DNA of 64,000 nucleotides from Streptosporangium sp. NBC_01495 (lineage in GTDB: Bacteria > Actinomycetota > Actinomycetes > Streptosporangiales > Streptosporangiaceae), in the NCBI RefSeq assembly GCF_036250735.1, contig NZ_CP109430.1:8990001-9054000 (forward strand), in the 5' to 3' direction. Position numbers and translations under genes: made by a program. This document shows positions 1 through 64,000 of this stretch, piece after piece (the first letter of the stretch is position 1; each line of letters begins with the position of its first letter). A model generated the notes under the pieces. It was not told the DNA's origin. It saw only the letters and a list, made by a program, of their open reading frames with translations, and ran no database searches.

Positions 1-610
1 CGTGGCTCAGGCCGATGTACATGCCCCGGTTGGACGGGCAGTAGTAGGCGGAGGCGTTGGCGTCGGGGTAGGTGCCGCAGGGCCCGCGTCCGGGACGGGA
101 CCAGTAGACCTTGCGCGCCGGGAGGAAGACCGCGCCGGCCTGGGAGAACTTCGCCGACCACGCCCGCTCCAGGCAGTCGGTGACGGCGTTGAGATAGGAC
201 AGCATGTCGCGGGGCTGGGTCGAGGGCCTCGGGGCGCGGCACGAGGTGGGGCGCATCAGGCCCGTGCCGTACAGCGGGTTGCGCTTGAGCCTGGCCGTGG
301 TGTCAGAGCGCCGCATGTAGCGGAGGTCGACGGCCAGGTTCCGCTTCGCGGCGACCGGCGTGATCTCGACGTCGCCCAGCGAGCCGAGGTTCAGCTTCTC
401 CGGCGGGGTGAAGTCCGGCGTGGTGATCTCGGTGTCGCCCGTCTGCTGGGGGACCGCGCTCCTCGTCGCCACCGGGGCGGTCCCGGGACCGGCGGGAACC
501 TCGGCCTCCTTCTCGCCTGCCAGGCCCGCGATCACCACGACCGCGGCGAACGCCGTGGCGAGAACGCCGAGCACGCCGAAGGCCAGCGGGTTCGACCCCC
601 GTGGGCGCAT
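1..610 (-). CDS. Neutral zinc metallopeptidase, C-terminal part cut by window edge
   Basis: An uninterrupted reading frame runs on the minus strand from ATG at 610 to the window edge, so the 3' end is missing. The product starts with a short basic stretch and one membrane segment (about residues 9-27, rich in V, A and I), then a charged linker, then a soluble domain. The visible end contains an AYYCPSNRGMYIG motif and a GPC segment, typical of the YpfJ-type 'putative neutral zinc metallopeptidase' family (PF04228); the HExxH zinc site would lie beyond the edge and is not seen. It is probably membrane-anchored with an extracellular catalytic domain. It is divergent from the DUF2207 gene. The family assignment rests on the motif only. 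Confidence 0.7.
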   Translation of the reverse strand, partial: MRPRGSNPLAFGVLGVLATAFAAVVVIAGLAGEKEAEVPAGPGTAPVATRSAVPQQTGDTEITTPDFTPPEKLNLGSLGDVEITPVAAKRNLAVDLRYMRRSDTTARLKRNPLYGTGLMRPTSCRAPRPSTQPRDMLSYLNAVTDCLERAWSAKFSQAGAVFLPARKVYWSRPGRGPCGTYPDANASAYYCPSNRGMYIGLSH

Positions 611-744
611 GCGACCGCCTCTCCAAAGAGTTGATCTACGGGCGGCAATCTAGCGGATGCAACCACATATGGGTTTATGAGTGGGAAAAAATGGATACTG
701 GGTCGGCCATCACGGGCCGGTGGATCTCGCTAAGCTCCCGACAC

Positions 745-2592
745 ATGGCGGCATCTTTCTCGCACCGAGCGGCTTTCTCCCGCCGAGCGGCCTTCTCGCG
801 CCGAGTGGCCTTCTCGCGCCGAGCAGCCGGGAGTCTGGCCGCGACGGCCATCCTCGCGCTGGCACTCAGCGCGTCCCCCGCCCTCGCGTCCCCCGCACTG
901 GCGAGCGGCCCGACCGGCACCGAGTCCCCCCAAGCCGGGCGGGCCGGGGCGGGATCCTCCCAGGCCGGGCAGAGCACCCGGGCCGCACAGGTTGCGCAGG
1001 CCGCGCAGGTTGCGCGGACCACACGGGCCGCGCGGCCCGCGCAGGCCGGCAAGGTGACGAGCACGACGGTCCAGCTGGAGCTCCGGCAGGACGGCGTGCT
1101 CCACGTCAAGGAGGAGGTCGTCTTCGAGGGTGACGCGCCGTCGCGCGGCATCGTCGACCGGACCCGCTACGACGACAGCAGCGACCGGCTCTACCGGGTC
1201 ACCGGCCTCAAGGGCGACGCCACGCTGACCGGCGAGACCATCACCCTGAAGGGCGCGGGAAGCGCCACCCTGGAGTACGACGTCCAGGGCGCCGTCACAC
1301 CGCTGGCCGACGCCCAGGAGCTGCGCTGGTACGCGGTGGGCGCCTGGTCCGTCCCCGTCGAGCAGGCCAGGGTCAGCGTGAGCGGACCGGCCACGATGCA
1401 GAGCCTGTCGTGCTTCGCCGGCCCCCTGACCTCGGCGATCGCCTGCACCGAGGCCTCCATGGACCACACGGGCGTCACCGCCGAGTTCGGGCAGCAGGAC
1501 CTCGGCGCCGGTGAGGTGCTCACCGTGGTCGTCGGCTACCCCACCGGTGCCACCCAGGGTGCGCCGGTCCTGGAGCGCCGCTTCGAGCTGTCCAACGCCT
1601 TCACCCTGAACGCCGTCACCGGCGGCGCGCTGGCCGGCCTGCTGCTCCTGATGCTCGGCGGCCTCGCCCTCCTCTACTGGACCCGGGGTCGCGACGCCCG
1701 CGTGGTCGGCCACGAGTCGGGCTCGCTCAGCGGCGTCGAGAACGGCCACTTCACCCCGCCGGACGGCGTCCGCCCCGGCCAGATCGGCACCCTCATGGAC
1801 GAGCAGGCCGACGTGATCGACGTGACCGCCACGATCGTCGACCTGGCCGTCCGGGGCTATCTCAGGATCGACGAGCAGTCCCGGCAGACGTACGAGACCC
1901 CCGACTGGAGCCTCGTGCGGATGCCCGCCGCCCAGGTCGCCTCGCTGATGCCCTATGAGCGTGAGCTCTACGACGCCATCTTCGACGGCCGGGACGCGGT
2001 GCTGCTCTCGGAGCTCCAGGGATCGTTCGGGGCCAAGCTGGGCAAGGTTCGCGAGGCGCTCTACCGCGACGTGGTCACGCAGGGCTGGTTCGCCCGCCGC
2101 CCCGACACCGTCCGCACTCGCTGGACGACCATCGGCGTGGTCCTCACCGGGCTCGGCGTCCTCGCCACCGTCGGGCTGGCCTGGTTCACCACGTACGGGG
2201 TGCTCGGCCTGGCCCTGATCATCGCCGGGGCCGCCCTCGCCGTGGGCGGCCAGTACATGCCCGCCAAGACCGCCAAGGGCGCGGGCGCCCTCGCCCACAC
2301 CCTTGGTTTCAGGGAGTACCTCTCCGGCGCCGACATCGGCGGGGACGTCCCGGTGGCCCAGCGGGTGGAGCTGTTCTCCCGCTACCTGCCCTACGCCGTG
2401 ATCTTCGACAGCGTCGACCGCTGGGCCCGCGTGGTCTCCTCGGTCACCGGCAACGGCCAGCAGGCCGACCACCTGTACTGGTACCACGGCCCTGCCGAGT
2501 GGGACCTGTCCAGGTTCGCCGACTCGATGCGGACCTTCACCATGACCACCTCGGGGGCGATCTCCACCACCCGCCAGTTCCGTTCGCTGTAG
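745..2592 (+). CDS. DUF2207 domain membrane protein
   Basis: The 615-residue product has a signal peptide, an extracellular beta-rich DUF2207 domain (about residues 100-290, starting at the STTVQLELRQDG segment), a transmembrane helix near residue 300, a cytoplasmic region, two further hydrophobic helices near residues 460-510 and a C-terminal tail. That is the usual layout of the family (PF09972), whose function is unknown. The start at 745 was chosen because it places the basic n-region just before the hydrophobic core ending in SPALA; in-frame codons exist upstream. The n-region is odd: a four-fold repeat of AFSRR-type units. The following region to about residue 95 is Ala/Gln/Arg low complexity. 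Confidence 0.8.
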   Translation: MAASFSHRAAFSRRAAFSRRVAFSRRAAGSLAATAILALALSASPALASPALASGPTGTESPQAGRAGAGSSQAGQSTRAAQVAQAAQVARTTRAARPAQAGKVTSTTVQLELRQDGVLHVKEEVVFEGDAPSRGIVDRTRYDDSSDRLYRVTGLKGDATLTGETITLKGAGSATLEYDVQGAVTPLADAQELRWYAVGAWSVPVEQARVSVSGPATMQSLSCFAGPLTSAIACTEASMDHTGVTAEFGQQDLGAGEVLTVVVGYPTGATQGAPVLERRFELSNAFTLNAVTGGALAGLLLLMLGGLALLYWTRGRDARVVGHESGSLSGVENGHFTPPDGVRPGQIGTLMDEQADVIDVTATIVDLAVRGYLRIDEQSRQTYETPDWSLVRMPAAQVASLMPYERELYDAIFDGRDAVLLSELQGSFGAKLGKVREALYRDVVTQGWFARRPDTVRTRWTTIGVVLTGLGVLATVGLAWFTTYGVLGLALIIAGAALAVGGQYMPAKTAKGAGALAHTLGFREYLSGADIGGDVPVAQRVELFSRYLPYAVIFDSVDRWARVVSSVTGNGQQADHLYWYHGPAEWDLSRFADSMRTFTMTTSGAISTTRQFRSL

Positions 2593-2619
2593 CGACCGCC
2601 GTACGCGGATCCGCGGCGG

Positions 2620-3561
2620 CTACCGCACGCGGATCTCGCCCACGGGACGCCCCCCGCCGAGCAGGACCCCGGCGGCGAGCTCGTCGAGCCCGGGGGCCTC
2701 GAAGCCGAGAGCGGTCAGGGCCGCGACGGTGACCGGGACCCGGGCGCGCTGGCCGCCGTCCTCGACCTTGACGGTTCCCGAGCGCCCGTCGGTGAAGACG
2801 AAGGCGTCGAAGGCCTCGGCCCCGGCCTTGACCAGCAGTCCGGGGACCGCCCGCATCAGCCGGGCCTCGGGGCGGGTGGTCCCCGACGTCCACTCGGGGT
2901 GGGCGCGGAAGGCGTCGGCGACGCGGCGCTCCGGGGTGTCCCGGTCGGCCCGGACAAGGGCGCGGAACGCCCGCGTCACGCCCAGCATCGAGACGAAGAA
3001 CAGCGGGGCGCCGCAACCGTCCACCCCGCTGGCGGCGACGCGCTCGCCGGTCAGCTCCTCGATCGTGGCGCGTACGGCCCGCTGCAGCGGATGCGCCGGG
3101 TCGAGGTAGGTCTCCGGCGGCCAGCCGTTGGCCACGCAGGTGGCGAGCATCGCCGCGTGCTTGCCCGAGCAGTTCATGTAGACCCTGGCCCGGCCCCCTC
3201 CTGAGCGCAGCACCTCGTCGCGGGAGGCGACGTCCTCCGGCAGGTCCTCCGGGCAGCCGAGCGCGCTCTCGTCCAGACCGGCCCCGGCCAGGATCCTGCG
3301 TACCCCGTCCACGTGGAACGGCTCCCCCGCGTGACTCGCGCACGCCAGCGCGAGCAGTTCCCCCTCCAGCGGGAGCCCGGCGCGGACCATGGCGAGCGCC
3401 TGCAGGGGCTTCATGGACGAGCGCGGCGACACCAGGGCGTCCACCTCCCCGTGGACCCTCACCAGCGACCCGTCGGCCGCCACCGCGAGCATCCGCGCCC
3501 GATGGGTGGACTCCACGAACCCCGAACGGACAACCTCGACGAACAATGACTCAGCAGACAC
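2620..3561 (-). CDS. Asparaginase II-family protein
   Basis: The product (313 residues) matches the asparaginase II family (PF06089), a group distinct from the classical AnsA/AnsB enzymes and linked to L-asparagine hydrolysis in rhizobia. Conserved stretches are SPRSSMKPLQA near the N-terminus, CASHAGEP, YMNCSGKHAAM, GVDGCGAPLFF and the C-terminal KVEDGG. The GTG at 3561 is preceded by AAGGAG at a 6-nt distance, which fixes the start. It is divergent from dtd, with only 57 bp between start codons, so the promoters overlap. It is a probable cytosolic amidohydrolase; substrate not proven. Confidence 0.82.
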   Translation of the reverse strand: MSAESLFVEVVRSGFVESTHRARMLAVAADGSLVRVHGEVDALVSPRSSMKPLQALAMVRAGLPLEGELLALACASHAGEPFHVDGVRRILAGAGLDESALGCPEDLPEDVASRDEVLRSGGGRARVYMNCSGKHAAMLATCVANGWPPETYLDPAHPLQRAVRATIEELTGERVAASGVDGCGAPLFFVSMLGVTRAFRALVRADRDTPERRVADAFRAHPEWTSGTTRPEARLMRAVPGLLVKAGAEAFDAFVFTDGRSGTVKVEDGGQRARVPVTVAALTALGFEAPGLDELAAGVLLGGGRPVGEIRVR

Positions 3562-3618
3562 CTTTGTCTCCTTTCGTCCGAAGTCTAGGGATGCCCGGGA
3601 GCACGGGATGATGAGGGT

Positions 3619-4044
3619 ATGCGTGCGGTCGTACAGCGGGTGAGTTCCGCGTCGGTGGTGGTGGACGGCGTGACGGTCGGGGCGATCGACGAGCCGGGGC
3701 TGCTGGTCCTGGTCGGCGTGACCCACACCGACACGCGCGCCGAGGCGGCCAGGCTCGCCGCCAAGCTCTGGGGCCTGCGGATCCTCTCCGGCGAGAAATC
3801 CTGCTCCGACATCGGCGCGCCACTGCTGGTGGTCAGCCAGTTCACCCTGTACGGCGACGCCCGCAAGGGCCGCCGTCCCACCTGGCAGGCAGCCGCCCCC
3901 GGGCCGGTCGCCGAGCCGCTGGTGGAGGCGGTCTGCGCCGAACTGCGCGGGCTGGGTGCCCGGGTGGAGACCGGGGTGTTCGGTGCCGACATGAAGGTCG
4001 GGCTGACCAACGACGGCCCGATCACCCTGGTCCTGGACATCTGA
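3619..4044 (+). CDS. dtd: D-aminoacyl-tRNA deacylase
   Basis: This 141-residue protein is full length for Dtd. It hydrolyses D-amino acids (and glycine from tRNA-Ala) mischarged onto tRNA. Visible signatures are the N-terminal [13 protein letters not shown] strand, the catalytic SQFTLYGD motif (about residues 74-81) and the C-terminal [10 protein letters not shown], which supplies the Gly-cisPro-type pocket together with the GRRPTW loop. The ATG follows closely on the divergent asparaginase promoter region. Its neighbour ygfZ lies downstream on the other strand. Confidence 0.95.
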
Positions 4045-4309
4045 GCCGCCCGAGGCCGTACGCGCCCCGCAAAGCCGGTGCGGCCGGGAACCACGGCATC
4101 CGGGAAAGCCGGTGCGGCCGGAGACCGTGTCACGACACCCGGGAAAACCGGAACGGCCCGAGACTCTGACGGCGACATCCGGGCACTTGACGGCGGGAAG
4201 GCCCAAGTGCCCGGAGACCAGGACGGTGCCTGGAAACCGGGGCGCGACATCCGGGCATGCCGGAACGGCCCGCCCCGGACGCGACACCGTCGGATGTCAG
4301 CGTCGGATG

Positions 4310-5293
4310 TCAGCGGAGGCGGCGGCGCAGGCTCGGGTCGATCTGGACGTTGCGCCCGGCGTCCGGCGGCACGATGACCTCCTGGGACGCGGCCACCCCT
4401 CCGGCCTCCAGCGTGGCGTCCACCGGCACGGTCCGCTTCACCACGGCCAGCGCGACCGGGCCCAGCTCGTGATGGCGCGCCGAGCTTCCCACGAAACCGA
4501 TCTCCGCGCCGTCGAGGGTCACCGGGGTGCCGTGCTTGGGCAGGGTGTCGACGCTGCCGTCCAGGTGCAGGAAGACCAGGCGGCGGGGCGGATGGCCCAG
4601 GTTGTGAACGCGGGCCACGGTCTCCTGGCCCTTGTAGCAGCCCTTGTTGAGATGGAGGGCCGAGCCGATCCAGCCCACCTCGTGCGGGATCGTCTTGTGG
4701 TCGGTCTCGAAGCCCAGGCGGGGACGGTGCCCCTCGATCCGCAGCGCCTCGTACGCCCAGAGCCCGGCGAGCCTCAGCCCGAGCCGCCCGGCCAGCAGGT
4801 CGCGTGGAAGCAGGATGTCCCTGCCGACGGCGACGGCCCCCTCGGGCAGGTCGGGGTGCGCCTCCCCCGCCACGGAGACCACGGCGTAGCGGTCCGTCAC
4901 GTCGGCGACCTCGACCCTCAGCATGAACCGCATCTTGTCGAGGAACGCGGCCACCTCCGCGCCGGTGCCCGGCTCGACGTGGGCCCACACCGCCTCGCCG
5001 TCGTCGACGAGGACGAGGTGGTGCTCCACCCTGCCCTGGGCGTCCAGCAGCAGCGTCTCGGTGGGCCGACCGGGTTTCAGGTCGTCGAGTTTCTGCGAGC
5101 TGAGGCTGTTGAGCCAGCTCAGGCGGTCGGGCCCGGAGATCCGGACGACCTCGCGGTTGCTCCGGTCGACCATCGCCTCTCCGGCGAGCAACGCGCGCTG
5201 CTCGGCGAACGGGTCGCCATAGTGTCCGGCGACGTCGGCGTCGGGGGTCTCAGCCGCGACCGCGCCGGGAGTGTCCAGCAGAGGGCTTCGCAT
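4310..5293 (-). CDS. ygfZ: Folate-binding YgfZ/CAF17-like protein
   Basis: The product (327 residues) has the GcvT-like N-terminal fold with SGPDRLSWLNSLSSQ and the diagnostic KGCYKGQE motif (about residues 205-212) of YgfZ/IBA57 proteins. These use folate and assist iron-sulfur cluster assembly or repair of a subset of Fe-S enzymes. The ATG at 5293 is preferred; an in-frame GTG lies 6 nt upstream. It is divergent from the RNA ligase gene, 150 bp away. From memory, Streptomyces carries ygfZ next to nur and dtd; here the RNA-repair genes separate ygfZ from the nur-like gene. Confidence 0.88.
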   Translation of the reverse strand: MRSPLLDTPGAVAAETPDADVAGHYGDPFAEQRALLAGEAMVDRSNREVVRISGPDRLSWLNSLSSQKLDDLKPGRPTETLLLDAQGRVEHHLVLVDDGEAVWAHVEPGTGAEVAAFLDKMRFMLRVEVADVTDRYAVVSVAGEAHPDLPEGAVAVGRDILLPRDLLAGRLGLRLAGLWAYEALRIEGHRPRLGFETDHKTIPHEVGWIGSALHLNKGCYKGQETVARVHNLGHPPRRLVFLHLDGSVDTLPKHGTPVTLDGAEIGFVGSSARHHELGPVALAVVKRTVPVDATLEAGGVAASQEVIVPPDAGRNVQIDPSLRRRLR

Positions 5294-5443
5294 ACACACA
5301 GCCTACGAGGCCCCACCGGTGCGAACGGCAGCGGCTCCACCCGCTCTTCACGCGGTTCGAGCAGGAGCGCAGTTATTGTGTGGATCCGCCGCATCGCCTC
5401 CCATACAGTCGCCGCAGCGCGACTTCGTCATCGGGAGCAGATC

Positions 5444-7348
5444 ATGCGAGTGCCCTACCCCCGCACTCCTCATCTGCCCTGGTCTCCGGGGGTCGCCTCG
5501 GACGACGTACGTGCCGGCGGCCTGGCGGGGCTGGTGGGCCGGGAGGTCGTCGTCACCGAGAAGCTCGACGGGGAGAACACCACCCTGTACCAGGACGGGA
5601 CGCACGCCCGTTCGCTGGATTCGGCGCACCATCCGTCCCGCGCGTGGATCAAGGCCCTGCACGGCAGGATCGCCCGGTTCATCCCTCCGGGCCGGCGGGT
5701 GTGCGGCGAGAACCTCTACGCCCGGCACTCGATCGAGTACCGGGATCTGGAGAGCTGGTTCTACGCCTTCTCCGTCTGGGACGGCGACCACTGCCTCGAC
5801 TGGGACAGGACGGCACGCCTGACCCGGCGGCTGGGAGTCCCGGTCCCCCCGGTGCTGTGGCGCGGCGTTTTCGACGAGCGGGCGCTGCGGGCCCTGCGCC
5901 TGGACACGGCGCGGCAGGAGGGATACGTCGTGCGGACCGTCGACGGGTTCCACCGGGAGGAGTTCGCCCACCGCGTCGCCAAATGGGTGCGTCCGCGCCA
6001 TGTCCAGACGACCGAGCACTGGATGCTCGCGCCTGTCGTCGAAAACGGCCTGGGCCCGGTCGCGGCACTGTGGGACGTACGTTCGGGAGCCGATCCGGAC
6101 GTGCCGGCGCTCCTCACCGCGACGGGGGTGACGGCCGGAGCCGACCCAAAGGTATCGGCGCTTCTCACCGCGACGGGGGTGACGGCCGGCGACCTGGCGG
6201 GACACGCGACACCGGAGGCCGCCGGTGTCCACGCCGCCACCGCGCCGCCCGGATGGAGATTTACGGCCGGTGGCCCGGCGAGGCCCGCGCCGCCGGAGGC
6301 CGCCGTCGAGCGCGCCGAGGCGGCCGTGGCCGATGTCTCCGCCAGGCTCGACCTGCTGGGCCGGACGGGGGACGCCCGGCTGGAGGGCGTCATGGCCGCC
6401 CTGTTCCAGGGCACGCGCCGGGCCTGGCTGGCGCCCGCCCTGGTGGCCCCCCTCGGCATGCCCCTGGCGCGGCGGGTCGCCGACCTGGTCGAGCTGCACC
6501 CCCGCCTGCACCGCGACTTCCCCGACGAGGCACGCAGAACCGGCCTGGTACGGCTGGCCGTCGCGGCCGACCTGGGGGTCCTGCACGCGGTCGCCGCAGC
6601 GGCGCTGGCCGGGCGCGCCGACGATGACGCCGCCGACGCGCGCGAGCAGGTCGCGTGGTCGGAGCTCCACGCCGATGAGGCCGGTCTGCTCGGCGAGGCG
6701 CCGCTGGAGCCGCTGCGCCTGGGCCTGCGCCAGGCGCTCGGCGACTGTGAACCCGAGGTGGCGGACCGGTGCTGGGCCGAGACCCGGGAGGCCTACGCGC
6801 TGGGCCGGATCACCACGGCCGAGGGGGGTCTGGCGCTGAGCCGTCGATGGCGGTCCGGCGGGTTCCCCCGGCTCGTCGTCATGGTCGGCCCGTCGGGCAG
6901 CGGAAAGAGCACGTTCGCCGGAAACCTCACGGACACCGGCGCCGTCGTCGCGCTCGACGACCTGCGTCAGGCGCGTGGATCCCGATCCGACCAGCGGGCC
7001 AACCCGGCGATCCTCCGCGAGGGCCTGCACCGGCTCGACGCGCTCCTCGCCGCCGGTGGAACCGTCGTGTGGGACGCCACGGCCCTGAACCGGCACCAGC
7101 GCTCCCTGGTGCACACCGTGGCCCGAGGACGCGACGCGCTGACGACGCAGGCGGTCATGCTGGTCCCCGGCGACCTGCTGGCCCGACGTAACGCGAGCCG
7201 TACGCACCCGGTGCCGCCGGAGGTGCTCTCGGCCCAGCTTCGCCGCTTCTCCCCACCCTGCGCGGGAGAGACGCACCGCACCTGGTACATCGGGCCGGAG
7301 GGGGACGTCCTCGACGTCGCCGGAGCCCTTGACCGCGATGGGGGATGA
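5444..7348 (+). CDS. RNA ligase fused to polynucleotide kinase
   Basis: The 634-residue product combines two RNA-repair activities. Residues about 1-230 are a T4 Rnl2-like RNA ligase with the adenylation motif EKLDGEN (lysine 40), a GENLYA motif and a downstream EGYVVR plus VAKWVRP, corresponding to nucleotidyltransferase motifs I, III, IV and V. A mostly helical middle region follows, with an internal tandem duplication of an ALLTATGVTAG segment. Residues about 475-634 form a P-loop kinase (GPSGSGKST starting near 482, DDLR, and an RRNASR lid). Predicted role: kinase heals the 5'-OH and ligase seals. ATG 5444 has GGGAG 8 nt upstream. The stop is followed 3 nt later by the next gene, so the two are co-transcribed. 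Confidence 0.85.
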   Translation: MRVPYPRTPHLPWSPGVASDDVRAGGLAGLVGREVVVTEKLDGENTTLYQDGTHARSLDSAHHPSRAWIKALHGRIARFIPPGRRVCGENLYARHSIEYRDLESWFYAFSVWDGDHCLDWDRTARLTRRLGVPVPPVLWRGVFDERALRALRLDTARQEGYVVRTVDGFHREEFAHRVAKWVRPRHVQTTEHWMLAPVVENGLGPVAALWDVRSGADPDVPALLTATGVTAGADPKVSALLTATGVTAGDLAGHATPEAAGVHAATAPPGWRFTAGGPARPAPPEAAVERAEAAVADVSARLDLLGRTGDARLEGVMAALFQGTRRAWLAPALVAPLGMPLARRVADLVELHPRLHRDFPDEARRTGLVRLAVAADLGVLHAVAAAALAGRADDDAADAREQVAWSELHADEAGLLGEAPLEPLRLGLRQALGDCEPEVADRCWAETREAYALGRITTAEGGLALSRRWRSGGFPRLVVMVGPSGSGKSTFAGNLTDTGAVVALDDLRQARGSRSDQRANPAILREGLHRLDALLAAGGTVVWDATALNRHQRSLVHTVARGRDALTTQAVMLVPGDLLARRNASRTHPVPPEVLSAQLRRFSPPCAGETHRTWYIGPEGDVLDVAGALDRDGG

Positions 7349-7351
7349 GGG

Positions 7352-10300
7352 ATGAGCATGCGGACGAGCGAGGAGATCTTCCACCGGATCCGCTGGGATC
7401 CACGGTTCGACCCGGCGCGGTTCGTCCTGGGGATAAACGTGCGCGGGGCCTCACCCAAACGCGTGCCGCTGCCCGCGTTCGTCCCCGGAGGTGACATTCC
7501 CTGGCACCGGATCCTGTTCGTCGAGGCGGACGGTGAGACGGTCTGGGACCGGTCGGCGGGCCTGGACCTCATCGACTCGTCACAGGCCGGGCGGGTGCGG
7601 GATCCGCGCAGGCTCCGGGCGCCGTTCTTCACGGCCAGGACGCCGTTCGCGTGGGATCCGGTCGCGGGCTGGCGTCCCGTGTCACCCGTGCCGCCCGGGT
7701 CGGCCGGGTCGACCGGGTCGGCCGGGTCGGCCGGGTCGACCGGGTATGCGCCGACCGCGACACACCTGCGCGTGCTGACCTGGAACACCCTGTGGGACCG
7801 CTACGACAGCGACCGGCTGGACACCGCGCGGCGCCGTCCACTGCTGCTGGAGGAGCTGGAGCGGGCCGACGCGGACGTCATCGCGCTGCAGGAGGTCGAG
7901 GCCGAGCTGCTCGGCATGCTGCTGCGGACCCCGTGGATCCGTTCCGCGTACACGCTGAGCACCGATCCCACGGGCCGGGACGTCGACGACGACGGGCTCC
8001 TCCTGCTCACCCGCCTGCCCGTGCTGGAGGCGGGCCTGCACGCCCTCGGCCCGCACAAGGCCGTCACCGCCGTCACGGTGGAGTCGTCCGCCGGACCGAT
8101 CGTGGTGGCCGTCACGCATCTCACCAGCGATCACTCCGACAACGGTCCCGCCCGGCGTGGAGCCGAGCTGGCCCGGCTCGCCGAGGTGCTGCTCGGCGTG
8201 GACGGAGACGTGATCCTGCTGGGCGACCTCAACGACGGCGGGAGCGGGCCCGCCAAGGTGCTGGGCCTGCGGGACGCCTGGACCGAGATCCACGGCCCCG
8301 GCGACCTGACCGCCACCTTCGATCCGGGAGTCAATCCGCTGGCGGCCCTCTCCTCTCTCTCCGGCCGCGCGTCGCGGCTCGACCGCGTGCTGCTGCGCGG
8401 CCACGACCTGCGGGTCACGGCCGCGGCTCTGCGGGGCGACTCCCCGGCGCCCGGCGGCCTGTTCGTGTCGGACCACTACGGCGTCGCCGTGGACATCACC
8501 GCCGGCGAGAGCGGGTACGACTCCCCCGAATCCCCCGGCGTCCCCGGTTCCCCGAGGGCACACGGCTCCTCCGGGATCCGCGGTTCGGCAGGGGCGCACG
8601 GATCCTCGGGGACATTCGACTCCTCCGGGATCCGCGGTTCGGCAGCGGCACACGGCTTCTCCGGCACCCACAGCTCTTCAGGGATCTCCGGCATCCCCGG
8701 CGTCCTCGGCGCGCGGCCGACGGCGCGGACGGCCGTGGCCTGGATCCCGCCGGTGGAGTTCTGGCCGGTGATCCAGGAAATCCGCCGGGAACACGACCCC
8801 CAGAGCCACCGGTGGCCACCGCATGTCACGGTGATGTTCGGTTTCGTACCGGAGTCCGGCTTCGAGGAGGCGGCTCCCGTCCTGGCCGCCGCCGTGGCCG
8901 CGATCTCCCCGTTCACCGCCCGGCTGCGAGGCGTGCGCGCCTTCTCCCATCGTGACGGCTCCACGGTCTGGCTCGACCCGGCATCGGGCGGGCCGGAACC
9001 CTGGGCCGCGCTGCGTGCCTCGCTGGAGCGCGGTTTCCCGAACTGCCGGGGCCGCTCCGACGGCTACACCCCGCACCTGACCCTGGGGAGGGTCCGGGAT
9101 CCCGAACGGTTCGCCGCCGGCTGGGAGACACGGCTGGGCGACGGGACGGCGCCGGTCGGCGAGCTGGTCCTGCTGTCACGCCGGGGCGAGGAGCCCATGC
9201 GGCCCCGGGCGACCGTCGCTCTCGGAACGGGCGAGGTGCGCTGGCTCGACCACGGGACATACCCACCCGGCGCCCTGCCGGACCCGGCGCGTACCCCGGG
9301 GGACGGCCACGACGAGGACGATTCCCGGGAGAGGGAACGTCGCGGGGAGGCTCGGGCCCGGGAGGTCGTGCAGCGGCTGCGGTCCTCCCTGGCGGAGGGG
9401 GTCGTCCACGTCGCCGGGTCACGGCGTCTGGGCTGCGCCCTGGCCGACGCGGACCTGGACCTGGTGGCGGCGCTGCCCTCGGCGGCCGATCTCACAGACG
9501 TCGAGGCACGGGTGAGGGCGGCTCTGCCGGAGGCGACCGGGTTGCGGCGCGTGATCGGCGCCAGGGTGCCCGGCCTCCGGTTCCGGGTCGGGGACCTGGA
9601 CGTCGATCTGGTCGTCGTGCCGGTCACAGTCGTCACGACGTCCACAGACACCACCGGGGGCCTGTCGAACACGAACACCGCCGGGGCCACAGGGAGCACG
9701 TCGATCACAAGGATCACTGAGGTCACAGGAGACACGGCGGTCACGGACACCGCCGGGGTCACGGACATCACGGCGGTCACGGACATCGCGGGGGCCGCGA
9801 ACGTCACTCCCGCCGAGGCGGTGTCGCGCCGCGTCGAGCTGGGCGAGGCTTCGGCGATCGCACTGAGCGCGGTCAGCGACGCCGACGCGGTGCTCGCCTC
9901 GGTCGGCGAGCACCGTGCCGCCTTCGTCGGACTGGCCCGGGAGGTGAAGGCGTGGGCGAGGGCGCGCGGGCTCGACTCGGCTCCGTTCGGAGGGCTGCCG
10001 GGTCTGGCCTGGACCGTCCTCGCGGCGCGTACGGTGCGCGAAGCCGGAGATCTCCCCTCGGACGACCTGCTCCGTCACTTCTTCGGCACGTGGGCCGCGT
10101 GGGACTGGCACCGGCCGATCAGCCTCCGGCCGGAGGCTCTCAAAGGTGCACCAACCGGCCTGAACAGCCCGGCGACCAATCCAGGCGAACCACCGATCGG
10201 GGCGGACGGACCGCCGGAGGGATCGGATGGGCCGGCGAGGTCGGACGGACCGGCAAGGTCAGACAGACCGGATAGACCGGACGGATCGGGCAGATTCTCG

Positions 10301-10816
10301 GACGGGTCAGCAGACGGAAGCTTCGGCGCGGCTGTGTCGATCATGACCCCCACGGCCCCCGTCCGCCTGTGCAGCGAGCAGGTCGGCACCGGTGGACGAG
10401 ATCTCCTGACCCTGGAGTTCTACAACGCGTGGGAGATCGTGGAGGCGGCGTCGGAGGTCGGCCGGGACCCCCGGCCCGAGTTGCTGTCGGCACCGCCGTC
10501 GCACCGGCGGCACGCCGCGTGGGCGGTGGTGACCGTGAAGGTGGGGAAAGCCGAGAGGTTCGACGTGACGCTGGGCCGCGTGCGGGGCCGGATGCGCGCG
10601 CTGCTCACCTCCCTGGAACGCGCGGGGGTGCGGGACGCGCACGCCTGGCCCCGGCCCTTCGAGACCGGCCCGGGAATCGCCCGGTACGCCGTGGGCCTCG
10701 GCCGCACGCCGCCGGACGCGGCCGGGCTCACCGAGATCACCGCTCCGTGGGCGGCGGGCCTGCGCGGAGTCGGCGTCGAGTGGACGGAGGGCGGCGAGGT
10801 GCCGACACTTCGCTGA
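7352..10816 (+). CDS. MJ1316-EEP-2H-poly(A)polymerase RNA-repair multidomain protein
   Basis: This 1154-residue protein strings RNA end-processing domains together. Residues about 5-80: MJ1316/DUF504 domain (RIRWDPRF, IPWHRI, VWDR), proposed to recognise cyclic RNA ends. About 137-385: endonuclease/exonuclease/phosphatase fold (LTWNTLWDR, ALQEVE, GDLND, SDHYG). About 458-633: 2H phosphoesterase (LigT type) with both histidine motifs, PHVTVMF near 490 and PHLTLGR near 574. About 668-926: nucleotidyltransferase of the poly(A)/CCA type (GSRRLGC, DLDLV, then DVDLVVV), followed by a helical and a C-terminal RNA-binding-like region to 1154. Four low-complexity linkers (near 112-130, 386-452, 765-815, 930-990) separate or interrupt domains. 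Likely opens 2',3'-cyclic phosphates and adds nucleotides for the ligase encoded just upstream. Confidence 0.82.
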   Translation: MSMRTSEEIFHRIRWDPRFDPARFVLGINVRGASPKRVPLPAFVPGGDIPWHRILFVEADGETVWDRSAGLDLIDSSQAGRVRDPRRLRAPFFTARTPFAWDPVAGWRPVSPVPPGSAGSTGSAGSAGSTGYAPTATHLRVLTWNTLWDRYDSDRLDTARRRPLLLEELERADADVIALQEVEAELLGMLLRTPWIRSAYTLSTDPTGRDVDDDGLLLLTRLPVLEAGLHALGPHKAVTAVTVESSAGPIVVAVTHLTSDHSDNGPARRGAELARLAEVLLGVDGDVILLGDLNDGGSGPAKVLGLRDAWTEIHGPGDLTATFDPGVNPLAALSSLSGRASRLDRVLLRGHDLRVTAAALRGDSPAPGGLFVSDHYGVAVDITAGESGYDSPESPGVPGSPRAHGSSGIRGSAGAHGSSGTFDSSGIRGSAAAHGFSGTHSSSGISGIPGVLGARPTARTAVAWIPPVEFWPVIQEIRREHDPQSHRWPPHVTVMFGFVPESGFEEAAPVLAAAVAAISPFTARLRGVRAFSHRDGSTVWLDPASGGPEPWAALRASLERGFPNCRGRSDGYTPHLTLGRVRDPERFAAGWETRLGDGTAPVGELVLLSRRGEEPMRPRATVALGTGEVRWLDHGTYPPGALPDPARTPGDGHDEDDSRERERRGEARAREVVQRLRSSLAEGVVHVAGSRRLGCALADADLDLVAALPSAADLTDVEARVRAALPEATGLRRVIGARVPGLRFRVGDLDVDLVVVPVTVVTTSTDTTGGLSNTNTAGATGSTSITRITEVTGDTAVTDTAGVTDITAVTDIAGAANVTPAEAVSRRVELGEASAIALSAVSDADAVLASVGEHRAAFVGLAREVKAWARARGLDSAPFGGLPGLAWTVLAARTVREAGDLPSDDLLRHFFGTWAAWDWHRPISLRPEALKGAPTGLNSPATNPGEPPIGADGPPEGSDGPARSDGPARSDRPDRPDGSGRFSDGSADGSFGAAVSIMTPTAPVRLCSEQVGTGGRDLLTLEFYNAWEIVEAASEVGRDPRPELLSAPPSHRRHAAWAVVTVKVGKAERFDVTLGRVRGRMRALLTSLERAGVRDAHAWPRPFETGPGIARYAVGLGRTPPDAAGLTEITAPWAAGLRGVGVEWTEGGEVPTLR

Positions 10817-10960
10817 TCACACCCCGGCCCGGGTGGCCCGGCCGAGAGTGGGCCCCCGTCCTCGCGCGTCGACGCCGGAAACCACCGAGGCGGTCGCGTC
10901 CAGCGGGTGCTCGGCGCCCCTACCGGTACGCGCCGAGCGTCGCGGCCCTCGGGACGATCG

Positions 10961-11377
10961 TCAGTCGCGGCAGTTTCGGCAGCGGCCGAAGACCGTCAGA
11001 TGGTGCACGTCGGTGAGGAACCCGAGTTTCTGATCGAGGTTGCCCACGAAGCTCTCCACCAGGTCGGGACTGACCTCGCTGATCTCCCCGCAGCCACGGC
11101 AGACCAGGTGCACATGATCGGCCTCGGCCGTCAGGTGATAGGTGGGGGCGCCGTGCCCGAGGTGGGAGTGGGTGACCATGCCGAGCTCCTCAAGGAGCTC
11201 AAGGGTCCGGTAGACGGTCGATATGTTCACCCCGCGCGCGGTCTCCCGCACCCGGGTGCAGATCTCTTCCGGGGTGGCGTGCTCGCAGGCCTTGACCGCC
11301 TCAAGCACCAGCTGGCGTTGCGGAGTGACCCGGTAACCGCGCGCCCGTAGTTCCTCATGCCACGACGTCTCGGTCAT
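10961..11377 (-). CDS. nur: Fur-family metalloregulator, probably nickel-responsive Nur
   Basis: This 138-residue Fur-family repressor has a winged-helix N-terminus (GYRVTPQRQLVLEAV, NISTVYRTLELLEELG) and a dimerisation domain with the metal-ligand segments HGAPTYH, DHVHLVCRGC and VHHLTVFGRCRNC. The two CxxC pairs give the structural zinc site. The AHLGHGAPTYHL-type stretch and the HLVCR motif closely resemble Streptomyces Nur, and synteny with ygfZ and dtd supports that call, but Zur or PerR-like function cannot be excluded from sequence. Expected targets are nickel transport and superoxide dismutase genes, none of which are in the window. It is convergent with the RNA-repair operon across 144 bp. 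Confidence 0.75.
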   Translation of the reverse strand: MTETSWHEELRARGYRVTPQRQLVLEAVKACEHATPEEICTRVRETARGVNISTVYRTLELLEELGMVTHSHLGHGAPTYHLTAEADHVHLVCRGCGEISEVSPDLVESFVGNLDQKLGFLTDVHHLTVFGRCRNCRD

Positions 11378-11898
11378 ACCAAGAGTCTATGAGCACCGGG
11401 ACTCTCCTCGTCGTTCTCCAGCCCGAGACGCCGAAGAACAACGGGCCGGTGCTCGAAGCAGAGCCCTACCGCCGAAACACGAGAAGCCCGGCCCATCATG
11501 GCGGCCCGCACCGGCGTAAAGCGCTTCGGCGCGGACGAAGGGGAGCGGGACGGCTCGCTCGGAGTCACCGGGCTCGGGGTGGGCGAACGGAAGGCGGCTC
11601 GACACTCCGGAGGATCTGGATCACTTCGAGTTAGGCCCGTCGAGGTCGATGTCCACCTGGCGGAGCCCCAGCGGCCCCCGCCGGGGCTCCATTGACGATC
11701 TTCACTGCGCCCCCACGACCCAATCGATCGATCGGTTGGCTCCACGGGATCCAGGCGTGATCAAGACGGTCGAATCCCCGAATCCATTTCGCCGGGAAGC
11801 CTGAAATCTCCTGTACACGGAAGTTCACACCTCATTGAGAAGCCGATGTTCGCTTGACCCGATCCCGCTGGACTGGCTATCGTCTCTCAATCGATCGA
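11378..11898. other. Intergenic region with operator-like palindrome
   Basis: There is no convincing gene in these 520 bases. Short open frames on both strands lack family features and look like GC-driven noise. The region carries the upstream side of nur and, at its right end, the promoter area of the TetR-amidohydrolase operon, including two related palindromes described separately. Confidence 0.5.
11720..11739. promoter_or_regulatory. Palindromic operator candidate, copy 1
   Basis: The 20-bp sequence CCAATCGATCGATCGGTTGG is an inverted repeat with one mismatched pair. It shares the CAATCGATCGAT core with a second perfect palindrome 170 bp downstream at the TetR gene start. The pairing of two such sites beside a TetR gene suggests autoregulation; no binding is shown. 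Confidence 0.4.
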
Positions 11899-11901
11899 TT
11901 G
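11888..11901. promoter_or_regulatory. Palindromic operator candidate, copy 2, at TetR start
   Basis: CAATCGATCGATTG is a perfect 14-bp palindrome that overlaps the probable TTG start codon (11899-11901) of the downstream TetR gene. Repressor bound here would block transcription start or early elongation of the operon. Confidence 0.45.
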
Positions 11902-12576
11902 GGAACGCCTTTGAAGCATACGGAGATCCAGCAGGCGGCGGTCCGGCTGTTCGCTCAGAAGGGGTACGCCGCGACCGGTATTCGCGAGCTCGGACGTGCC
12001 GCGGGCATCAACTCCGCGACCTTGTACCACTACGCGGGAGGGAAGGAGGAGATCCTCTCCGGCATCATGCGCTCGTGCCTTGACGAGCTGCTGCGCTCCG
12101 CGATCGACGCGGTCGGCGCGTCGGCCGATCCGGGCATTCAGCTGGCGCGCCTGGTAAGGGCGCACGTGGGACTGTCCGCGCTCAATCCGTTGACAGCCAG
12201 GGTGACCGACCAGGAGATGCGCGCCTTGACGTCGGAGGACCGCGAAGCACTTGTCGGCATGCGTGACGACTATGAATCGATCTTCGCCAAGGTCATCGAA
12301 CGCGGCGCACGCACGGGCGCCTTCCAGCTCACCGATCTACGCCTCGCCCGGCTGGCGCTTCTGGAGATGTGCAACGGAGTCGCCAACTGGTACCGGCCGG
12401 ACGGGCGACTCGATGTCGCCGACGTTCAGGACCGGTTCGTCGAGTTCGCCTGCCGTCTCGTCGGGGTGCCGCCGGTGAGTCGCGAGGAGTCCGGAGATCT
12501 GCCGGTTCCAACTCGGCTGGCCAGCGAGCCTGCCGCTGACCACATGCTCACAGCAGGCATGGAGGCCGCAGGATGA
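11899..12576 (+). CDS. TetR/AcrR-family regulator
   Basis: The product (about 225 residues) has an N-terminal TetR helix-turn-helix (IQQAAVRLFAQKGYAATGIRELGRAAGINSATLYHYAGGKEEI, shown here only as the segment from about residue 8 to 50) and a helical ligand domain. The start is uncertain: TTG codons at 11854, 11899 and 11911 are in frame, none with a good Shine-Dalgarno. 11899 is preferred because it leaves a normal short N-terminus before the helix-turn-helix and abuts a palindrome. The stop overlaps the amidohydrolase start by ATGA, so this regulator heads a three-gene operon that it probably controls. Confidence 0.8.
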   Translation: MGTPLKHTEIQQAAVRLFAQKGYAATGIRELGRAAGINSATLYHYAGGKEEILSGIMRSCLDELLRSAIDAVGASADPGIQLARLVRAHVGLSALNPLTARVTDQEMRALTSEDREALVGMRDDYESIFAKVIERGARTGAFQLTDLRLARLALLEMCNGVANWYRPDGRLDVADVQDRFVEFACRLVGVPPVSREESGDLPVPTRLASEPAADHMLTAGMEAAG

Positions 12577-13442
12577 ACATCATCGACGCCCGGGTACGGC
12601 TCCCCCAGGAGCTCCGGCCCAGTCCCACCTATGCCGCTCCCAGTCTGCAGACCGAGCAGTACGACAAGGTTCTGCAGCTGACCGACAAGATGAACACCGG
12701 CCGCCTGGCCGACCTGCTCCAGGTCATGGACGCCGAAGGCATCGGCCGGGCGGTCATGCACGCCGAGTCCGAGGGGGGCGAATCGGCCGACGCGCTCAAC
12801 GAGGCACTGTGCCAGGTCCTGGCCAGGCATCCCGACCGGTTCACGGGCATCGGATGTGTCGACATCGCCGGTGCCCGGCCGACCCGTATCGCCCGGCAGA
12901 CGGCCTCGATCGCCGGCCTCGGTCTGCTCGGGATCACGTTCCAGCCCGCGTTCTTCGGGCTCGACATCGACGATCGCGGCCTCTACCCGATGTACTCACG
13001 TGCCGAGGAACTCGGCCTGATCGTCGCCGTGCACACGGGCATCACCTACAGCCGCATGCACCCTCTGCGCCACGAACGGCCGGAGCTGCTGGACCAGGTG
13101 GCCTGCGACTTCCCCGACCTGACGCTGATCGCCTGCCACGCCGGTTGGCCCTGGGTGACCGAGTACTGCGCGGTGGCGCGCCGTCACCCGACGGTCTATC
13201 TGGAGTTCGGCGCTCTGGCGCCGAAGTATGTCGCCAAGGCCGGGACCGGCTGGGACCCGCTGTTCGGCATGATGCCCAACGTTCTGCGTGATCAGGTGCT
13301 CTACGGCAGCGACTGGCCCATGATGTCCCCCACTCGTGCCGTCGCGGAATGGCGGGCCTCGGGATTGCCGGACGCGGCGCTCCAGGCCCTCCTGCATGAC
13401 AACGCCGCCCGGCTCTTCGGACTCGGAAGCCCATCGCGGTGA
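12573..13442 (+). CDS. Amidohydrolase-2 family protein lacking N-terminal HxH
   Basis: The 289-residue product fits the amidohydrolase-related PF04909 family (TIM-barrel hydrolases and decarboxylases). Family landmarks are AVHTGI (about residue 150), CHAGWPWV (about 188) and YGSDWPMM (about 246), which provide later metal-site histidines and aspartate. The usual N-terminal metal pair, seen as D-x-H-x-H, is replaced by DARVR at residues 5-9, as in some decarboxylase-like members, so metal use may differ. It overlaps the TetR gene (ATGA) and the acyl-CoA ligase gene (GTGA), implying translational coupling and a shared degradative pathway. Substrate unknown. Confidence 0.78.
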   Translation: MNIIDARVRLPQELRPSPTYAAPSLQTEQYDKVLQLTDKMNTGRLADLLQVMDAEGIGRAVMHAESEGGESADALNEALCQVLARHPDRFTGIGCVDIAGARPTRIARQTASIAGLGLLGITFQPAFFGLDIDDRGLYPMYSRAEELGLIVAVHTGITYSRMHPLRHERPELLDQVACDFPDLTLIACHAGWPWVTEYCAVARRHPTVYLEFGALAPKYVAKAGTGWDPLFGMMPNVLRDQVLYGSDWPMMSPTRAVAEWRASGLPDAALQALLHDNAARLFGLGSPSR

Positions 13443-15013
13443 CGCACGGGTCGGCCGAGAACGGCGACGGAGTCACGGTCACCGCCATGCTCACCCGGGC
13501 GGTGGCCGACACCCCCGACGCTGTTTTTCTGCGTACGCGTGAAGGGGACCTGACCTACCGCGAGGTCGAGCGGCGGTCGGCCGGGCTCGCGGCGGCCTTC
13601 TCCCAGGCTGGAATAGGTGCGGGCAGTTGTGTCGCGCTGCTGATGCACAACAGCCTCGATCAGGTTCTTGTCTGGTTCGCCCTGATGCGCCTGGGCGCCG
13701 TCCACGCTCCCCTCAACACCGCCCTGCTCGGGGATCGCCTCGTCCACGCCCTGCGGGTGGCACGGGCCTCGGTGCTGATCGCCGATGCCGAGCTGCTGAC
13801 GGTCCTCACGCCCGTGCTCGGCCGGCTTCCCGAGCTGGATCGGGTCATCGTGAACGGCGTTTCGAGTGACAGGCGGTTCGAGGACCTGGCCGGCTATCGA
13901 CGCGGCGCCGACCTGGCTCCCGTCGCCGAGGTGGACGAGCTGGCCGCGGCGACCATGCTGTTCACCTCCGGCACGACCGGTCCGTCCAAGGCGTGCGTCC
14001 TCTCCCACCGATACCTGGCCCGGCAGGGGCAGTTGCACGCCAAATACATGGGGCTGCGGGCCGACGACGTCCTGTACTGTCCTTTCCCGCTGTTTCACAT
14101 CGACGCGGCCACTCTGACCGTCGTGGCGGCTCTGGCGTGCCGCGGTACGGCCGCGCTGGGCCGCCGCTTCAGCGCCTCACGGTTCTGGGAGGAGGTCCGT
14201 GCCTTCGACGCGTCCGTTTTCAACTTCATGGGCGCGACGCTGACGATCCTGTGGAAACAGCCGCCCGGTGCCAGGGACCGCGATCACCGCGTCCGGCTGG
14301 CGTGGGGGGTGCCCATGCCCGAGTGGCAACGCGGCTGGGAGGAGCGTTTCGGCATCCCGCTCAGACAGGTCTACGGCCTGACCGATGGCGGTATACCTGT
14401 CTATGACCCCGTCGGCGGCCCGCGGAAGCCAGGGGCGTGCGGCCTGGTGATCCCGGAGTTCGACGTTCGGATCGTGAACGACCGTGGAGGGCCGTTGCCC
14501 AGCGGAAGCGTGGGGGAAATCGTCATACGCGGTCGCGAGCCGGGGTTGGTGATGAACGGCTACCACGCGATGCCCAAGGCCACGGCGCGGGTCTTCCAGA
14601 ACGGTTGGCTGCACACCGGCGACCTCGGCACGCTGGACGACGACGGATACCTGACCTTCGAGGGCCGACTCAGCGACTCCATCCGCCGGCGGGGCGAGAA
14701 CATCTCCGCCTACGAGGTAGAACAATTGCTGCTCAGGCATCCGGCGGTGCTGGAGGCTGCCGCCGTCGGCGTACCCAGCGAGCTCACGGAGGAGGACGTC
14801 AAGGTCACCGTCGTTCTCAAACCCGGCATGCGGCTGACGCCTGAGGAGCTGCACGCGTTCTGCCGTGCGACGGCGCCGGGTTTCATGGTGCCCCGCTACA
14901 TCGAGTTGGTGCCGGTGCTCCCGAAGACACCAACGCAGAAGATCGAGAAATTCCGCCTGCGGCAGGACGGGATCACATCGGCCACATGGGACAGTGAGGC
15001 GCGACAGCGCTGA
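13439..15013 (+). CDS. Acyl-CoA synthetase / AMP-dependent ligase (ANL superfamily)
   Basis: This 524-residue enzyme has the ANL motifs: the phosphate-binding loop LFTSGTTGPSK (about residue 177), the YGLTDGG motif (about 307), HTGDLG (about 400), the hinge RLSDSIRRRGENISAYEVE and the C-terminal catalytic lysine in KTPTQKIEK. The order and length resemble crotonobetaine/carnitine-CoA ligase (CaiC) and short aromatic/alicyclic acid-CoA ligases. It activates a carboxylic acid to acyl-AMP and then acyl-CoA. It is the last gene of the TetR-controlled operon; together with the amidohydrolase it suggests a small-acid catabolic route. GTG start overlaps the upstream stop. Confidence 0.85.
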   Translation: MTHGSAENGDGVTVTAMLTRAVADTPDAVFLRTREGDLTYREVERRSAGLAAAFSQAGIGAGSCVALLMHNSLDQVLVWFALMRLGAVHAPLNTALLGDRLVHALRVARASVLIADAELLTVLTPVLGRLPELDRVIVNGVSSDRRFEDLAGYRRGADLAPVAEVDELAAATMLFTSGTTGPSKACVLSHRYLARQGQLHAKYMGLRADDVLYCPFPLFHIDAATLTVVAALACRGTAALGRRFSASRFWEEVRAFDASVFNFMGATLTILWKQPPGARDRDHRVRLAWGVPMPEWQRGWEERFGIPLRQVYGLTDGGIPVYDPVGGPRKPGACGLVIPEFDVRIVNDRGGPLPSGSVGEIVIRGREPGLVMNGYHAMPKATARVFQNGWLHTGDLGTLDDDGYLTFEGRLSDSIRRRGENISAYEVEQLLLRHPAVLEAAAVGVPSELTEEDVKVTVVLKPGMRLTPEELHAFCRATAPGFMVPRYIELVPVLPKTPTQKIEKFRLRQDGITSATWDSEARQR

Positions 15014-15112
15014 CACCCGGATCGGACTTCCCCGCTCCGGCTCCATAAGGTCACGCGCCCGCGCAGTTTTCTCATGGTCCGCAACCGTTGGGCAGATCGG
15101 CGAAAGCGAACG

Positions 15113-16123
15113 CTACTGGTCCTGATTCGCTTCCAGGTAGGCAGCGACGACAGGCGCGCTGCGGTGCGGGGCGAGTCGTTCAGCGAATTCATCCAGTCGC
15201 TGGTCCAGTCGCTGGGACTTGATTCCTGCGGCGGCCTGCTGAACCGGCCTGGCGATCTCGACGGCCCCGTCCAGGTCGCCGCGCTCTGCCAGCACGGTGG
15301 CGTGCAACACGGTGTGCAGAGCGCGAGTGCGGGCATTCGCCGCTGGGAGGTCCATCGCGTCGGCTGCGTGACGCGCGGCTGTCTTGGCATCGCCGAGGTC
15401 CCGTAAAGCGTGCATCACCGAGCCGGAGTAGTGCGCGGGGGTGAACACCCCGAGCCAGTCCGGATCGTGAGCCGGATCGGATCGGGCCATTGCCCGCTCC
15501 GCGATCTGGAGCGTGCGACGGGTCTCGTGCGCGTCGCCGATCAGCGCATGGGCGCGGGCTTCGGTGGTGGTGATCCGGGCGGTCAGCGTCGGTGGGATGG
15601 CCCGGCCGCCCGCGTTGCGGGCCGAGCGCGCGAGCCGTACGGCGGTGCGGGTCTGCCCGACGAACAGAGCCTGCGTGGCGAGATTGCCCAGTACGTAGGC
15701 GCCGTAGGCCGAATCTCCGGCATGCTTGGCCAGGCCCGCCGCCTGGGTGTAGAAGCGCTGGGCGAGTCCCTGATGGCCGACGTCCATCGCCATCCAGCCC
15801 GCCATGTCCGTGAGGGTGGCCGCCGCGACGAACAGGTCACCACCGACCGAGTCGCTGTAGCGGCCCTGCAGCAGCGGAGCGACCTCGGTGTGGAGATACC
15901 CCTCAAGCCATGACAGTGCGTACCCGCCGCCGTGGACGTGATCCAGATGGCGGAACTCATCTCGGGCTTGCTGGAGGCGTTCGACGTCCGCGTCGGTGAC
16001 GGCAGATGTCCCGGTTTCCCGTCCTGTGAACGCTTCTGCCGGAGTATCACGCCAGTCAAGGGCGGCCTCGACAGCCAGCGCGGTGACGAAGGCGCTGCTT
16101 TGCAGGAATCGGCGGCGTTCCAC
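15113..16123 (-). CDS. TPR-like regulator of the actinobacterial XRE-associated type, without its helix-turn-helix
   Basis: The 336-residue product begins MERRRFLQSSAF followed by a hydrophobic stretch and a long series of helical hairpins (repeating ARA/ALIGD, AERAMARSD, AARHAADAMD, ATVLAERGDLDGAVEIARP), resembling tetratricopeptide repeats. In actinomycetes this arrangement usually follows an N-terminal XRE DNA-binding domain; here no helix-turn-helix is encoded before it, and none is visible in the 460 bases upstream. Either this is a naturally HTH-less relative or a truncated copy. It is convergent with the acyl-CoA ligase operon. Function unknown. Confidence 0.65.
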   Translation of the reverse strand: MERRRFLQSSAFVTALAVEAALDWRDTPAEAFTGRETGTSAVTDADVERLQQARDEFRHLDHVHGGGYALSWLEGYLHTEVAPLLQGRYSDSVGGDLFVAAATLTDMAGWMAMDVGHQGLAQRFYTQAAGLAKHAGDSAYGAYVLGNLATQALFVGQTRTAVRLARSARNAGGRAIPPTLTARITTTEARAHALIGDAHETRRTLQIAERAMARSDPAHDPDWLGVFTPAHYSGSVMHALRDLGDAKTAARHAADAMDLPAANARTRALHTVLHATVLAERGDLDGAVEIARPVQQAAAGIKSQRLDQRLDEFAERLAPHRSAPVVAAYLEANQDQ

Positions 16124-16177
16124 GCTGGCTCTCCATAACTCGGTGACCGTCTCTACGCTAACGGCCGGGCTTGCTCT

Positions 16178-16375
16178 CTACCCCGACATGAGCCCCTCGC
16201 TGCCGAGCACGCAGCCTTCCTTCACCTGATTCAGCAGGGCGTCCCAGGTGACTTGGCCACCCTCGATGACGGCTTCCGCGCAGTCGCCCTTGCCGACAGC
16301 CTCCTGCTGGTGGGATACCACCGGCGCTCCTCCCGGCGACACCCAGATCATCGATATAGCCCTGGCACGGTACAC
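16178..16375 (-). CDS. Small hypothetical protein (about 65 residues)
   Basis: A GTG-initiated frame of 65 codons has a strong third-position G/C preference like real genes here, and two tryptophans, three cysteines and a hydrophilic middle (HQQEAVGKGDCAEAV). An internal ATG nine codons in gives a shorter 57-residue version. No family is recognised. It lies in the spacer upstream of the TPR-like regulator on the same strand and could be co-transcribed with it. It may be noise. Confidence 0.4.
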   Translation of the reverse strand: MYRARAISMIWVSPGGAPVVSHQQEAVGKGDCAEAVIEGGQVTWDALLNQVKEGCVLGSEGLMSG

Positions 16376-16587
16376 CCACCACCGGCCACTCCCAGATGAC
16401 TGACTGACTCACCGCAGCAGGACGTACTGCGAGGGCGGTCGCACGGTCAGGTAACGGGTGCGACGGCTCGACGTAGGGCGCCGCACGCGGCACCCAAAGC
16501 CACTCGTCAGAGAACGATCTCAAACGATGACCACGGGGATCGGGGAGGATCGGAACGGTTTTGGGCAGTAGGCACGACCATGCGGGA

Positions 16588-17196
16588 CTACCGCTGGGTC
16601 AGTGCCCGATGCCACAGGTGGATGACGGCCTGGACACGGTCGGTGGTGCCGCTTTCCGCCGGAGGGTCGAGCAGGGCGCCGTGAAGGTGGGCCTCGATGC
16701 CTTGGACGGCCAGCAGCGCGGTCGTCTCCGGGTCGGGACCGCCGGCGTCGAGCCGGTACAACTCGCGGGCCAGGGCGTGGGCGATCCGCTGTTCGGCGTG
16801 GCGGAAGCGGGCGACCAGGTCGGGGGTGCGAGGTGCCAGGTCGAACAGCAGCCGGTGCAGGCCAGGCCGATCGGTGTGCAGGGCTGCCACGCACCGCACC
16901 AGGTCGGTCAGCAGTTGGTACAGCGTCGGGTGGTCGTCGGCGGCGCGGGTGAAGACCAGGTCGACCTGCTCGGCGGCCTGGCTCAGGTGCTGCTCGGCCA
17001 GCGCGACCAGCAACGCGTCCTTGTTGGGGAAGTACTGATAGAGCGAGCCGATGGACACCCCTGCCCGTTCGGCGATCTTGTTGGTGGTGGTGTCGGCGTA
17101 GCCATGCCGCTGGAAAAGCTGAGCAGCCGCTTGCAGGATCGCCTCCACGGTCTCGCGTGAGCGCTGCTGACGGGGGTGTTTACGGGGTGTGAGCAC
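16588..17196 (-). CDS. TetR/AcrR-family regulator
   Basis: The product (202 residues) has a typical TetR DNA-binding domain: SRETVEAILQAAAQLF, then TTTNKIAERAGVSIGSLYQYFPNK (about residues 15-55), and a C-terminal domain of the kind found in efflux or lipid regulators (PF17932-like, tentative). GTG 17196 was chosen because GGAGG lies 5 nt upstream; longer in-frame extensions would run through the operator. It is divergent from a CPBP protease gene, with an inverted repeat between them, so it probably controls both. Confidence 0.82.
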   Translation of the reverse strand: MLTPRKHPRQQRSRETVEAILQAAAQLFQRHGYADTTTNKIAERAGVSIGSLYQYFPNKDALLVALAEQHLSQAAEQVDLVFTRAADDHPTLYQLLTDLVRCVAALHTDRPGLHRLLFDLAPRTPDLVARFRHAEQRIAHALARELYRLDAGGPDPETTALLAVQGIEAHLHGALLDPPAESGTTDRVQAVIHLWHRALTQR

Positions 17197-17204
17197 GGGC
17201 CTCC

Positions 17205-17239
17205 AATGCGAGTACCAAAAACTGAGAATAACTCGCATT
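17205..17239. promoter_or_regulatory. Inverted repeat between divergent TetR and CPBP genes
   Basis: Arms AATGCGAGT (17205-17213) and ACTCGCATT (17231-17239) are exact reverse complements 17 bp apart. Position immediately upstream of the TetR ribosome-binding site, inside the divergent promoter region, makes it a good operator candidate. Confidence 0.5.
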
Positions 17240-17312
17240 ATGGAGTGGCAGGCGCCACTTCGCGCCCCCTCCCCTTCTCCTCCTTTTCTCCTCCTTGAAC
17301 GGAGACCTCTTC

Positions 17313-18053
17313 GTGCTGGTCGACCTGCTGACCTACGCCGGCCGGGTCCTGCCCGGCCTCCTGCTGATCGGCGCCTGTTTCGCCCTGGCACGCGGCGGGG
17401 GCGACCCCCTGCTGAGGATCATGGTGCTCGTCTTCGGGTTCGTGCTGATCCGCGACGCGATGACGCCCCTGGGGTTCTGGCGCTTCGGGGCCGCCGGCAT
17501 GGTGCCGTGGCTGCGCTTCACCGACCATGCGGGGATCCTGCTGGTGTTCGGCGTGAGCACGGTAGCGCTGACCGCGCTCGTGCTGCGCCTGGATCGCGGC
17601 CTTCGTGCGCTGGTGCGCTGGGGTCGCTTTGGAATCGCCGCGATAGGGCTCGGCATCGGCGGCGGCGTGCTGGCCGCCGCCCCGGTGCTGCTGCTGTCGC
17701 GGTTCACGCCACTGCCCGAGCGCGGTGGAGCGGTCGCCCTCGGCCTGCTGCCGGTACTGCTGTTCTTCTGCCTGGCCGGCAACCTGGCCGAAGAGGTGCT
17801 GTTTCGCGGTTTCCTGCAGGGCCGCCTGGAAGAGCACGACAGCCCCCAACGGGCGGCCCTGTTGTCAGCGGTGCTGTTTTCCGCCTGTCATGTTTTCCTG
17901 GCCTCCACGGTGACCGGTGTCGGCTGGCCACTACTGGTCTTCACCCTGTTCGAGGGATTGATCTGCGCCTTCCTGAGACTGCGCCACGGGGTCATCGCCG
18001 CAGCCCTTGCCCACGGGACCGCGATCTTCCTGCTGGCCGGCGGGCTGGCTTGA
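17313..18053 (+). CDS. CPBP-family intramembrane metalloprotease
   Basis: This polytopic membrane protein (246 residues, about seven hydrophobic helices) carries the CPBP/CAAX-protease (PF02517) signatures: the NLAEEVLFRGFLQGRL motif with the catalytic EE..R (about residues 158-163), FSACHVFL with the second histidine, and AHGTAIF. Members cleave prenylated or small hydrophobic peptides, or act as membrane scaffolds; the substrate here is unknown. GTG 17313 follows GGAGA by 7 nt; an upstream in-frame TTG at 17295 has no ribosome-binding site. Divergent from the TetR gene and probably repressed by it. Confidence 0.8.
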   Translation: MLVDLLTYAGRVLPGLLLIGACFALARGGGDPLLRIMVLVFGFVLIRDAMTPLGFWRFGAAGMVPWLRFTDHAGILLVFGVSTVALTALVLRLDRGLRALVRWGRFGIAAIGLGIGGGVLAAAPVLLLSRFTPLPERGGAVALGLLPVLLFFCLAGNLAEEVLFRGFLQGRLEEHDSPQRAALLSAVLFSACHVFLASTVTGVGWPLLVFTLFEGLICAFLRLRHGVIAAALAHGTAIFLLAGGLA

Positions 18054-18234
18054 TTCTCCAGCGGGACTCCTGCCGGGCCTGGTCTCCGCCCACACCTCGG
18101 GCGGAGACCACCCCGTTCGTCCAGCGGCAGGTGTCCCCGTGCCTGCCGCTGGATGTCCGGTCCCTGCCCGCTCCGGTACGGCGCACTGACCGTCCACTGC
18201 CGCCCGGCAGAGCACCGGCCAATGAGCCGAACGG

Positions 18235-19650
18235 TTACGAGATCGCCAGCTGGGTGACCGACGGTCCGGGCAGCGTCACCGTCACGGTGCCCTGCGAGAC
18301 GGGCAGCGTGCCCAGCGAGGCGGGCAACTCATAGCTCGCCGTGTTCCCGCTCTTCTGGATGGCGGCGGCCCTCGTCACTCCGGTGCCGACGCCGACGACG
18401 GCGGCGGCGGGCGTCGAGCCCTTGTTCACCAGGACGACGACCTTGGGGTTGGCCGAGGCGTACACCTCGACGTCGGGAAGGGTGGTCTGGGCGCGGACCA
18501 GGGAGCTTCCGAAGCGGGCCAGCGCGGTGTCCTGCTGCCCGGTGAAGAAGCCCACTCCCTGGTAGATCGGCATGCGCTCGTTGAGCCCGGCCCCGTTGCG
18601 GGCGTAGAGGGGGCGCTCGTCGTTCGGCTGGTCGTACAGCAGGCCGAGCGCGCCGTTCTTGTCGCCGTAGAGGAAGCCCTTGGCGCCGGCCTTCAGCAGG
18701 TGGCCCCAGACGCTGGCCGACCACCAGATCGCGGCGTTGCGGTACTGGAAGGGCTCGGTGCCGATGTTGCCGCAGTGAGCCAGCTCAGGGGGATTGTTGT
18801 CGACGCTCCAGGAAGAGTTGATCTCTCCCACCTGGATGTCGATCTTGTCTGCGCGCGCGGGCACCTCCTCCTTGATGATCGAACGGACCTGGTTGACGTC
18901 GCTCCCCCACTGGGTGGTCTCGGCGAGCAGCTGGCTGTCGCAGACGAGCTTGCCGCCGGGCTTGCCGACCTCGCGGCCCTCGCCGTACTTGTGGAAGTCG
19001 ACGAAGTCGGTACGGCTGCCGCTGGTCTTGAGGAAGGTCCGGATGGCACCCATGTCGGGCCACGCGGCCGCCGGTCCGCCGATCTTGATGGTCGGGTCGA
19101 CGGCCTTCATCGCGTCGTAGGCGGCGTTGAACTTGACGGAGTACGCCGCGAAGTCGGCGGGCTCGTTGCCGATGATCCATCGGGCGACCCGGTTCTGCGT
19201 GGAACCGGTGTTGAAGTGCCTGACGATGTTGGCGGCGTCGACGGCGCTCTCCGGAACGATCACCATGGGTTCGGCACCGCGTGCCTTGATGGCCGAAACC
19301 CACTGGTCACCCGTAACAGTGGTGTCGGCACCCGCCCCGTTGGCCACGATCGCGCTGGTCGGGTCTCCGGGGGTGGCGTACTGCAGTCCCATCCGCATCA
19401 TGCCGAACCGGCCCTGGACCATGGCCTGCTCGCGGGGGTCGTTGGTGATGTAGTGCCCGTAACCGTATCCGGTGATATCCAGGCCGAACGCGTGTGGCGA
19501 CACGGGACGTTCGACGGTGGCGAAGTCGACGGTGACGTTCGCGGCTGCCGCCCCTGCGGGAGGGCTGGACAGCCCGGCGACGACGGCCATGGAAGCCGTC
19601 ACCGCCGTCAGACGGTGGATTCTTCTGCGACTCAACGCGTGATCCTTCAT
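18235..19650 (-). CDS. Secreted clan-A type glycoside hydrolase-like protein
   Basis: The product (about 471 residues) starts with an export signal (SRRRIHRLTAVTASMAVVAGL, cleavage near AAA; the SRRRI run resembles a twin-arginine signal). The mature part looks like a TIM-barrel glycosidase followed by a small C-terminal beta domain. Candidate catalytic acids are the glutamate in IIGNEPADF (acid/base) and that in QVGEINSSW (nucleophile), placed as in clan GH-A families such as GH39 and GH79. The exact GH family and substrate are not recognisable from sequence alone. An in-frame GTG lies ten codons upstream. Next to it lies the tail of an epimerase gene, hinting at a former polysaccharide locus. 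Confidence 0.6.
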   Translation of the reverse strand: MKDHALSRRRIHRLTAVTASMAVVAGLSSPPAGAAAANVTVDFATVERPVSPHAFGLDITGYGYGHYITNDPREQAMVQGRFGMMRMGLQYATPGDPTSAIVANGAGADTTVTGDQWVSAIKARGAEPMVIVPESAVDAANIVRHFNTGSTQNRVARWIIGNEPADFAAYSVKFNAAYDAMKAVDPTIKIGGPAAAWPDMGAIRTFLKTSGSRTDFVDFHKYGEGREVGKPGGKLVCDSQLLAETTQWGSDVNQVRSIIKEEVPARADKIDIQVGEINSSWSVDNNPPELAHCGNIGTEPFQYRNAAIWWSASVWGHLLKAGAKGFLYGDKNGALGLLYDQPNDERPLYARNGAGLNERMPIYQGVGFFTGQQDTALARFGSSLVRAQTTLPDVEVYASANPKVVVLVNKGSTPAAAVVGVGTGVTRAAAIQKSGNTASYELPASLGTLPVSQGTVTVTLPGPSVTQLAIS

Positions 19651-19831
19651 CTTCGGCACTTCCGGTGGAAGCCATCGCACGATTCAGCCCCATTCGGGGT
19701 GAATGTGCCGTGGCGGACGCCATGCTACTGATCTTCAAGTCCGCATGTCTCTAGGATCCCGCCTGCAACAACCTCACCTTTTGTCCCGGTTTGTTGTGAA
19801 AGCGTCGGCACCATTCCGGCCGGCGGGGCCC

Positions 19832-19970
19832 GGTCAGGGCGCGCTCGCGGCAAGCATCTCGGTGAGATCGGCAATGCGCGCGGAAGCCCGGCCGTCGCCG
19901 AACGGGGTGACACCCATCGACGCCTTACCCAACTGAGCCATCGACCGGACGAATGCGGGAAGCTGCTCGG
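19832..19970 (-). pseudogene. C-terminal remnant of UDP-GlcNAc 2-epimerase-like gene
   Basis: A minus-strand frame ending in TGA at 19832-19837 area encodes GVTPFGDGRASARIADLTEML, matching the conserved C-terminus of WecB-type epimerases (the N-P-[FY]-GDG-xA-x-RI signature). Only about 45 codons remain and no start is seen; upstream sequence changes immediately into the oppositely oriented integrase fragment. It is a truncated relic produced by rearrangement. Confidence 0.5.
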
Positions 19971-20252
19971 GTTATCGGCGTCACCGAGGACTCGCCCTGG
20001 CTCTTCCCCGGCGGGTTCGCCGGACTGCACCTCAGCGACTTTCAGCTGGGAACCCGGCTGAAGCGGCTGGGCATCTGCTCCCGCCCCAATCGGACATCGG
20101 CTCTCCTCAGCCTCTCCACCGCATTGCCGCCCATGGTCCTCACGGAGCTCCTGGGAATCAGCCCAGAGACCGTCACCGCCTGGACGCAGACGGGCGGCAA
20201 GTGGGTTCGCTACGCGGCAGAACTCCCCGATCGGCATCACCCCAAAACCTGA
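19953..20252 (+). pseudogene. C-terminal remnant of a tyrosine-type integrase/recombinase
   Basis: The 99-codon frame carries WLFPGGFAG, then TRLKRLGI, then a helix with ALPPMVLTELLGISPETVTAW and finally GGKWVRYAAEL. This pattern is the C-terminal end of a family of actinobacterial site-specific integrases (W-L-F-P-G, L-G-I, A-x-L-L-G-I, W-x-x-Y-A). The N-terminal and most of the catalytic portion, including the active-site arginines, are absent. It abuts the epimerase relic on the opposite strand, marking an old integration or deletion junction. Confidence 0.5.
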
Positions 20253-20331
20253 GAAGGACTGTCGTGATGCGTGGCTCCCTACCGGAAGCGGTCCGGTAGG
20301 GGAGTTCATGTTGACGCTGCTGTCCAGATGT

Positions 20332-21474
20332 TCAGGAGAGTTCGTACACCAGCGACGCCACCTTGTCCCCGGCCTCGTGGCCAGCAGGGTCGCGGCGCTC
20401 GGTCTGGACCCAGAGTCGCGTCGTGCCGGGCACGGGGGCGATGTTCACGATGCGGTCGGCTGGGCCGCCCACCGGTAAGGTCGATTTGGTCCATCTGCCG
20501 CCGCGCAGGTTGAGCACATAGGGCGCGCCGGCGGTGGGATTGGCGGCGATCCACAGGCCGGACACCGGGTCGGTGCGCACTGCGGTCAAGCCTGTCCGCA
20601 CCACGTTCAGGCTCACCTGTTTCCACTGGGTGCGGTCCCAATGCAGGACGACCGGGCTGCCGCCGTCCGCCCAGAATGGGCCGACCGCCCACGCTTGGCC
20701 GTCCGATTGGGCCGTCAGGCTCAGCTGCCCAAGGTAGCTCCGCCCGCGACACGATCCCGGAGCCGCGTCCACCATGCACGGGTGATCGATCTTCTTCCAG
20801 TTCGCGCCGTTCCAGTGCAGCGTGGTGGCCACCTCGTTACTCATCTGCTGGTCGGTCACCACCCAGACATCGTCAGGGCGGGCCGCGGCGACCCTGGCCA
20901 GGGAACGCACCGGGGGCGTGTCATCCCGCCAGGTCTTCCCACTGCGATGCAGCACTTTCGAGGAGCCGCCGTCGGGATCCATGCCGGTGACGAGCCACAC
21001 GTCGTCGTGGGAGTCCACGGCGATGCCGACCGCCGGATTCCACTCCGCGCTTCGGGAAAGGTGTCGCGTCCAGCGCCCATCCGACCATTGCCACAATTGC
21101 TCTGTCACGTTGTCGTACGCGCCGTGGACGGCTGCAGCCGCCCAGATCGTCTTCCCTGTCGGGGAGCTGGTGACATCGAGCCGCCTGGCCTTGCCGAACG
21201 GTCCGGGCAGTCCGGTGCGTCTCCATGAGGCTCCGTCCCAGCGCAGCATCGACCAGCCGGACCGTCGCCCCTCCATGGTGAACAGCGACGCCCCGCCGCC
21301 CGTCGTGGAGATCATCCGTAAGTCGCCCTGGCCGGTGTATCTCAGCGTCCAGCGCGACGCCGACTCGACGGCGTCGTCAGCGGTCCGCCCAGCACCGCTC
21401 GGGGGCGTGTCGGCGGCCAGGACGCACACGCCCACAAGGACCAGGGCAGCGAGCACCCCTGTAGGGTTACGCAT
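20332..21474 (-). CDS. Exported beta-propeller-like protein, function unknown
   Basis: The product (about 380 residues) has an N-terminal hydrophobic segment (VLAALVLVGVCVLAA, residues 5-19; ending VCVLAAD, so either a signal peptide or weak lipobox) and then repeating units of about 45-55 residues built around a W-x-x-G-x-W or LHW-[DN]-x-x-x-W-K core: SWRRTGL, GRWTRHL, KTWRDDT, ANWKKID, TQWKQVS and GRWTKST. This repeat pattern suggests a six- or seven-bladed beta-propeller. No catalytic motif is visible. It stands alone on the minus strand. ATG 21474 is preferred over the upstream start. Confidence 0.6.
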   Translation of the reverse strand: MRNPTGVLAALVLVGVCVLAADTPPSGAGRTADDAVESASRWTLRYTGQGDLRMISTTGGGASLFTMEGRRSGWSMLRWDGASWRRTGLPGPFGKARRLDVTSSPTGKTIWAAAAVHGAYDNVTEQLWQWSDGRWTRHLSRSAEWNPAVGIAVDSHDDVWLVTGMDPDGGSSKVLHRSGKTWRDDTPPVRSLARVAAARPDDVWVVTDQQMSNEVATTLHWNGANWKKIDHPCMVDAAPGSCRGRSYLGQLSLTAQSDGQAWAVGPFWADGGSPVVLHWDRTQWKQVSLNVVRTGLTAVRTDPVSGLWIAANPTAGAPYVLNLRGGRWTKSTLPVGGPADRIVNIAPVPGTTRLWVQTERRDPAGHEAGDKVASLVYELS

Positions 21475-21489
21475 CCCCCAAAGGATCAC

Positions 21490-22070
21490 ACACCCTGCGC
21501 AGGCACCGGTAACTCATACATCCCGTACGAGACCCCGCAACTTCAACGCTTCAGCCAGGCATGGAGGGCACGATCGCACCGAAACCAGTATGAACCGTAA
21601 TAGCAGAGATCGTCAGTCGCCCCCAAACCCAATAACCCCAGGTCAGAGGCGAGTTCATTGGATTCTGCTCCATTGCTACTGTACTGGGACGTCTCAGGCC
21701 ATCTCAGGTAGGACCCGTCGGTTCGCCTTGGGGCCTCATTCTCCGAGAGAGCGCGGCTTCTGGAGCTATGCGGGCTGTTCCACAGGTTCCATTAGCCGGG
21801 GTTACCAATGGAGCGGACGCTTCCTCCGCTCAAGCTTCGCCTCTCCCGGAGCGCGTAACCCACGAACGCGATAGGGCGCCCCGCTCCGTGACGGAGCGGG
21901 GCGCTTCTCTATTCACGACGGCGCGGCGAAGCGGGTGCTGACGCTCGTTCAGGGGCCGGCGGCGGAGGCGTGATCGTTTACGTGGTGTTCCCATTTTGTT
22001 CCCGTCGGCCCTGTTCGGAGGGTGTTGGCGGGGTCGGGGACAGGGGGCACTGAGGGCGGTCGAAAAACAT
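21490..22070. other. Gene-poor spacer
   Basis: No protein-coding gene is supported. The stretch 21590-21870 is less GC-rich than the surroundings and ends in a strong hairpin (21876-21904). It might encode a structured transcript on the plus strand, but no known RNA family was recognised. Confidence 0.4.
21876..21904 (+). terminator. Rho-independent terminator-like hairpin
   Basis: GCGCCCCGCTCCG pairs with CGGAGCGGGGCGC around a short TGA loop, a 13-bp stem, followed by TTCTCTATT. It would end plus-strand transcription, although no gene is recognised upstream on that strand; it may therefore mark an unannotated RNA. Confidence 0.6.
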
Positions 22071-22099
22071 TTGCTCTGGCAGGACAGGATTTGTAGTCT
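22071..22099 (+). promoter_or_regulatory. Vegetative-type promoter
   Basis: TTGCTC (22071-22076) and TAGTCT (22094-22099) are separated by exactly 17 bp, a good fit to the principal-sigma consensus. It drives the short leader ORF and RNA structure just downstream. Confidence 0.5.
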
Positions 22100-22130
22100 C
22101 GGGGCACGCCGAAAGGAGGTGGTCCGAACG

Positions 22131-22172
22131 ATGGTTGCTCATAGTTGGGCTAGCGAGGTGGCTGTCCGCTAG
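22131..22172 (+). CDS. 13-residue leader ORF with near-perfect ribosome-binding site
   Basis: ATG at 22131 opens a 13-codon frame (MVAHSWASEVAVR) closed by TAG. Eleven nucleotides upstream lies AAAGGAGGTG (22112-22121), an almost complete complement of the 16S 3' end, unusually strong for this genome. A promoter sits 30-60 nt upstream and a large folded element starts about 60 nt after the stop. The peptide has no recognised relatives in my knowledge, though similar short frames with the same leader recur in actinomycetes as I remember. It may be a leader peptide, a regulatory micro-ORF or a small protein. Confidence 0.45.
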   Translation: MVAHSWASEVAVR

Positions 22173-22235
22173 GACGCCGCGACCGGACTCTGTCCGGGCG
22201 TCTGGCGACGTTCGGCGAATCCACGACAATCACCG

Positions 22236-22330
22236 GAACCCCGGGCCGCCGGAGGCGGGCGATCCCGCCTGTAGTCCACCGGCCCCCCTGCCGAGCAGGG
22301 GGAAGTGGCCCGGGGTTCTTCCCTTTTCAG
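22236..22330 (+). ncRNA. Multi-branched RNA fold ending in a U-rich tract
   Basis: GAACCCCGGGCC (22236-22247) pairs with GGCCCGGGGTTC (22307-22318), closing an inner hairpin AGGCGGG-CGAT-CCCGCCT and another CCCCCTG-CCGA-GCAGGGG, giving a three- or four-way junction. It is followed by TTCCCTTTTC, like a terminator. It lies downstream of the 13-codon ORF and upstream of a minus-strand TetR gene, so it ends a free-standing short transcript. Confidence 0.55.
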
Positions 22331-22446
22331 CACCTTTCTTCTAGAGCGTCCCGCTGGGCCTCCATCCGGGTCGGCGTCACCAGGGGCAAAGTAGCTCCGT
22401 GTGACGGGTTGGTTCGGCGATCAGGACTTTATTCACAGACGAGCCC

Positions 22447-23178
22447 TCAGGTGGGGAGACCCGCGGCGATGCCGTTGAGTACCCGGTCCAGCCCGTACTG
22501 GAAGCGCGCCTCCGGCGGCATGTGCGGAACCCGGGCCTCCAGGATGGATCGGTTGAACATCGGATACTTGCCTGACGCGACGACCGCCTGAACGTAGGGG
22601 CCGACGTACTCGTGCATCCACTGCTTCATGTCCATGCCCGTACGGCGGGCCTCCTCGATCCAGCCGATCTCTCTGAGCGTCGCGCTGTTGGTGTAGTCGT
22701 TCAGCATCCCGGCGTAGCTGGTGATCTCGTCGATGTCGAGGTCGAATCCGGCGAGGGCGCCGACCGTGAACTCGTGCACACGCAGCAGGTTGGGGCCCAT
22801 GGTCGGGCGCCGGGTGACCAGCGCGCTCTGCCAGGGATGACGTAGACCCACGGTCCTGGACTGATGGGCGACCAGTGAGAGGTCGGCCCGCCAGTCCCCC
22901 GTCGGCCGGTCGGGGAGATCTATCTCACCCATCACCTCGTCGATCATGAGGTCGATCAGGTCGTCGCGTTTGGGAACGTACCTGTAGAGCGACATCGCGC
23001 CGGTGCCCATGTCGCAGGCGATCCGCCGCATCGTCGCAGCGCCCAGCCCCTCGGCGTCGGCGATCCGCACGGCCACCCGGGTGACCTGCTCCCTGCTGAA
23101 CCCGGGCCGCCGCCCCGGCCCCGACCGGTCCACGCGCTCGGGGCGCATCCAGATGCTGACGTGTTCCTCGGTGGTCAT
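22447..23178 (-). CDS. TetR/AcrR-family regulator with TetR_C_1-type domain
   Basis: This 243-residue protein has the helix-turn-helix region (FSREQVTRVAVRIADAEG to MSLYRYVPKRDDLIDLMID, about residues 25-75) and the 'GxxAxTMRRIA' pattern of regulators with the tetracycline-repressor-like C-terminal domain TetR_C_1 (PF02909, inferred). It is divergent from a DHA2-family efflux pump; two GTAC-N3-GTAC sites lie between them, so it most likely represses the pump and its partner reductase. Confidence 0.85.
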   Translation of the reverse strand: MTTEEHVSIWMRPERVDRSGPGRRPGFSREQVTRVAVRIADAEGLGAATMRRIACDMGTGAMSLYRYVPKRDDLIDLMIDEVMGEIDLPDRPTGDWRADLSLVAHQSRTVGLRHPWQSALVTRRPTMGPNLLRVHEFTVGALAGFDLDIDEITSYAGMLNDYTNSATLREIGWIEEARRTGMDMKQWMHEYVGPYVQAVVASGKYPMFNRSILEARVPHMPPEARFQYGLDRVLNGIAAGLPT

Positions 23179-23198
23179 GGGCCCCCTCCCTCTCTTGC

Positions 23199-23209
23199 GT
23201 ACATCGTAC
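23199..23209. promoter_or_regulatory. GTAC-N3-GTAC operator candidate, copy 1
   Basis: GTACATCGTAC, flanked by CTGAAA. It forms with the second copy a direct pair, 34 bp start to start, in the spacer between divergent TetR and efflux genes. Confidence 0.5.
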
Positions 23210-23232
23210 CTGAAAGCTATTGTCCATTTCGA

Positions 23233-23243
23233 GTACGTCGTAC
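23233..23243. promoter_or_regulatory. GTAC-N3-GTAC operator candidate, copy 2
   Basis: GTACGTCGTAC followed by CCGAAA, nearly identical to copy 1. It lies 17 nt before the efflux-pump start codon, a position where bound repressor would block it. Confidence 0.5.
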
Positions 23244-23259
23244 CCGAAATGGAGGAGTC

Positions 23260-24792
23260 ATGAATCGATCGATGTACGTGGGCCTGTCAGGGGTGGTGTT
23301 AGGCATGGTCACCGCTCCCCTCGACGGGATGATGCTCGGCCCGGCCCTGCCGGCGATCGTGAGCGATCTGGGCGGTCTTGAGAACTTCTCCTGGGTCATG
23401 ACGGCTTACCTGGTCGCCATGGCCGCCTCGACCCCGATCTGGGGAAAACTCGGCGACCTGTACGGCCGCAAGGTCGTCTACATCGCTGCGATCGTGGTGT
23501 TTCTGCTTGGGTCGGGATTGTCAGGGCTGTCGCAGGACATGACCCAGCTCGTCGGATTCAGAGCGGTGCAGGGGCTGGGCGGTGGCGGCCTGATGGTCGG
23601 CGCCATAGCGCTCATCTCCGAAATGGTGCCGCCCCGCCAGAGCGGCAAACTGATGGGACTGATCGGCACGATGATGCCGATCGCCTTCATCGCGGGGCCG
23701 CTCGTCGGCGGCCTGCTCACCGAGCGGCTGAGCTGGCGCTGGACCTTCTACGTCAACCTCCCGATCGGCGCTGTCGCCCTCCTGCTCATCGGCTTCGCCG
23801 TACGGCTCGCACCACGGCGGATCAAGGCGAGGATCGACTTCCTGGGCGCGTCGCTCCTGACCGTCGGACTGGTGGCGTTGAGCCTGCTGACGAGCTGGGG
23901 CGGCACGCAGTACGCCTGGGCCTCCGTCCCGATCGTCTCGCTGGCGGCGACCGTCGTGGTGGCCCTGACGGTGTTCATCCACGTGGAGCGCCACGCCGCC
24001 GAACCGATCGTCCCGCTCAGGCTGTTCGCCGACCGCAACTTCACCCTCGCCCAGATCCTGCGTTTCCTCAGTGGCGTCGGGATGGTGGTCGCGGCCAACT
24101 TCCTGCCCCAGTACATGCAGATCGTGCAGGGCGCCTCCCCGACCGAGAGCGGGCTGCTGATCCTGCCCTCGATGCTCGGCATGGTCCTCGTGATGATCTG
24201 CACCGGGCAGCTCATCACCCGCAACGGGCGCTACCGGATCTACCCCATCCTCGGCGGGGCCGTCCTGACCGTCGGCATGCTCGTGCTGCTCGCACTCCGC
24301 ACCGACACCAATCTGGCGCTCGCCTCGGGGCTCACGCTGATCGGGGGCGTCGGCGTCGGCCTGCTCATGCAGAGCACCACGATCATCACGATGAACAGCG
24401 CGGAACCCCGTGACATGGGCGCGGCCAGCGGCTCGATCACCCTCTGGCACACCATGGGCGCTTCGCTGGGCGTCGCCGTACTGGGCGCCCTTTACACCAG
24501 CCGACTGCAGGACACCCTCATCGACCACCTCGGCGCCGAAGCGGGGAAGCGGATCTTCTCCGGCGGCGAGCTGACGGCCCAGGCGCTCACCGCCTTCCCC
24601 GCGGCCATGCGCGAGGCCACCCAGATCGCGGTGTCCAGCGGCGTGCACGCCATGGCCATCGGCTGCGCGGTCCTCGGGCTGGTCGCGTTCGCGCTCTCCT
24701 GGTTCGTGCGCGAGATCCCCCTGCGCGACAGCCTGCCGTACGAGCCCAACACCACTGACCTGCCGAATCGAGAAGGAGCACTTCATGTCTGA
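23260..24792 (+). CDS. DHA2-family MFS drug efflux transporter
   Basis: The product (510 residues) has about 14 hydrophobic helices, the layout of the EmrB/QacA (DHA2) proton-coupled exporters. Landmarks are motif D-like LDGMMLGPALPAI in helix 1, motif A GKLGDLYGRK between helices 2 and 3, motif B RAVQGLGGGG and motif C GPLVGGLLTERLSWRW. ATG 23260 follows GGAGG by 4 nt. The downstream FMN reductase start lies inside the last codons (8-bp overlap), so both are one operon controlled by the divergent TetR. Exported compound unknown. Confidence 0.9.
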   Translation: MNRSMYVGLSGVVLGMVTAPLDGMMLGPALPAIVSDLGGLENFSWVMTAYLVAMAASTPIWGKLGDLYGRKVVYIAAIVVFLLGSGLSGLSQDMTQLVGFRAVQGLGGGGLMVGAIALISEMVPPRQSGKLMGLIGTMMPIAFIAGPLVGGLLTERLSWRWTFYVNLPIGAVALLLIGFAVRLAPRRIKARIDFLGASLLTVGLVALSLLTSWGGTQYAWASVPIVSLAATVVVALTVFIHVERHAAEPIVPLRLFADRNFTLAQILRFLSGVGMVVAANFLPQYMQIVQGASPTESGLLILPSMLGMVLVMICTGQLITRNGRYRIYPILGGAVLTVGMLVLLALRTDTNLALASGLTLIGGVGVGLLMQSTTIITMNSAEPRDMGAASGSITLWHTMGASLGVAVLGALYTSRLQDTLIDHLGAEAGKRIFSGGELTAQALTAFPAAMREATQIAVSSGVHAMAIGCAVLGLVAFALSWFVREIPLRDSLPYEPNTTDLPNREGALHV

Positions 24793-25372
24793 CAACAAGC
24801 TCAAGCTGGCCGTCGTCGTCGGAAGCGTCCGCGAAGGACGCTTCGGCCCGACGGTCGCCAACTGGTTCGTGGGCGAGGCCGAACGTCACCAGGGATTCCA
24901 GGTCGACCTGATCGACCTGGCGGAGGTGCCGATCGGATCGGCCGCCCCTTCGATGTCACCGGCGCCCGAGGTGTTGCGGGCACTCGGCGGCCTCACGCCC
25001 CGCCTGGAGGCCGCCGACGCGTTCGTCATGGTGACCCCCGAGTACAACCACAGCTTCCCCGCGGCACTCAAGAGCGCCATCGACTGGCACAGCAGCCAGT
25101 TCCACGCCAAGCCCGTGGCGTTCGTGTCGTACGGCGGTATCTCCGGTGGCCTGCGGGCGGTGGAACACCTGCGGCTGGTCTTCGCCGAGCTACACGCCGT
25201 CACGACCAGAGACACCGTCAGCTTCCACGGAGCGTGGACGCAGTTCGAAGCCGACGGGCAGCCCAAGGACCCTGATGGCCCCGCCACGGCCGCCAAGACG
25301 CTTCTCGACCAGGTGACGTGGTGGGCCAGTGCGCTTCGGGACGCCAAGACCACCCGCCCCTACACCGCCTGA
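24785..25372 (+). CDS. NADPH-dependent FMN reductase family protein
   Basis: This 195-residue flavodoxin-fold protein shows the N-terminal FMN phosphate loop VVGSVREGRFGP and the conserved TPEYNHSFPAALKSAID segment (about residues 82-98) of the PF03358 family. Members reduce FMN, quinones or azo and nitro compounds. It is coupled to the efflux pump, and the start is preceded by GAAGGAG. Context suggests detoxification of a redox-active xenobiotic or antibiotic that also induces the pump. Confidence 0.85.
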   Translation: MSDNKLKLAVVVGSVREGRFGPTVANWFVGEAERHQGFQVDLIDLAEVPIGSAAPSMSPAPEVLRALGGLTPRLEAADAFVMVTPEYNHSFPAALKSAIDWHSSQFHAKPVAFVSYGGISGGLRAVEHLRLVFAELHAVTTRDTVSFHGAWTQFEADGQPKDPDGPATAAKTLLDQVTWWASALRDAKTTRPYTA

Positions 25373-25550
25373 CCGCCACCTCCACACGCAAGGGAATGTG
25401 CTCATCATGACGTCCTCTCCGGGAGGATCTCCATTCGCACCACCCGGCGGCCCGAACGCGACAAGGCCGTCACACTCGCCCGGCCCGCTCACGCCGAGCA
25501 CCAGGGCGCCGCCTTTGGCCCGATGCGGCCAGGGGATCACCACGGTGCCG

Positions 25551-25582
25551 CTTCCAGGAGTGACGGCCGTCACTCCTGGAAG
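25551..25582. repeat. Perfect 32-bp palindrome over the end of the dehydrogenase gene
   Basis: Sixteen bases (CTTCCAGGAGTGACGG) are followed immediately by their exact reverse complement. It spans the last four codons and stop of the minus-strand dehydrogenase and would form a loop-less hairpin or cruciform; no U-tract is present for classic termination. Confidence 0.75.
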
Positions 25583-26505
25583 TTGGGGTTGGCGCAGTGC
25601 AGCGGGCGCTCGCCGCCGAGGATCCTGACGATGTCCTCGCAGATCATCCGGGTGTGGTTGATCTCGGTGTCGTAGGTCCCGGAGCCCAGGTGCGGGGTGA
25701 GCACCACGTTGTCCATGTCGGCGAGCGGGTGGGCCGGGTCGAGCCACTCCCCGGCGAACCGGTCGAGGGCCGCGCCGCCGAGATGGCCCGCCTTCAGGGC
25801 TCCGACGAGCGCGTCCATGTCGTGCAGGGCCGCGTCCACGGTGTTGACGAAGATCGCTCCGGGCTTCATCGTGGCGAACTCCACCGCGCCGACCAGCCGA
25901 CCGGCCGACGCGGGGGTGTGCACGGAGACGACGTCGGCCTGGGCGAGCAGGACGTCGAGACCGTACCGGTTCTCCGCCGCCTCGGGGTCGTAGACCATGA
26001 CGCGCATGCCCAGCCCCTTCATCCGCCAGGCCACCGCGCGGCCGACCGCCCCGTAACCGATCAGGCCGACGGTCCGGCCCGCGAGCTCCCACGCGCGGTG
26101 CCGCCGGTAGGAGGCCATGCCCCGCCGGATCTCCCGGTCGCCGACCGCCACCCGGCGGGTCACCGCGAGGATCAGGGCGAGGGTGAGCTCGGCGACCGCG
26201 TCGGCGTCGCGGCCGGGGGCGCAGACGATGGGGATGCCCTTCGCCGTGGCGACCGGGAGGTCCACGTTCCCCGCCTCGCTGCGGGCGCAGCCCACCACCA
26301 GCAGGGGAAGGTCCAGGACCGGACCCGCCACCTCGTCGGCCTCGGTGATGAGGATGCGCGAGCCGGTGTCCGCGAGCTGCCGGGCGAGCTCGGCCGCCTG
26401 GTGGGGACGGTGGTCGGCCGGGTCGTAGTGGACGTCGATCAGCTCTCTCAGGCGGTTCCACTCCTGACCCCGCATCGGCGCCAGTACGAGTGCTCGTGGT
26501 TTCAC
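25570..26505 (-). CDS. D-isomer 2-hydroxyacid dehydrogenase-like protein with altered active site
   Basis: The product (311 residues) has the family's two-domain layout: Rossmann loop GLIGYGAVGRAVAWR (about residue 148), the SVHTPAS stretch, and the C-terminal TPHLGSG with the catalytic histidine. The glutamate is represented by LDRFAGEW. The active-site arginine motif, normally N-x-A-R-G, reads NTVDAA here, so the arginine that binds the carboxylate is an aspartate (residue about 224). The enzyme may have changed substrate or lost activity. GTG 26505 follows GGAGG by 4 nt. Neighbouring genes give no pathway clue. Confidence 0.75.
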   Translation of the reverse strand: MKPRALVLAPMRGQEWNRLRELIDVHYDPADHRPHQAAELARQLADTGSRILITEADEVAGPVLDLPLLVVGCARSEAGNVDLPVATAKGIPIVCAPGRDADAVAELTLALILAVTRRVAVGDREIRRGMASYRRHRAWELAGRTVGLIGYGAVGRAVAWRMKGLGMRVMVYDPEAAENRYGLDVLLAQADVVSVHTPASAGRLVGAVEFATMKPGAIFVNTVDAALHDMDALVGALKAGHLGGAALDRFAGEWLDPAHPLADMDNVVLTPHLGSGTYDTEINHTRMICEDIVRILGGERPLHCANPNFQE

Positions 26506-26619
26506 CGCGCCTCCTTTTTCAGGAAATTTTGGTATCTGGGAGCTTTCCACGAACATCACGATCGGTCTCGACAGTGACCGGACCGTCATCAACCGACCCA
26601 CTCACCACATGGAAGGCGG

Positions 26620-27957
26620 CTACGCGGCGGAGAGGGCGTCGACCGGCCGAATGCGAAGGGCTCCCACGGCCGTCGGCACCGTGGCCAGCACGACCAGCAC
26701 AAAGGCGCCGACGACGATGGCGAGGTACATCCACGCCGGGCCGGACGCGATCGGCGATCCGGTTTTGACCAGGCTGTACGGCACCGTCGTGGCCGCCGCC
26801 GCGACGGTGCCCAGCACGACGGCGATGGTGGCGGTCACGACGGCCTCGACGGTCACCATCCTCAGCACCTGACCACGGGTCGCGGCGGACAACCGCAGGA
26901 GGCCGAACTCGCGGCGTCTCCGGCGAGTGGCCGCCACCAGCGTGTTGACCACCACGATCGCCGAGAATCCGATGATCATGATGACGATCAGGTAGTTCAC
27001 CGGGGCGAGTTGCCCGCTGACATCACCAGCGACGATGGGACCCCGGTGGGTGCTGTCCTCCGTGCTCTGCATGTAGAGGGTTCCGGCCGCGATGCCGACC
27101 AGGAGTATCAGCGGGGACGCCACGTTGGCGCTGTGCCTCGCCCGCGTGTGGGTGTTGCGGGCGGCCAGCCGGGCGGTGGCTCCGATCCGGGCGTCACAGA
27201 ACCATCTGACAGGCCTCACGGCCGCCGGGCTGAGCAGGGCGAGCCCGACCGCGACGGCGACGCCCGCCGGGCCCGCGGTGCTGGAGAGCAGCGGGCCGTT
27301 CGCCATGAAGAGGGTCGCCGTCGCCAGGCTCAGGCCGACGACCAGCAGCCCCGTACCGCTGATCGCCCGAATGCGGGTGAGAGACCGGGCCGGCGACGGC
27401 GTCGCCTCGGTCAGTGCGCGCACGGGCGGAATGGACGCGGCTCGCCCACTGGAGATCAGGGCGGCGCCGATCGCGGCGAGCAGGGAGGTGCCCGCGCCGA
27501 TCGCGACGCAGAGGCCGCCCGCGTTCAGCTCGGTGGGAGCGCTGACCAGGCCGCCGTCGACCAACCGCCCGAGGATGACCGTACCGAGCGCGATACCGGG
27601 CAGCAGGCCCGCGGCGACCGCCGGCAGCGCCACGATCACCGTCTCCAGCACGACGCTCTGCCGGATCTGCCGCGGGGTGGCGGCGATCGACCGTAACAGC
27701 GCGAGCTCCTGCTCACGATGCTGGATCGTCAGAGAAACGGTGGAGACCACGCCGAAAGCCACGATCGCCACCGTCCACCCACCCAAGATGGCGGGCAGCA
27801 TGACCAGGAAACCGGCGCTGTGACCGGTTTCCAGACCGGTCTCCAGCAGGCCCGCGAACGCGGTGAGCAGTGCGGTGCCGGCCGTCATCACGGCGGCCGA
27901 GGCGAAGTGCGATCCGAGGTGGGCACGGACCGTGAGGAAGGCCAGTTTCCACATCAT
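26620..27957 (-). CDS. ABC exporter permease, FtsX-like
   Basis: This 445-residue integral membrane protein has about eight hydrophobic helices in the FtsX/MacB arrangement duplicated in tandem: one half with TIQHREQELALLRSIAATPRQIRQSVVLE and the other with AATRRRRREFGLLRLSAATRGQVLRMVTVE, each the cytoplasmic coupling region before a helix. It pairs with the ATPase whose stop overlaps its start (ATGA). Such pairs export drugs, peptides or lipids; the cargo is unknown. The zinc-finger TetR divergent from the ATPase gene is the likely regulator. Confidence 0.88.
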   Translation of the reverse strand: MMWKLAFLTVRAHLGSHFASAAVMTAGTALLTAFAGLLETGLETGHSAGFLVMLPAILGGWTVAIVAFGVVSTVSLTIQHREQELALLRSIAATPRQIRQSVVLETVIVALPAVAAGLLPGIALGTVILGRLVDGGLVSAPTELNAGGLCVAIGAGTSLLAAIGAALISSGRAASIPPVRALTEATPSPARSLTRIRAISGTGLLVVGLSLATATLFMANGPLLSSTAGPAGVAVAVGLALLSPAAVRPVRWFCDARIGATARLAARNTHTRARHSANVASPLILLVGIAAGTLYMQSTEDSTHRGPIVAGDVSGQLAPVNYLIVIMIIGFSAIVVVNTLVAATRRRRREFGLLRLSAATRGQVLRMVTVEAVVTATIAVVLGTVAAAATTVPYSLVKTGSPIASGPAWMYLAIVVGAFVLVVLATVPTAVGALRIRPVDALSAA

Positions 27958-28796
27958 CGGACATCACCGCCCTGGCGGCCCTGCCCCGCGTCCGCCGTCG
28001 CGGCGGATCGGGCCGACGCGGACAGCTGGGCCATTCGCGTGGCCACCGCGCCGGGGTTCGGCCGCGCCATGCTGTCCACGATCCGCCCGTCGGCGAAGAA
28101 CACGACCGTGTCGGCATAGGACGCGGCGACCGGGTCGTGGGTCACCATCACAATCGTCTGGTCGGTCAGGGTCACCGCCTCCCGCAGGATGCCGAGCACC
28201 TCGCCCGCGGCCTGGGTGTCCAGCGCGCCGGTGGGCTCGTCCGCGAAGACGACGGCGGGCTGGGAGAGTACGGCGCGGGCGATGGCCACCCGCTGCTGCT
28301 GGCCGCCGGACAGCTCCGCCGGCCGGTGATCGATCCGGTCGGCGAGCCCCAACCGCGCGAGCAGCGCCCGGATGACCCGCTGATCGGGGTGGCGGCCGGC
28401 GAATTCGAGGGGGAGCGCCACGTTCTGCGCCACCGTCAGCGTCGGCACGAGGTTGAACGACTGGAAGATGAACCCCATGCGGTTGCGCCGCAGCCGGGTC
28501 AGCGCCGTTTCGTCGAGGTCACTCAGCTCGTGACCGTCCAGGACCACGGATCCGGAGGTCGGCCGGTCGAGCCCCGCGGCGCAGTGCAGCAGCGTGCTCT
28601 TCCCCGAGCCCGAAGGACCCATCACCGCGGTGAAGGTGGCCCGCGGGACGCGCATCGTGACCCTGTCCAGCGCGGTCACGACGGCATCGCCGTGTCCGTG
28701 GCGCTTGACCACCTCCCGGAGTTCGAGGGCGTGGTCCGACGTTGTGTGCGCCGTTCTTGAATACGCTATACGAGTCATAAATACACCGTACATCAT
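27954..28796 (-). CDS. ABC transporter ATPase (MacB/LolD type)
   Basis: The product (280 residues, or 274 from the second ATG at 28778) has Walker A GPSGSGKST (near residue 62), the Q-loop FIFQSFNLVPTL, signature LSGGQQQR, Walker B VVFADEPTGALD and the switch histidine MVTHDP. The FxFQxFNLxPxLTV pattern is that of MacB/LolD-type exporter ATPases. Neither start has a Shine-Dalgarno, so the mRNA may be leaderless. It overlaps the permease by 4 bp. Confidence 0.9.
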   Translation of the reverse strand: MMYGVFMTRIAYSRTAHTTSDHALELREVVKRHGHGDAVVTALDRVTMRVPRATFTAVMGPSGSGKSTLLHCAAGLDRPTSGSVVLDGHELSDLDETALTRLRRNRMGFIFQSFNLVPTLTVAQNVALPLEFAGRHPDQRVIRALLARLGLADRIDHRPAELSGGQQQRVAIARAVLSQPAVVFADEPTGALDTQAAGEVLGILREAVTLTDQTIVMVTHDPVAASYADTVVFFADGRIVDSMARPNPGAVATRMAQLSASARSAATADAGQGRQGGDVR

Positions 28797-28876
28797 TCAC
28801 GAGCAGGGCGGAATTCAATAGTAAAACCGCAGCTCAATAGGCTATACAGGTTCACCCGTGCGTTCGGCGCTATAAT
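28764..28876. promoter_or_regulatory. Divergent promoter region with three GCTATA boxes and a TATAAT -10
   Basis: Between the ABC and TetR genes are CGCTATAC (28764-28771), GGCTATAC (28840-28847) and GCGCTATAATT (TATAAT at 28871-28876). The last gives a perfect -10 for the plus-strand TetR gene. The repeated GCTATA boxes are candidate repressor sites. Confidence 0.45.
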
Positions 28877-28896
28877 TTCGACACGATCCGAGTTTC

Positions 28897-29823
28897 GTGA
28901 CGAAAATCGAAAGAGGGCCGCCGGAGATGCCGACGTGTGAGATGTGTGGACGGACGTTGCGCCCCGCCGTACGGGGGCGACCGCCGCGATACTGCTCGCG
29001 CGCGTGCCGGGCACGGGCCTACCGGATGCGGGTCTCGGACCGTTCCGCGGTCGACGTCCAACCCGACGTCCAACCCGATGTCCGGCCCGACGTCCGGCCT
29101 GATGCCTCCGTCGACGTCCGGCAGATGCCCAAGGGCGGCGCCAGAGCGGGCATCTCGGAAAGGGCCTTGGATCAGCCGCTCATCGTGCGCACCGCGATCG
29201 AGCTCGCCGACCGTGACGGCGTCGCCGCGGTGTCCATGCGGCGCATCGCCCTGGAGCTCGGGGTAAGCGTGATGTCGCTGTACCGCTATGTCGTGAGCCG
29301 TGAAGAACTCAACGACCTGATGGTGGACACCGTCTTCGGGGAACGGCCGCTGCCCGAACCGGGCCCGGACGGCTGGCGGCCCAAGCTGGAGCTCTCCGCG
29401 CGTGAGGAGTGGGCGCTATACCGAGATCACCCCTGGGTGTCACACCTCGTCGCGGCCACCACCCGGCCGCCGATCGCCCCGAGGCTCATGGCGTACACGG
29501 ACTGGCGCATGCGGGCCGTGGACGGCCACCGTCTGGACTTCGCCACCATGGTTCAGATCGCCATCATGATAGGCACGTACCTGCAGAGCGCGGCCATGCC
29601 CCTCGCCCAGGAAACGCAGGCGGCGCGGACCACCCAGCACACCCGGCAGCAGTGGGCGGACGCCCGGCAGGACACGCTCCATCGCACCCTGCGCGCGGCG
29701 CGACTTCCCATGGTGTCGGGGTTCGGCGCCGAGGCGTTTCAGGCGTCCGAGCCGGAGAACATCTTCGAGTTCGGCCTTCACCGCATGCTCGACGGCATCG
29801 CCACCCTGATCGAACAGGCCTGA
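28897..29823 (+). CDS. TetR-family regulator with N-terminal zinc-finger-like segment
   Basis: The product (308 residues from GTG 28897, or 298 from ATG 28927) opens with a four-cysteine motif, CEMCG then YCSRACRARAYR, a CxxC...CxxxC zinc-finger-like segment as found in short actinobacterial DNA-binding proteins. A low-complexity spacer of VQPDV/VRPDV pentapeptides follows. From about residue 85 comes a TetR helix-turn-helix (MRRIALELGVSVMSLYRYVVSREEL) and a TetR_C_1-type ligand domain. The TATAAT at 28871 places the transcript start near 28883. It probably controls the divergent ABC exporter. Confidence 0.8.
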   Translation: MTKIERGPPEMPTCEMCGRTLRPAVRGRPPRYCSRACRARAYRMRVSDRSAVDVQPDVQPDVRPDVRPDASVDVRQMPKGGARAGISERALDQPLIVRTAIELADRDGVAAVSMRRIALELGVSVMSLYRYVVSREELNDLMVDTVFGERPLPEPGPDGWRPKLELSAREEWALYRDHPWVSHLVAATTRPPIAPRLMAYTDWRMRAVDGHRLDFATMVQIAIMIGTYLQSAAMPLAQETQAARTTQHTRQQWADARQDTLHRTLRAARLPMVSGFGAEAFQASEPENIFEFGLHRMLDGIATLIEQA

Positions 29824-29887
29824 CCGCCCGGCGCCGACCGGGCGGCGGGGGCCCGCCGATCGGTGGCCGGGCCCGGGGACCCGCCGG

Positions 29888-30193
29888 TCAGTGTTCGCCG
29901 CGAGCGGGGACGCCGAGGGCGGCGCAGGCGTCACGGTAGAGGCGGACGACCTCCATACGGACCTGGGCACGTTCGGTCAGCGTGGTGCTCCAGGGAACGC
30001 GGACCGTGACGTCCCGTCCGCCGACCACGGCGGCGAACTCGATCGCCTCGGCGTCGACGCCGGTCGTCGTCGCGCCGGTGGCCTCGGGCTGCCCGCCCAG
30101 CCCCTTGCAGATCAGCAGCGCGTCATCGGCGTGGTCGTCGTTCATGTGGCGCTTGATGGCCTCGACCACGTCGGGGGTGAAAGGGGTGCTCAT
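29888..30193 (-). CDS. DUF2470 domain protein
   Basis: The 101-residue product is a stand-alone DUF2470 domain (PF10615): VVEAIKRHMNDDHADDALLICKG near the N-terminus is characteristic (the NxDHxDx signature) and the C-terminal helix ends the fold. This domain also forms the C-terminal part of HugZ-like haem-degrading proteins, where it may take part in haem handling; single-domain forms are uncharacterised. ATG 30193 (MSTPFTPD) is preferred. It lies beside a haem-protein nitrobindin gene on the same strand. Confidence 0.8.
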   Translation of the reverse strand: MSTPFTPDVVEAIKRHMNDDHADDALLICKGLGGQPEATGATTTGVDAEAIEFAAVVGGRDVTVRVPWSTTLTERAQVRMEVVRLYRDACAALGVPARGEH

Positions 30194-30321
30194 GCCCCAG
30201 AGCGTAGCCAGCGCCCCGCCCCACCCGGCCTCGGGCACCGGTCAGGGACCCCGGCCCCGGCCTCACCCGGCACCGGACGCGCACCCTGACACCCCGGCTC
30301 ACCCGCCGCCGGGGACGGACC

Positions 30322-30831
30322 TCACTCCGCGTCGGGTACGAAGTCACCGACCCGCTTGAGCTCGGCCGAGATGTGGGACTGGAGCGGCTGCCCCATGGCG
30401 GCCATGTCGTACGCCCACATCAGGTTGCCGTTGACCAGGCCGTAGAGGCGGTGGCCCGCGGTGTACTCCTTGGCGGTCGCGGTGCGGGCCACCACGTCGG
30501 TCTGGAGCTCGATCTTGTTGAAGACCACCTCGCCGACGTAGATCTCCACGATGCCGGTGGGGTGTGACAGGCACACCTCAAGCTGGCGGCCGGGGAGCTG
30601 GCGCCAGAAACCGGTCTCGGTGCCCAGCGGGCGCACCTTGTCGCCCGCCTCGTCGAGCAGCCAGGTGCGGCTGCTGTAGGTCAGGAACGGCTTGCCGTTG
30701 TGACCGAAGACGATCTCCTGGCCGAAGTTGAAACTCTCGATCGTCGGATATCCCCCGACCCCCGCGCCTTCCCATCGACCCACGAGGAAGGCGATCGGCT
30801 CAAGATCGGGATGCAGTTCGGGAACGTCCAT
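30322..30831 (-). CDS. Nitrobindin-like haem protein / peroxynitrite isomerase
   Basis: This 169-residue protein belongs to the nitrobindin family (DUF1794, PF08768): a 10-stranded beta-barrel that binds ferric haem. Signatures are FLVGRWEGAGVGGYPTIE (about residues 17-34), ETGFWR, and C-terminal QSHISAELKRV with the likely proximal histidine. Family members bind NO and isomerise peroxynitrite to nitrate. ATG 30831 fits the start, with the DsrE-like gene divergent 68 bp away. Downstream is DUF2470, suggesting a small haem or stress group. Confidence 0.88.
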   Translation of the reverse strand: MDVPELHPDLEPIAFLVGRWEGAGVGGYPTIESFNFGQEIVFGHNGKPFLTYSSRTWLLDEAGDKVRPLGTETGFWRQLPGRQLEVCLSHPTGIVEIYVGEVVFNKIELQTDVVARTATAKEYTAGHRLYGLVNGNLMWAYDMAAMGQPLQSHISAELKRVGDFVPDAE

Positions 30832-30898
30832 GGAAACGAGCCTAGAGCCGCTCCGATATGGTTCGCGCCGGTGACACCGGGACACATAGGCTGCGAAC

Positions 30899-31261
30899 AT
30901 GGCACGATCACTGGTGATCAAGGTTACCGCAGGCGAAGACTCACCCGAGCGCTGCAATCAGGCGTTCACGGTGGCCGCGGCGGCGTTGGCGAGCGGGGTC
31001 CCCGTCTCGCTCTGGCTGACGGGCGAGTCCGCCTGGTTCGCCCTTCCCGGCCGGGCGAAGGAGTTCACCCTCCCGCACGCGGCCCAGCTCGGCGACCTGC
31101 TCGACGCGGTGCTCGCGGGCGGCACGGTGACGCTGTGCACGCAGTGCGCGGCCCGGCGGGACATCACGGTCGACGACGTGATCGAGGGCATACGCATCGC
31201 GGGCGCCTCCACCTTCGTGGAGGAGGTCCTGGGCGAGGGCGTCCAGGCCCTCGTCTACTGA
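30899..31261 (+). CDS. DsrE-family small protein
   Basis: The 120-residue product has the DsrE/YchN fold layout: a beta strand LVIKVTAGEDSPERCNQAF with the phosphate-like loop, a hydrophobic strand VSLWLTGESAW, and a CTQCAARRD motif (about residues 81-84) where YchN-type proteins carry the active cysteine. Proteins of the family take part in sulfur relay; the specific partner is not apparent. It is followed by a long tandem-repeat spacer. Confidence 0.75.
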   Translation: MARSLVIKVTAGEDSPERCNQAFTVAAAALASGVPVSLWLTGESAWFALPGRAKEFTLPHAAQLGDLLDAVLAGGTVTLCTQCAARRDITVDDVIEGIRIAGASTFVEEVLGEGVQALVY

Positions 31262-31349
31262 GAGACCACCGGAACACCCGCCCACCGAACCCTCGGCCGT
31301 CGAGCCACCGGCCGCCTGGCAAGGCCGGGCAGCCGGTCTCCCGCGCCGC

Positions 31350-31466
31350 TGAGACGCCTCCGCCGGTGAGACGCTCCCGCCACGAGGCGCCCCGCCGGTA
31401 GGACGTCTCTGTCAGTGAGACACTCCCGCCGGTGAGCCGCCCCTGCCGGTGAGACATCCCCGCCGG
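31350..31466. repeat. 17-bp tandem repeat, about seven units
   Basis: Units follow TGAGACNNNCCCGCCGG, with one 15-bp unit: starts at 31350, 31367, 31384, 31399, 31416, 31433 and 31450. It lies between the DsrE-like gene and gatD, both ending towards it, so it may be a transcription-end spacer. Confidence 0.8.
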
Positions 31467-31482
31467 CGGGGGCGACACCTGG

Positions 31483-32199
31483 TCAGTGGGGCAGCACCGC
31501 GGCCAGGCGCTCCTCTCGGAGACGGTCGAACCAGGCGTCGTCGATCGGCGGCAGCTGGGCACCCACCGCCCAGGTGAGCAGCAGGTCGGCGAGGCCGGGG
31601 TTACGGGCGAGCGCGGGACCGTGCAGATAGGTGCCGACGATCTTGCCGGTGTAGCAGCCCTCGGTGCCGTCGCCGTTGCCGACGCCGACCGCCGTACGCG
31701 CCAGCGGCCGGATCCCAGCCCCGAGCCGGGTGACGCCCATGTGGTTCTCGAAGCCGGTCAGCGTCGGGATGCCGAGCGCCGGGTCCGCCTCCCCCGCCAG
31801 CTCGCCGACGGCCCGGCCCTGGCCGCGCCCGCTGGAGATGTCGATCAGGCCGATGCCGTCGACCGGCTGGCCCTCCTCGCCGCCGAACGTGGTGCCGATG
31901 ATCTGGTAGCCCGCGCACACGGCCAGCAGGGCCGCGCCCCGCTGGATGGCCCGATGCAGGCCGCCGTCGCGCCGGAGCCGCTCGGAGGCCAGGATCTGCG
32001 GCCGGTCCTCGCCGCCGCCGATGAGGTAGATGTCACCGCCCTCGGGAACCGGGTCGGCCGAGCGCACGTGCACGGTCTCGACCGGGATGCCCCGGCGCTG
32101 GGCGCGCTGCTCCAGGACCAGGACGTTGCCCTGGTCGCCGTACGTGCTCAATAGGTCCGGATAAATCCAGACAAGGCGCAGGGCGCTGTCAGACTGCAC
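31483..32199 (-). CDS. gatD: Lipid II isoglutaminyl synthase, glutaminase subunit
   Basis: This 238-residue class I glutamine amidotransferase-like protein has LIGGGEDRPQ, the nucleophile in AVCAGYQ (Cys95) and GTYLHGPAL with the catalytic histidine. It matches GatD, which supplies ammonia to MurT to amidate the D-glutamate of lipid II. It starts inside the end of murT (11-bp overlap), the standard arrangement in Gram-positive bacteria. Essential cell-wall function. Confidence 0.93.
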   Translation of the reverse strand: MQSDSALRLVWIYPDLLSTYGDQGNVLVLEQRAQRRGIPVETVHVRSADPVPEGGDIYLIGGGEDRPQILASERLRRDGGLHRAIQRGAALLAVCAGYQIIGTTFGGEEGQPVDGIGLIDISSGRGQGRAVGELAGEADPALGIPTLTGFENHMGVTRLGAGIRPLARTAVGVGNGDGTEGCYTGKIVGTYLHGPALARNPGLADLLLTWAVGAQLPPIDDAWFDRLREERLAAVLPH

Positions 32200-33475
32200 G
32201 ACCGAACTCCGATCGGATCTGCTGGAAGGCGGTGTAGTTGGCGATCACGTCGACCTTGCCCGACGGTTGCGCGGCGAGCGCCTGTTCGAACGAGTTCGCC
32301 AGCTGGAACGGCACGTCGGCCACGTCCAGCCGGAGCGCGAGGTCGAGCCGCCGCTCACCGGCCACGAAGACCGGCCTGCCGCGCAGCACGCGGTAGTCGA
32401 CGTCCCACAGCCACGAGGTGTCGCGGCCGTCGGGCCCCTGGGCGTTGACCGAGAGGATCACCGGAAGCGAGGTGTCGAGCACGTCGAACGCCTCCAGCCA
32501 TCCGGCCGGGTTCTTGGCGAGCAGCAGCCGGGCGTGCCGGCCGTCGCGTTCCACCGTGGTGTATCGGCCGGCGACCGACCTGACCTCGCGCAGCCGGGGC
32601 AGCGCCCGCTCGACCGGCAGGCCGAACACCTCGGCGGTGGCCAGCGCGATCGCCGCGTTGGCCCGGTTGGCGCGCCCGGGGAGCTGGATGTCGAGCACCC
32701 AGCGCTGCCCGCGCGGGTCGATCACCGCGTCGTCGTCGAGGATCCAGGACGGCTCGGGCCGCCGGAAGGTGCACTCGCGGCAGGCCCAGTCGTTCTCCCC
32801 CGCGCCGGAGGAGGCCCCGGCGCCCATGCTGCCGGGCGGGACGTACTCCATGCCCTTGCGGTCGAGGGGGCCACCGCACTGGGGACAGCACCAGGAGTCC
32901 TCCTTCCACGGCTGCCCCGCCGAGACCCAGGTGACCGAGGCGGCGGTGGAGGCGCCCCAGGTCACCAGCGGGTCGTCGGCGTTGGCGATCACGTGGGTGT
33001 TCTTCCCGGCCAGCGCCCGCCGCCACTTCTGGGCGAGCAGCCAGATCTCACCCGCCCGGTCCATCTGGTCGCGGCTGAGGTTCATCAGGCAGATGACCCC
33101 GGCACCGGTGGTGTCGATCACCTCGGGCAGGTATTTCTCGTCGACCTCCAGCACGCCGTACGGGGCGTGCTTGGCCGACGACAGCGCCGAGACGTGCCCT
33201 GCGGGCATGTTGGCGCCGAAGGCGTTGGTGGCGACGTCGCCGAGCTCCGACAGTGCGGAGGTGATCAGGCGGGTCGTCGTGGTCTTGCCGTTGGTGGCGC
33301 TCACCAGCGCGAGCTTGCGGTCGTGCGCGAGCTTGCGCAGCAGGTCGGGCTCCAGGACCAGGCTGACCCGGCCCCCGATCACCGATCCGTCCCCGCGCCC
33401 GGTGACCCGGGACAGGGTCGCGGCCGTCCGGCCGAGAGCGGTGGCGAGCTGCGCCCGCAGCGGAAGCTGAGTCAT
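32189..33475 (-). CDS. murT: Lipid II isoglutaminyl synthase, Mur-ligase subunit
   Basis: The 428-residue Mur-ligase-like protein has the ATP loop ATNGKTTTTR (about residue 61), and an inserted four-cysteine zinc ribbon, CCPQCGG...CRECT (about residues 205-240), that distinguishes MurT from MurE-type ligases. The C-terminal DUF1727 domain contains SLPVILSVNAQGPDGRDTSWLWDVDY. It activates the alpha-carboxylate of D-Glu in lipid II for amidation with GatD. ATG 33475; upstream 335 bp contains direct repeats. Confidence 0.95.
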   Translation of the reverse strand: MTQLPLRAQLATALGRTAATLSRVTGRGDGSVIGGRVSLVLEPDLLRKLAHDRKLALVSATNGKTTTTRLITSALSELGDVATNAFGANMPAGHVSALSSAKHAPYGVLEVDEKYLPEVIDTTGAGVICLMNLSRDQMDRAGEIWLLAQKWRRALAGKNTHVIANADDPLVTWGASTAASVTWVSAGQPWKEDSWCCPQCGGPLDRKGMEYVPPGSMGAGASSGAGENDWACRECTFRRPEPSWILDDDAVIDPRGQRWVLDIQLPGRANRANAAIALATAEVFGLPVERALPRLREVRSVAGRYTTVERDGRHARLLLAKNPAGWLEAFDVLDTSLPVILSVNAQGPDGRDTSWLWDVDYRVLRGRPVFVAGERRLDLALRLDVADVPFQLANSFEQALAAQPSGKVDVIANYTAFQQIRSEFGRAV

Positions 33476-33810
33476 GCCGTCTCCTCGCTTGGCGACCCGT
33501 CGCGGGACGACCCGGCGGCCGACCGGCCCGGCCGCGGGACCGGAATCACCGAATCGTTCATGCCGCAGATCTTAGCCCTGCTTCGGCACCGTCACCCCCG
33601 GCGGCACGTCACACGCACCCCCCGGTGACGGTGAGGTACGGAAGCCCTCGCACCCGGTGCGGGAGCCCCGGGAAGATCCCGAACAAAGCTCACGGAGAAG
33701 CCTCACGCGAAGCTCGTGGGAACGCTCGCCGGAAGCTCACGCGAAGCTCGTGGGAACGCTCACGGAGCGAGTCCTCCTCACCGCCGGGAACAACCCCGGT
33801 CGAACCGCCC
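33476..33810. other. Spacer upstream of murT with direct repeats
   Basis: No gene is supported. A 26-bp sequence CTCACGCGAAGCTCGTGGGA (first 20 bases) occurs at 33702-33727 and again at 33736-33761, a 34-bp period, with related fragments around it. The region should contain the murT/gatD promoter; a TAAGAT -10-like box on the minus strand near 33570 lacks a clear -35. Confidence 0.5.
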
Positions 33811-36783
33811 TCACTGCTCGGCGAAGGCGAGTTCCACGGGCTCCGGCGAGTCGGCGTCGAAGGGCAGCACGAACCGGTGCGGCCACGACAGCACGCTCTC
33901 CAGCCAGCCCGCCCCCATGGTCTGGGACACGTGCCGGAGCCGTTCCGACGGGTCGACGCCGATGGTGACCGTGAGGATGTCGCGCTCCACGCTCTCGCGC
34001 TCGTCGTCGCCGAGGATCACCCGCCAGGCCAGCTCCCGGTTCCTGTCCACCTCCATGGACAGCGGGTGGTGGCGGAGCGCCTTGGCCCGGTGGCCGAGCA
34101 GCTCCGTGCCGCCCGCGGGGCGGTTGAACAGGGCGTACTCCATGACCGGCGCGGAGCCGCGCGGATTGGGCGCGGGCTGGCCGTGGGGGAAGAGCCTGTC
34201 CACCTCGTGCAGCCACCGCACCTGCGGGATGACCCAGGCGGGCCCCGGCCGCTCGCCGGGGTCGCGGTCGGGGCCGAGCAGCCTGGTCGCGACCGCGGCG
34301 ACCTGCTCGGTCAGCTTGGTCGGGTCGTTGACGGTCCGCAGCGACCACGCGCGGCGGCCCACGCAGCGTTCCACCGCCGTGGCCAGCAGGCACTCGCGCC
34401 GCCGCGGCGGGAGCTCCGACCAGAGTTCGGCCAGCGCCCTGGGCACCCCGGGCAGCGGCCGGTTGGTGCAGAACGCCAGCACCAGCGTGTCGGTCCAGAT
34501 CCGCAGCCAGGCCCACTCGGGGGCTCCGGCGAGCAGGTCCGCCTCGCGCAGCTCGACCAGCGTGCACGCCCGGCCGCCGCGGCACTCCTGCCCGCAGGCC
34601 GCCGAGCGGCGGCCGCAGATGGGCGGCATGTGGCCGGGGACCGGACGCTCGCGGTCCTCGCCCAGCGGCACCTGGATGCGCAGCGGCCGGTCCATGCCGT
34701 CCGCGAAGACCGCGGCGACACCGGGCGGGAGCGAGACGACCTGCCGGGACTGCTCCTCGCTCAGGTTCGTCGCCGCGCCGACCAGCCGGCGGTCGTCCTC
34801 GGCAGGGAGCCGGTGGATCACCTTCAGCGCGGTGTTCTTCACCACGTCGGAGACGAGCTTCGTGGGGATCTGCTCGGCGACCACGATGCCCTCGCCGTAC
34901 GCGCGGATCTCGGCGAGCATGCCCGCCAGGAGCTCGACGGCGTGCGTGCTGGCCCGCCCCGCGCCCCGGTCGCGGAGCAGCCGGTGCGCCTCCTCGATCA
35001 CGATGACGTGCTTGAGCCCGCTGCTGCGCTCCTTCCTGGCCCGCATCCGCAGATGCTCCACGATCCGGATGATCAAGGTGCCCATCAGGAACGCCTTGTC
35101 CTCGTCGTTGGCGACGTCCTCGATCGCGAGCACCACGTTGCGCTGGAGCAGGTCGCCGATGTCGGCGGGGTGCCCACCCTCGAAGAACCGGCCCGCGGAG
35201 CCCACCCGCAGCGACCGCAGCCGCAGGGAGATGAAGCCCTCCACGTCGGCCTGGACCTCCCGGCCGTAACCGATCTCCTTGATCACGTCCATCGCGTGCT
35301 GCTGGAGCTGTTCGAGGGTCGGTACGGCGGGCCGGACGGCGGCCCCCGGGGCGGCCCAGCCGGTGACCACGTCCCAGCCGTTGGCCTCGTACACCCGCTG
35401 CAGGGCCAGCGACATGATCTGCGGGAACGGCTCCTCGGCGTCGAAGGCCGCCATGAACAGCGCGCGGACCATGTCGATGTGGGCCTGGACCGGATAGCCG
35501 GGCTCGGGGGCGAGCGGGTTGACGCTGAACGGCACGCTCTCCGGGGCCGACGGGTTGATCACGGTCACCGGGGCGAGGTGCTCGATCCGGCCGCCCATCG
35601 AGGCGTACTCGGACTTGGCGGGCTCGATGGCCAGCCACGGGATACCCGCGCCGGTGAGCTGTTCCAGCAGGTGCCTGACGGTCTGGGACTTGCCGGAGCC
35701 GGTGGCGCCGGTGATGAACGCGTGCCGGTTGAGGGTGGCCAGCGGGACCTTGAACGAGCCGACCGGCCTGTCCTGGCCGTCGAGGATGGACCCGAGCTCG
35801 ACGGTGAGCGCGCCGGGCACGGTGTCCGCCTCGCTGGTCACGTCGAAGAAGCCCGCGTCGAGGACCCGTACCCCCGGCACCTCCCGGTGCGGCAGCCCGG
35901 CGAGGGCGGCGAGCGCCCCGGCGGTGGCCGCGAACGGGGAGGCCGCGCCGTCCGCCGGGTCCTGCAGGGTGGTGGCCAGCGCCTCGGCGAAACCGTACAC
36001 GGGGCCGGACAGCGCGCTGCGCAGGCGGTAGGGGTGGTGGCTCATCTCGGCGGAGCCGACGAGCACCGGGGCGATCTGGCGCAGCTCCTCGGGTCCGGCG
36101 GCCCCGGCGAGCACCCGGACGTTCCAGAGCCCCGCCTCGCGAAAGGCGTCCAGCTCCTGCATGCGCCGCTCGGCCCGCTCGGCGTCGTAGCGGGAGCGCT
36201 CGGAGGCGTCACCGTACTGCCGCAGCACGTTGAGCTGGGTGCGCAGGTGCGAGACCTCGGCGTCGAGCAGGTCGGTCTGCTCGGCCACCACCAGCCAGGC
36301 GAACGGCCGGGACATGAGCGTGACCAGCGTCGACTCGAAGAGCGTGGGCCGCCTGATCTCGTCGGCGTCCGGCTCGCGGCGTCCGCCGAGCGGCGGGGCC
36401 TGCCGTCCCGGGCAGACGGTCCAGGCCAGGTCGGACAGGTCGCGGAGCCACTCGTCGCCGATCCGGACGCCACGGGCGCCGCTGGGGAACAGCAGCGGCT
36501 CGGGACCTCCGGGAGCCTGCTCGACCTCGGTGGCGGCCCTGCGGGGCGGGCGCGGCGGGGTCAGCGGCCCCGCGTTGGTGATCAGCTCCAGCGGGGCGCC
36601 CGACCCCCGCGAGAGCCAGCCGACCACGAAGGGACGGTTGCGCTGGGCCGTGGAAAGTACGGCGGGCAGCACGGTGACGAAGTCCCACTCGGCGGAGGAG
36701 CTGCGCGAGGGCGCCGTGATCGCCTGGATTCTGTACCAGGGACCGGTCAGGGCGTTGGGCGGACGGGACACACTTGGCTGCAT
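33811..36783 (-). CDS. HerA/VirB4-like ATP-binding protein (DUF87)
   Basis: The product (990 residues) is a large P-loop ATPase of the HerA/FtsK/VirB4 superfamily. Walker A is GATGSGKSQT (about residue 357), Walker B HVIVIEEAH (about 593), with the HerA-type SLPPGVAAVFADGMDRPLRIQVP strand near 680. Residues 1-330 form a family-specific N-terminal part with no recognised domain. A cysteine cluster CGRRSAACGQECRGGRAC (about residue 700-720) could bind zinc. The start ATG 36783 is supported by GGTGGAG 5 nt upstream; a GTG at 36834 is in frame. It is likely a motor working with the membrane proteins encoded next door. Confidence 0.7.
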   Translation of the reverse strand: MQPSVSRPPNALTGPWYRIQAITAPSRSSSAEWDFVTVLPAVLSTAQRNRPFVVGWLSRGSGAPLELITNAGPLTPPRPPRRAATEVEQAPGGPEPLLFPSGARGVRIGDEWLRDLSDLAWTVCPGRQAPPLGGRREPDADEIRRPTLFESTLVTLMSRPFAWLVVAEQTDLLDAEVSHLRTQLNVLRQYGDASERSRYDAERAERRMQELDAFREAGLWNVRVLAGAAGPEELRQIAPVLVGSAEMSHHPYRLRSALSGPVYGFAEALATTLQDPADGAASPFAATAGALAALAGLPHREVPGVRVLDAGFFDVTSEADTVPGALTVELGSILDGQDRPVGSFKVPLATLNRHAFITGATGSGKSQTVRHLLEQLTGAGIPWLAIEPAKSEYASMGGRIEHLAPVTVINPSAPESVPFSVNPLAPEPGYPVQAHIDMVRALFMAAFDAEEPFPQIMSLALQRVYEANGWDVVTGWAAPGAAVRPAVPTLEQLQQHAMDVIKEIGYGREVQADVEGFISLRLRSLRVGSAGRFFEGGHPADIGDLLQRNVVLAIEDVANDEDKAFLMGTLIIRIVEHLRMRARKERSSGLKHVIVIEEAHRLLRDRGAGRASTHAVELLAGMLAEIRAYGEGIVVAEQIPTKLVSDVVKNTALKVIHRLPAEDDRRLVGAATNLSEEQSRQVVSLPPGVAAVFADGMDRPLRIQVPLGEDRERPVPGHMPPICGRRSAACGQECRGGRACTLVELREADLLAGAPEWAWLRIWTDTLVLAFCTNRPLPGVPRALAELWSELPPRRRECLLATAVERCVGRRAWSLRTVNDPTKLTEQVAAVATRLLGPDRDPGERPGPAWVIPQVRWLHEVDRLFPHGQPAPNPRGSAPVMEYALFNRPAGGTELLGHRAKALRHHPLSMEVDRNRELAWRVILGDDERESVERDILTVTIGVDPSERLRHVSQTMGAGWLESVLSWPHRFVLPFDADSPEPVELAFAEQ

Positions 36784-37147
36784 TTGGTCTCCACCCGGGG
36801 GACCCGGCTCCAGGCCGGAGGGTTGACGCTTCACGGATCGCTCCGTCGTACCGGCCGACGCATGATCGAGATCGAGATCGAGATCGAGGGTAGGTCACCC
36901 CCGCAACCACGGTCGAACCTGACTCGGGGCTCGCACCCCGGCATTGACCATCCCATTACGACATACGGACGCCTCGTTGACGCAACCGGTGAAAACGCCA
37001 CCGCTCGAACGATCCGCACCCGAGTCTCCGCCGGCCGAACCTCCCCGGCCGGAGCCCTCACCACCCGGGTTCCCGCCGTCGAAGACCCTGCCGTCCGAAT
37101 CCTCACCCGGGTCTCCATCGCCCGAGTCTCCACCGGCCGGGTTCTCA
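36784..37147. other. Spacer with hexanucleotide microsatellite
   Basis: No gene is supported here. A GAGATC hexanucleotide is repeated about four times around 36863-36890, and degenerate 15- to 18-bp repeats (GAGTCTCC.../CCCGAGTC...) fill 36990-37140. Sequence composition is unlike flanking genes. Confidence 0.45.
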
Positions 37148-39163
37148 TCAGCGGCGGCGCCAGTCGAGTCTCGCCGGGGGCGGGCCGAGGTTGGGCGGCG
37201 CGTCCTCGAACGCGCTCGACGCGCGCGGCTCCACCTTTTTCTCCTGCTTCTCCTGCGAGTGGTCCAGCGCGGCTTCCCTGATCTCGTCGAACTCGCCCAG
37301 CGTCGTCTTGGGGAAGGTCAGTATGGCCGGGTTGGCATCGGCGAGACGGACCCTGCGGCCCTCGGCGGTGGCGTCGGTGACGATCACCGAGGTGGTGGGA
37401 AGCTGCTGGAGCTGGTGGGGCTCGACGAGGAACTCCCTGGAGCGGTGCAACACCCGCTCGGTCTCCCCCATCGCCTTGGTCGCGCGGCGGCCCCACTCGG
37501 TGGACTCGGTGATGTCCTCCTTGAGGTCCGTGTGGCTCACGTCGCGTTCCTCGTCGCCCTCCTCGGCCTGGCCGACCGTGGAGACGTAACCGCCGTCCAT
37601 CCCGGCCCCGGCGGCGCTGATCGTCTCGGTGAGCTGGGCGAGCTCCAGGCGGTGCTCGGTGCCGACGTGCTCGCTGGCGACCCGGGCGTCCTCGGCGTTG
37701 CCGAGCCGCATGAACGTCACCGCCGCGTGTCCGCGCCCGAGCCGCTCCCGTACGGTCGGGGTCAGCGCTCGGTAGGTGAGCACCAGCCCGGTCCTGGAGG
37801 TCTCGCAGGCGTCCATCAGCCGGTCGAGCACGTCGCCGCGGAGCTTGTCCGCGCCCGCGACGATGATCGTGTGGTACCACGGCCGCTCGGAGGCGGGCGA
37901 CTGGCGCAGGATGTGGGTGAGCGCGGTCGCCACGTACGTGCCGAGGACGCGGTTGCCGAGCACGCCCGCCTGGCGGTCCATCGACACGACCCGCAGGCGC
38001 GCGGGCGGCAGGCGCACCGCCTCCGAGCCGAGGGTCTCCAGCTTGCGCAGCTGCGACTCCAGCGCCCACGCCCGCTCGATCACCACCCGGTCGCTGACGC
38101 CCCGGCCGAACAGCGTGCCGATCCGCTCCAGCTGGGTGGCGGTGATCAGGCCGAACCGCAGGTCCTCGCGGGGGTCGCCGACCTGGGCCAGGGCGCGCAG
38201 GGCGGCGGTGACCTGGTTGATCGTGGCGCTCTCGCCGAGGACCTCCAGGACCCGCTCCAGGATGGCGTTGTCGAACGACAGATCCCTGGTCGTACGGTGC
38301 TCCTCGCTGACACTCACGACGTGGGCGAGGACGTCGGCGAAGGCCTCCGGGGCCAGCGTGGCGCCCAGGTCGAGCCGGGGCAGGTCGACCGGCAGCACCC
38401 AGACCAGCGGGTCGTCGCCGCCCCTGCGCGCCAGCTCGATCAGGTCCTTCGCGATCGCGCCCTCGGACAGGTCGAGCACGGTCAGGTGGCCGCCGCTGTA
38501 GAGGCGGGTCGCGCCGAGCAGGGTGATCAGTGCCGACCAGCCGGGCAGCGTGCCCCCGGCCACGTCGATCCGGTCGATCTCGTCGGGCACCGCCACCGCG
38601 TACCAGGTCAGCTGGCGGTCGTGGCGCTCCTTCTTCTCCGCCCACTCCCGGTAGCGGGCGGCGTGCTCCTCCTGGGCGAGGAAGAGCTCCCTGTCACGTT
38701 CCTCCCGCAGCCGGTCACCGGCCACCTCGCGCTCCCTGATGCGGTGACGTACCGCCCGGTCGCCCTGGTGGACGGCGTAACTGCAGAACGCCGCGATGCC
38801 ACCGGCGGCGATCACCCCGACGGCGGCGAACGACCAGCTGAGCATCTCGGTGAGACCGAGGACGAGGATCAGGGTGGCGAGCGCCGTCATGAACGCACGG
38901 ACGATCTTAACCGGCCGGTTCAGGAGGTCCTCGTTGAGGCGCTCCCTGCGCACCCACTCGGGGTCGAGCGGCTCGGGAGGATTCTCGACGGGCGAGGGTC
39001 GCTTGGGAGCCGGACCCGGATCAGGGTGCAACAAGGCGTACTGCCAGCCCAGGTAGATCCGATCCGCCTGGAGCTGCGCATGCTCGGGATGCACGTCCGC
39101 CACGGAACCTCCGCCATCGGGCTCATCGGAAGCCTCGGAGACAGCGTAAGAGTTCGCCATCAT
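37148..39163 (-). CDS. Two-TM protein with degenerate pump-ATPase-like domain
   Basis: The 671-residue product has two adjacent transmembrane helices (about residues 88-106 and 110-130), a charged coiled-coil (about 135-175) and a large cytosolic domain. That domain has the shape of a VirD4/FtsK/HerA-type ATPase but without its catalytic loops: where Walker A is expected there is TLPGWSALITLLGATRLYSG, lacking the GKS/T, and the Walker B position reads TIIVAGADKL instead of DE, followed by an RTGLVLTYR segment. It therefore appears to be a non-hydrolysing partner. It lies upstream of the HerA-like ATPase gene on the same strand and divergent from three exoprotein genes. Confidence 0.6.
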   Translation of the reverse strand: MMANSYAVSEASDEPDGGGSVADVHPEHAQLQADRIYLGWQYALLHPDPGPAPKRPSPVENPPEPLDPEWVRRERLNEDLLNRPVKIVRAFMTALATLILVLGLTEMLSWSFAAVGVIAAGGIAAFCSYAVHQGDRAVRHRIREREVAGDRLREERDRELFLAQEEHAARYREWAEKKERHDRQLTWYAVAVPDEIDRIDVAGGTLPGWSALITLLGATRLYSGGHLTVLDLSEGAIAKDLIELARRGGDDPLVWVLPVDLPRLDLGATLAPEAFADVLAHVVSVSEEHRTTRDLSFDNAILERVLEVLGESATINQVTAALRALAQVGDPREDLRFGLITATQLERIGTLFGRGVSDRVVIERAWALESQLRKLETLGSEAVRLPPARLRVVSMDRQAGVLGNRVLGTYVATALTHILRQSPASERPWYHTIIVAGADKLRGDVLDRLMDACETSRTGLVLTYRALTPTVRERLGRGHAAVTFMRLGNAEDARVASEHVGTEHRLELAQLTETISAAGAGMDGGYVSTVGQAEEGDEERDVSHTDLKEDITESTEWGRRATKAMGETERVLHRSREFLVEPHQLQQLPTTSVIVTDATAEGRRVRLADANPAILTFPKTTLGEFDEIREAALDHSQEKQEKKVEPRASSAFEDAPPNLGPPPARLDWRRR

Positions 39164-39270
39164 ATTCGGGCAGCGTTCCCGTCAATCCGCTGTATTTTCC
39201 CCAGGTTTACCAGTACTTAAGGGACAGATGAGTCGGATGAGACGGACGTCAGCGATTAACATCGTTTCTC

Positions 39271-39921
39271 ATGACTGCCCCTCCCGAGGGTCCCACCAGA
39301 CGGCGCCCCATCGCGGTCCCGCTCGCCGCTCTGGTGACGGCCGCCGGTCTGGGAGTCACCGCCGCCCTCGGCGGCTTCGCCACGGCCCCCGACACGCCTC
39401 CCAAGCGGCTGGGCCAGGGCTCGACCGTGGATCAGGAACAGTTCACGACCACGTTCGTCGGGTCCCGCACCACGAGCGAGCCGGGCCTGTTCGGCAGCCC
39501 GGCCAAGCGTTTCCTGGAGATCGAGTTCCGGGTCCTCAACAAGGGCGACGAGACCGCCGACATGGGACTGCCCTACGAGGGCGGACCGCCCGGCGGCGGG
39601 TCCTTCGGCGCGTCCCTGCTCAAGATAACCCCGGCGATCAAGGGCAAGTACGGCGCGTCGGTGTTCACCCCCACCGGAGGGGGCGAGAGCAGCCAACTGC
39701 ATCCGGCCCTGCCGACCAGTGTCGTGGTGAGGTACGAGTTGGAGGGCAGGCAGCGGCCTCCCAAACAGCTGACGATCGACGTCGGCAAGTACGAGTGGAA
39801 CGAGGGAATCACCCTCGCGCCGGGCTGGTTCGTGGTGACGAAGGACGACGGCGGCAAGGAGAAGCCCGTGGTCGCGGCCCAGGTCACGCTTCCCGTCGTA
39901 CCGGAGGGAGCTCGCTCGTGA
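39271..39921 (+). CDS. Membrane-anchored exoprotein A of the HerA-like locus
   Basis: This 216-residue protein has an N-terminal basic segment, one hydrophobic helix (about residues 15-37, ending GGFATAP) and an extracellular beta-rich domain resembling an immunoglobulin/DUF4352-like fold, with QEQFTTTFVGSRTTSEPG and KRFLEIEFRVLNKGDETAD in the order of that family. No enzyme motif. TAACAT 14 nt upstream of the ATG with no Shine-Dalgarno suggests a leaderless mRNA. Its TGA overlaps the GTG of the next gene. Function unknown. Confidence 0.6.
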   Translation: MTAPPEGPTRRRPIAVPLAALVTAAGLGVTAALGGFATAPDTPPKRLGQGSTVDQEQFTTTFVGSRTTSEPGLFGSPAKRFLEIEFRVLNKGDETADMGLPYEGGPPGGGSFGASLLKITPAIKGKYGASVFTPTGGGESSQLHPALPTSVVVRYELEGRQRPPKQLTIDVGKYEWNEGITLAPGWFVVTKDDGGKEKPVVAAQVTLPVVPEGARS

Positions 39922-40781
39922 ACGTCTCCTCCCGCCCCCAGCCCGAGACACGTTCCCAACCTGAGGACCGCCCCCGGCCTGAGACGCGTTCCCGGCCCGA
40001 GACGCGTCCCCGGCCCGAGGACCATCTTCGACCCGAGACCCGTTCCGAGACGCGTTCCCAACCTGAGAACCGCCCCCGGTCCGAGACCCGTTCCCGGCCC
40101 GAGGATCATCTTCGGCCTGAGGACCGTCCCCGGCCCGAGACCCGCTCCCGGCCCGGGGCGCCCGCCCGCCGCAGAACCGCCGCGCGGCCGAGCCGGTGGC
40201 GCGCCGCCGGTGCCGTGCTGGCCGGGATCGCGCTGGCGACCGCCGCCGTGGGGCTGCAGGCCTTCGGCGCGGAAATCGCCGACCACAACGCGCCCCTCAC
40301 CTCGACCGGCGCCATCAACGAGGAGGTCACCGGCTCGCGGATCTCCGCGCGGGTCAGGGCGGTGCACGCGGCCAAGGCCATCACGGCCATGAAGGCCGGC
40401 GAGCAGGAACGCGTGACCGCCAAGGGGATCTTCATCATCGTGGAGGTGGCCGCCACGGCGACCTGGGAGCCGCAGCAGTTCGGACCTCCCCGGTTGCTGA
40501 CGGCCGGCGGGCGCCGCTACGTGGCCTCCGACAGGGTGGACCCGATGTCGACCATCACCCATTCCTACATCCAGCCCGGCTGGTGGACCGAGGGAGTGGC
40601 GGTCTTCGAGATCCCGCCCGGGGAACTCCCGGACTCCCGGATCCTGCTCGCCCCCTCATCCGGTTTCATCGTCGAGCCGAACGGACCCGAGATCGAGATT
40701 GACCTGGGCCTGGACGAAACGGCCGCGCGACGACTGACCTCCACCGCGAAGGACGTCTACGAGTTGGCGAGCAGGAACTGA
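39918..40781 (+). CDS. Membrane-anchored exoprotein B of the HerA-like locus
   Basis: The product (287 residues) starts with a strikingly repetitive cytosolic tail of about 80 residues built from R-P/S-E-T/D-R-S-R-P-E units (near residues 5-75), then one transmembrane helix (about 95-115), then an extracellular domain with ITAMKAGEQERVTAKGIFIIVEVAATATWEP and a C-terminal FEIPPGELP segment, again DUF4352-like. GTG 39918 overlaps the previous stop (GTGA) and has a GGAGGG upstream. Its stop shares one base with the next ATG (TGATG). It is probably the second subunit of a membrane complex. Confidence 0.6.
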   Translation: MNVSSRPQPETRSQPEDRPRPETRSRPETRPRPEDHLRPETRSETRSQPENRPRSETRSRPEDHLRPEDRPRPETRSRPGAPARRRTAARPSRWRAAGAVLAGIALATAAVGLQAFGAEIADHNAPLTSTGAINEEVTGSRISARVRAVHAAKAITAMKAGEQERVTAKGIFIIVEVAATATWEPQQFGPPRLLTAGGRRYVASDRVDPMSTITHSYIQPGWWTEGVAVFEIPPGELPDSRILLAPSSGFIVEPNGPEIEIDLGLDETAARRLTSTAKDVYELASRN

Positions 40782-42676
40782 TGGGGACGCCATACCGGGG
40801 AGGTCCCGAGGACGAGCAGGGCCGCGACTGGTTCGCCTCGCGGGAGGAGCGGCTCGCGCACGAGGAGCGGCTCGCGCGAGAAGACCGATCCGCAGAAGAC
40901 CGGTCCACTTGGGAGGACCGGTCTTCTTGGGAGGACCGGTCTTCTTGGGAGGACCGGTCTTCTTGGGAGGACCGGTCTTCTTGGGAGGACCGGTCTTCTT
41001 GGGAGGACCGGTCTTCTTGGGAGGACCGGCCCGTACGACGGGATCGGCCCGTCCCGGAAGGTCATCCTTCCGGACCGTCTCACGATCCCTACCGAGGCAG
41101 CCCCTGGCCCGCCACCCTCGGCACCTGGCCGGCGCCTCCCGGCGCTCCCGGCGGGCCGGGCGGGCCGGGCGCTTCCGACGAGCATCCGGCACCACCCGGC
41201 CCGCCGTCTTTCGGCGCTCCCGCCGGTCCCGGTGCCCCCGGTGCTCCTGTTGTCGGTCCCGGTACTCCCGGTGTTCTTGTTGTCGGTCCCGCTACTCCCG
41301 GCGAGCATCCGGCACCGCCCGGCCCGATGACCTCCGGCGCCCCCACCGTTCCCGGTGCTCTCGACGCCCCCGCCAGGCACCCGGCACCGCCCGGTTTCGA
41401 CGACAACGCGCCCACGCAACCTCGTGGACGTCACGCGGAACCCCCCGTGCCCCAGCGGACGCGTACCGGGCAGACCCCGGAACCCCCCGCGACCCAACCA
41501 CATACCGGACAGAGCCCGGAGTTCCCCGCGACCCAGCCACGTACCGGACAGAACCCGGAACCCCTCGCAGCCCAACCACGTACCGGACAGACCCCGGGAC
41601 GGCCCGCGCCGCCACGGGCCCGGCGGCTGAACCCGCCCGAGCCGGGAAACCGCCATGCCGGGCAGAGGGTTTCCCCCTCACCACAGCCGCCCCCCGCCCC
41701 CCGGCCGCGGCCCGCCGCTCCGTCGGCGCCTCCCACCCCGGCTCCGGACCTCCCCGCCGCACCTCCCGCGCCGTCCGCGGATCTCCCCGCCACGCCCCCG
41801 GCCCGTGCCCGGAGCCGCCCCACCCCGCCCCAGCGCCGGCAACCTCCGGGCGGTGACCGGTGGATGCCCGGCCCTCTGCGGACATTCCCGGACGAACAGG
41901 TCTGGCCTCCCAAGCCACCCGTGGAAGAGCCGCCGGGAGCCTCGACCCAGCCGTTCCCCTCCGTCCCCGGGCCCCCGCTGCCCAGGCCCTCCGCCACCGG
42001 AACCGGGACGCCGACGGTCGCCCCCGCCGCCGTACCGGCCGACGCGCCTCCCGGGGAACGTTCCGCGCCGGAGACCTCACCGGCCGCGGAGGAGACCCCG
42101 CCGAGGCGGGGACGCCGTACGGCGCTGCGGGTCGGTGGGGCGATCGTGGCCGTGGGGCTCGGCATCGCGCTCTCCACGTGGAACGGTTACACCGTCTACC
42201 GGACCGGCAACCCCGCCGACAGGATCCACACCGTCGCCGCCGGGGGCGCCATGACGCTGATGCACGTGTCATGGAGGGCCTCGGTAGAGCAGGTGAACAG
42301 CATGCCCGGCCAGAAGCCCCTCCCGGCCGACCGCCAGTGGCTGAAAATCAAGGTGACGAGGACCTCGCTGGACGCCGAGGGCGTCAGCCGGCGTGGTGAT
42401 CCCGAGGTCGAGGTCAGGCATTCCGACGGCCGCGCGTGGAAGGTGCTCCCCGAGAGCGACGACCTCCCGGACGAGGTCAAGGACCACAGGGTCGGTACCG
42501 CCTACTCCTACAACATGGTCGGCGTGGTGCCCAGGAAACTGGCCGGGCAGGTCGAGGTCCACGTCCGCCCCGCCACCTACCGCGTCGTGGAGAACGAGTC
42601 CCTCACGGACACCTTCAAGAGAACCGCGAAGGAGAAGGACCCCGTCCAGGACCAGGTGCTGCGCTTCAGGCGGTGA
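40781..42676 (+). CDS. Membrane-anchored exoprotein C with repeat-rich proline/glycine tail
   Basis: The product (631 residues) has a long cytosolic region: an acidic stretch followed by seven WEDR-type hexapeptides (residues about 44-85), then about 340 residues rich in P, G, A and T with collagen-like GxPG triplets and a repeated T-G-Q-x-P-E-P segment. A single transmembrane helix (about 448-466, ALRVGGAIVAVGLGIAL) leads to a short extracellular domain. The last 150 residues resemble exoproteins A and B (WLKIKVTRTSLDAEG, then EVHVRPATYRV). The tail is likely disordered and may bind the ATPases. Confidence 0.6.
   Translation: MGTPYRGGPEDEQGRDWFASREERLAHEERLAREDRSAEDRSTWEDRSSWEDRSSWEDRSSWEDRSSWEDRSSWEDRSSWEDRPVRRDRPVPEGHPSGPSHDPYRGSPWPATLGTWPAPPGAPGGPGGPGASDEHPAPPGPPSFGAPAGPGAPGAPVVGPGTPGVLVVGPATPGEHPAPPGPMTSGAPTVPGALDAPARHPAPPGFDDNAPTQPRGRHAEPPVPQRTRTGQTPEPPATQPHTGQSPEFPATQPRTGQNPEPLAAQPRTGQTPGRPAPPRARRLNPPEPGNRHAGQRVSPSPQPPPAPRPRPAAPSAPPTPAPDLPAAPPAPSADLPATPPARARSRPTPPQRRQPPGGDRWMPGPLRTFPDEQVWPPKPPVEEPPGASTQPFPSVPGPPLPRPSATGTGTPTVAPAAVPADAPPGERSAPETSPAAEETPPRRGRRTALRVGGAIVAVGLGIALSTWNGYTVYRTGNPADRIHTVAAGGAMTLMHVSWRASVEQVNSMPGQKPLPADRQWLKIKVTRTSLDAEGVSRRGDPEVEVRHSDGRAWKVLPESDDLPDEVKDHRVGTAYSYNMVGVVPRKLAGQVEVHVRPATYRVVENESLTDTFKRTAKEKDPVQDQVLRFRR
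40910..41035 (+). repeat. 18-bp tandem repeat in coding sequence (WEDRSS), seven units
   Basis: Units TGGGAGGACCGGTCTTCT start at 40910, 40928, 40946, 40964, 40982, 41000 and 41018; the first six are identical and the last ends in CCCGTA. It encodes six WEDRSS hexapeptides plus WEDRPV. Exact identity suggests very recent expansion. Confidence 0.9.
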
Positions 42677-43970
42677 GCGTCTCCCCCGCCTCACGGCTGC
42701 GGGTGGCCGCGATGTCGAACGTGGCCGCCAGCAGGCACACGGTCAGCGTCAGCACCAGCAGGTCCCTGACGAAGGCGACCGGCCCGGCCAGCGCCACCCA
42801 GACGAACGGGTCCTCGTTGCCGATCAGCATCCGCACACCCCGGTCCGCGTAGTCGGTCACCACGCGGATCGCCACATAACCGAGGCAGAAGAGGCCGAAC
42901 AGCGCGGGGCCGCCCCGGGCGGCGAGCCGGAAGGCGTTCGCCGGGGGAACCCAGCGCTCCTGGAACCCGGCCGTGGCGCGGGTCATCGTGCTCTGGGTGA
43001 GGTTGTGGGTCCGCTCCATCCGGGTGGCCACGTCGTCGAGCCTCGTCCCCCGTACGACGGCCCGGGTGTCCTCGGCGAAGGCGCCGTAGACGAGCGAGGC
43101 GACCGTCAGCCAGGTGAGCGGGACGATCAGGCCGTCGACCACATGGGGCCAGACATCCCCGGCCGCGGCCCAGAAGGACTTCCACCACGGCAGGGCCTCG
43201 CCCGCCTCCTCGGCCCAGCCCTTGACCGTCGCCACGACGGTCCGGTGGTCCAGCCAGTCCGCCCGCGCCTCGGCGAAGGCGAACAGGGCGTTGAGGCTGT
43301 AGAAGGCGAAGGCCAGCTCGAAGAAGGTCGCGAACACGCCGCTGCCCCTGACCTTGCCGTTGACGTGCCACCAGCTGAACAACATCTTGAGCAGGTACGC
43401 GACCACGGCGACCCCTATGGAGACCCGCACGTCCAGCGTGGAGAGCCCGGTACCGCCCTCCACCTCGTTCCCCGCGAGGCCCGCCAAGAAGTCCTGGTCG
43501 ACCCGCCTGGCGGTGTCGACGGCGATGAACTCCCTGGCGTCCGCGTTATGGAAGCTCCAGGCGAGGTAGATGGTGGCGAAGACCAGGGTGGCGCGGTTCA
43601 GCGCGCCGAACATGCTCTCGTCCGCCTCGCCTCCCTGCCGCCGCGCCCGGATCTCCCGGAGCGCCCCGCGCACCGAGTGCAGCATGCCGACCATGACCAC
43701 GAGTTCGTTCAGCACGATCAACGTGAAGACGAACATCGTGATGACGAGCCGTACCTGCCGGTAGTCACCGTGGGAGACCTCGCTGGCGGCCACCATCAGC
43801 AGCGCCCGGACCACCCTGCCCACCGAGAACCAGAGGATCAGCGTCAGGGCGCAGGCACCGAAGATCCTGAGCGTGTGCATGGGCAGCGAGGCCGCGGAGA
43901 GCGAGGCGGGCCTCCGGCCGACTGCCGGCGACTGTGCGGGCATAACAGGCGTTTCAGGCACCCGACGCAT
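42666..43970 (-). CDS. Polytopic membrane protein, function unknown
   Basis: This 434-residue protein has about seven to eight hydrophobic segments (near residues 35-55, 70-90, 120-135, 195-210, 235-250, 290-305, 365-380 and 400-420 of the ATG 43970 version). No family motif or catalytic residues are recognised. Its end overlaps the end of exoprotein C by 11 bp, and it faces the operon tail-to-tail. Given position it may be another membrane component of the same system. Confidence 0.6.
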   Translation of the reverse strand: MRRVPETPVMPAQSPAVGRRPASLSAASLPMHTLRIFGACALTLILWFSVGRVVRALLMVAASEVSHGDYRQVRLVITMFVFTLIVLNELVVMVGMLHSVRGALREIRARRQGGEADESMFGALNRATLVFATIYLAWSFHNADAREFIAVDTARRVDQDFLAGLAGNEVEGGTGLSTLDVRVSIGVAVVAYLLKMLFSWWHVNGKVRGSGVFATFFELAFAFYSLNALFAFAEARADWLDHRTVVATVKGWAEEAGEALPWWKSFWAAAGDVWPHVVDGLIVPLTWLTVASLVYGAFAEDTRAVVRGTRLDDVATRMERTHNLTQSTMTRATAGFQERWVPPANAFRLAARGGPALFGLFCLGYVAIRVVTDYADRGVRMLIGNEDPFVWVALAGPVAFVRDLLVLTLTVCLLAATFDIAATRSREAGETLTA

Positions 43971-44143
43971 GCTAACGACTCCCCTGACGGAACGCAGCCC
44001 GACCGGCGAGACCGACGGATACCGCGCTCCTGACACCTCCGACGCCGCGACGCCCTCGACCGCGTCGAGAACCGTCCGGCGGACCGTCTCGCCGTCTGAC
44101 GCGAAAAGACGGAGACACCGTTCCGTCCTCTCAAGGACGACGA

Positions 44144-44280
44144 ACCGTCAAACCCGGTGAGCCGCCGGGAACGGCGAATGTCCGGAGCCGGCGGACCGTC
44201 AGACCCGGCAGGCCACCGGGAACGGCGAGCCTTCGGGAACGGCGAACCATCAAACCCGGCAGACCACCGGGACAGCGAGC
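44144..44280. repeat. 51-bp tandem repeat, 2.7 copies
   Basis: Copies begin at 44144, 44195 and 44246, exactly 51 bp apart, each starting ACC[GA]TCA[AG]ACCCGG and containing CCACCGGGAACGGCGA or a close variant. Read on the minus strand it would give a 17-residue repeat, but there is no start or conserved flank to support translation. Confidence 0.75.
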
Positions 44281-44303
44281 CGCCGACGCATCCGGCACAA
44301 CGG

Positions 44304-44340
44304 AAAGGACCGGCCTCCCCTGCGGGAGCGCCGGTCCTTT
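44304..44340 (-). terminator. Terminator downstream of the DUF1416 operon
   Basis: AAAGGACCGGC pairs with GCCGGTCCTTT around a GC-rich loop that itself folds (CTCCC/GGGAG). It ends in TTTCCG on the minus strand, just after the stop of the DUF1416 gene at 44426. Confidence 0.65.
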
Positions 44341-44425
44341 CACCGTGCCAGTTCATACTGTTCGTACTGGTTCGTGCTGGTCGGTCAACCTGCTGGCTCG
44401 CTGTGGCGAGGCCGGACCCGAGGGG

Positions 44426-44722
44426 TCAGACGGCCACGGCGAGCTGGGTGACCTCACCCAGGCGGGCCTGGGCCGGGATGTCCTTGGTGACCCCGCCGCC
44501 CGCGATGATGCGGACGGTCCAGTCACCGGGAGCGGCGAAGAAGCGGAAGATGCCCTCGTCGGACACCACGACCTCGCCAGTGAACTCTCCCGCGTGGTCG
44601 AGCAGGCGGGCGTATGCCGTGCCCGCGCCCGAGACCACGCCCTGGATGACGGCCTGGCTTGAAAGATCGATCCCTGCCGGAAGGGCAACAGTCTGTTCCG
44701 GAGCAGCGCATCCCTGAGTCAT
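44426..44722 (-). CDS. DUF1416 protein
   Basis: The 98-residue product is a small soluble DUF1416 (PF07210) protein: CAAPEQTVALPAGIDLSSQAVIQGVVSG then AGEFTGEVVVSDEGIFRFFAAPGDWTVRI. It is a predicted beta-sandwich of unknown function, consistently found directly after the rhodanese gene in actinobacteria. The start overlaps the rhodanese stop (TAATG). Confidence 0.88.
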   Translation of the reverse strand: MTQGCAAPEQTVALPAGIDLSSQAVIQGVVSGAGTAYARLLDHAGEFTGEVVVSDEGIFRFFAAPGDWTVRIIAGGGVTKDIPAQARLGEVTQLAVAV

Positions 44723-45561
44723 TATCGGGCCTCTCCCAGTTCGATCGGCACGCCGACGAGCGAGCCGTACTCGGTCCACGATCCGTCGTAGTTCTTGACG
44801 CTGGCCTGGTCGAGGATCTCGTGGAGGACGAACCACGAGTGCGCCGAGCGCTCCCCGATGCGGCAGTAGGCGATGGTGTCCTTGGCGAAGTCGATGCCCT
44901 CGCCCTCGTAGAGGGCCTTGAGGTCCTCGTCCGTCTTGAAGGTGCCGTCGTCGTTGGCGGTCTTCGACCACGGGATGTTGCGGGCGGTGGGAACGTGACC
45001 GCCGCGCTGCGCCGCCTCCTGCGGGAGGTGGGCGGGCGCGAGCAGCTTGCCGGTGAACTCGTCGGGGGAGCGGACGTCGACCAGGTTGAGCTTGCCGATC
45101 GCGGCGACGACGTCGTCACGGAAGGCGCGGATGGACAGGTCCTGGTCCTTGGCCTGGTAGCTCGTCTCGGGACGCGCGGCGACGTCCTTGACCAGCTCGC
45201 GGGAGTCGAGCTCCCACTTCTTGCGGCCACCGTCGAGGAGCTTGACGTTCTCGTGGCCGTAGAGCTTGAAGTACCAGTACGCGTAGGCGGCGAACCAGTT
45301 GTTGTTGCCACCGTAGAGGACCACGGTGTCGTCGTTGGCGATGCCCCTGGCCGACAGCAGCGCCTGGAAGCCCTCACGGTCGACGAAGTCACGACGGACC
45401 GGGTCCTGGAGGTCCTGCTTCCAGTCGATCTTCACGGCGCCACGGATGTGGCCCTTGTCATATGCGCTGGCGTCCTCGTCCACTTCAACGAGGACGACAC
45501 CGGAAGTGTCGAGGTTGGCCTCGACCCAGTCAGCGTCGACCAGGACGGCGGAGCGGCTCAT
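44722..45561 (-). CDS. sseA: Thiosulfate sulfurtransferase (rhodanese, two-domain)
   Basis: This 279-residue sulfurtransferase has two rhodanese domains; the C-terminal one carries the active cysteine in AYCRIGERSAHSWF (about residue 231) and the N-terminal one an aspartate/glycine-rich inactive version (VLYGGNNNWFA). The CRxGERS loop with following helix is typical of actinobacterial thiosulfate sulfurtransferases sometimes named CysA/SseA. It moves sulfane sulfur to a thiol or cyanide acceptor. ATG 45561 follows GGAGG by 6 nt. It forms an operon with DUF4395 and DUF1416. Confidence 0.88.
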   Translation of the reverse strand: MSRSAVLVDADWVEANLDTSGVVLVEVDEDASAYDKGHIRGAVKIDWKQDLQDPVRRDFVDREGFQALLSARGIANDDTVVLYGGNNNWFAAYAYWYFKLYGHENVKLLDGGRKKWELDSRELVKDVAARPETSYQAKDQDLSIRAFRDDVVAAIGKLNLVDVRSPDEFTGKLLAPAHLPQEAAQRGGHVPTARNIPWSKTANDDGTFKTDEDLKALYEGEGIDFAKDTIAYCRIGERSAHSWFVLHEILDQASVKNYDGSWTEYGSLVGVPIELGEAR

Positions 45562-45576
45562 ATTGATCCTCCAGGA

Positions 45577-45975
45577 TCATCGTGCGGCGGGTAGTAAACG
45601 GCGAATGATCAAAAACATCTCGCAGCCGAGACAGAAACCAAAAGCGGCATTGAGAAAAGCGGCGAAAAGTGCCACTGCGACGGCGCCGAGGGCCAGCGGC
45701 GTGATCTGTGCGACGTATCCGACCAAGCCCACCAGAGCGAAGGCGAGTCCGACCCCCTGCGCGAAGCGCGGCGGGGCGGCGTCCTCCAGTTCCTTCGGCG
45801 GGCTCTTCACTATCCCTTTGAAAATCATCCCGTACGGCGAGAGGCCGAGAACGCCCAGTGCGAACGCGACGGCCTGTGCGGCCAGCAGCCACGCGCTGTC
45901 CGTCACGAGGACGAGTGCGAGCATGACGGTGGTGACAGCCGCCGTGAAGCGGAGAGCTCGGGAATCAACTTGCAT
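45577..45975 (-). CDS. DUF4395 membrane protein
   Basis: The 132-residue product has four hydrophobic segments (about residues 8-26, 28-48, 72-92 and 95-118) and a conserved CLGCEMFL motif near the C-terminus, matching DUF4395 (PF14340). A CxxC in a membrane helix suggests thiol redox chemistry, and it is next to a sulfurtransferase and near a thioredoxin-like protein. ATG 45975 is the first in-frame start. Confidence 0.82.
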   Translation of the reverse strand: MQVDSRALRFTAAVTTVMLALVLVTDSAWLLAAQAVAFALGVLGLSPYGMIFKGIVKSPPKELEDAAPPRFAQGVGLAFALVGLVGYVAQITPLALGAVAVALFAAFLNAAFGFCLGCEMFLIIRRLLPAAR

Positions 45976-46212
45976 CGCCTGATGCTCCTGAAGGGTTGTG
46001 CAGATCGGTGCGGCTCGACGGCCGCTTGAGATCGCCCTTAGGAAATGCGACAGAGAGCGGTGGTCACGCGGCAGAAATCAACCGCGCGCCGCTTCGTGAG
46101 CAGCTCTGTCGTGGAGTTCATGTCCACGACATTACCCCGGCGTCCCGCCATCTGTCACATCCCTGTCCAATTTCTGAGACATGATCGTTCAATGAGCGAT
46201 AGGGTGCGCCGC

Positions 46213-46629
46213 TCATTCGCCGACCGCCAGGCCAAGGGCACCGATGACGTCGGCTTTCCGGGGCTGGCCGGAGGCACGCCTCACGATCCGCCCGGACGCG
46301 TCGAGGACGAGGACGGTGGGGGTGCGCAGGATGTTCAGTGATCGGACCAGGTCGAGGCGGGACTCCGCGTCGACCTCCACGTGTGCGACGCCGGGCACCA
46401 TTTCGGCCACCTCGCCGAGGATCCGCCGGGTCGCCCGGCACGGCTGGCAGAAGGAGGTGGAGAACTGCACGAGCGTGGCCCGCTCCCCCAGCTCCGCGTG
46501 GATGTCACCGGACGTGAGCCGCTCCACGTCGCCCCTCACCTCTCGCGCCACACCGTTCCGCCGCCGCATCACCACGCCCGCGAGCGTGGCGAGGGCGAGG
46601 GTGACGATCACCACCGTCAAACCGGTCAC
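46213..46629 (-). CDS. Membrane-anchored thioredoxin-like protein
   Basis: The product (138 residues) has an N-terminal membrane helix (VTGLTVVIVTLALATLAGVV) and a thioredoxin fold with active site FCQPCR (about residue 56-61) and cis-proline RTPTVLVLD. The GTG at 46629 gives a compact start; an upstream in-frame ATG at 46662 is possible. It is transcribed in the same direction as the DUF4395 and rhodanese genes but 237 bp separates them. Extracytoplasmic reductase or thiol carrier is likely. Confidence 0.78.
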   Translation of the reverse strand: MTGLTVVIVTLALATLAGVVMRRRNGVAREVRGDVERLTSGDIHAELGERATLVQFSTSFCQPCRATRRILGEVAEMVPGVAHVEVDAESRLDLVRSLNILRTPTVLVLDASGRIVRRASGQPRKADVIGALGLAVGE

Positions 46630-46851
46630 GGAACACGACAACAGACGTGCGCCCCGGCCCATTCCCTCGCCGTCCCACCTGCCCGGCCCATTCTCCCCGC
46701 CGCCCACGCCCTTCCCGAGCGCCCCCCCGGCGACACCTGCGGATCCTGCGGACCTGCGGATCCGGCGAACCGGCTGGACCGATGAACCGGCGGACGGATC
46801 GAGCGGACGACCCGGCGGGACGGATCCGGCGGCCGGAACCACCGGACGGCC

Positions 46852-47697
46852 TCAGCGGGTGGGAATCGTGAGCAGCACCCGCCCACCGGCGGTGGTGATC
46901 TTGAATGCCGTGATCCGCTCCGGCGGGATCGTCGTGGTGGCCGTGAAGGAGCCCGACCTGTCGTAGGCGGCCCGGTTGACGACCCAGTTGCCCGCCGTCT
47001 CCCTGAGCCCGCCCTCCCCGATCACCTCCAGCCGGCAGCGCGTGCCCTTGGCCACCCCGGTGAGCACGACCTTGACCGTGGTCGTCCCCTCCCCGGCGGA
47101 GGCGGTCACCACCGCCCGGACCGTGCCCGTGCTGTCCGACTTCTCGAACCGCAGTTCGCTCGGGGCGAGCAGGACCTCCGGGGCCGGGCTCGCCACCGGG
47201 GATCGAGAGGACTTGGCCTTGGCGCTGGCGTCGGGCGCGGTCGAGTCCGTGAAGGACTGAGCGCTCTCCTGACGGCCCCCGGCGTCGGCCGGCGCCCTGT
47301 CCGCCTGGGCCGACTGAGCCGCCTGGGCCGGTTGGGGCGCCGACGCCGTGGTGGCCTCCGGAGGGGACTGGGTGACGACCCACAGGGTTCCGCCGCCGAG
47401 CCCGACCACCAGGACCGAGGCGGCCAGCGAGAGCATCAGGCGGTTCGTACGGCGCCGCCTGACCTTGGCGCTGAGCAGCCGGTCGAGCACCGCCCTGGGC
47501 GGGCTCGCCACCTGCGCCACGTCGCCCTCGGACACCCTGCCGAGGAACGTCGCCACCCCGGCCAGCTCCTCCAGTTCGGCCCGGCACTCGGCGCACTCGG
47601 CGAGATGGGCCTCGACGAGCACGCGCTCGTCCGGCTCCAAGGCACCGAGCGCGTAGACCCCGAGCGACATCCGTACTTCGTCACAGGTCATCATCAT
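46852..47697 (-). CDS. Zinc-finger anti-sigma factor
   Basis: The 281-residue product starts with a ZAS domain, with the HxxxCxxC core in HLAECAEC (about residues 31-38), one transmembrane helix (about 87-108), a low-complexity linker (AQAAQSAQADRAPADAG) and a C-terminal beta domain of an anti-sigma-K-like type with KVVLTGVAKGTRCRLEVIG. It binds and inhibits the sigma factor encoded just upstream (4-bp overlap). The signal sensed is not known. Confidence 0.85.
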   Translation of the reverse strand: MMMTCDEVRMSLGVYALGALEPDERVLVEAHLAECAECRAELEELAGVATFLGRVSEGDVAQVASPPRAVLDRLLSAKVRRRRTNRLMLSLAASVLVVGLGGGTLWVVTQSPPEATTASAPQPAQAAQSAQADRAPADAGGRQESAQSFTDSTAPDASAKAKSSRSPVASPAPEVLLAPSELRFEKSDSTGTVRAVVTASAGEGTTTVKVVLTGVAKGTRCRLEVIGEGGLRETAGNWVVNRAAYDRSGSFTATTTIPPERITAFKITTAGGRVLLTIPTR

Positions 47698-48245
47698 GGC
47701 GCGAGCCCCCGCTCCTCCAGCGCCAGCTTGAGCGCCCGAAGCGCGTAATACGTGCGCGATTTAACCGTTCCAGCGGGGATGCCGAGCGACTCGGCGGCCT
47801 CCTTGACGGATTTCCCCTGGTAGTAGACCTCGGCCAGCACCTCCCGGTGCTCGGGCCGCAGCGCGGCCAGCGCCTCGGCGACCGCCCACGACTCGACGGC
47901 CCGTTCCAGCTCGTCGACGGCGGGCACCACGGCGAGCGCCTCGTCACCCGTCTCCGGGGGGCGCGCCTTGCGTGCGCGGTGCTGGTCGACGACGAGGTTG
48001 CGGGCCACCGTGAACAGCCACGCGCGGATGGAGCGGCCGGCGAACGCGTCGGGATGGCGCCAGGCCCGCAACAGCGTTTCCTGCACGACGTCCTCCGCTC
48101 TCCCCGAGTCGCCCGTCAGCCGCAGCACGTAGCCGTACAGTGGCCCGCCGTGCTCGTCGAAGAGCGCCCTGACGAGTTGCTCGTCGGCGGTTCCGGCTTG
48201 GCTCACATCCTCACGACGTACGGCGGGGCGATCCGGTTCAGGCAC
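47694..48245 (-). CDS. ECF sigma factor
   Basis: This 183-residue RpoE-type sigma has region 2 (LFDEHGGPLYGYVLRLTGDSGRAEDVVQETLLRAWRH, abbreviated) and region 4 (EVYYQGKSVKEAAESLGIPAGTVKSRTYYALR). The start is unclear: GTG 48245 and GTG 48206 are both possible and neither has a good ribosome-binding site. It overlaps the anti-sigma gene by ATGA, so the pair is co-expressed. Its promoters probably include its own upstream region. Confidence 0.88.
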   Translation of the reverse strand: MPEPDRPAVRREDVSQAGTADEQLVRALFDEHGGPLYGYVLRLTGDSGRAEDVVQETLLRAWRHPDAFAGRSIRAWLFTVARNLVVDQHRARKARPPETGDEALAVVPAVDELERAVESWAVAEALAALRPEHREVLAEVYYQGKSVKEAAESLGIPAGTVKSRTYYALRALKLALEERGLAP

Positions 48246-48273
48246 GGGACACGTTTTCAGGCATGGGGCACGT

Positions 48274-48954
48274 TCAGCCTCGGAGGGGCACGTCGGAGGC
48301 CTCGCCCGAGATGCGCAACCCCTCGGGAACGGCCTTGACCTCGGTCAGCTTGAGGTTGAACGGCAGCTTCCCGATCGGGATGCGGTAGTTGATGAACCGC
48401 TCGGGATCGGGCACGGGGATGCCTCCGCCCAGGGTCACCTTCCCGGGGACGAGCCGCAGGCCGCCCTCGACGATCTCGACCTTGAGATCCGCCTTCACCG
48501 GCACCTGCTGCCCCAGCACGGTGATCTCCCCGCTGACGTTGAGCGCGTCACCCACGACATCGACCTTGATCCCGCGAGGTGCCCTCTGGTTGAGCGTCTC
48601 CACCGAGACGACCACCGTCCCCTCCACGCGCTCGGCGCGCATGTCCACCTGCTGGGGACGGAGCACCAGGTCCTCCAGTGGGGCCGTGACGCCGTGCAGG
48701 GTGAAGTCGACGCTCGACAGCCGGACACCCGAGACGGTCATCCTGCCCGCGGCGACCCTGACCTCCTCGTAGCGGCCGGCGATCGCCTGGGTCAGGAAGG
48801 GGACGCCCTCGATCGTGACCTCCGGCGGGGTCGTGAGGTCGTACTTGGCCGTCGCCTGCGTGGCGATCTCGCGCTGGACTCCCTCGACGGCGACCCGGTC
48901 GAGGATCACGGCGAGAACGAGAAGTAGGAGAAGAAAACCGATCAGCTTGCGCAT
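48274..48954 (-). CDS. DUF2993 (LmeA-like) exported protein
   Basis: The 226-residue product has an N-terminal hydrophobic helix (LIGFLLLLLVLAVILDRVAV) and an extracytoplasmic DUF2993 domain: PEVTIEGVPFLTQAIAGRYEEVRV is characteristic (the F-L-T-Q motif). In mycobacteria the LmeA member binds phosphoinositides and assists mannan formation in the periplasm. Here the role is inferred only. It is the first of a run of minus-strand genes with the sigma factor 29 bp downstream. Confidence 0.8.
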   Translation of the reverse strand: MRKLIGFLLLLLVLAVILDRVAVEGVQREIATQATAKYDLTTPPEVTIEGVPFLTQAIAGRYEEVRVAAGRMTVSGVRLSSVDFTLHGVTAPLEDLVLRPQQVDMRAERVEGTVVVSVETLNQRAPRGIKVDVVGDALNVSGEITVLGQQVPVKADLKVEIVEGGLRLVPGKVTLGGGIPVPDPERFINYRIPIGKLPFNLKLTEVKAVPEGLRISGEASDVPLRG

Positions 48955-49053
48955 CCGACTCCCTGTTCGTTCTCCGGCCCGAGGGGGGCATTGGCGTGAT
49001 CTCCCCCCGCAATCCTGTCCGAAACGCCGCGCCGGTGGTAGCGTCCGCCCCGC

Positions 49054-49305
49054 TCAGCCGCCCGCGAAGGGCGGGAGCACCTCGACCGTCGCCCCGTCCG
49101 TCAGGACGATCGTCTCGTGGGCCCTCCTGCCCACCGGATCCCCGTTCACCAGGAACGATGACAGGCTCACCACGCGACCCAGCCTTTCACGGTTCGATGT
49201 GATTTTCGTCATCAACTCGGCAAGGGTCGCGGCCTCGGAACGCTCCTCCGCGACCCCCGCCGCTTCCTTCGCCGCGGCCCAATATCTGACAATGACCGTC
49301 GCCAT
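49054..49305 (-). CDS. MoaD/ThiS-like sulfur carrier
   Basis: This 83-residue ubiquitin-fold protein ends in PPFAGG; the terminal GG is the site of adenylation and thiocarboxylation. Opening MATVIVRYWAAAKEAAG fits MoaD-type carriers rather than ThiS. It could feed molybdopterin or a thiolation pathway; no MoaE or MoeB is nearby. Divergent from glnR with the intervening promoter region about 200 bp. Confidence 0.85.
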   Translation of the reverse strand: MATVIVRYWAAAKEAAGVAEERSEAATLAELMTKITSNRERLGRVVSLSSFLVNGDPVGRRAHETIVLTDGATVEVLPPFAGG

Positions 49306-49511
49306 CAGTGAATCAACTCCCCAAATACACGTAGAGTTACCGCGCCATTACGGCGAATTCACATGGAGAACGGGTGTTCACCAGGTGGACGTTCGCTGGA
49401 CGCCGGACCCTTGTGGGTTATCCTCACCTACTACGGGACCTGGGCAACGTAGCCCCCGGGTCCTTACGTGTTTGTACGGCTATCGCCGGCATGACGCGGG
49501 AAGGAGGCATC

Positions 49512-50225
49512 GTGAGCAATCTCCTGCTGCTCACCAACGCCCTCGAGCCCTCAACTGAGGTGCTCCCGGCGCTGGGGCTACTACTGCACTCGGTACGGGT
49601 CGCGCCCGCGGAGGCATCCGCCCTGCTCGACGCCCCACCCGCCGATGCGATTCTGGTGGACGCGCGCCGCGAGCTCGTCCAGGCCAAAAGCCTGTGCCGG
49701 CTGCTGCGCACCACGGGCGTCGCCTGCCCTCTGGTGGTGATCGTCACAGAGGGCGGTCTCGCCGGGCTGACCGCGGAGTGGGGTGCCGACGACGTCATCC
49801 TCGACACCGCCGGGCCCGCCGAGGTCGAGGCGCGGCTCAGGATGGCCGTGGGCAAGCTCAACCTGTCCGCCGCCGAGGAGGTGCCGGACGAGATCCGCAA
49901 CGGTGACCTGTCGATCGACGAGGCCACCTACACCGCCAGGCTCCGCGGCCGCGCGCTGGATCTGACCTTCAAGGAGTTCGAGCTCCTGAAGTACCTGGCG
50001 CAACACCCCGGCAGGGTCTTCACACGCGCCCAGCTCCTCCAGGAGGTCTGGGGGTACGACTACTTCGGCGGCACCCGCACCGTGGACGTCCACGTCCGGC
50101 GGCTCCGCGCCAAGCTCGGCGCCGAGTACGAGGCGCTGATCGGCACGGTCCGCAACGTCGGTTACCGGTTCGTCCCCGAGCGCGGCAACGAGCCCATCGA
50201 GGAGCGCGAGCCCGCCCGCCACTAG
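49512..50225 (+). CDS. glnR: Nitrogen regulator GlnR (OmpR-type orphan response regulator)
   Basis: The 237-residue product starts [25 protein letters not shown] and ends with an OmpR-type winged helix ([39 protein letters not shown]) closely similar, from memory, to Streptomyces GlnR, which activates or represses nitrogen assimilation genes. Asp50 (ILVDARREL) sits where a receiver would be phosphorylated, but GlnR lacks the usual acidic pocket and is an atypical regulator with no partner kinase. GTG 49512 follows AAGGAGG by 4 nt. In-frame sequence upstream to 49374 is not part of the protein. Confidence 0.93.
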
Positions 50226-50564
50226 GCCACCCCTCTGTCCCCTGGGAGCTCTCAGGCTCCCGGGAGTCACCGGGAACGGCCGTGGCACGTTCCCGTCCCC
50301 GCGGCGGTTCTCGCGCGAGGGCGGGAGCAGGGCACGCCCGCGTCCGGGCACGCCGGCCACACGTCCGGACATGTGCGGACATGCTTGGTACGCGTGGCGC
50401 CGGACGCGCTCACCGGACGACAGGCCGGGCGAGCCTGGCGTGCCTGGCCCCGAACGTCCGGGCTCTCCGAACGCCCAAGACGCCCCGGAGACCCAGGACA
50501 CCCCGAGTGTTCAAGACGCCCCGGGTGTTCAGGACGACCCGGATGTTCAAGACGCCCCGGACGC
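50226..50564. other. Spacer with 18-bp tandem repeat
   Basis: No gene is supported between glnR and the response regulator (tail-to-tail). The right half is filled by the 18-bp repeat array that runs into the response-regulator stop region. Confidence 0.5.
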
Positions 50565-50590
50565 TCAAAACGCCCCGGATACCCCGGGCG
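50464..50590. repeat. 18-bp tandem repeat, about 6.5 units, at the response-regulator 3' end
   Basis: The core CAAGACGCCCCGG recurs with exact 18-bp spacing (cores begin at 50476, 50494, 50512, 50530, 50548 and 50566). The last copies overlap the last codons of the response regulator. The unit GTGTTCAAGACGCCCCGG could code for a VQDAPD hexapeptide on the plus strand, but no gene uses it. Confidence 0.85.
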
Positions 50591-51254
50591 CTCCGGCTGT
50601 CCCAGGTGTGACCAGCCCCGACTCGTAGGCGAAGACGACGAGCTGCGCCCGGTCACGCGCCCCGAGCTTGGTCATCGACCGGCTGACGTGGGTCTTGACG
50701 GTGGCGTGGCTGATGGCCAGGTGCCCGGCCATCTCCGCGTTGGACATGCCGGTGGCGACCAGGGCCAGGATCTCCAGCTCGCGGCCGGTGAGACGTTCCA
50801 GGCCGGGTCCCGCGACGGGCCTGGGCGGGGTGGACACGTACTCCTCGATCAGCCGCCGGGTCACGGAGGGCGAGAGCAGCGCGTCACCGGCGGCGGCCAC
50901 CCGGACCGACCTCAGCAGCTCGGCCGGTTCGATGTCCTTGAGCAGGAAGCCCCCGGCCCCCGCGCGCAGCGCGGCGAAGACGTACTCGTCGAGGGCGTAG
51001 TTGGTCAGGATCACCACGCGCACCGCGTCGAGCTCGGGGTCGGCGCCGATCCTCCTGGTGGCCTGGATCCCGTCGAGCAGCGGCATCCTGACGTCCAGCA
51101 GCGCCACATCCGGCCGCAGCGCGCGGGACATCTCGACGGCCTCGACGCCGTTGCCCGCCTCCCCGACGACGGTGATGTCTCCGGCCATGTCGAGCAGCGC
51201 CCGGAAGCCCGCGCGGATCAGCGCCTGGTCGTCGGCGAGCAGCACCCTGATCAC
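50565..51254 (-). CDS. NarL/LuxR-type response regulator
   Basis: The 229-residue product has a receiver domain with Asp54 (VALLDVRMP), conserved DD pair (LLADDQ) and lysine (FLLKD), and a C-terminal LuxR helix-turn-helix (LTGRELEILALVATGMSNAEMAGHLAISHATVKTHVS). It lies 43 bp after the histidine kinase gene on the same strand, so the two form a two-component pair. Its last codons are within a tandem repeat array. Targets unknown. Confidence 0.92.
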   Translation of the reverse strand: MIRVLLADDQALIRAGFRALLDMAGDITVVGEAGNGVEAVEMSRALRPDVALLDVRMPLLDGIQATRRIGADPELDAVRVVILTNYALDEYVFAALRAGAGGFLLKDIEPAELLRSVRVAAAGDALLSPSVTRRLIEEYVSTPPRPVAGPGLERLTGRELEILALVATGMSNAEMAGHLAISHATVKTHVSRSMTKLGARDRAQLVVFAYESGLVTPGTAGAPGVSGAF

Positions 51255-51297
51255 GGCCGCCCCGCCCGCGCCCGGTCGTCGGCCGACAGCGCCCCGA

Positions 51298-52440
51298 TCA
51301 CGGCCGCCCCGCCAGGGGCAGCTCGGCCCGGACGGCGAACCCGCCCTGCGGACGCGGTCCCGCGGTGAGCGATCCTCCGGCGGCGACGGCGCGCTCGCGC
51401 ATCCCGATCAGTCCCATTCCGTACCTCGTGACCTCAGCGGACGACTCCCCGTCGTCCTCGACGCGCAACACGATCATTTCAGGCCGGTACTCGGTCGTCA
51501 GCGTGATCGACGCGGGCCCGGCGTGACGGAGCACGTTGGTGAACGCCTCCTGCGCGATGCGGTAGGCCGCCCGGTCGACGTCCGGGGGAAGATCCCGGCG
51601 CTCCCCGACGACGAGGACCCTGACCGGCAGCCCCACCGCCTCCGCCCTGGCGACCAGCCGGGGCAGCCGGGCGAGGCCCGCCCCGAGATCGTCGGGATCG
51701 GCCTGTCTCAGCACGCCCAGCGTGGCGCGGAGCTCCCGCATCGCCTCCCGCCCCGACTCCTTGATCGCGGCCAGTGCCTCGCGGGACAGCGCGGGGTCGC
51801 GGTCGAGCAGGTGCATGGCGACGGAGGCCTGGACGTTGATGACCGAGATGTTGTGGGTGAGGGTGTCGTGCAGTTCCTGGGCGATCCACAGCCGCTCCTC
51901 GTCGGCCCTGCGCAGCGCCGCCTCCTCGCGGGTGCGCTCGGCCTCGACCGCCCGCCTCTCGACCTCGTGCAGGTACGCGCGACGGCTCCTGGTGGTCTCC
52001 CCGAGGACGACCATCGCCACCAGCCAGCCGCTGAGCAGCGTGAAACCCCCGTCGGGGGCGGGGTCGACGTCGGACAGCGCGATGAGGCCGTAGACCCCCA
52101 CGCTCATCGCGACGGCCAGCCAGACCGCCAGGCGACGCCGTCCGAGTGCCGCCGCCGTGTAGATCGACATCAGGGCGGGCGCGGCGGCGAAGATCCCCGG
52201 ATACCGCCAGGCGTAGTAGGCCACGGCGCAGGCCACCGTGATCGCTCCCGCCTGCGGCGGCGCGCTCCGCCGGAACGCCAGCGCCAGCGACGCCACCGTG
52301 ATCAGCGCCAGGCCGAGCGTGTCCAGCGGGCGCTCGGGGGAACCCGAACTGGACAGCCCGCCGTAGGTGCCCCCGACGATCCCCGTCAGCACCCCGGCCG
52401 CCACCAGCGCATCGGTTGTCCGGGTCCTCACCCCTGACAC
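51298..52440 (-). CDS. NarL-type sensor histidine kinase
   Basis: This 380-residue protein has five to six N-terminal hydrophobic segments and a HisKA_3 dimerisation domain with the phosphorylated histidine in IAQELHDTLTHN (about residue 190), then an HATPase domain with N box VLRHAGPAS, ... EDDG and GMGLIGMRERA. No extracytoplasmic sensor domain is obvious, so signal is likely sensed in the membrane. It is followed by its regulator. ATG at 52440 lacks a strong ribosome-binding site. Confidence 0.9.
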   Translation of the reverse strand: MSGVRTRTTDALVAAGVLTGIVGGTYGGLSSSGSPERPLDTLGLALITVASLALAFRRSAPPQAGAITVACAVAYYAWRYPGIFAAAPALMSIYTAAALGRRRLAVWLAVAMSVGVYGLIALSDVDPAPDGGFTLLSGWLVAMVVLGETTRSRRAYLHEVERRAVEAERTREEAALRRADEERLWIAQELHDTLTHNISVINVQASVAMHLLDRDPALSREALAAIKESGREAMRELRATLGVLRQADPDDLGAGLARLPRLVARAEAVGLPVRVLVVGERRDLPPDVDRAAYRIAQEAFTNVLRHAGPASITLTTEYRPEMIVLRVEDDGESSAEVTRYGMGLIGMRERAVAAGGSLTAGPRPQGGFAVRAELPLAGRP

Positions 52441-52866
52441 GGTAGGTCACCGTATCCACCGCGCCGACCCCCTTGAGGGGGATGTCACCCGTACATCCCC
52501 GGCCGTACACCGGCCTCCACCGGGCCGCGGATACCACCCCCGGCGTACGGGCACCTCTCCGACGTACGGCTCAGGCGTACGGCGCGGCGGGAGGCCCGCG
52601 ACGTGTGGCGGTACCGGACCGGAGCACCCGGCGACACAGGGCGAGACCCCGCCGGGCACCTCGCGACGTCCGGCAAGACCGGACGGCAAGACGTCCGGCG
52701 AGACGTCGGCCGGCACCCCAGTCGCCGGCACCCCAGTCGCCAGGGCCCCACAGGAGAGGCCCACCGGACGCGTCCGATGGGCCTCTCACGCGTGTCACAC
52801 CTTCACGGTGTGACACGCCTCACGACGTACCGCGATCTCCTCGGCGCGGCGCGCCTTTCGCCCGCG
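52441..52866. other. Spacer with short repeats and a double hairpin
   Basis: No gene is supported. A 15-bp unit CCGGCACCCCAGTCG occurs twice near 52710-52740, and two tandem hairpins lie at 52754-52818. It separates the histidine kinase from the convergent-direction nucleotidase, both on the minus strand. Confidence 0.45.
52754..52818. terminator. Double hairpin transcription-end structure
   Basis: Hairpin 1: GAGAGGCCCA pairs with TGGGCCTCTC (52754-52787, containing an inner palindrome CGGACGCGTCCG). Hairpin 2: GCGTGTCACACC pairs with GGTGTGACACGC (52790-52818). Both are perfect but have no U-tract. They lie after the 5'-nucleotidase gene (minus strand). Confidence 0.5.
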
Positions 52867-54666
52867 TTACGGAACGACCGTGATGCGGTTGGGCACCGGG
52901 GGCGTGATCGACGGGTTCGCCGCGAAGTGGGCGGCGAAGGCGTCGATGTCCAGCGGGCCGCTCCACAGGTCGGTGCCGTCCTTGAAGGCGAGGAACGCGT
53001 CACCGCCGCCGACCAGGAAGTTGTTGGCCGCGACCCTGATCGTCTGGGTGTCCGTCACGGCGACACCGTCGATCTTCATCTCGGAGACCTTCGAACCCCA
53101 CGGCGCGCTCGCGCTGTAGGTGTAGGTGAAGTTCGACGACGGCTGCAGGATCTTGGTGAACGCCTGGGCGTTGGGGCCGCCGACGAACTGCTGCTCCAGA
53201 ACGGTCTTGAGCTGCGCGCCGGTGAGCGTGACCACCTGCATGAGGTTGTTGAACGGCTGGACCGTGAACGCCTCGCCATACGTCACCACGCCGTCGCCCT
53301 CAAGGGCGGAGCTCGCGTAGGTGAGGGGGGCCCGCACGCCACCCGGGTTCATCAGGGCGATCTGGGCGTTGCCGCCGGTCTTCGTCGCCGCGAGCTGGCC
53401 GTCGGCGATGAGGTCGCCCAGGGGCGACTCCTTGTCGGAGAGGCCCGAGTTGATGTCCGCGGTGATCTTACCGATCGGCCTGTCGGCCACCGACGCGACG
53501 TCGTCCTTCCAGTCCTTGACGAACTGGGCGATATCCGGGTCGGGGGTGACGGTCCTGGTCACGACCTGGTTGTCGGCCACGACCGAGGAGCGCACGACGT
53601 CACGGGTCTTGACGTCCACCTGGAAGTCGACCTTGGTGATGACCCGGCCGAAGGAGCCGCCCTGGCTGTAGAGGCGGGTGGCGCCCTTGGGGTCGGCCAC
53701 CTTGCACAGGTACGCCTGGTGGGAGTGACCGCTGAGGATCATGTCGATCTCGGCGTCGACCTGCGTGGCGATCCGGTTGCCCGCGCCCGGCTGGGCACTG
53801 CACGCGTCGGGCGACTGGCCCGCGGTGACCTGGTCGCCCTCGTGCACGAGCACGACCTGGGCCTTGACGCCGACGATCTGGAGGAGCTTGGACGCGACGT
53901 TCGCGGCCTTCACCTCGTCGATGAACTCAAGGTTCTTGATGCCCTCGGAGGTGACGATGTTCGGGGTGGTCTGGGTGACCAGGCCGATGAAACCGATCGG
54001 CACGCCGTTCATCCAGCGGATCGCGACCGGGGGCAGCGCGGGGATGCCGTAGCCCTTGAGGAGGTTGCGCAGCGAGCTGCTGTTCGACCCGCCCAGGGCC
54101 TCCAGCGCCTGCTTCTCCGCGTCCCGCTCCGGGCGCTTGAAGATGACGTTCGCGCCGATGTAGCTGAACTTCGCGCCCTTCCACTCACCGGCGGGCGAGC
54201 AGCCGTCCACCGGGTGGCAGCCGCCGTTCATGATCCGCTTGAGCTCCGCGTACCCCTCGTCGAACTCGTGGTTGCCCACGGCGGAGGCGGTGACGCCGAC
54301 CTTGCCGAGGAACTCGACCGCGGGCTCGTCGTGGTAGGCCGCGGAGATCAGGGGGCTGGCGCCGATCAGGTCGCCCTGGGCGACCTTCAGCGTGTTCTTG
54401 TCGGAGAGCTGCTTGAGATGGGTGGCGGCGAACGCGGCACCGCCGGCTTCGACCGTGGCGCCGGTCTCGTCGACCATACGGCCGGACGAACCGGTCGGCG
54501 GCTCAAGGTTGCCGTGGAAGTCGTTGAGGGAGAGCAGGCGGACCGGCACCGTCTTGGCGGGCTTGGCGGGCTTGTTGCCCGCCTGGGCCGGTCCAATCGC
54601 GAGCACGAGACCGGCCCCGGCGAGCACGCCCGCCATGGCCAACCGCAGGAAGGAACGAGACATCAT
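52867..54666 (-). CDS. Secreted 5'-nucleotidase / 2',3'-cyclic phosphodiesterase
   Basis: This 599-residue exported protein has a signal peptide (LRLAMAGVLAGAGLVLAIGPAQA), a calcineurin-like metallophosphatase domain with LLSLNDFHGNLEP, GNHEFDEGY and SGHSHQAYLC motifs, and a C-terminal 5'-nucleotidase domain (NPGGVRAPL, GGGDAFLAF). It releases nucleosides from extracellular nucleotides, serving phosphate and carbon scavenging. The pitH phosphate transporter is two genes away. An ATG three nt downstream is an equally good start. Confidence 0.9.
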   Translation of the reverse strand: MMSRSFLRLAMAGVLAGAGLVLAIGPAQAGNKPAKPAKTVPVRLLSLNDFHGNLEPPTGSSGRMVDETGATVEAGGAAFAATHLKQLSDKNTLKVAQGDLIGASPLISAAYHDEPAVEFLGKVGVTASAVGNHEFDEGYAELKRIMNGGCHPVDGCSPAGEWKGAKFSYIGANVIFKRPERDAEKQALEALGGSNSSSLRNLLKGYGIPALPPVAIRWMNGVPIGFIGLVTQTTPNIVTSEGIKNLEFIDEVKAANVASKLLQIVGVKAQVVLVHEGDQVTAGQSPDACSAQPGAGNRIATQVDAEIDMILSGHSHQAYLCKVADPKGATRLYSQGGSFGRVITKVDFQVDVKTRDVVRSSVVADNQVVTRTVTPDPDIAQFVKDWKDDVASVADRPIGKITADINSGLSDKESPLGDLIADGQLAATKTGGNAQIALMNPGGVRAPLTYASSALEGDGVVTYGEAFTVQPFNNLMQVVTLTGAQLKTVLEQQFVGGPNAQAFTKILQPSSNFTYTYSASAPWGSKVSEMKIDGVAVTDTQTIRVAANNFLVGGGDAFLAFKDGTDLWSGPLDIDAFAAHFAANPSITPPVPNRITVVP

Positions 54667-54797
54667 GGACCACGACACTAAAGGGACTACCTGTGCAAAG
54701 AATGACCGAGAGGTAACGATTCGCCTGGTGGGGACATGGCGCCTTTTGCCAGTCCCCAGTGAGCTCAGGAAAGATGTACCCGCTTAGAGTCCACACC

Positions 54798-55721
54798 ATG
54801 AACGTGCGTGTGGAGTACCGGGGGCTACTCGGCGAACAAGAGGTGTCCGACGTCCTCGCGGTGGTGGAGGCTGCCACGGAGGCCGACAGGGTCAGACCGC
54901 TCAACGAGCATGTCATGCTGCACCTGCGCTACGGCGGCGACGAGCGGGCCGGAGCCGTGCTGCTGTACGCCGGGGACGACCTCGCGGGCTACGCCCACGT
55001 CGACCCGACCGACCCCGTCGAAGGCCCCAGCGGGGAGTTGGTCGTCCATCCCGCGTTCCGCCGGAGGGGATACGGGCGGCGACTGCTGGAGGCCGTGCTC
55101 GACCACACCGGCGGGCATCTGCGCCTGTGGGCGCACGGCGGACATCCGGCCGCCGAGGCCCTCGCCCGGTCGGCGGGCTTCGACAAGATCAGGTCCCTGT
55201 GGCGGATGCGCCGCTCCCTGTCCTCCGACATCCCCGGCTTCGACCTTCCCGAGGGGGTACGGCTGCGCACGTTCGAGCCCGGCACCTCCGACCGGGAGGC
55301 GTGGGTGGCGCTCAACGCCAGGTCCTTCGCCCAGCACCCCGAGCAGGGGGCGTGGACGATCGAGGACCTGGAGCGGCGCGAGCGGGAGCCCTGGTTCGAC
55401 CCGGCCGGATTCTTCCTCGCCGTACGGCCGGACGGATCCTGGGAGGGCGACCGGCTGGTGGGCTTCCACTGGACCAAGGTCCACGGCGACGGCGACCACG
55501 CGCACGAACCCCTCGGCGAGGTCTACGTCGTCGGCGTCGACCCCGCGGAGCGGGGAGGCGGCCTGGGCAGGTCGCTGACCCTCGCGGGCCTGACCTACCT
55601 GCGGTCACGGGGCCTGAGCCAGGTGATGCTGTACGTGGACGAGAGCAACCCCGCGGCGATCCGCCTGTACGAGGGGCTGGGCTTCACCCGCTGGGACGTC
55701 GACGTGATGTACCGGAAGTGA
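54798..55721 (+). CDS. mshD: Mycothiol acetyltransferase
   Basis: The 307-residue product has two GNAT acetyltransferase domains in tandem: the N-terminal one with VVHPAFRRRGYGRRLLEAVL and the C-terminal one with VYVVGVDPAERGGGLGRSLTLAGLTYL, both acetyl-CoA loops, and the second ending in LYVDESNPAAIRLYEGLGF. It matches MshD, which acetylates Cys-GlcN-Ins with acetyl-CoA in the last step of mycothiol synthesis. ATG 54798 starts the canonical MNVRVEYRG; upstream in-frame codons are unlikely. Divergent from the 5'-nucleotidase gene. Confidence 0.93.
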   Translation: MNVRVEYRGLLGEQEVSDVLAVVEAATEADRVRPLNEHVMLHLRYGGDERAGAVLLYAGDDLAGYAHVDPTDPVEGPSGELVVHPAFRRRGYGRRLLEAVLDHTGGHLRLWAHGGHPAAEALARSAGFDKIRSLWRMRRSLSSDIPGFDLPEGVRLRTFEPGTSDREAWVALNARSFAQHPEQGAWTIEDLERREREPWFDPAGFFLAVRPDGSWEGDRLVGFHWTKVHGDGDHAHEPLGEVYVVGVDPAERGGGLGRSLTLAGLTYLRSRGLSQVMLYVDESNPAAIRLYEGLGFTRWDVDVMYRK

Positions 55722-55783
55722 CGCACCGGAAACAGGACGCGCCGGACCGGGTTCGTCCCCGGTCCGGCGCGGTCGCCGGGGAA

Positions 55784-56788
55784 CTACTCGACCATCCAGT
55801 GGAGCGCGAAGTAGGACAGCGCGGCGACGAGCGCGGCGGCCGGGATCGTGAGGATCCAGGCGGTCACGATGTTGCCCGCGACGCCCCAGCGCACGGCCGA
55901 CAGGCGCTTGGTGGCGCCGACGCCCATGATCGCGCTGGTGATCGTGTGAGTGGTCGAGATGGGGGCGCCGAAGCCGATGGCCGCCGTGTAGAGCACGGTC
56001 GCCGCGGCCGTCTCCGCGGCGAATCCCTGCGGCGGGTCGAGCGCGATGATCCGGCGTCCCAGCGTTCGCATGATCCGCCAGCCGCCCGCGTACGTGCCGA
56101 GCGAGATGGCCGTGGCCGCGGAGAGGATGACCCACTGGGGGATCGGGTCACCGTCGTTCTGGTAACCGCCGACCACGAGGGCCAGGAAGATGACCCCCAT
56201 GGTCTTCTGCGCGTCCTGGAGGCCGTGGCCCAGTGCCATCGCCGCCGCGGACACGGTCTGCGCGTGGCGGAAGCCCCGGTTGGTCTTCGTGGGCTGGGAG
56301 CGCCGGAACCCCCATAGAATTCCGATCATGATGAGCCCGGCGAGGGTGAAGCCGATCAGCGGAGACAGGATCATCGGGATGACGACCTTCTCCAGCACCC
56401 CGTTCCAGTGGACGGTGCTCGCCGAGGCGAGCGCGGAGCCGACCAGGCCGCCGATCAGCGCGTGACTGCTTGAGGAGGGCAGGCCGAAGTACCACGTGAC
56501 GAGGTTCCAGGTGATCGCGCCGATCAGACCTGAGCCGACGATGACGAGGCCGTGGCTTCCCTGCGGGGCGTCGATGATGCCCTTGCCGACGGTCGCCGCC
56601 ACCTGCGTACCGAGATGCGCACCCAGGAAGTTCATGGCCGCGGCCATGAACAGCGCGGCCCTCGGCGTCAGCGCGCGCGTCGAGACGGAGGTCGCGATCG
56701 CGTTCGCGGCGTCGTGGAAACCGTTGGTGTAGTCGAACACCAACGCCACGACCACCACGCCGATGACGAGTGCGAGCGTGAGATCCAC
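55784..56788 (-). CDS. pitH: Low-affinity inorganic phosphate transporter (PiT family)
   Basis: This 334-residue membrane protein has about ten hydrophobic helices and both PiT signatures: GFHDAANAIATSVSTRALTP at the N-terminus and GFGAPISTTHTITSAIMGVG in the C-terminal half. It transports metal-phosphate by proton symport. The preceding phoU-like gene stop is at 56789, one base before its ATG, so the two are tightly coupled. The pair is also syntenic with Streptomyces pitH, from memory. Confidence 0.9.
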   Translation of the reverse strand: MDLTLALVIGVVVVALVFDYTNGFHDAANAIATSVSTRALTPRAALFMAAAMNFLGAHLGTQVAATVGKGIIDAPQGSHGLVIVGSGLIGAITWNLVTWYFGLPSSSSHALIGGLVGSALASASTVHWNGVLEKVVIPMILSPLIGFTLAGLIMIGILWGFRRSQPTKTNRGFRHAQTVSAAAMALGHGLQDAQKTMGVIFLALVVGGYQNDGDPIPQWVILSAATAISLGTYAGGWRIMRTLGRRIIALDPPQGFAAETAAATVLYTAAIGFGAPISTTHTITSAIMGVGATKRLSAVRWGVAGNIVTAWILTIPAAALVAALSYFALHWMVE

Positions 56789-57406
56789 TTAGCTTTCCTT
56801 GACCGCGATCGACTCGATCGTGTTGGCCACGTGCTCGAAGGCGTCGGCGGCCATCTCGAGCTGATCGATGACCTCCTTCATCTTGAGGACGGTCAACGCG
56901 TCGTACTCCCCGCCGAAGAGCTTGGCGAGAAGGCGGCGGTAGACCTGGTCGGCCTGGTTCTCCAGCCGGTTGATCTCGATCCAGTACTCGTTGAGGTTCT
57001 TCATCGAACGCAGCCGTGGCATGGCCTCGGCGGTGAGCTCCGCGGCGCGCTCCAGAACCTCGACCTGCCGGACGACCTCCTTGGGGAGGTGGTCGATCTG
57101 GTACAGGACGATCAGGTCCGCGGCCGCCTCCATGTAGTCCATCACGTCGTCGAGGTTCGAGGCGAGACGGTAGATGTCCTCGCGGTCGAAGGGCGTGATG
57201 AAGCTCTCGTTGAGCCGGTTCATGATCGCGTGAGTGCGCTCGTCACCGGCGTGCTCACATGCGCGCATCTTCTCGGCCAGGGCTTCTCTGTCCGATCCGT
57301 CACTGATGATCTCTACCAGCAGACGGGACGCTGTGACGAGATTGTTCGCCGAGTCGGCGAACAAGTCGTAGTAGCTGTCCTCACTAGGTGTGAGACGCAG
57401 GCGCAC
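56789..57406 (-). CDS. PhoU-like DUF47 phosphate transport regulator
   Basis: The 205-residue product is all helical, DUF47 (PF01865): SEDSYYDLFADSANNLV, RACEHAGDERTHAIMNRLNESFITPFDREDIYRLA with the double 'ExxxD...DREDI' metal-binding signatures, and a second half mirrored later. The family sits with PiT transporters and modulates them. Its stop touches the pitH start, giving an operon. An ATG 57406 start leaves no good Shine-Dalgarno. Confidence 0.88.
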   Translation of the reverse strand: MRLRLTPSEDSYYDLFADSANNLVTASRLLVEIISDGSDREALAEKMRACEHAGDERTHAIMNRLNESFITPFDREDIYRLASNLDDVMDYMEAAADLIVLYQIDHLPKEVVRQVEVLERAAELTAEAMPRLRSMKNLNEYWIEINRLENQADQVYRRLLAKLFGGEYDALTVLKMKEVIDQLEMAADAFEHVANTIESIAVKES

Positions 57407-57824
57407 GTCGTTCTCCAGATGTGCGGGGATGGTCCGCAGAGAAGGGTACGGGTTACCAGCGGAAATGCGAACTTCACCCGCTAGACGTGCACTCTTCGTG
57501 ATGTCGTTACCCGGCGGGTACCCGGCGACACACAGCTTAAGGCAGTCTTGCGGGCATCTTTCCGGTGACCGTTTTTGCTAGTTTTCGGCCACATTATGCC
57601 GAAGACAGGTCACGTATGGGACTCTCTCCCCCGGATCACCGTCCGGCACGTTGTCCGCACTCCCCTTCGAAACCCCGGCTTCCACGACGTTTCTCCGAGA
57701 TCCACCAAGATCGAAGAGACCGGTGGCCCTCGCGAACGAACAGGGTGATTTCCATCACGACCCCTCACTGAACCGCGTTCAGGCCCCCGACGCCCCGAAC
57801 CCCTGGCGCCGGGGTTCGCGAAGA
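57407..57824. other. Intergenic region upstream of phoU-like gene, downstream of dcd
   Basis: No gene is supported. A GAACCCC/GGGGTTC hairpin at 57797-57817 follows the dcd stop. The region should contain the phoU-pitH promoter; no PHO box or GlnR box could be identified with confidence. Confidence 0.4.
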
Positions 57825-58400
57825 TCAGATGGGGGTCCGGTGGAAGTTGAGGTACGAACGGCTCGGCGTCGGCCCTCGCTGCCCCTGGTAGCGCGATCCG
57901 TACTTCTCCGAACCGTAGGGATACTCCGCCGGAGAGCTGAGCCGGAACATGCAGAGCTGGCCGATCTTCATACCGGGCCAGAGCTTGATCGGCAGCGTCG
58001 CGACGTTGGAGAGCTCCAGCGTGACGTGCCCGCTGAACCCCGGGTCGATGAACCCCGCCGTCGAGTGCGTCAGCAGCCCGAGCCTGCCCAGCGAGCTCTT
58101 GCCCTCCAGCCGCGAGGCGATGTCGTCCGGCAGGGTGACGACCTCGTACGTGCTCGCCAGCACGAACTCCCCCGGATGCAGGATGAACGGCTCACCCTTG
58201 TCCGGCTCGACCATCCGCGTCAGATCGGGCTGCTCGACCGCAGGATCGATGTGGGGGTACCGGTGGTTCTCGAAGACTCGGAAGTAGCGGTCCAGGCGTA
58301 TGTCAACGCTGGACGGCTGGATCATCTCCGGCTGGAAGGGATCGATCATGACCCTTCCGGCCTCGATCTCAGCGGCGATGTCACGATCGGAAAGCAGCAC
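57825..58400 (-). CDS. dcd: dCTP deaminase
   Basis: This 191-residue protein is full-length for dCTP deaminase (dUTPase superfamily): [44 protein letters not shown] with the catalytic serine/arginine/glutamate positions and C-terminal [18 protein letters not shown]. It converts dCTP to dUTP for dTMP synthesis. It lies just before tRNA-Gly on the opposite strand; repeat-like sequences separate them. Confidence 0.95.
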
Positions 58401-58436
58401 GTGTGGAACCTACCAACGCCGGAGTCGTGAAACCCG

Positions 58437-58508
58437 CTCCCCGGAGGGACGCACGAGCCCTGCTCCCGGTGGGGCGCACGAATCTTGCTCCCTGGAGGGA
58501 CGAGAGTC
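58437..58508. repeat. Degenerate direct repeat of about 25 bp between dcd and tRNA-Gly
   Basis: Three units start GCTCCC at about 58437, 58463 and 58488, each followed by a GGAGGGACGCACGA-type or GTGGGGCGCACGA-type stretch. The function is unclear; the region also holds the tRNA promoter. Confidence 0.55.
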
Positions 58509-58550
58509 GCCCAACTTTCCGCTAGAGTGGTGACGCGCGGCACGCCGCAC

Positions 58551-58624
58551 GCGGGTGTAGTTCAATGGCAGAACATCAGCTTCCCAAGCTGACAGCGCGG
58601 GTTCGATTCCCGTCACCCGCTCCA
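58551..58624 (+). tRNA. tRNA-Gly (anticodon CCC), CCA encoded
   Basis: The acceptor arms GCGGGTG/CACCCGC pair perfectly; the anticodon stem TCAGC/GCTGA surrounds loop TTCCCAA, giving anticodon CCC. The T-loop GTTCGATTC is canonical. The CCA end is encoded (58622-58624) after discriminator T. The body is 71 nt. A TAGAGT -10-like box is at 58523-58528. Confidence 0.95.
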
Positions 58625-58629
58625 ACACT

Positions 58630-58667
58630 AAGGCCCAGGTCAGGACATCAGTTCCGACTTGGGCCTT
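58630..58667 (+). terminator. tRNA-Gly terminator
   Basis: AAGGCCCAGGTC pairs with GACTTGGGCCTT (one G-U) around a 14-nt loop and is followed by GTTGTTTTC, ending the tRNA transcript. Confidence 0.75.
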
Positions 58668-58786
58668 GTTGTTTTCACGACTATCTTTCACTCGCGTGCC
58701 AGATTCGTGCCAGATTGGTTGATCTTGGCATGGGGGGCCACCGACCATCAGGTCTACAGATCGCGGCGACCCCCCGCTCTGGGACC

Positions 58787-58981
58787 TCAGTCCATGATCT
58801 GGTGCAGCAGACCGATTGCCGCCAACCAGACGGGCACCCCGACCATGGGATTGGTCAGGAATCCCGCAGCAACGGCGATCGCAGACGAGACAGCGAGGAT
58901 GGTCACCCACCTCTGGGGTAGGCGTCCATCTCCACTGGCCGCAGACACTTTGTCTGTGGGAGATCCCTTCCGTACGCTCAT
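58787..58981 (-). CDS. Small two-TM membrane protein, hypothetical
   Basis: The 64-residue product has an N-terminal charged part and two hydrophobic segments (RWVTILAVSSAIAVAAGF and VGVPVWLAAIGLL) separated by TNPM, making a likely helical hairpin. ATG 58981 has GAGAGGA 9 nt upstream, a genuine ribosome-binding site. It has no recognised family but resembles short membrane proteins common near actinobacterial tRNA genes. It may be part of the accessory island beginning at the tRNA. Confidence 0.55.
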   Translation of the reverse strand: MSVRKGSPTDKVSAASGDGRLPQRWVTILAVSSAIAVAAGFLTNPMVGVPVWLAAIGLLHQIMD

Positions 58982-59024
58982 CAACGACGTCCTCTCTTGT
59001 ACCGATCACCGGGGGACGTAAGAG

Positions 59025-59050
59025 CGGCTCTCTGCGCCAACAGAGAGCCG
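59025..59050. terminator. Hairpin upstream of the small membrane protein gene
   Basis: CGGCTCTCTG pairs with CAGAGAGCCG around CGCCAA; it is followed on the plus strand by TTCGCCATTT. It may end plus-strand transcripts or insulate the adjacent region. Confidence 0.4.
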
Positions 59051-59177
59051 TTCGCCATTTAGGCGATCGATTCGCCGCTCTCACACGAGGAGCAGTAAAG
59101 CAGGGCAGTGTCCCCTCACTGTCAGAGAAGCTGCGCCCGATCGATGGTGAGAATGCGACAGGACGCCCGATCGATGA

Positions 59178-60671
59178 GCAGGGCCCCGGCGTTGATTCGT
59201 TAAGTCTGCTTTCCGTTGGTTGATCCGATGTTGTGGACGGCGAAGGCGTCGTGATGGTCGAGGAGATCGCGGCGCGCGTGGGCGATGTTGGCGCGACCTG
59301 CCAGTCGGGCGGTGCTGATCGCCAGGTTTCTGAAGCCGGCCAGGGCTCTGGGCGCGGTCCCTGTCCTGACCTGGGAGTGATCCTCGCGGAATGTCACGTC
59401 GCGGACCCAGTTGAGCCGGTTTTCCACTCCCCAGTGCGCGCGTTCGTAGTGGTTGAGATGAGCGGGTCCGGCCGCTTCGGCGGGCAGGCTGGTGATGCCG
59501 TACACGATTTCCTTGCTGGTCCACACTCCGTCCAGGCCGCCGAGGTCGCGGCGGAGACGGAAGGCTTGCCGGGCGCCGGGAAACAGGGAGTCATCGGCGG
59601 GGGCGGTGCGGATGGTGCGGCGTTCGGTGCGGCCGTGCCCGTGATCGTCGTCGATGGAGGTGGTGTCGGTCCAGTCGGCATCCGGGCCGGTCAGCAGGGC
59701 TTGGGCGGCAGCGCGGGCCAGCGGCTGGTTACCTTTCAAGATGAGGATGTAGTGGGCGCCCAGCTGCTGGGTGATCAGGCGGGCGGTGGCCTTGGTGGTG
59801 TGCAGCGCGTCCAGGGTCAACACCATCCCGGCCACCTCCAGCCGCGGCAGCAGGGCTCGGGCGGCCGGCCCTTCACCCCGCTTGCCGGCGACCTGGCACT
59901 GGCCCAGGATCACGCCGTGTTCGTGGCTGATCGCCCCGACCAGGAAGACCCGGCCGCCATCGATCGTCCGGGCGCCGCGCAGCGCCTTGCCATCGAGAGC
60001 GGCGCCGGGCAGCAGCCCGTCCAGGGCGGGATGCGTGCGCTGCCGCTGAGTTGCGCGCCGCTGTTCTCGCTCGACGGGCCCAGGGGCGTGGGGTATCTGC
60101 GGCCTGGGTGCCTGCCGGCGGACCACGTCGGCCACATAGCCGCTGATCGCCGCGTCCAGCGCGTCGGCGTCCAGGTCGGCCAGGACGCGGCGGAAGGTCT
60201 TCTCGCTGGGCACAACGAACAGGCCGGTGAACGGATCGAGGTAGGCGCCCAGCCGCTCCAGCACGGCTGGCGAGGTGCGGGCGGCCCACTGCCGGATCGC
60301 CGCGATGCTGTCGCTGCCGACCACGAGCGTCGCGCATGCGGTCAACGTCAAGATGACCACCAGCGGATGCCGCAAGCCGCAGCCCGAGCGGCGATCGGGC
60401 ACGGCCGCCAACCGGCGCATCAACGCCGATTCCACCATGACCGGATCAGCCGTCAGCTCGGCTTCCCACAACGCCAGGTCAGCGAGCTGGTCAAGAGCAG
60501 GGACGAGAGGAGAGCCGGTCAGGGAAGATGGGGACACGAGCGCGACTCCTGCGACGATCTTCGGATTCGAGACCTGAAAGATCAGCAGAAGTCGCGCTCT
60601 TTCGTACTCCATCTGGCCAAACGCTCAACGTCGCCATACCGCATCAGAACCTGGGAACGCCGGGGCCCTGC
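59178..60671. mobile_element. ISAs1-family insertion sequence with 15-bp terminal inverted repeats
   Basis: Ends are CAGGGCCCCGGCGTT at 59179-59193 and its exact reverse complement at 60656-60670; one further G/C pair extends them. Within is a single transposase gene. No target-site duplication is visible in the flanks (about 8-10 bp expected for ISAs1), so one flank may have changed by deletion. Length about 1.49 kb. Confidence 0.85.
59200..60612 (-). CDS. ISAs1-family transposase
   Basis: The 470-residue product has the DDE catalytic residues in LDGKALRGA (D), VLTLDALHT (D) and WVRDVTFREDHSQVR with ENRLN before it (E), and the HWGVENRLNWV block, all diagnostic of the ISAs1 family. The N-terminus from ATG 60612 is longer than usual by 20 or so residues, so a start such as 60545 is possible. 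Coding is intact with no frameshift. It moves its own element, here bounded by perfect inverted repeats. Confidence 0.88.
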   Translation of the reverse strand: MEYERARLLLIFQVSNPKIVAGVALVSPSSLTGSPLVPALDQLADLALWEAELTADPVMVESALMRRLAAVPDRRSGCGLRHPLVVILTLTACATLVVGSDSIAAIRQWAARTSPAVLERLGAYLDPFTGLFVVPSEKTFRRVLADLDADALDAAISGYVADVVRRQAPRPQIPHAPGPVEREQRRATQRQRTHPALDGLLPGAALDGKALRGARTIDGGRVFLVGAISHEHGVILGQCQVAGKRGEGPAARALLPRLEVAGMVLTLDALHTTKATARLITQQLGAHYILILKGNQPLARAAAQALLTGPDADWTDTTSIDDDHGHGRTERRTIRTAPADDSLFPGARQAFRLRRDLGGLDGVWTSKEIVYGITSLPAEAAGPAHLNHYERAHWGVENRLNWVRDVTFREDHSQVRTGTAPRALAGFRNLAISTARLAGRANIAHARRDLLDHHDAFAVHNIGSTNGKQT

Positions 60672-61010
60672 CTATAGGGGTGAGCACGCACAACAATGTG
60701 AGCAGGACATTCACCGAAGGTGGGGGTATGCACTATCGCTTTGACTAGGTCAGCCCCCGGGGTGCCTTCTCCGATCACATACGGGTCTGGAATAGTCAGA
60801 GTTAGTGATAGCAACAACAAGAACCCCTGATTGGGGGCGGTGTCCGCTCCGTAACCAGGGGTGGAAAAGCTACTGGTTCCCGTACACGAGGACTAATTAA
60901 AAAGTGCCGTTGCCAGCAAGAGCCCGCTAATCGTGGATCTGTAAACGAAAACCCCGGTAACATCAGTCACCGGGGCTCGCTACTGGTTCAGCTACAAGTT
61001 CCGCGACCTG
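60672..61010. other. Spacer between IS element and DUF397 gene
   Basis: No gene is supported. It holds the terminator of the DUF397 gene (60952-60975) and AT-richer sequence, including a GACTAATTAAAAAG tract, unlike neighbouring genes. Confidence 0.5.
60952..60975 (-). terminator. DUF397 gene terminator
   Basis: CCCCGGT pairs with ACCGGGG around a 10-nt loop; on the minus strand it is followed by GGGGTTTTCGTTT, a clear intrinsic terminator after the DUF397 stop at 61011. Confidence 0.7.
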
Positions 61011-61214
61011 TCACCCGAACTCGTCGGCCCTGACGCCACCGAGGAACGCGCCCCACTCCTTCGGAGTGAAGACGAGCGCCGGGCCGGTTGGGTGCTTGCT
61101 GTCACGGACGGCGACGATGCCGGAGAGGTTGGTGGCGACTTCCACGCACTGTCCGTTGTCGCCACTGACGCTGGACTTGCGCCATTCCGCTTCATTGAGG
61201 TTCAACTGGTCCAT
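61011..61214 (-). CDS. DUF397 protein
   Basis: This 67-residue protein is a standard DUF397 (PF04149) member: EWRKSSVSGDNGQCVEVA, then AVRDSKHPTGPALVFTPKEWGAFL. These small proteins work, probably as antitoxin or signalling modulators, beside XRE/DUF5753 regulators in actinomycete development; the partner is the gene immediately upstream (13-bp overlap). The exact role here is inferred from neighbourhood. Confidence 0.92.
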   Translation of the reverse strand: MDQLNLNEAEWRKSSVSGDNGQCVEVATNLSGIVAVRDSKHPTGPALVFTPKEWGAFLGGVRADEFG

Positions 61215-62017
61215 TGCCTTATCGCATCCTCTATTATCTGTTGTGTTACGTTTTTCGACTGCGCGTCCGCTCTGATGGTGTCATACCTCTGCTTGAGGCG
61301 CGCGACCGCTTCGTGGTCGCCGGTGACTTGTCCAGACAGCACCGAGTCGGCTGAGACGACCTCGGAACCGTCGCGCAGGCGCGCCAACGCGAACGCGCTC
61401 ATCATGCCAGCTACGGAACCCGCAGCGGTAGGCACCAGCTGAACAGTGATCCGTGGATGCTGCGACAGTTCCAGCAGGTAGCGGAGTTGCCTGGCCAGGA
61501 CTTCGCGCCCGCCAATGGGGCGGTGCAGCACCCCCTCGTCGATGAGCCCGAGAAAGGTCGGCGGGTGCGGGCTGTCAAAAATCGTGATGCGGCGGGTCCG
61601 GGCTTGTACGCGCTCTTCCACGCGGTCGGCGGAGGCGGTCGCGGCGAAGATCGCACGGGCGTAGTCGGCGTTTTGCAGCAGTCCAGGAATGAGCAGCGGA
61701 TCCCAGGATTGCAGGATGACAGCTCGTGGTTCGATCTCCTCAACCCATCGAGCGAACCAGCCGAGTGTGGGGGATTGGGATATTCGCGTGAAGAGGGCGA
61801 CAAAATGTCCGTCAAGGTCGAAAGCTTTGTCTGCTTCTTGAGCGAAGTCGGATGTGGGGGGTCGGCGACCTGTCTCGATGTGGCTGATGAGCGATTCGTG
61901 GCAGCGTATGCGTGCTGCGAGCGCGGCCTGCGTCATCCTGGCGGCTTTGCGGTGTTCGGCGAGATCTGAGGCGAAGCGTGCCCGGGGCGACAGCTGGTCA
62001 CCAGGGTTAGTCACCAT
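61202..62017 (-). CDS. XRE-family regulator with DUF5753 domain
   Basis: The 271-residue product begins with a helix-turn-helix (ASDLAEHRKAARMTQAALAARIRCHESLISHIETGRR, shown here in part, about residues 17-60) followed by the DUF5753 effector domain with ILQSWDPLLIPGLLQNADYARA and LEVLARQLRYLLEL. It is the WhiJ-like class of regulators that act with DUF397 partners. It overlaps DUF397 by 13 bp. A divergent ATPase gene lies 227 bp upstream. Confidence 0.92.
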   Translation of the reverse strand: MVTNPGDQLSPRARFASDLAEHRKAARMTQAALAARIRCHESLISHIETGRRPPTSDFAQEADKAFDLDGHFVALFTRISQSPTLGWFARWVEEIEPRAVILQSWDPLLIPGLLQNADYARAIFAATASADRVEERVQARTRRITIFDSPHPPTFLGLIDEGVLHRPIGGREVLARQLRYLLELSQHPRITVQLVPTAAGSVAGMMSAFALARLRDGSEVVSADSVLSGQVTGDHEAVARLKQRYDTIRADAQSKNVTQQIIEDAIRQWTS

Positions 62018-62243
62018 GCCGTCTCCATGGTTGTGAGCAGGAGAAACTGTTGCTGGCGACTGTACAGCGACGACTAAACGACAAGCAATACAAGGGGGCT
62101 GTATTTCTTTGTCGTGCAGGTTTCGCGTGATTGACGTACCGATCGATTATGTGAGTGTCCATGCTGGGAACCGACGCAGCGAAAAACGACAGCAGGTCTG
62201 TCTCGGGGAAAATGGGCAGTAACTCGGATAAGTCGGTGATTTC

Positions 62244-62717
62244 GTGCCAGCAGATACCATACTCACGCAGATGCCCAAGATAGCCATGTGGCAAGACACC
62301 ACGCTGCGGCGCAGCGACAAGGCACCATGGCAGGCACGGCTGGCGATCGAGTTATGGCTACCGGATGATCACCTGTCGGTTCGATTCAACGCTCAGCTGG
62401 TCGTATCCGAGCTGGTGACCAACGTCATCCGCCACGTGCCAGCGGGCCCGCAACGCGACTGGGTCAAGGTGGGGCTCGGCTTCGGGAACGGCTTCGTTCG
62501 CCTGACGGTGATCGATCCGGGCACATCGACGCCAGAGCCGCGCTTCGTTCCTCTTCGGGAGGGCTCCATGGAGCAATCGGGGCGTGGCCTTGGCCTGGTG
62601 TCGGTGTTGTCGGTTCGCTGCGGCACAAACCTCCTGCTGTGCGGTCATCGCGTCGTGTGGGCCGATCTGGCGAAGGCTGATGCCCTGCCAGGCGACGCTG
62701 AAGGGTTGTCGGCGTGA
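62244..62717 (+). CDS. RsbW-like ATP-binding protein (HATPase_c_2)
   Basis: The 157-residue product has the GHKL ATPase motifs VVSELVTNVIRH (N box), VIDPGTS (G1 box) and GRGLGLVSVL (G2), typical of small anti-sigma or serine-kinase-like proteins of actinomycetes. They often sit beside XRE-DUF5753/DUF397 pairs (AbaA-like cluster). GTG 62244 is the first start; an ATG at 62271 is also possible. It is divergent from the XRE regulator and followed by a kinase-like gene. Confidence 0.8.
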   Translation: MPADTILTQMPKIAMWQDTTLRRSDKAPWQARLAIELWLPDDHLSVRFNAQLVVSELVTNVIRHVPAGPQRDWVKVGLGFGNGFVRLTVIDPGTSTPEPRFVPLREGSMEQSGRGLGLVSVLSVRCGTNLLLCGHRVVWADLAKADALPGDAEGLSA

Positions 62718-62757
62718 TGAGCCCGCGGCAGGGGCCACGGGCCCAGAGGAGGTATTC

Positions 62758-63945
62758 GTGAGCACATCAGACGCTGTACCGCGTGCCGGGGAGGTTTTCG
62801 AGTACGCCCAGCGGGAGATCCACCGGGCCGCCACCGATCTGTGGCCGGGCACGGTGGTGCGGCTGGATGAGCACGTGCCGTCCGTCACCGGCTATGTCCT
62901 GCGGGTGAGTGTCGGTGATCGGGTGCTGTTCGCGAAGTACTCCTTCCTTGGCGTGTCCCTGGTGTCGCTGCTTCGTGGCGTCTACGGCGGCTGGCCGCAG
63001 GTTCAGCAGGCACAGGCCTCCTACGTGCTTCAGGCAGACTCGCTGCCGGCCAGGGAGACGGCCCAGCTGCGCTTCCTCGGCGAGCTGGGACGGCCGAAGG
63101 TGTGCGTGGTGGCCGGGATGGGGCGGGGGGTGATGTTCACCGAACCCGTGGGCGGCCCGACTCTGGCCGGTCTGCTGCTGGCCTGCTCGCACGACACGGC
63201 CGAACTCATGGAATCGGCCTACGGCGAGCTGGGCGGGCTCCACCGGCATCACTCCACGCGTAGCCTCAGCCCGTACGGGGTGATCAGGGAGCGCAGCATC
63301 CCGGGCACGTTCCGGCGGAAGTTCGGCGGGACCGTCGGCGCGAGATACGTGAACGAACTCCGCGCGCGGCCGGGCAGTCCGGCCGGTCATGAACTCGCGT
63401 TCGTGCTGGGCCAGGTGGTGGCCCGGCTCCAGAGGCGGGCGGCCCTGCCTCAGACCGGGGAGCGAAGTGTCTTGGTCTATGGGGAGCTGAAGCCCGAGCA
63501 TGTCCTGTTCCCCGATGGTCCGGGCGCCAGGCCGGTGTTCATCGATCCGGGCCTGCTGCGGGCCAGAGCCGCCGTCGATACTGCGAAGCTAATTAGCCGT
63601 ACGGTTCTGCTGCTGGCCGCCTACCGGCCGGGGCATGAGGCGGCACGGCAGGTGAGCGAGGGCCTGGCCGCGTTCGCCGACACGCAGATGCGTTCCCTGC
63701 CGGGCGCGGAGACCAGAGAGTGGCTGCACGAGCTGGTAGTGCTGTGGCTGATGGACACCGTCAACATCCTGATTACCTACCTGGCCGCCCCTTCCGGGTT
63801 GCCGCTCCCCGTTCAGGGCCAGGAACTGGTACGGCGAGCTGCCGTCGTGCTCGCCATGGTCGACGCGGTGAGCCTCCGCCTGGCCACAGACCCCCAAAGG
63901 GCGTGGGATGACGCTCTCGGCTTAGCTCAGGAGATGGGACGGTGA
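62758..63945 (+). CDS. Phosphotransferase-like (APH/kinase-fold) protein
   Basis: This 395-residue product has a two-lobe kinase-like layout. The N-lobe lysine is in VLFAKYS (about residue 60). The C-lobe carries VYGELKPEHVL, comparable with HxDxxxxN catalytic loop of aminoglycoside and choline kinases, and FIDPGLL, comparable with the magnesium-binding IDW/DxG. The aspartate of the first loop is glutamate here and the histidine is tyrosine, so catalysis may be altered. GTG 62758 follows GAGGAGG. It overlaps the next gene (GTGA). Substrate unknown. Confidence 0.6.
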   Translation: MSTSDAVPRAGEVFEYAQREIHRAATDLWPGTVVRLDEHVPSVTGYVLRVSVGDRVLFAKYSFLGVSLVSLLRGVYGGWPQVQQAQASYVLQADSLPARETAQLRFLGELGRPKVCVVAGMGRGVMFTEPVGGPTLAGLLLACSHDTAELMESAYGELGGLHRHHSTRSLSPYGVIRERSIPGTFRRKFGGTVGARYVNELRARPGSPAGHELAFVLGQVVARLQRRAALPQTGERSVLVYGELKPEHVLFPDGPGARPVFIDPGLLRARAAVDTAKLISRTVLLLAAYRPGHEAARQVSEGLAAFADTQMRSLPGAETREWLHELVVLWLMDTVNILITYLAAPSGLPLPVQGQELVRRAAVVLAMVDAVSLRLATDPQRAWDDALGLAQEMGR

Positions 63946-64000
63946 GGCCGGCCGCCATCCCAGTGGACGCCATCGGGGTGATCGGGGCCGGTGCGGTCGG
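63942..64000 (+). CDS. Rossmann-fold dehydrogenase, 5' start only
   Basis: GTG 63942 overlaps the stop of the kinase-like gene by GTGA and opens a frame beginning with VRPAAIPVDAIGVIGAGAVG, a nucleotide-binding GxGxxG loop. Only 19 codons are in the window. The loop matches malate/lactate dehydrogenase-like or NAD-binding dehydrogenase families; its identity beyond that cannot be judged. Confidence 0.6.
   Translation, partial: MRPAAIPVDAIGVIGAGAV

Follow-up and report, generated by a model that had tools for sequence, protein, structure and literature searches.

Probable healing and sealing of RNA ends by a two-gene module of likely lateral origin in Streptosporangium sp. NBC_01495

What kind of broken end is served by a ligase–kinase gene and the large multi-domain gene directly behind it in Streptosporangium sp. 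NBC_01495, and how did the two come to lie where they do? A first-pass annotation of the window (the whole stretch of 64,000 nucleotides analysed here) had described an RNA ligase–polynucleotide kinase fusion with KLDGEN at residue 40 and a P-loop at residue 482, followed 3 nt later by a protein with end-healing domains. Both plus-strand frames were confirmed as first placed, as were the two motifs and the 3-nt spacer (Table 1). The analysis below leads us to regard the pair as probably a laterally acquired module for RNA end healing and sealing.

Table 1. Coordinates of the module, its predicted domains and its surroundings in the window
Feature	Position	Strand	Basis
Flanking gene ygfZ	4310..5299	-	Pfam; TIGR03317, 96.6 bits against a cut-off of 49
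Conserved promoter-like element: TTATTGTGTGGA (5373-5384), 19 nt, TACAGT (5404-5409)	5373..5409	+	EM motif, 79 upstream regions
Likely gene 1 ribosome-binding site, GGGAG, 6 nt upstream of ATG	5433..5437	+	Sequence (inference)
Gene 1: predicted fusion of RNA ligase, relic HD and polynucleotide kinase, 634 aa	5444..7348	+	ORF, Pfam, alignment
Adenylating-type RNA ligase domain (residues 33-182; K40, E89, E159, K180)	5540..5989	+	PF09414, E 3.5e-33; residues invariant in 81/81
Helical middle, probable HD phosphohydrolase relic (about residues 290-470)	6311..6853	+	hhalign; loss of HD ligands
5'-polynucleotide kinase domain (residues 477-605; K488, D505, R582)	6872..7258	+	PF13671 (AAA_33), E 4.6e-20
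Gene 2: multi-domain predicted end-healing protein, 1154 aa	7352..10816	+	ORF, Pfam
MJ1316 domain, predicted recogniser of RNA 2',3'-cyclic ends (residues 3-67)	7358..7552	+	PF04457, E 4.4e-17
EEP (endonuclease/exonuclease/phosphatase) domain, TDP2-like (residues 142-375)	7775..8476	+	PF03372 (Exo_endo_phos), E 2.4e-18
2H phosphoesterase (residues 466-613; H491xT, H575xT)	8747..9190	+	PF13563 (2_5_RNA_ligase2), E 1.1e-33
Eukaryotic-type canonical poly(A) polymerase (PAP): catalytic, central and RNA-binding domains	9329..10816	+	PDB profile match
Flanking Fur-family regulator gene (nur-like)	10961..11377	-	PF01475

That the N-terminal part of gene 1 belongs to the adenylating-type ligases was borne out by HMM search. 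The catalytic lysine K40 lies within TEKLDGENT, and K40, D42, G43, E89, E159, G160 and K180, which in our own numbering represent motifs I (KxDG), III, IV and V, are kept in all 81 aligned rows (80 homologous loci and the window). The domain groups with DRB0100 of Deinococcus radiodurans (55% identity), whose catalytic lysine is likewise K40. Excerpts of a 2007 study (PMC1997131) report that DRB0100 is upregulated on gamma irradiation and adenylated at K40, yet failed to seal either DNA or RNA in vitro and gave no DNA ligation when combined with its operon partners; in excerpts of a later paper on the operon (PMC11833690) it still appears without a proven substrate. Since this nearest characterised relative found seals nothing in vitro, sealing by gene 1 cannot be assumed, and the joining of a 5'-phosphate to a 3'-OH on RNA is a predicted activity that cannot be taken for granted. 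Stand-alone RNA ligases of jumbo phages (phrog_34045, Xanthomonas phage XacN1 ORF260) are about 50% identical to the ligase over residues 2-203, with none of 32 phage records covering 80% of gene 1 or matching gene 2 at 1e-5. In IMG/VR the search found 101 relatives, and among the 80 listed no match extends past residue 252, so that those 80 carry no kinase.

The kinase domain shares its 634-aa frame with the ligase, in the fusion first proposed. Its P-loop, GPSGSGKS, spans residues 482-489, and K488, D505 and R582 (the catalytic Asp and LID Arg being our own assignment) occur in 81/81 rows, giving gene 1 by sequence the P-loop 5'-kinase of the DRB0098-type HD-PNK proteins. The best PDB match of this domain (E 9.7e-5) is a bacterial chain named metallophosphoesterase, which we take to be a Pnkp kinase domain. 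AlphaFold models of the two proteins are poor (mean pLDDT 48.8 and 56.5), that of gene 1 being too weak for use.

Between ligase and kinase, Pfam gave no HD match, and profile alignment with hhalign related the helical middle to the N-terminal halves of HD-kinases (DRB0098 and two relatives) at 96.3% and E 1.6e-9, against 0.1 and 0.2% for two control pairs. Seven HD ligand positions, chosen by us, were then compared: the Asp of HD and H112 fall in gaps in 81/81 rows and the position of H143 is never His (Leu in 79), so that three of the seven are lost throughout and the metal-ligand set of an HD-PNK is incomplete. Full loss is contradicted by the positions of H87 and H144, which are still His in 58/81 and 56/81 rows. 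The middle is probably a decayed form of the HD-phosphatase domain of a DRB0098-type operon. With the DRB0100-DRB0099-DRB0098 operon (ligase, PARG, HD-PNK) the pair thus shares the ligase with its K40, a kinase with the same Pfam assignment and the HD half matched by the middle of gene 1; it differs in that ligase and kinase are fused, the HD ligands lost, PARG absent and gene 2 added. The search covered plasmid records: the 8 that match gene 2 include none from Deinococcus, a genus in which 18 records match the ligase. Excerpts of PMC1997131 describe conversion of DNA 5'-OH to 5'-phosphate by DRB0098, and phosphatase activity kept in the preparation of its HD-motif mutants, which leaves the 3' step of the Deinococcus operon unsettled. 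Of the activities predicted for gene 1, K40 adenylation and 5' phosphorylation (the latter on DNA) are those demonstrated in its homologues from D. radiodurans.

The MJ1316, EEP and 2H domains named in the first-pass annotation of gene 2 were each returned by Pfam. According to excerpts of PMC6514570, MJ1316 is predicted to recognise 2',3'-cyclic ends; PMC7824862 names a nucleotidyltransferase, RlaP, whose family name differs from that of the PAP here. In the window the two 2H motifs are HVT and HLT, the HxT/S pair of a 2H protein, the first motif being HxN in 60 and HxT in 12 of the 72 rows that carry 2H. The EEP domain is confirmed, but its label as a phosphatase is only a guess, because the nearest solved relative, TDP2 (E 4.9e-8), is a phosphodiesterase. 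Its residues N145, E181, H256, D292, N294, D344, D374 and H375 are kept in 71/71 clean rows (81 minus eight without 2H, the damaged L056 and the frameshifted L101), as is the PAP Asp triad D701, D703 and D752. To call the last region poly(A)-polymerase-like was right but understated, for its profile (25 homologues) matches canonical eukaryotic PAPs, human PAP gamma at E 1.9e-36 over profile positions 18-324 of 371 (the C-terminal remainder uncovered), and PAP_central is found at residues 862-928 (E 6.4e-8); by sequence, the catalytic, central and RNA-binding domains and the Asp triad of a canonical eukaryotic PAP are all present. The AlphaFold model of gene 2, of low confidence, agrees with TDP2 and PAP.

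In their known families 2H and PAP act on RNA, and MJ1316 does so by prediction. With this domain make-up, RNA end healing plus sealing is supported as the most likely chemistry, as first proposed. Quite unlikely, in our estimate, is that the pair repairs DNA strand breaks, the role first ascribed to the radiation-induced DRB0098-DRB0100 operon, with the EEP domain removing adducts in the manner of TDP2. The gamma induction of DRB0100, the action of DRB0098 on DNA 5'-OH ends and the closeness of the EEP profile to TDP2, a DNA adduct phosphodiesterase, argue for it; set against these are the ties of 2H and MJ1316 to RNA 2',3'-cyclic ends and of PAP to RNA 3' ends, the Pfam name of the ligase (RNA_ligase) and the DNA that DRB0100 left unsealed.

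The domains of gene 2 are not equally constant. 2H is missing from eight clean rows, with at least six presence changes on the tree, which counts against a repair reading that depends on 2H, while MJ1316 and EEP are retained where 2H presence changes. Streptomyces carminius exemplifies the form that lacks 2H. A ninth such row, L056 (9 rows, 7 changes), was dropped as its sequence is damaged. ANGEL2, a member of the EEP superfamily, removes 2',3'-cyclic phosphates, and an EEP role of this type would explain the loss of 2H; among PDB entries, however, those matched by the EEP profile at E up to 0.01 were of TDP2 and beta-hemolysin, with neither ANGEL2 nor CCR4 among them, and such a role is no more than a possibility. 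PAP is missing in Microtetraspora fusca and Microtetraspora malaysiensis, where ligase, kinase, MJ1316 and EEP are still present.

This last observation bears on another reading, in which the ligase–kinase plays a subordinate part, and the main work is that of gene 2, which would trim the 3' ends of broken RNA and mark the fragments for degradation with A-tails. We consider it very unlikely. Excerpts of PMC8208693 indicate that in Streptomyces coelicolor tailing appears to be the work of PNPase, the PcnB-like protein there being a tRNA nucleotidyltransferase, which would suit such a role. So would gene 2 in a relative (G030) and a Calothrix plasmid, where no gene 1 was present in the stretch fetched, and this also counts against the preferred reading. 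The two Microtetraspora species tell against it, and so does the linkage of the genes. Gene 2 follows gene 1 in 80/80 of the best-scoring loci, as expected of the two-gene unit first described; the loci were found through gene 1, with 327 weaker relatives left out, and the pairing is not due to chance. A 1-nt overlap of gene 1 stop and gene 2 start is seen in 50/80 loci, and the spacing runs from -14 to +67 nt in 79/80, L116 being unreadable; an apparent single-chain fusion in L116 (one 1585-aa frame) was rejected as unreliable because of a frame break in the kinase. Among 100 related genomes full-length gene 1 occurs in 10, and gene 2, sought with a 385-aa piece, in those 10 and one more, the 11 being exactly the genomes with an MJ1316 domain; led by gene 2, the search thus found both genes in 10/11.

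Probable lateral acquisition of the healing and sealing module is consistent with its setting. The annotation had placed the pair between ygfZ and nur as an insertion. The ygfZ and Fur-family flanks are supported by TIGR03317 and PF01475, but the identity of the latter as nur is not settled by NCBIfam, all of whose matches fell below their cut-offs. The insertion itself is well founded: in 16 same-genus genomes the two flanking genes are adjacent in 14 and separated by an insert in 2, the module lying elsewhere in 2 of the 14. Many related bacteria carry the pair, in a patchy pattern (4/16 same-genus genomes; 3/396 genomes sampled phylum-wide, counting the own genome). The gene 1 tree rejects a single Streptosporangiaceae clade (AU p 8.7e-6), and the distribution, as judged from these sequences, fits lateral movement.

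Upstream of gene 1 lies the promoter-like element, which scores at least 12 in 70/79 upstream regions against 7/2238 control segments and is followed 19 or 20 nt downstream by TAnnnT in 70/70 of the scoring regions. Trained on 36 non-Streptomycetaceae rows (the window and one unassigned row included), the motif finds 38/43 Streptomycetaceae, 38/38 with TAnnnT (control 39/2580); in reverse training, EM converged on the -10 half (CCTACAGTGAC), found in 17/36 (control 11/2160). The best two-part match in the own genome is the window copy. The 12-mer with 2 mismatches has 295 sites there (the first part listed) against 133 in the reversed control, possibly a codon effect, and none of the plus-strand sites among 30 fetched resembles the module promoter. 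Holding the gap at 19 nt and allowing 3 mismatches, a two-part scan gave, as sites/reversed control, 10/5 in G000, 17/5 in G008, 2/3 in G015, 4/5 in G003, 13/7 in G014, 9/8 in G002, 9/3 in G058, 1/3 in G081 and 10/0 in G445; it recovered the site belonging to the module in G000 (the sole 2-mismatch site there) and G445 (3 mismatches) and missed it in G008, G015, G058 and G081, in part owing to the 20-nt gap of many copies. A wider regulon for the TTATTCGRTGGA element is neither shown nor excluded by these counts. Membership of a DNA-damage regulon was also considered: LexA and PafBC-type patterns occur in 0/79 upstream regions, which speaks against DNA healing, though weakly, as 237 background segments also give only 0 or 1.

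Conservation of the promoter-like element across families would suit a programmed process, in which the pair would mature or edit one particular host RNA, for instance through circularisation or tailing, with no part played by toxins. A PAP that exceeds what sealing requires and the lack of a recognised recurrent conflict gene next door point the same way. We hold this to be unlikely, as the patchiness, apparent lateral movement and recurrent domain loss better suit an accessory trait, and no Rfam match was found between positions 3500 and 13000 of the window at E up to 1. The neighbours were compared by heuristic ORF clustering of the 80 loci (reaching as far as 7 kb upstream of the module and about 4 kb downstream), the 30 families listed from at least 4 loci being judged by eye and four scanned with Pfam; no third gene recurs across clades. 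Those listed belong mainly to one Streptomyces clade or are general (ABC ATPase, aldo/keto-reductase-like, short-chain dehydrogenase), and a Nudix gene lies beside 13/80 loci, 12 of them in that clade. No adjoining toxin gene was recognised, mostly by eye, and against the PADLOC 2.0.0 defence set gene 2 had no match, and gene 1 matched only mad3, weakly, over 20 residues of the P-loop (E 0.0028). The earlier suggestion that the module counters RNA damage by toxins thus finds no support so far, and an anti-toxin role may be put forward by inference only.

Repair of ribotoxin-cut tRNA by Hen1-Pnkp-type systems works in vitro, according to excerpts of PMC4411300. The pair shares kinase, 3' healing and ATP-dependent ligase with Hen1-Pnkp and Pnkp1-Rnl-Hen1, but by Pfam it lacks both the Hen1 methyltransferase and the Pnkp phosphatase domain, adds PAP and, unlike Hen1-Pnkp, presumably heals 3' ends by EEP and 2H; with 42.9 against a cut-off of 750 for the Pnkp NCBIfam model, gene 1 falls outside that family. 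With RtcB/RtcA repair it shares a presumed purpose while its ligase superfamily differs, Pfam finding neither an RtcB nor an RtcA domain in the pair. The host genome already carries a Hen1-Pnkp locus (TIGR04074 681 bits, TIGR04075 1335 bits, both above cut-off) and five RtcB matches in four places, two of which fall in long reading frames (410 and 427 aa), and this counts against the preferred reading.

Burroughs and Aravind are said to have surveyed, in 2016, RNA-repair modules of ligase, kinase, end-healer and nucleotidyltransferase, and the two-gene architecture may be listed there; new here are the DRB0100 kinship, the HD relic, the eukaryotic-type PAP, the repeated 2H changes and the recurrent promoter-like element. 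For the preferred reading, RNA healing and sealing, we infer an RNA substrate, joint action of both proteins and possibly a ribotoxin trigger. Broken RNA would end in 2',3'-cyclic phosphate on one side and 5'-OH on the other. The 3' end would be the task of gene 2, MJ1316 docking onto the cyclic phosphate, 2H opening the ring, EEP clearing away the phosphate still left (or some other blocking group) and PAP adding back lost nucleotides; the gene 1 kinase would phosphorylate the 5'-OH, and the ligase, charged as K40-AMP, would join 5'-phosphate to 3'-OH. The ancestor may have been a DRB0100/DRB0098-like pair whose HD phosphatase carried out the 3' step, the HD domain having become a non-catalytic spacer, in that direction of change, as gene 2 took over its 3' work. 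A bolder proposal, which we offer tentatively and think rather improbable as a whole, is that gene 2, as a eukaryote-like protein that rebuilds ends, is the missing partner postulated by Blasius et al. for DRB0100-type ligases, taking over 3' healing after HD decay and handing 3' ends to a ligase inert alone, with the eukaryotic-type PAP rebuilding rather than marking RNA and a regulator responsive to RNA breaks acting at the conserved promoter.

The module family offers a ligase–kinase fusion together with its natural partner for testing a DRB0100-type ligase, and the loss of HD ligands gives a clear prediction as to which protein heals the 3' end. The natural domain losses in gene 2 provide ready-made minimal versions for biochemistry, and a canonical eukaryotic-type PAP within a predicted bacterial repair protein bears on how RNA tailing in bacteria is understood.

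The two genes that make up the module lie 3 nt apart in an 11.1 Mb genome; the first matches the Pfam families RNA_ligase and AAA_33 kinase, and the second matches MJ1316, Exo_endo_phos (EEP), 2_5_RNA_ligase2 (2H) and PAP_central. Joining these domain facts to the known chemistry of the families, we think it likely that the pair is a laterally acquired RNA end-healing and sealing module. RNA is favoured as the substrate because of the 2H, MJ1316 and PAP (poly(A) polymerase) domains, and the rival reading, in which the same proteins would repair DNA ends, appears improbable. The nearest solved relatives of the EEP domain are TDP2 proteins. A profile of the PAP part built from 25 homologues retrieved nine distinct poly(A) polymerase sequences from the PDB, human PAP gamma ranking first with E 1.9e-36 and the ninth reaching 6.3e-25; the first polymerase of any other kind follows at only 0.0017, and the match spans the catalytic and central domains, reaching into the RNA-binding domain.

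Locations of the genes and related features (window positions, or positions within the named fetched locus or contig)
Feature	Location	Strand	Remark
Gene 1	5444-7348	+	634 aa
Gene 2	7352-10816	+	1154 aa
Tandem DNA repeats	7695-7745, 8559-8686, 9664-9794, 10223-10289		within gene 2
Second RNA ligase, OB-fold type	L101, L102, L104, L112, L120, at about 12.8-14.1 kb
'RNA ligase (ATP)'	L204 10839-11867		D. radiodurans plasmid MP1
Gene 2 of G030	L248 6757-9465
Ligase and HD-kinase pair of G030	L040 5992-7885		another contig
Hen1-Pnkp	L041 2891-7349		own genome
RtcB	G000:C1:6046114, 2012941, 9665395, 1778382		five matches at four places

A scan of genome contigs gave 407 relatives of gene 1, and the best 80 of these, all from Actinomycetota, were kept; in every one of these 80 of 407 loci gene 1 is followed by gene 2, at a spacing of -14 to +67 nt in 79/80 and with a one-nucleotide start-stop overlap in 50/80. 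MJ1316 and EEP were matched in 80/80 loci (EEP only partially in L056), 2H in 71/80 and PAP parts in 77/80. Ten of 100 related genomes hold a full-length gene 1, and in each of them gene 2 adjoins it, though with only MJ1316 and EEP left in G052 and with a broken frame in G012. Gene 2 occurs in 11/100, namely those ten and G030, where it has no adjoining gene 1 and where a separate ligase and HD-kinase pair of the Deinococcus kind is present, a possible intermediate state. MJ1316 is found in the same 11/100 genomes, and in 2/14 control genomes, both archaea. Among 396 genomes drawn across the phylum, fused gene 1 was present in three (the host itself, G081 and G445), a fourth match, G299, being to the ligase domain only.

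The catalytic residues are strongly conserved. None of the ligase and kinase residues checked varies across the 81 rows (80 loci and the window), except S489, which is T in two. With ten rows set aside (eight that lack 2H, L056, which is damaged, and L101, which is frameshifted), the catalytic residues of EEP and PAP are identical in all 71 that remain; in the same 71 rows the first 2H motif is HxN in 59 and HxT in 12, and the second HxT in 57, HxS in 13 and HxA in one. At gene 2 position T493 the first motif reads HxN in 60/72 rows having 2H, which is unusual for an HxT/S family. Pfam found no 2H match in any of the eight clean 2H-less rows, which require at least six changes on a gene 1 tree made by a quick method, and in two sister Microtetraspora species gene 2 is cut down to MJ1316 and EEP. 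The losses of 2H and PAP thus leave ligase, kinase, MJ1316 and EEP as the core. The tandem repeats encode low-complexity linkers, of which two fall within the PAP part; the linkers are mostly missing, or replaced by other linkers, in seven aligned orthologues.

The ligase domain of gene 1 is 55% identical to a protein encoded on plasmid MP1 of Deinococcus radiodurans. Its gene carries the annotation 'RNA ligase family protein' and is the first of a set of three, the others being PARG and an AAA/HD kinase. The MP1 annotation shown lacks the DRB names, and we take this set as DRB0100-DRB0099-DRB0098 on the strength of its gene order and domains, which match those described in PMC1997131 and PMC11833690. 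According to PMC1997131, DRB0100 bound AMP, binding being lost in K40A, and ligated neither DNA nor RNA, while DRB0098 had kinase activity and HD-motif mutants retained the phosphatase activity of the preparation. Pfam gives no HD match for the central region of gene 1, but a profile of this region from 22 homologues aligned over 161 columns to the N-terminal halves of three HD kinases (96.3% probability, E 1.6e-9), against 0.1 and 0.2% for two unrelated profile pairs. In a separate alignment the HD-motif Asp and the His after it are gaps in 81/81 rows, the His at 143 is kept in 0/81, 52/81 rows have a gap at the first His, and two other His positions are retained in 58 and 56 of 81. We read this region, from its sequence, as a putative HD domain that would have lost catalysis and partly kept its fold, the direction of change, towards loss, being our inference. 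In 5/80 loci a second RNA ligase (OB-fold and RNA_ligase) is encoded 1.1 to 1.4 kb downstream of the module. A ligase of the same make-up, which we take to be DR_B0094, lies about 2 kb past the kinase gene on MP1.

In 14/16 genomes of the genus a Fur-family gene directly precedes ygfZ, and in the host and G008, of the same genus, the module separates these two genes and is encoded on the strand opposite to theirs. The host insertion site and the undisturbed site of G003 share the sequence immediately ahead of ygfZ; the insertion point therefore lies near the stop of the Fur gene, and no repeats were seen there in the short sequence pieces inspected. The module is at other places in G012 and G015, and in three Acrocarpospora loci (L057, L063, L086) it is beside the Fur gene, on its other side. 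Monophyly of Streptosporangiaceae is rejected for the gene 1 tree (AU p 8.7e-6), a result that fits lateral transfer. By eye, the module is near apparent ribosomal protein genes in four Streptomyces loci (L099, L105, L109, L119, about 0.4-4.9 kb). The same gene 2 architecture, with a stronger PAP_central match (1.7e-29), is found in the cyanobacterium Calothrix brevissima on a plasmid classed as conjugative; the 17.8 kb retrieved there gave no gene 1 match with an E-value of 10 or less. Four Streptomyces plasmids (L207, L208, hits H45-H48) match no more than fragments covering 7 to 24% of gene 2, one near transposase genes; the fragments are perhaps decayed module copies.

An EM search of 79 upstream regions (the window and 78/80 loci, L059 and L077 being left out for want of an anchor) found the motif TTATTCGRTGGA at about -71. 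It scores 12 or more in 70/79 regions versus 7/2238 control segments, with a matrix trained on the very 79 rows scored and related loci not independent, and TAnnnT follows 19 or 20 nt past it in 70/70 of these regions. The window site is the best match in the host genome to this two-part promoter-like pattern.

Among the titles listed in a literature search that did not extend to subscription journals or to the 2016 survey by Burroughs and Aravind, none treats this gene pair, and we make no claim that it is unpublished. Counting Hen1-Pnkp and RtcB, RNA repair gene sets of three kinds coexist in the host. By analogy with Pnkp1-Rnl-Hen1, as described in PMC4411300, the RNA damage that the module would mend may be caused by toxins.
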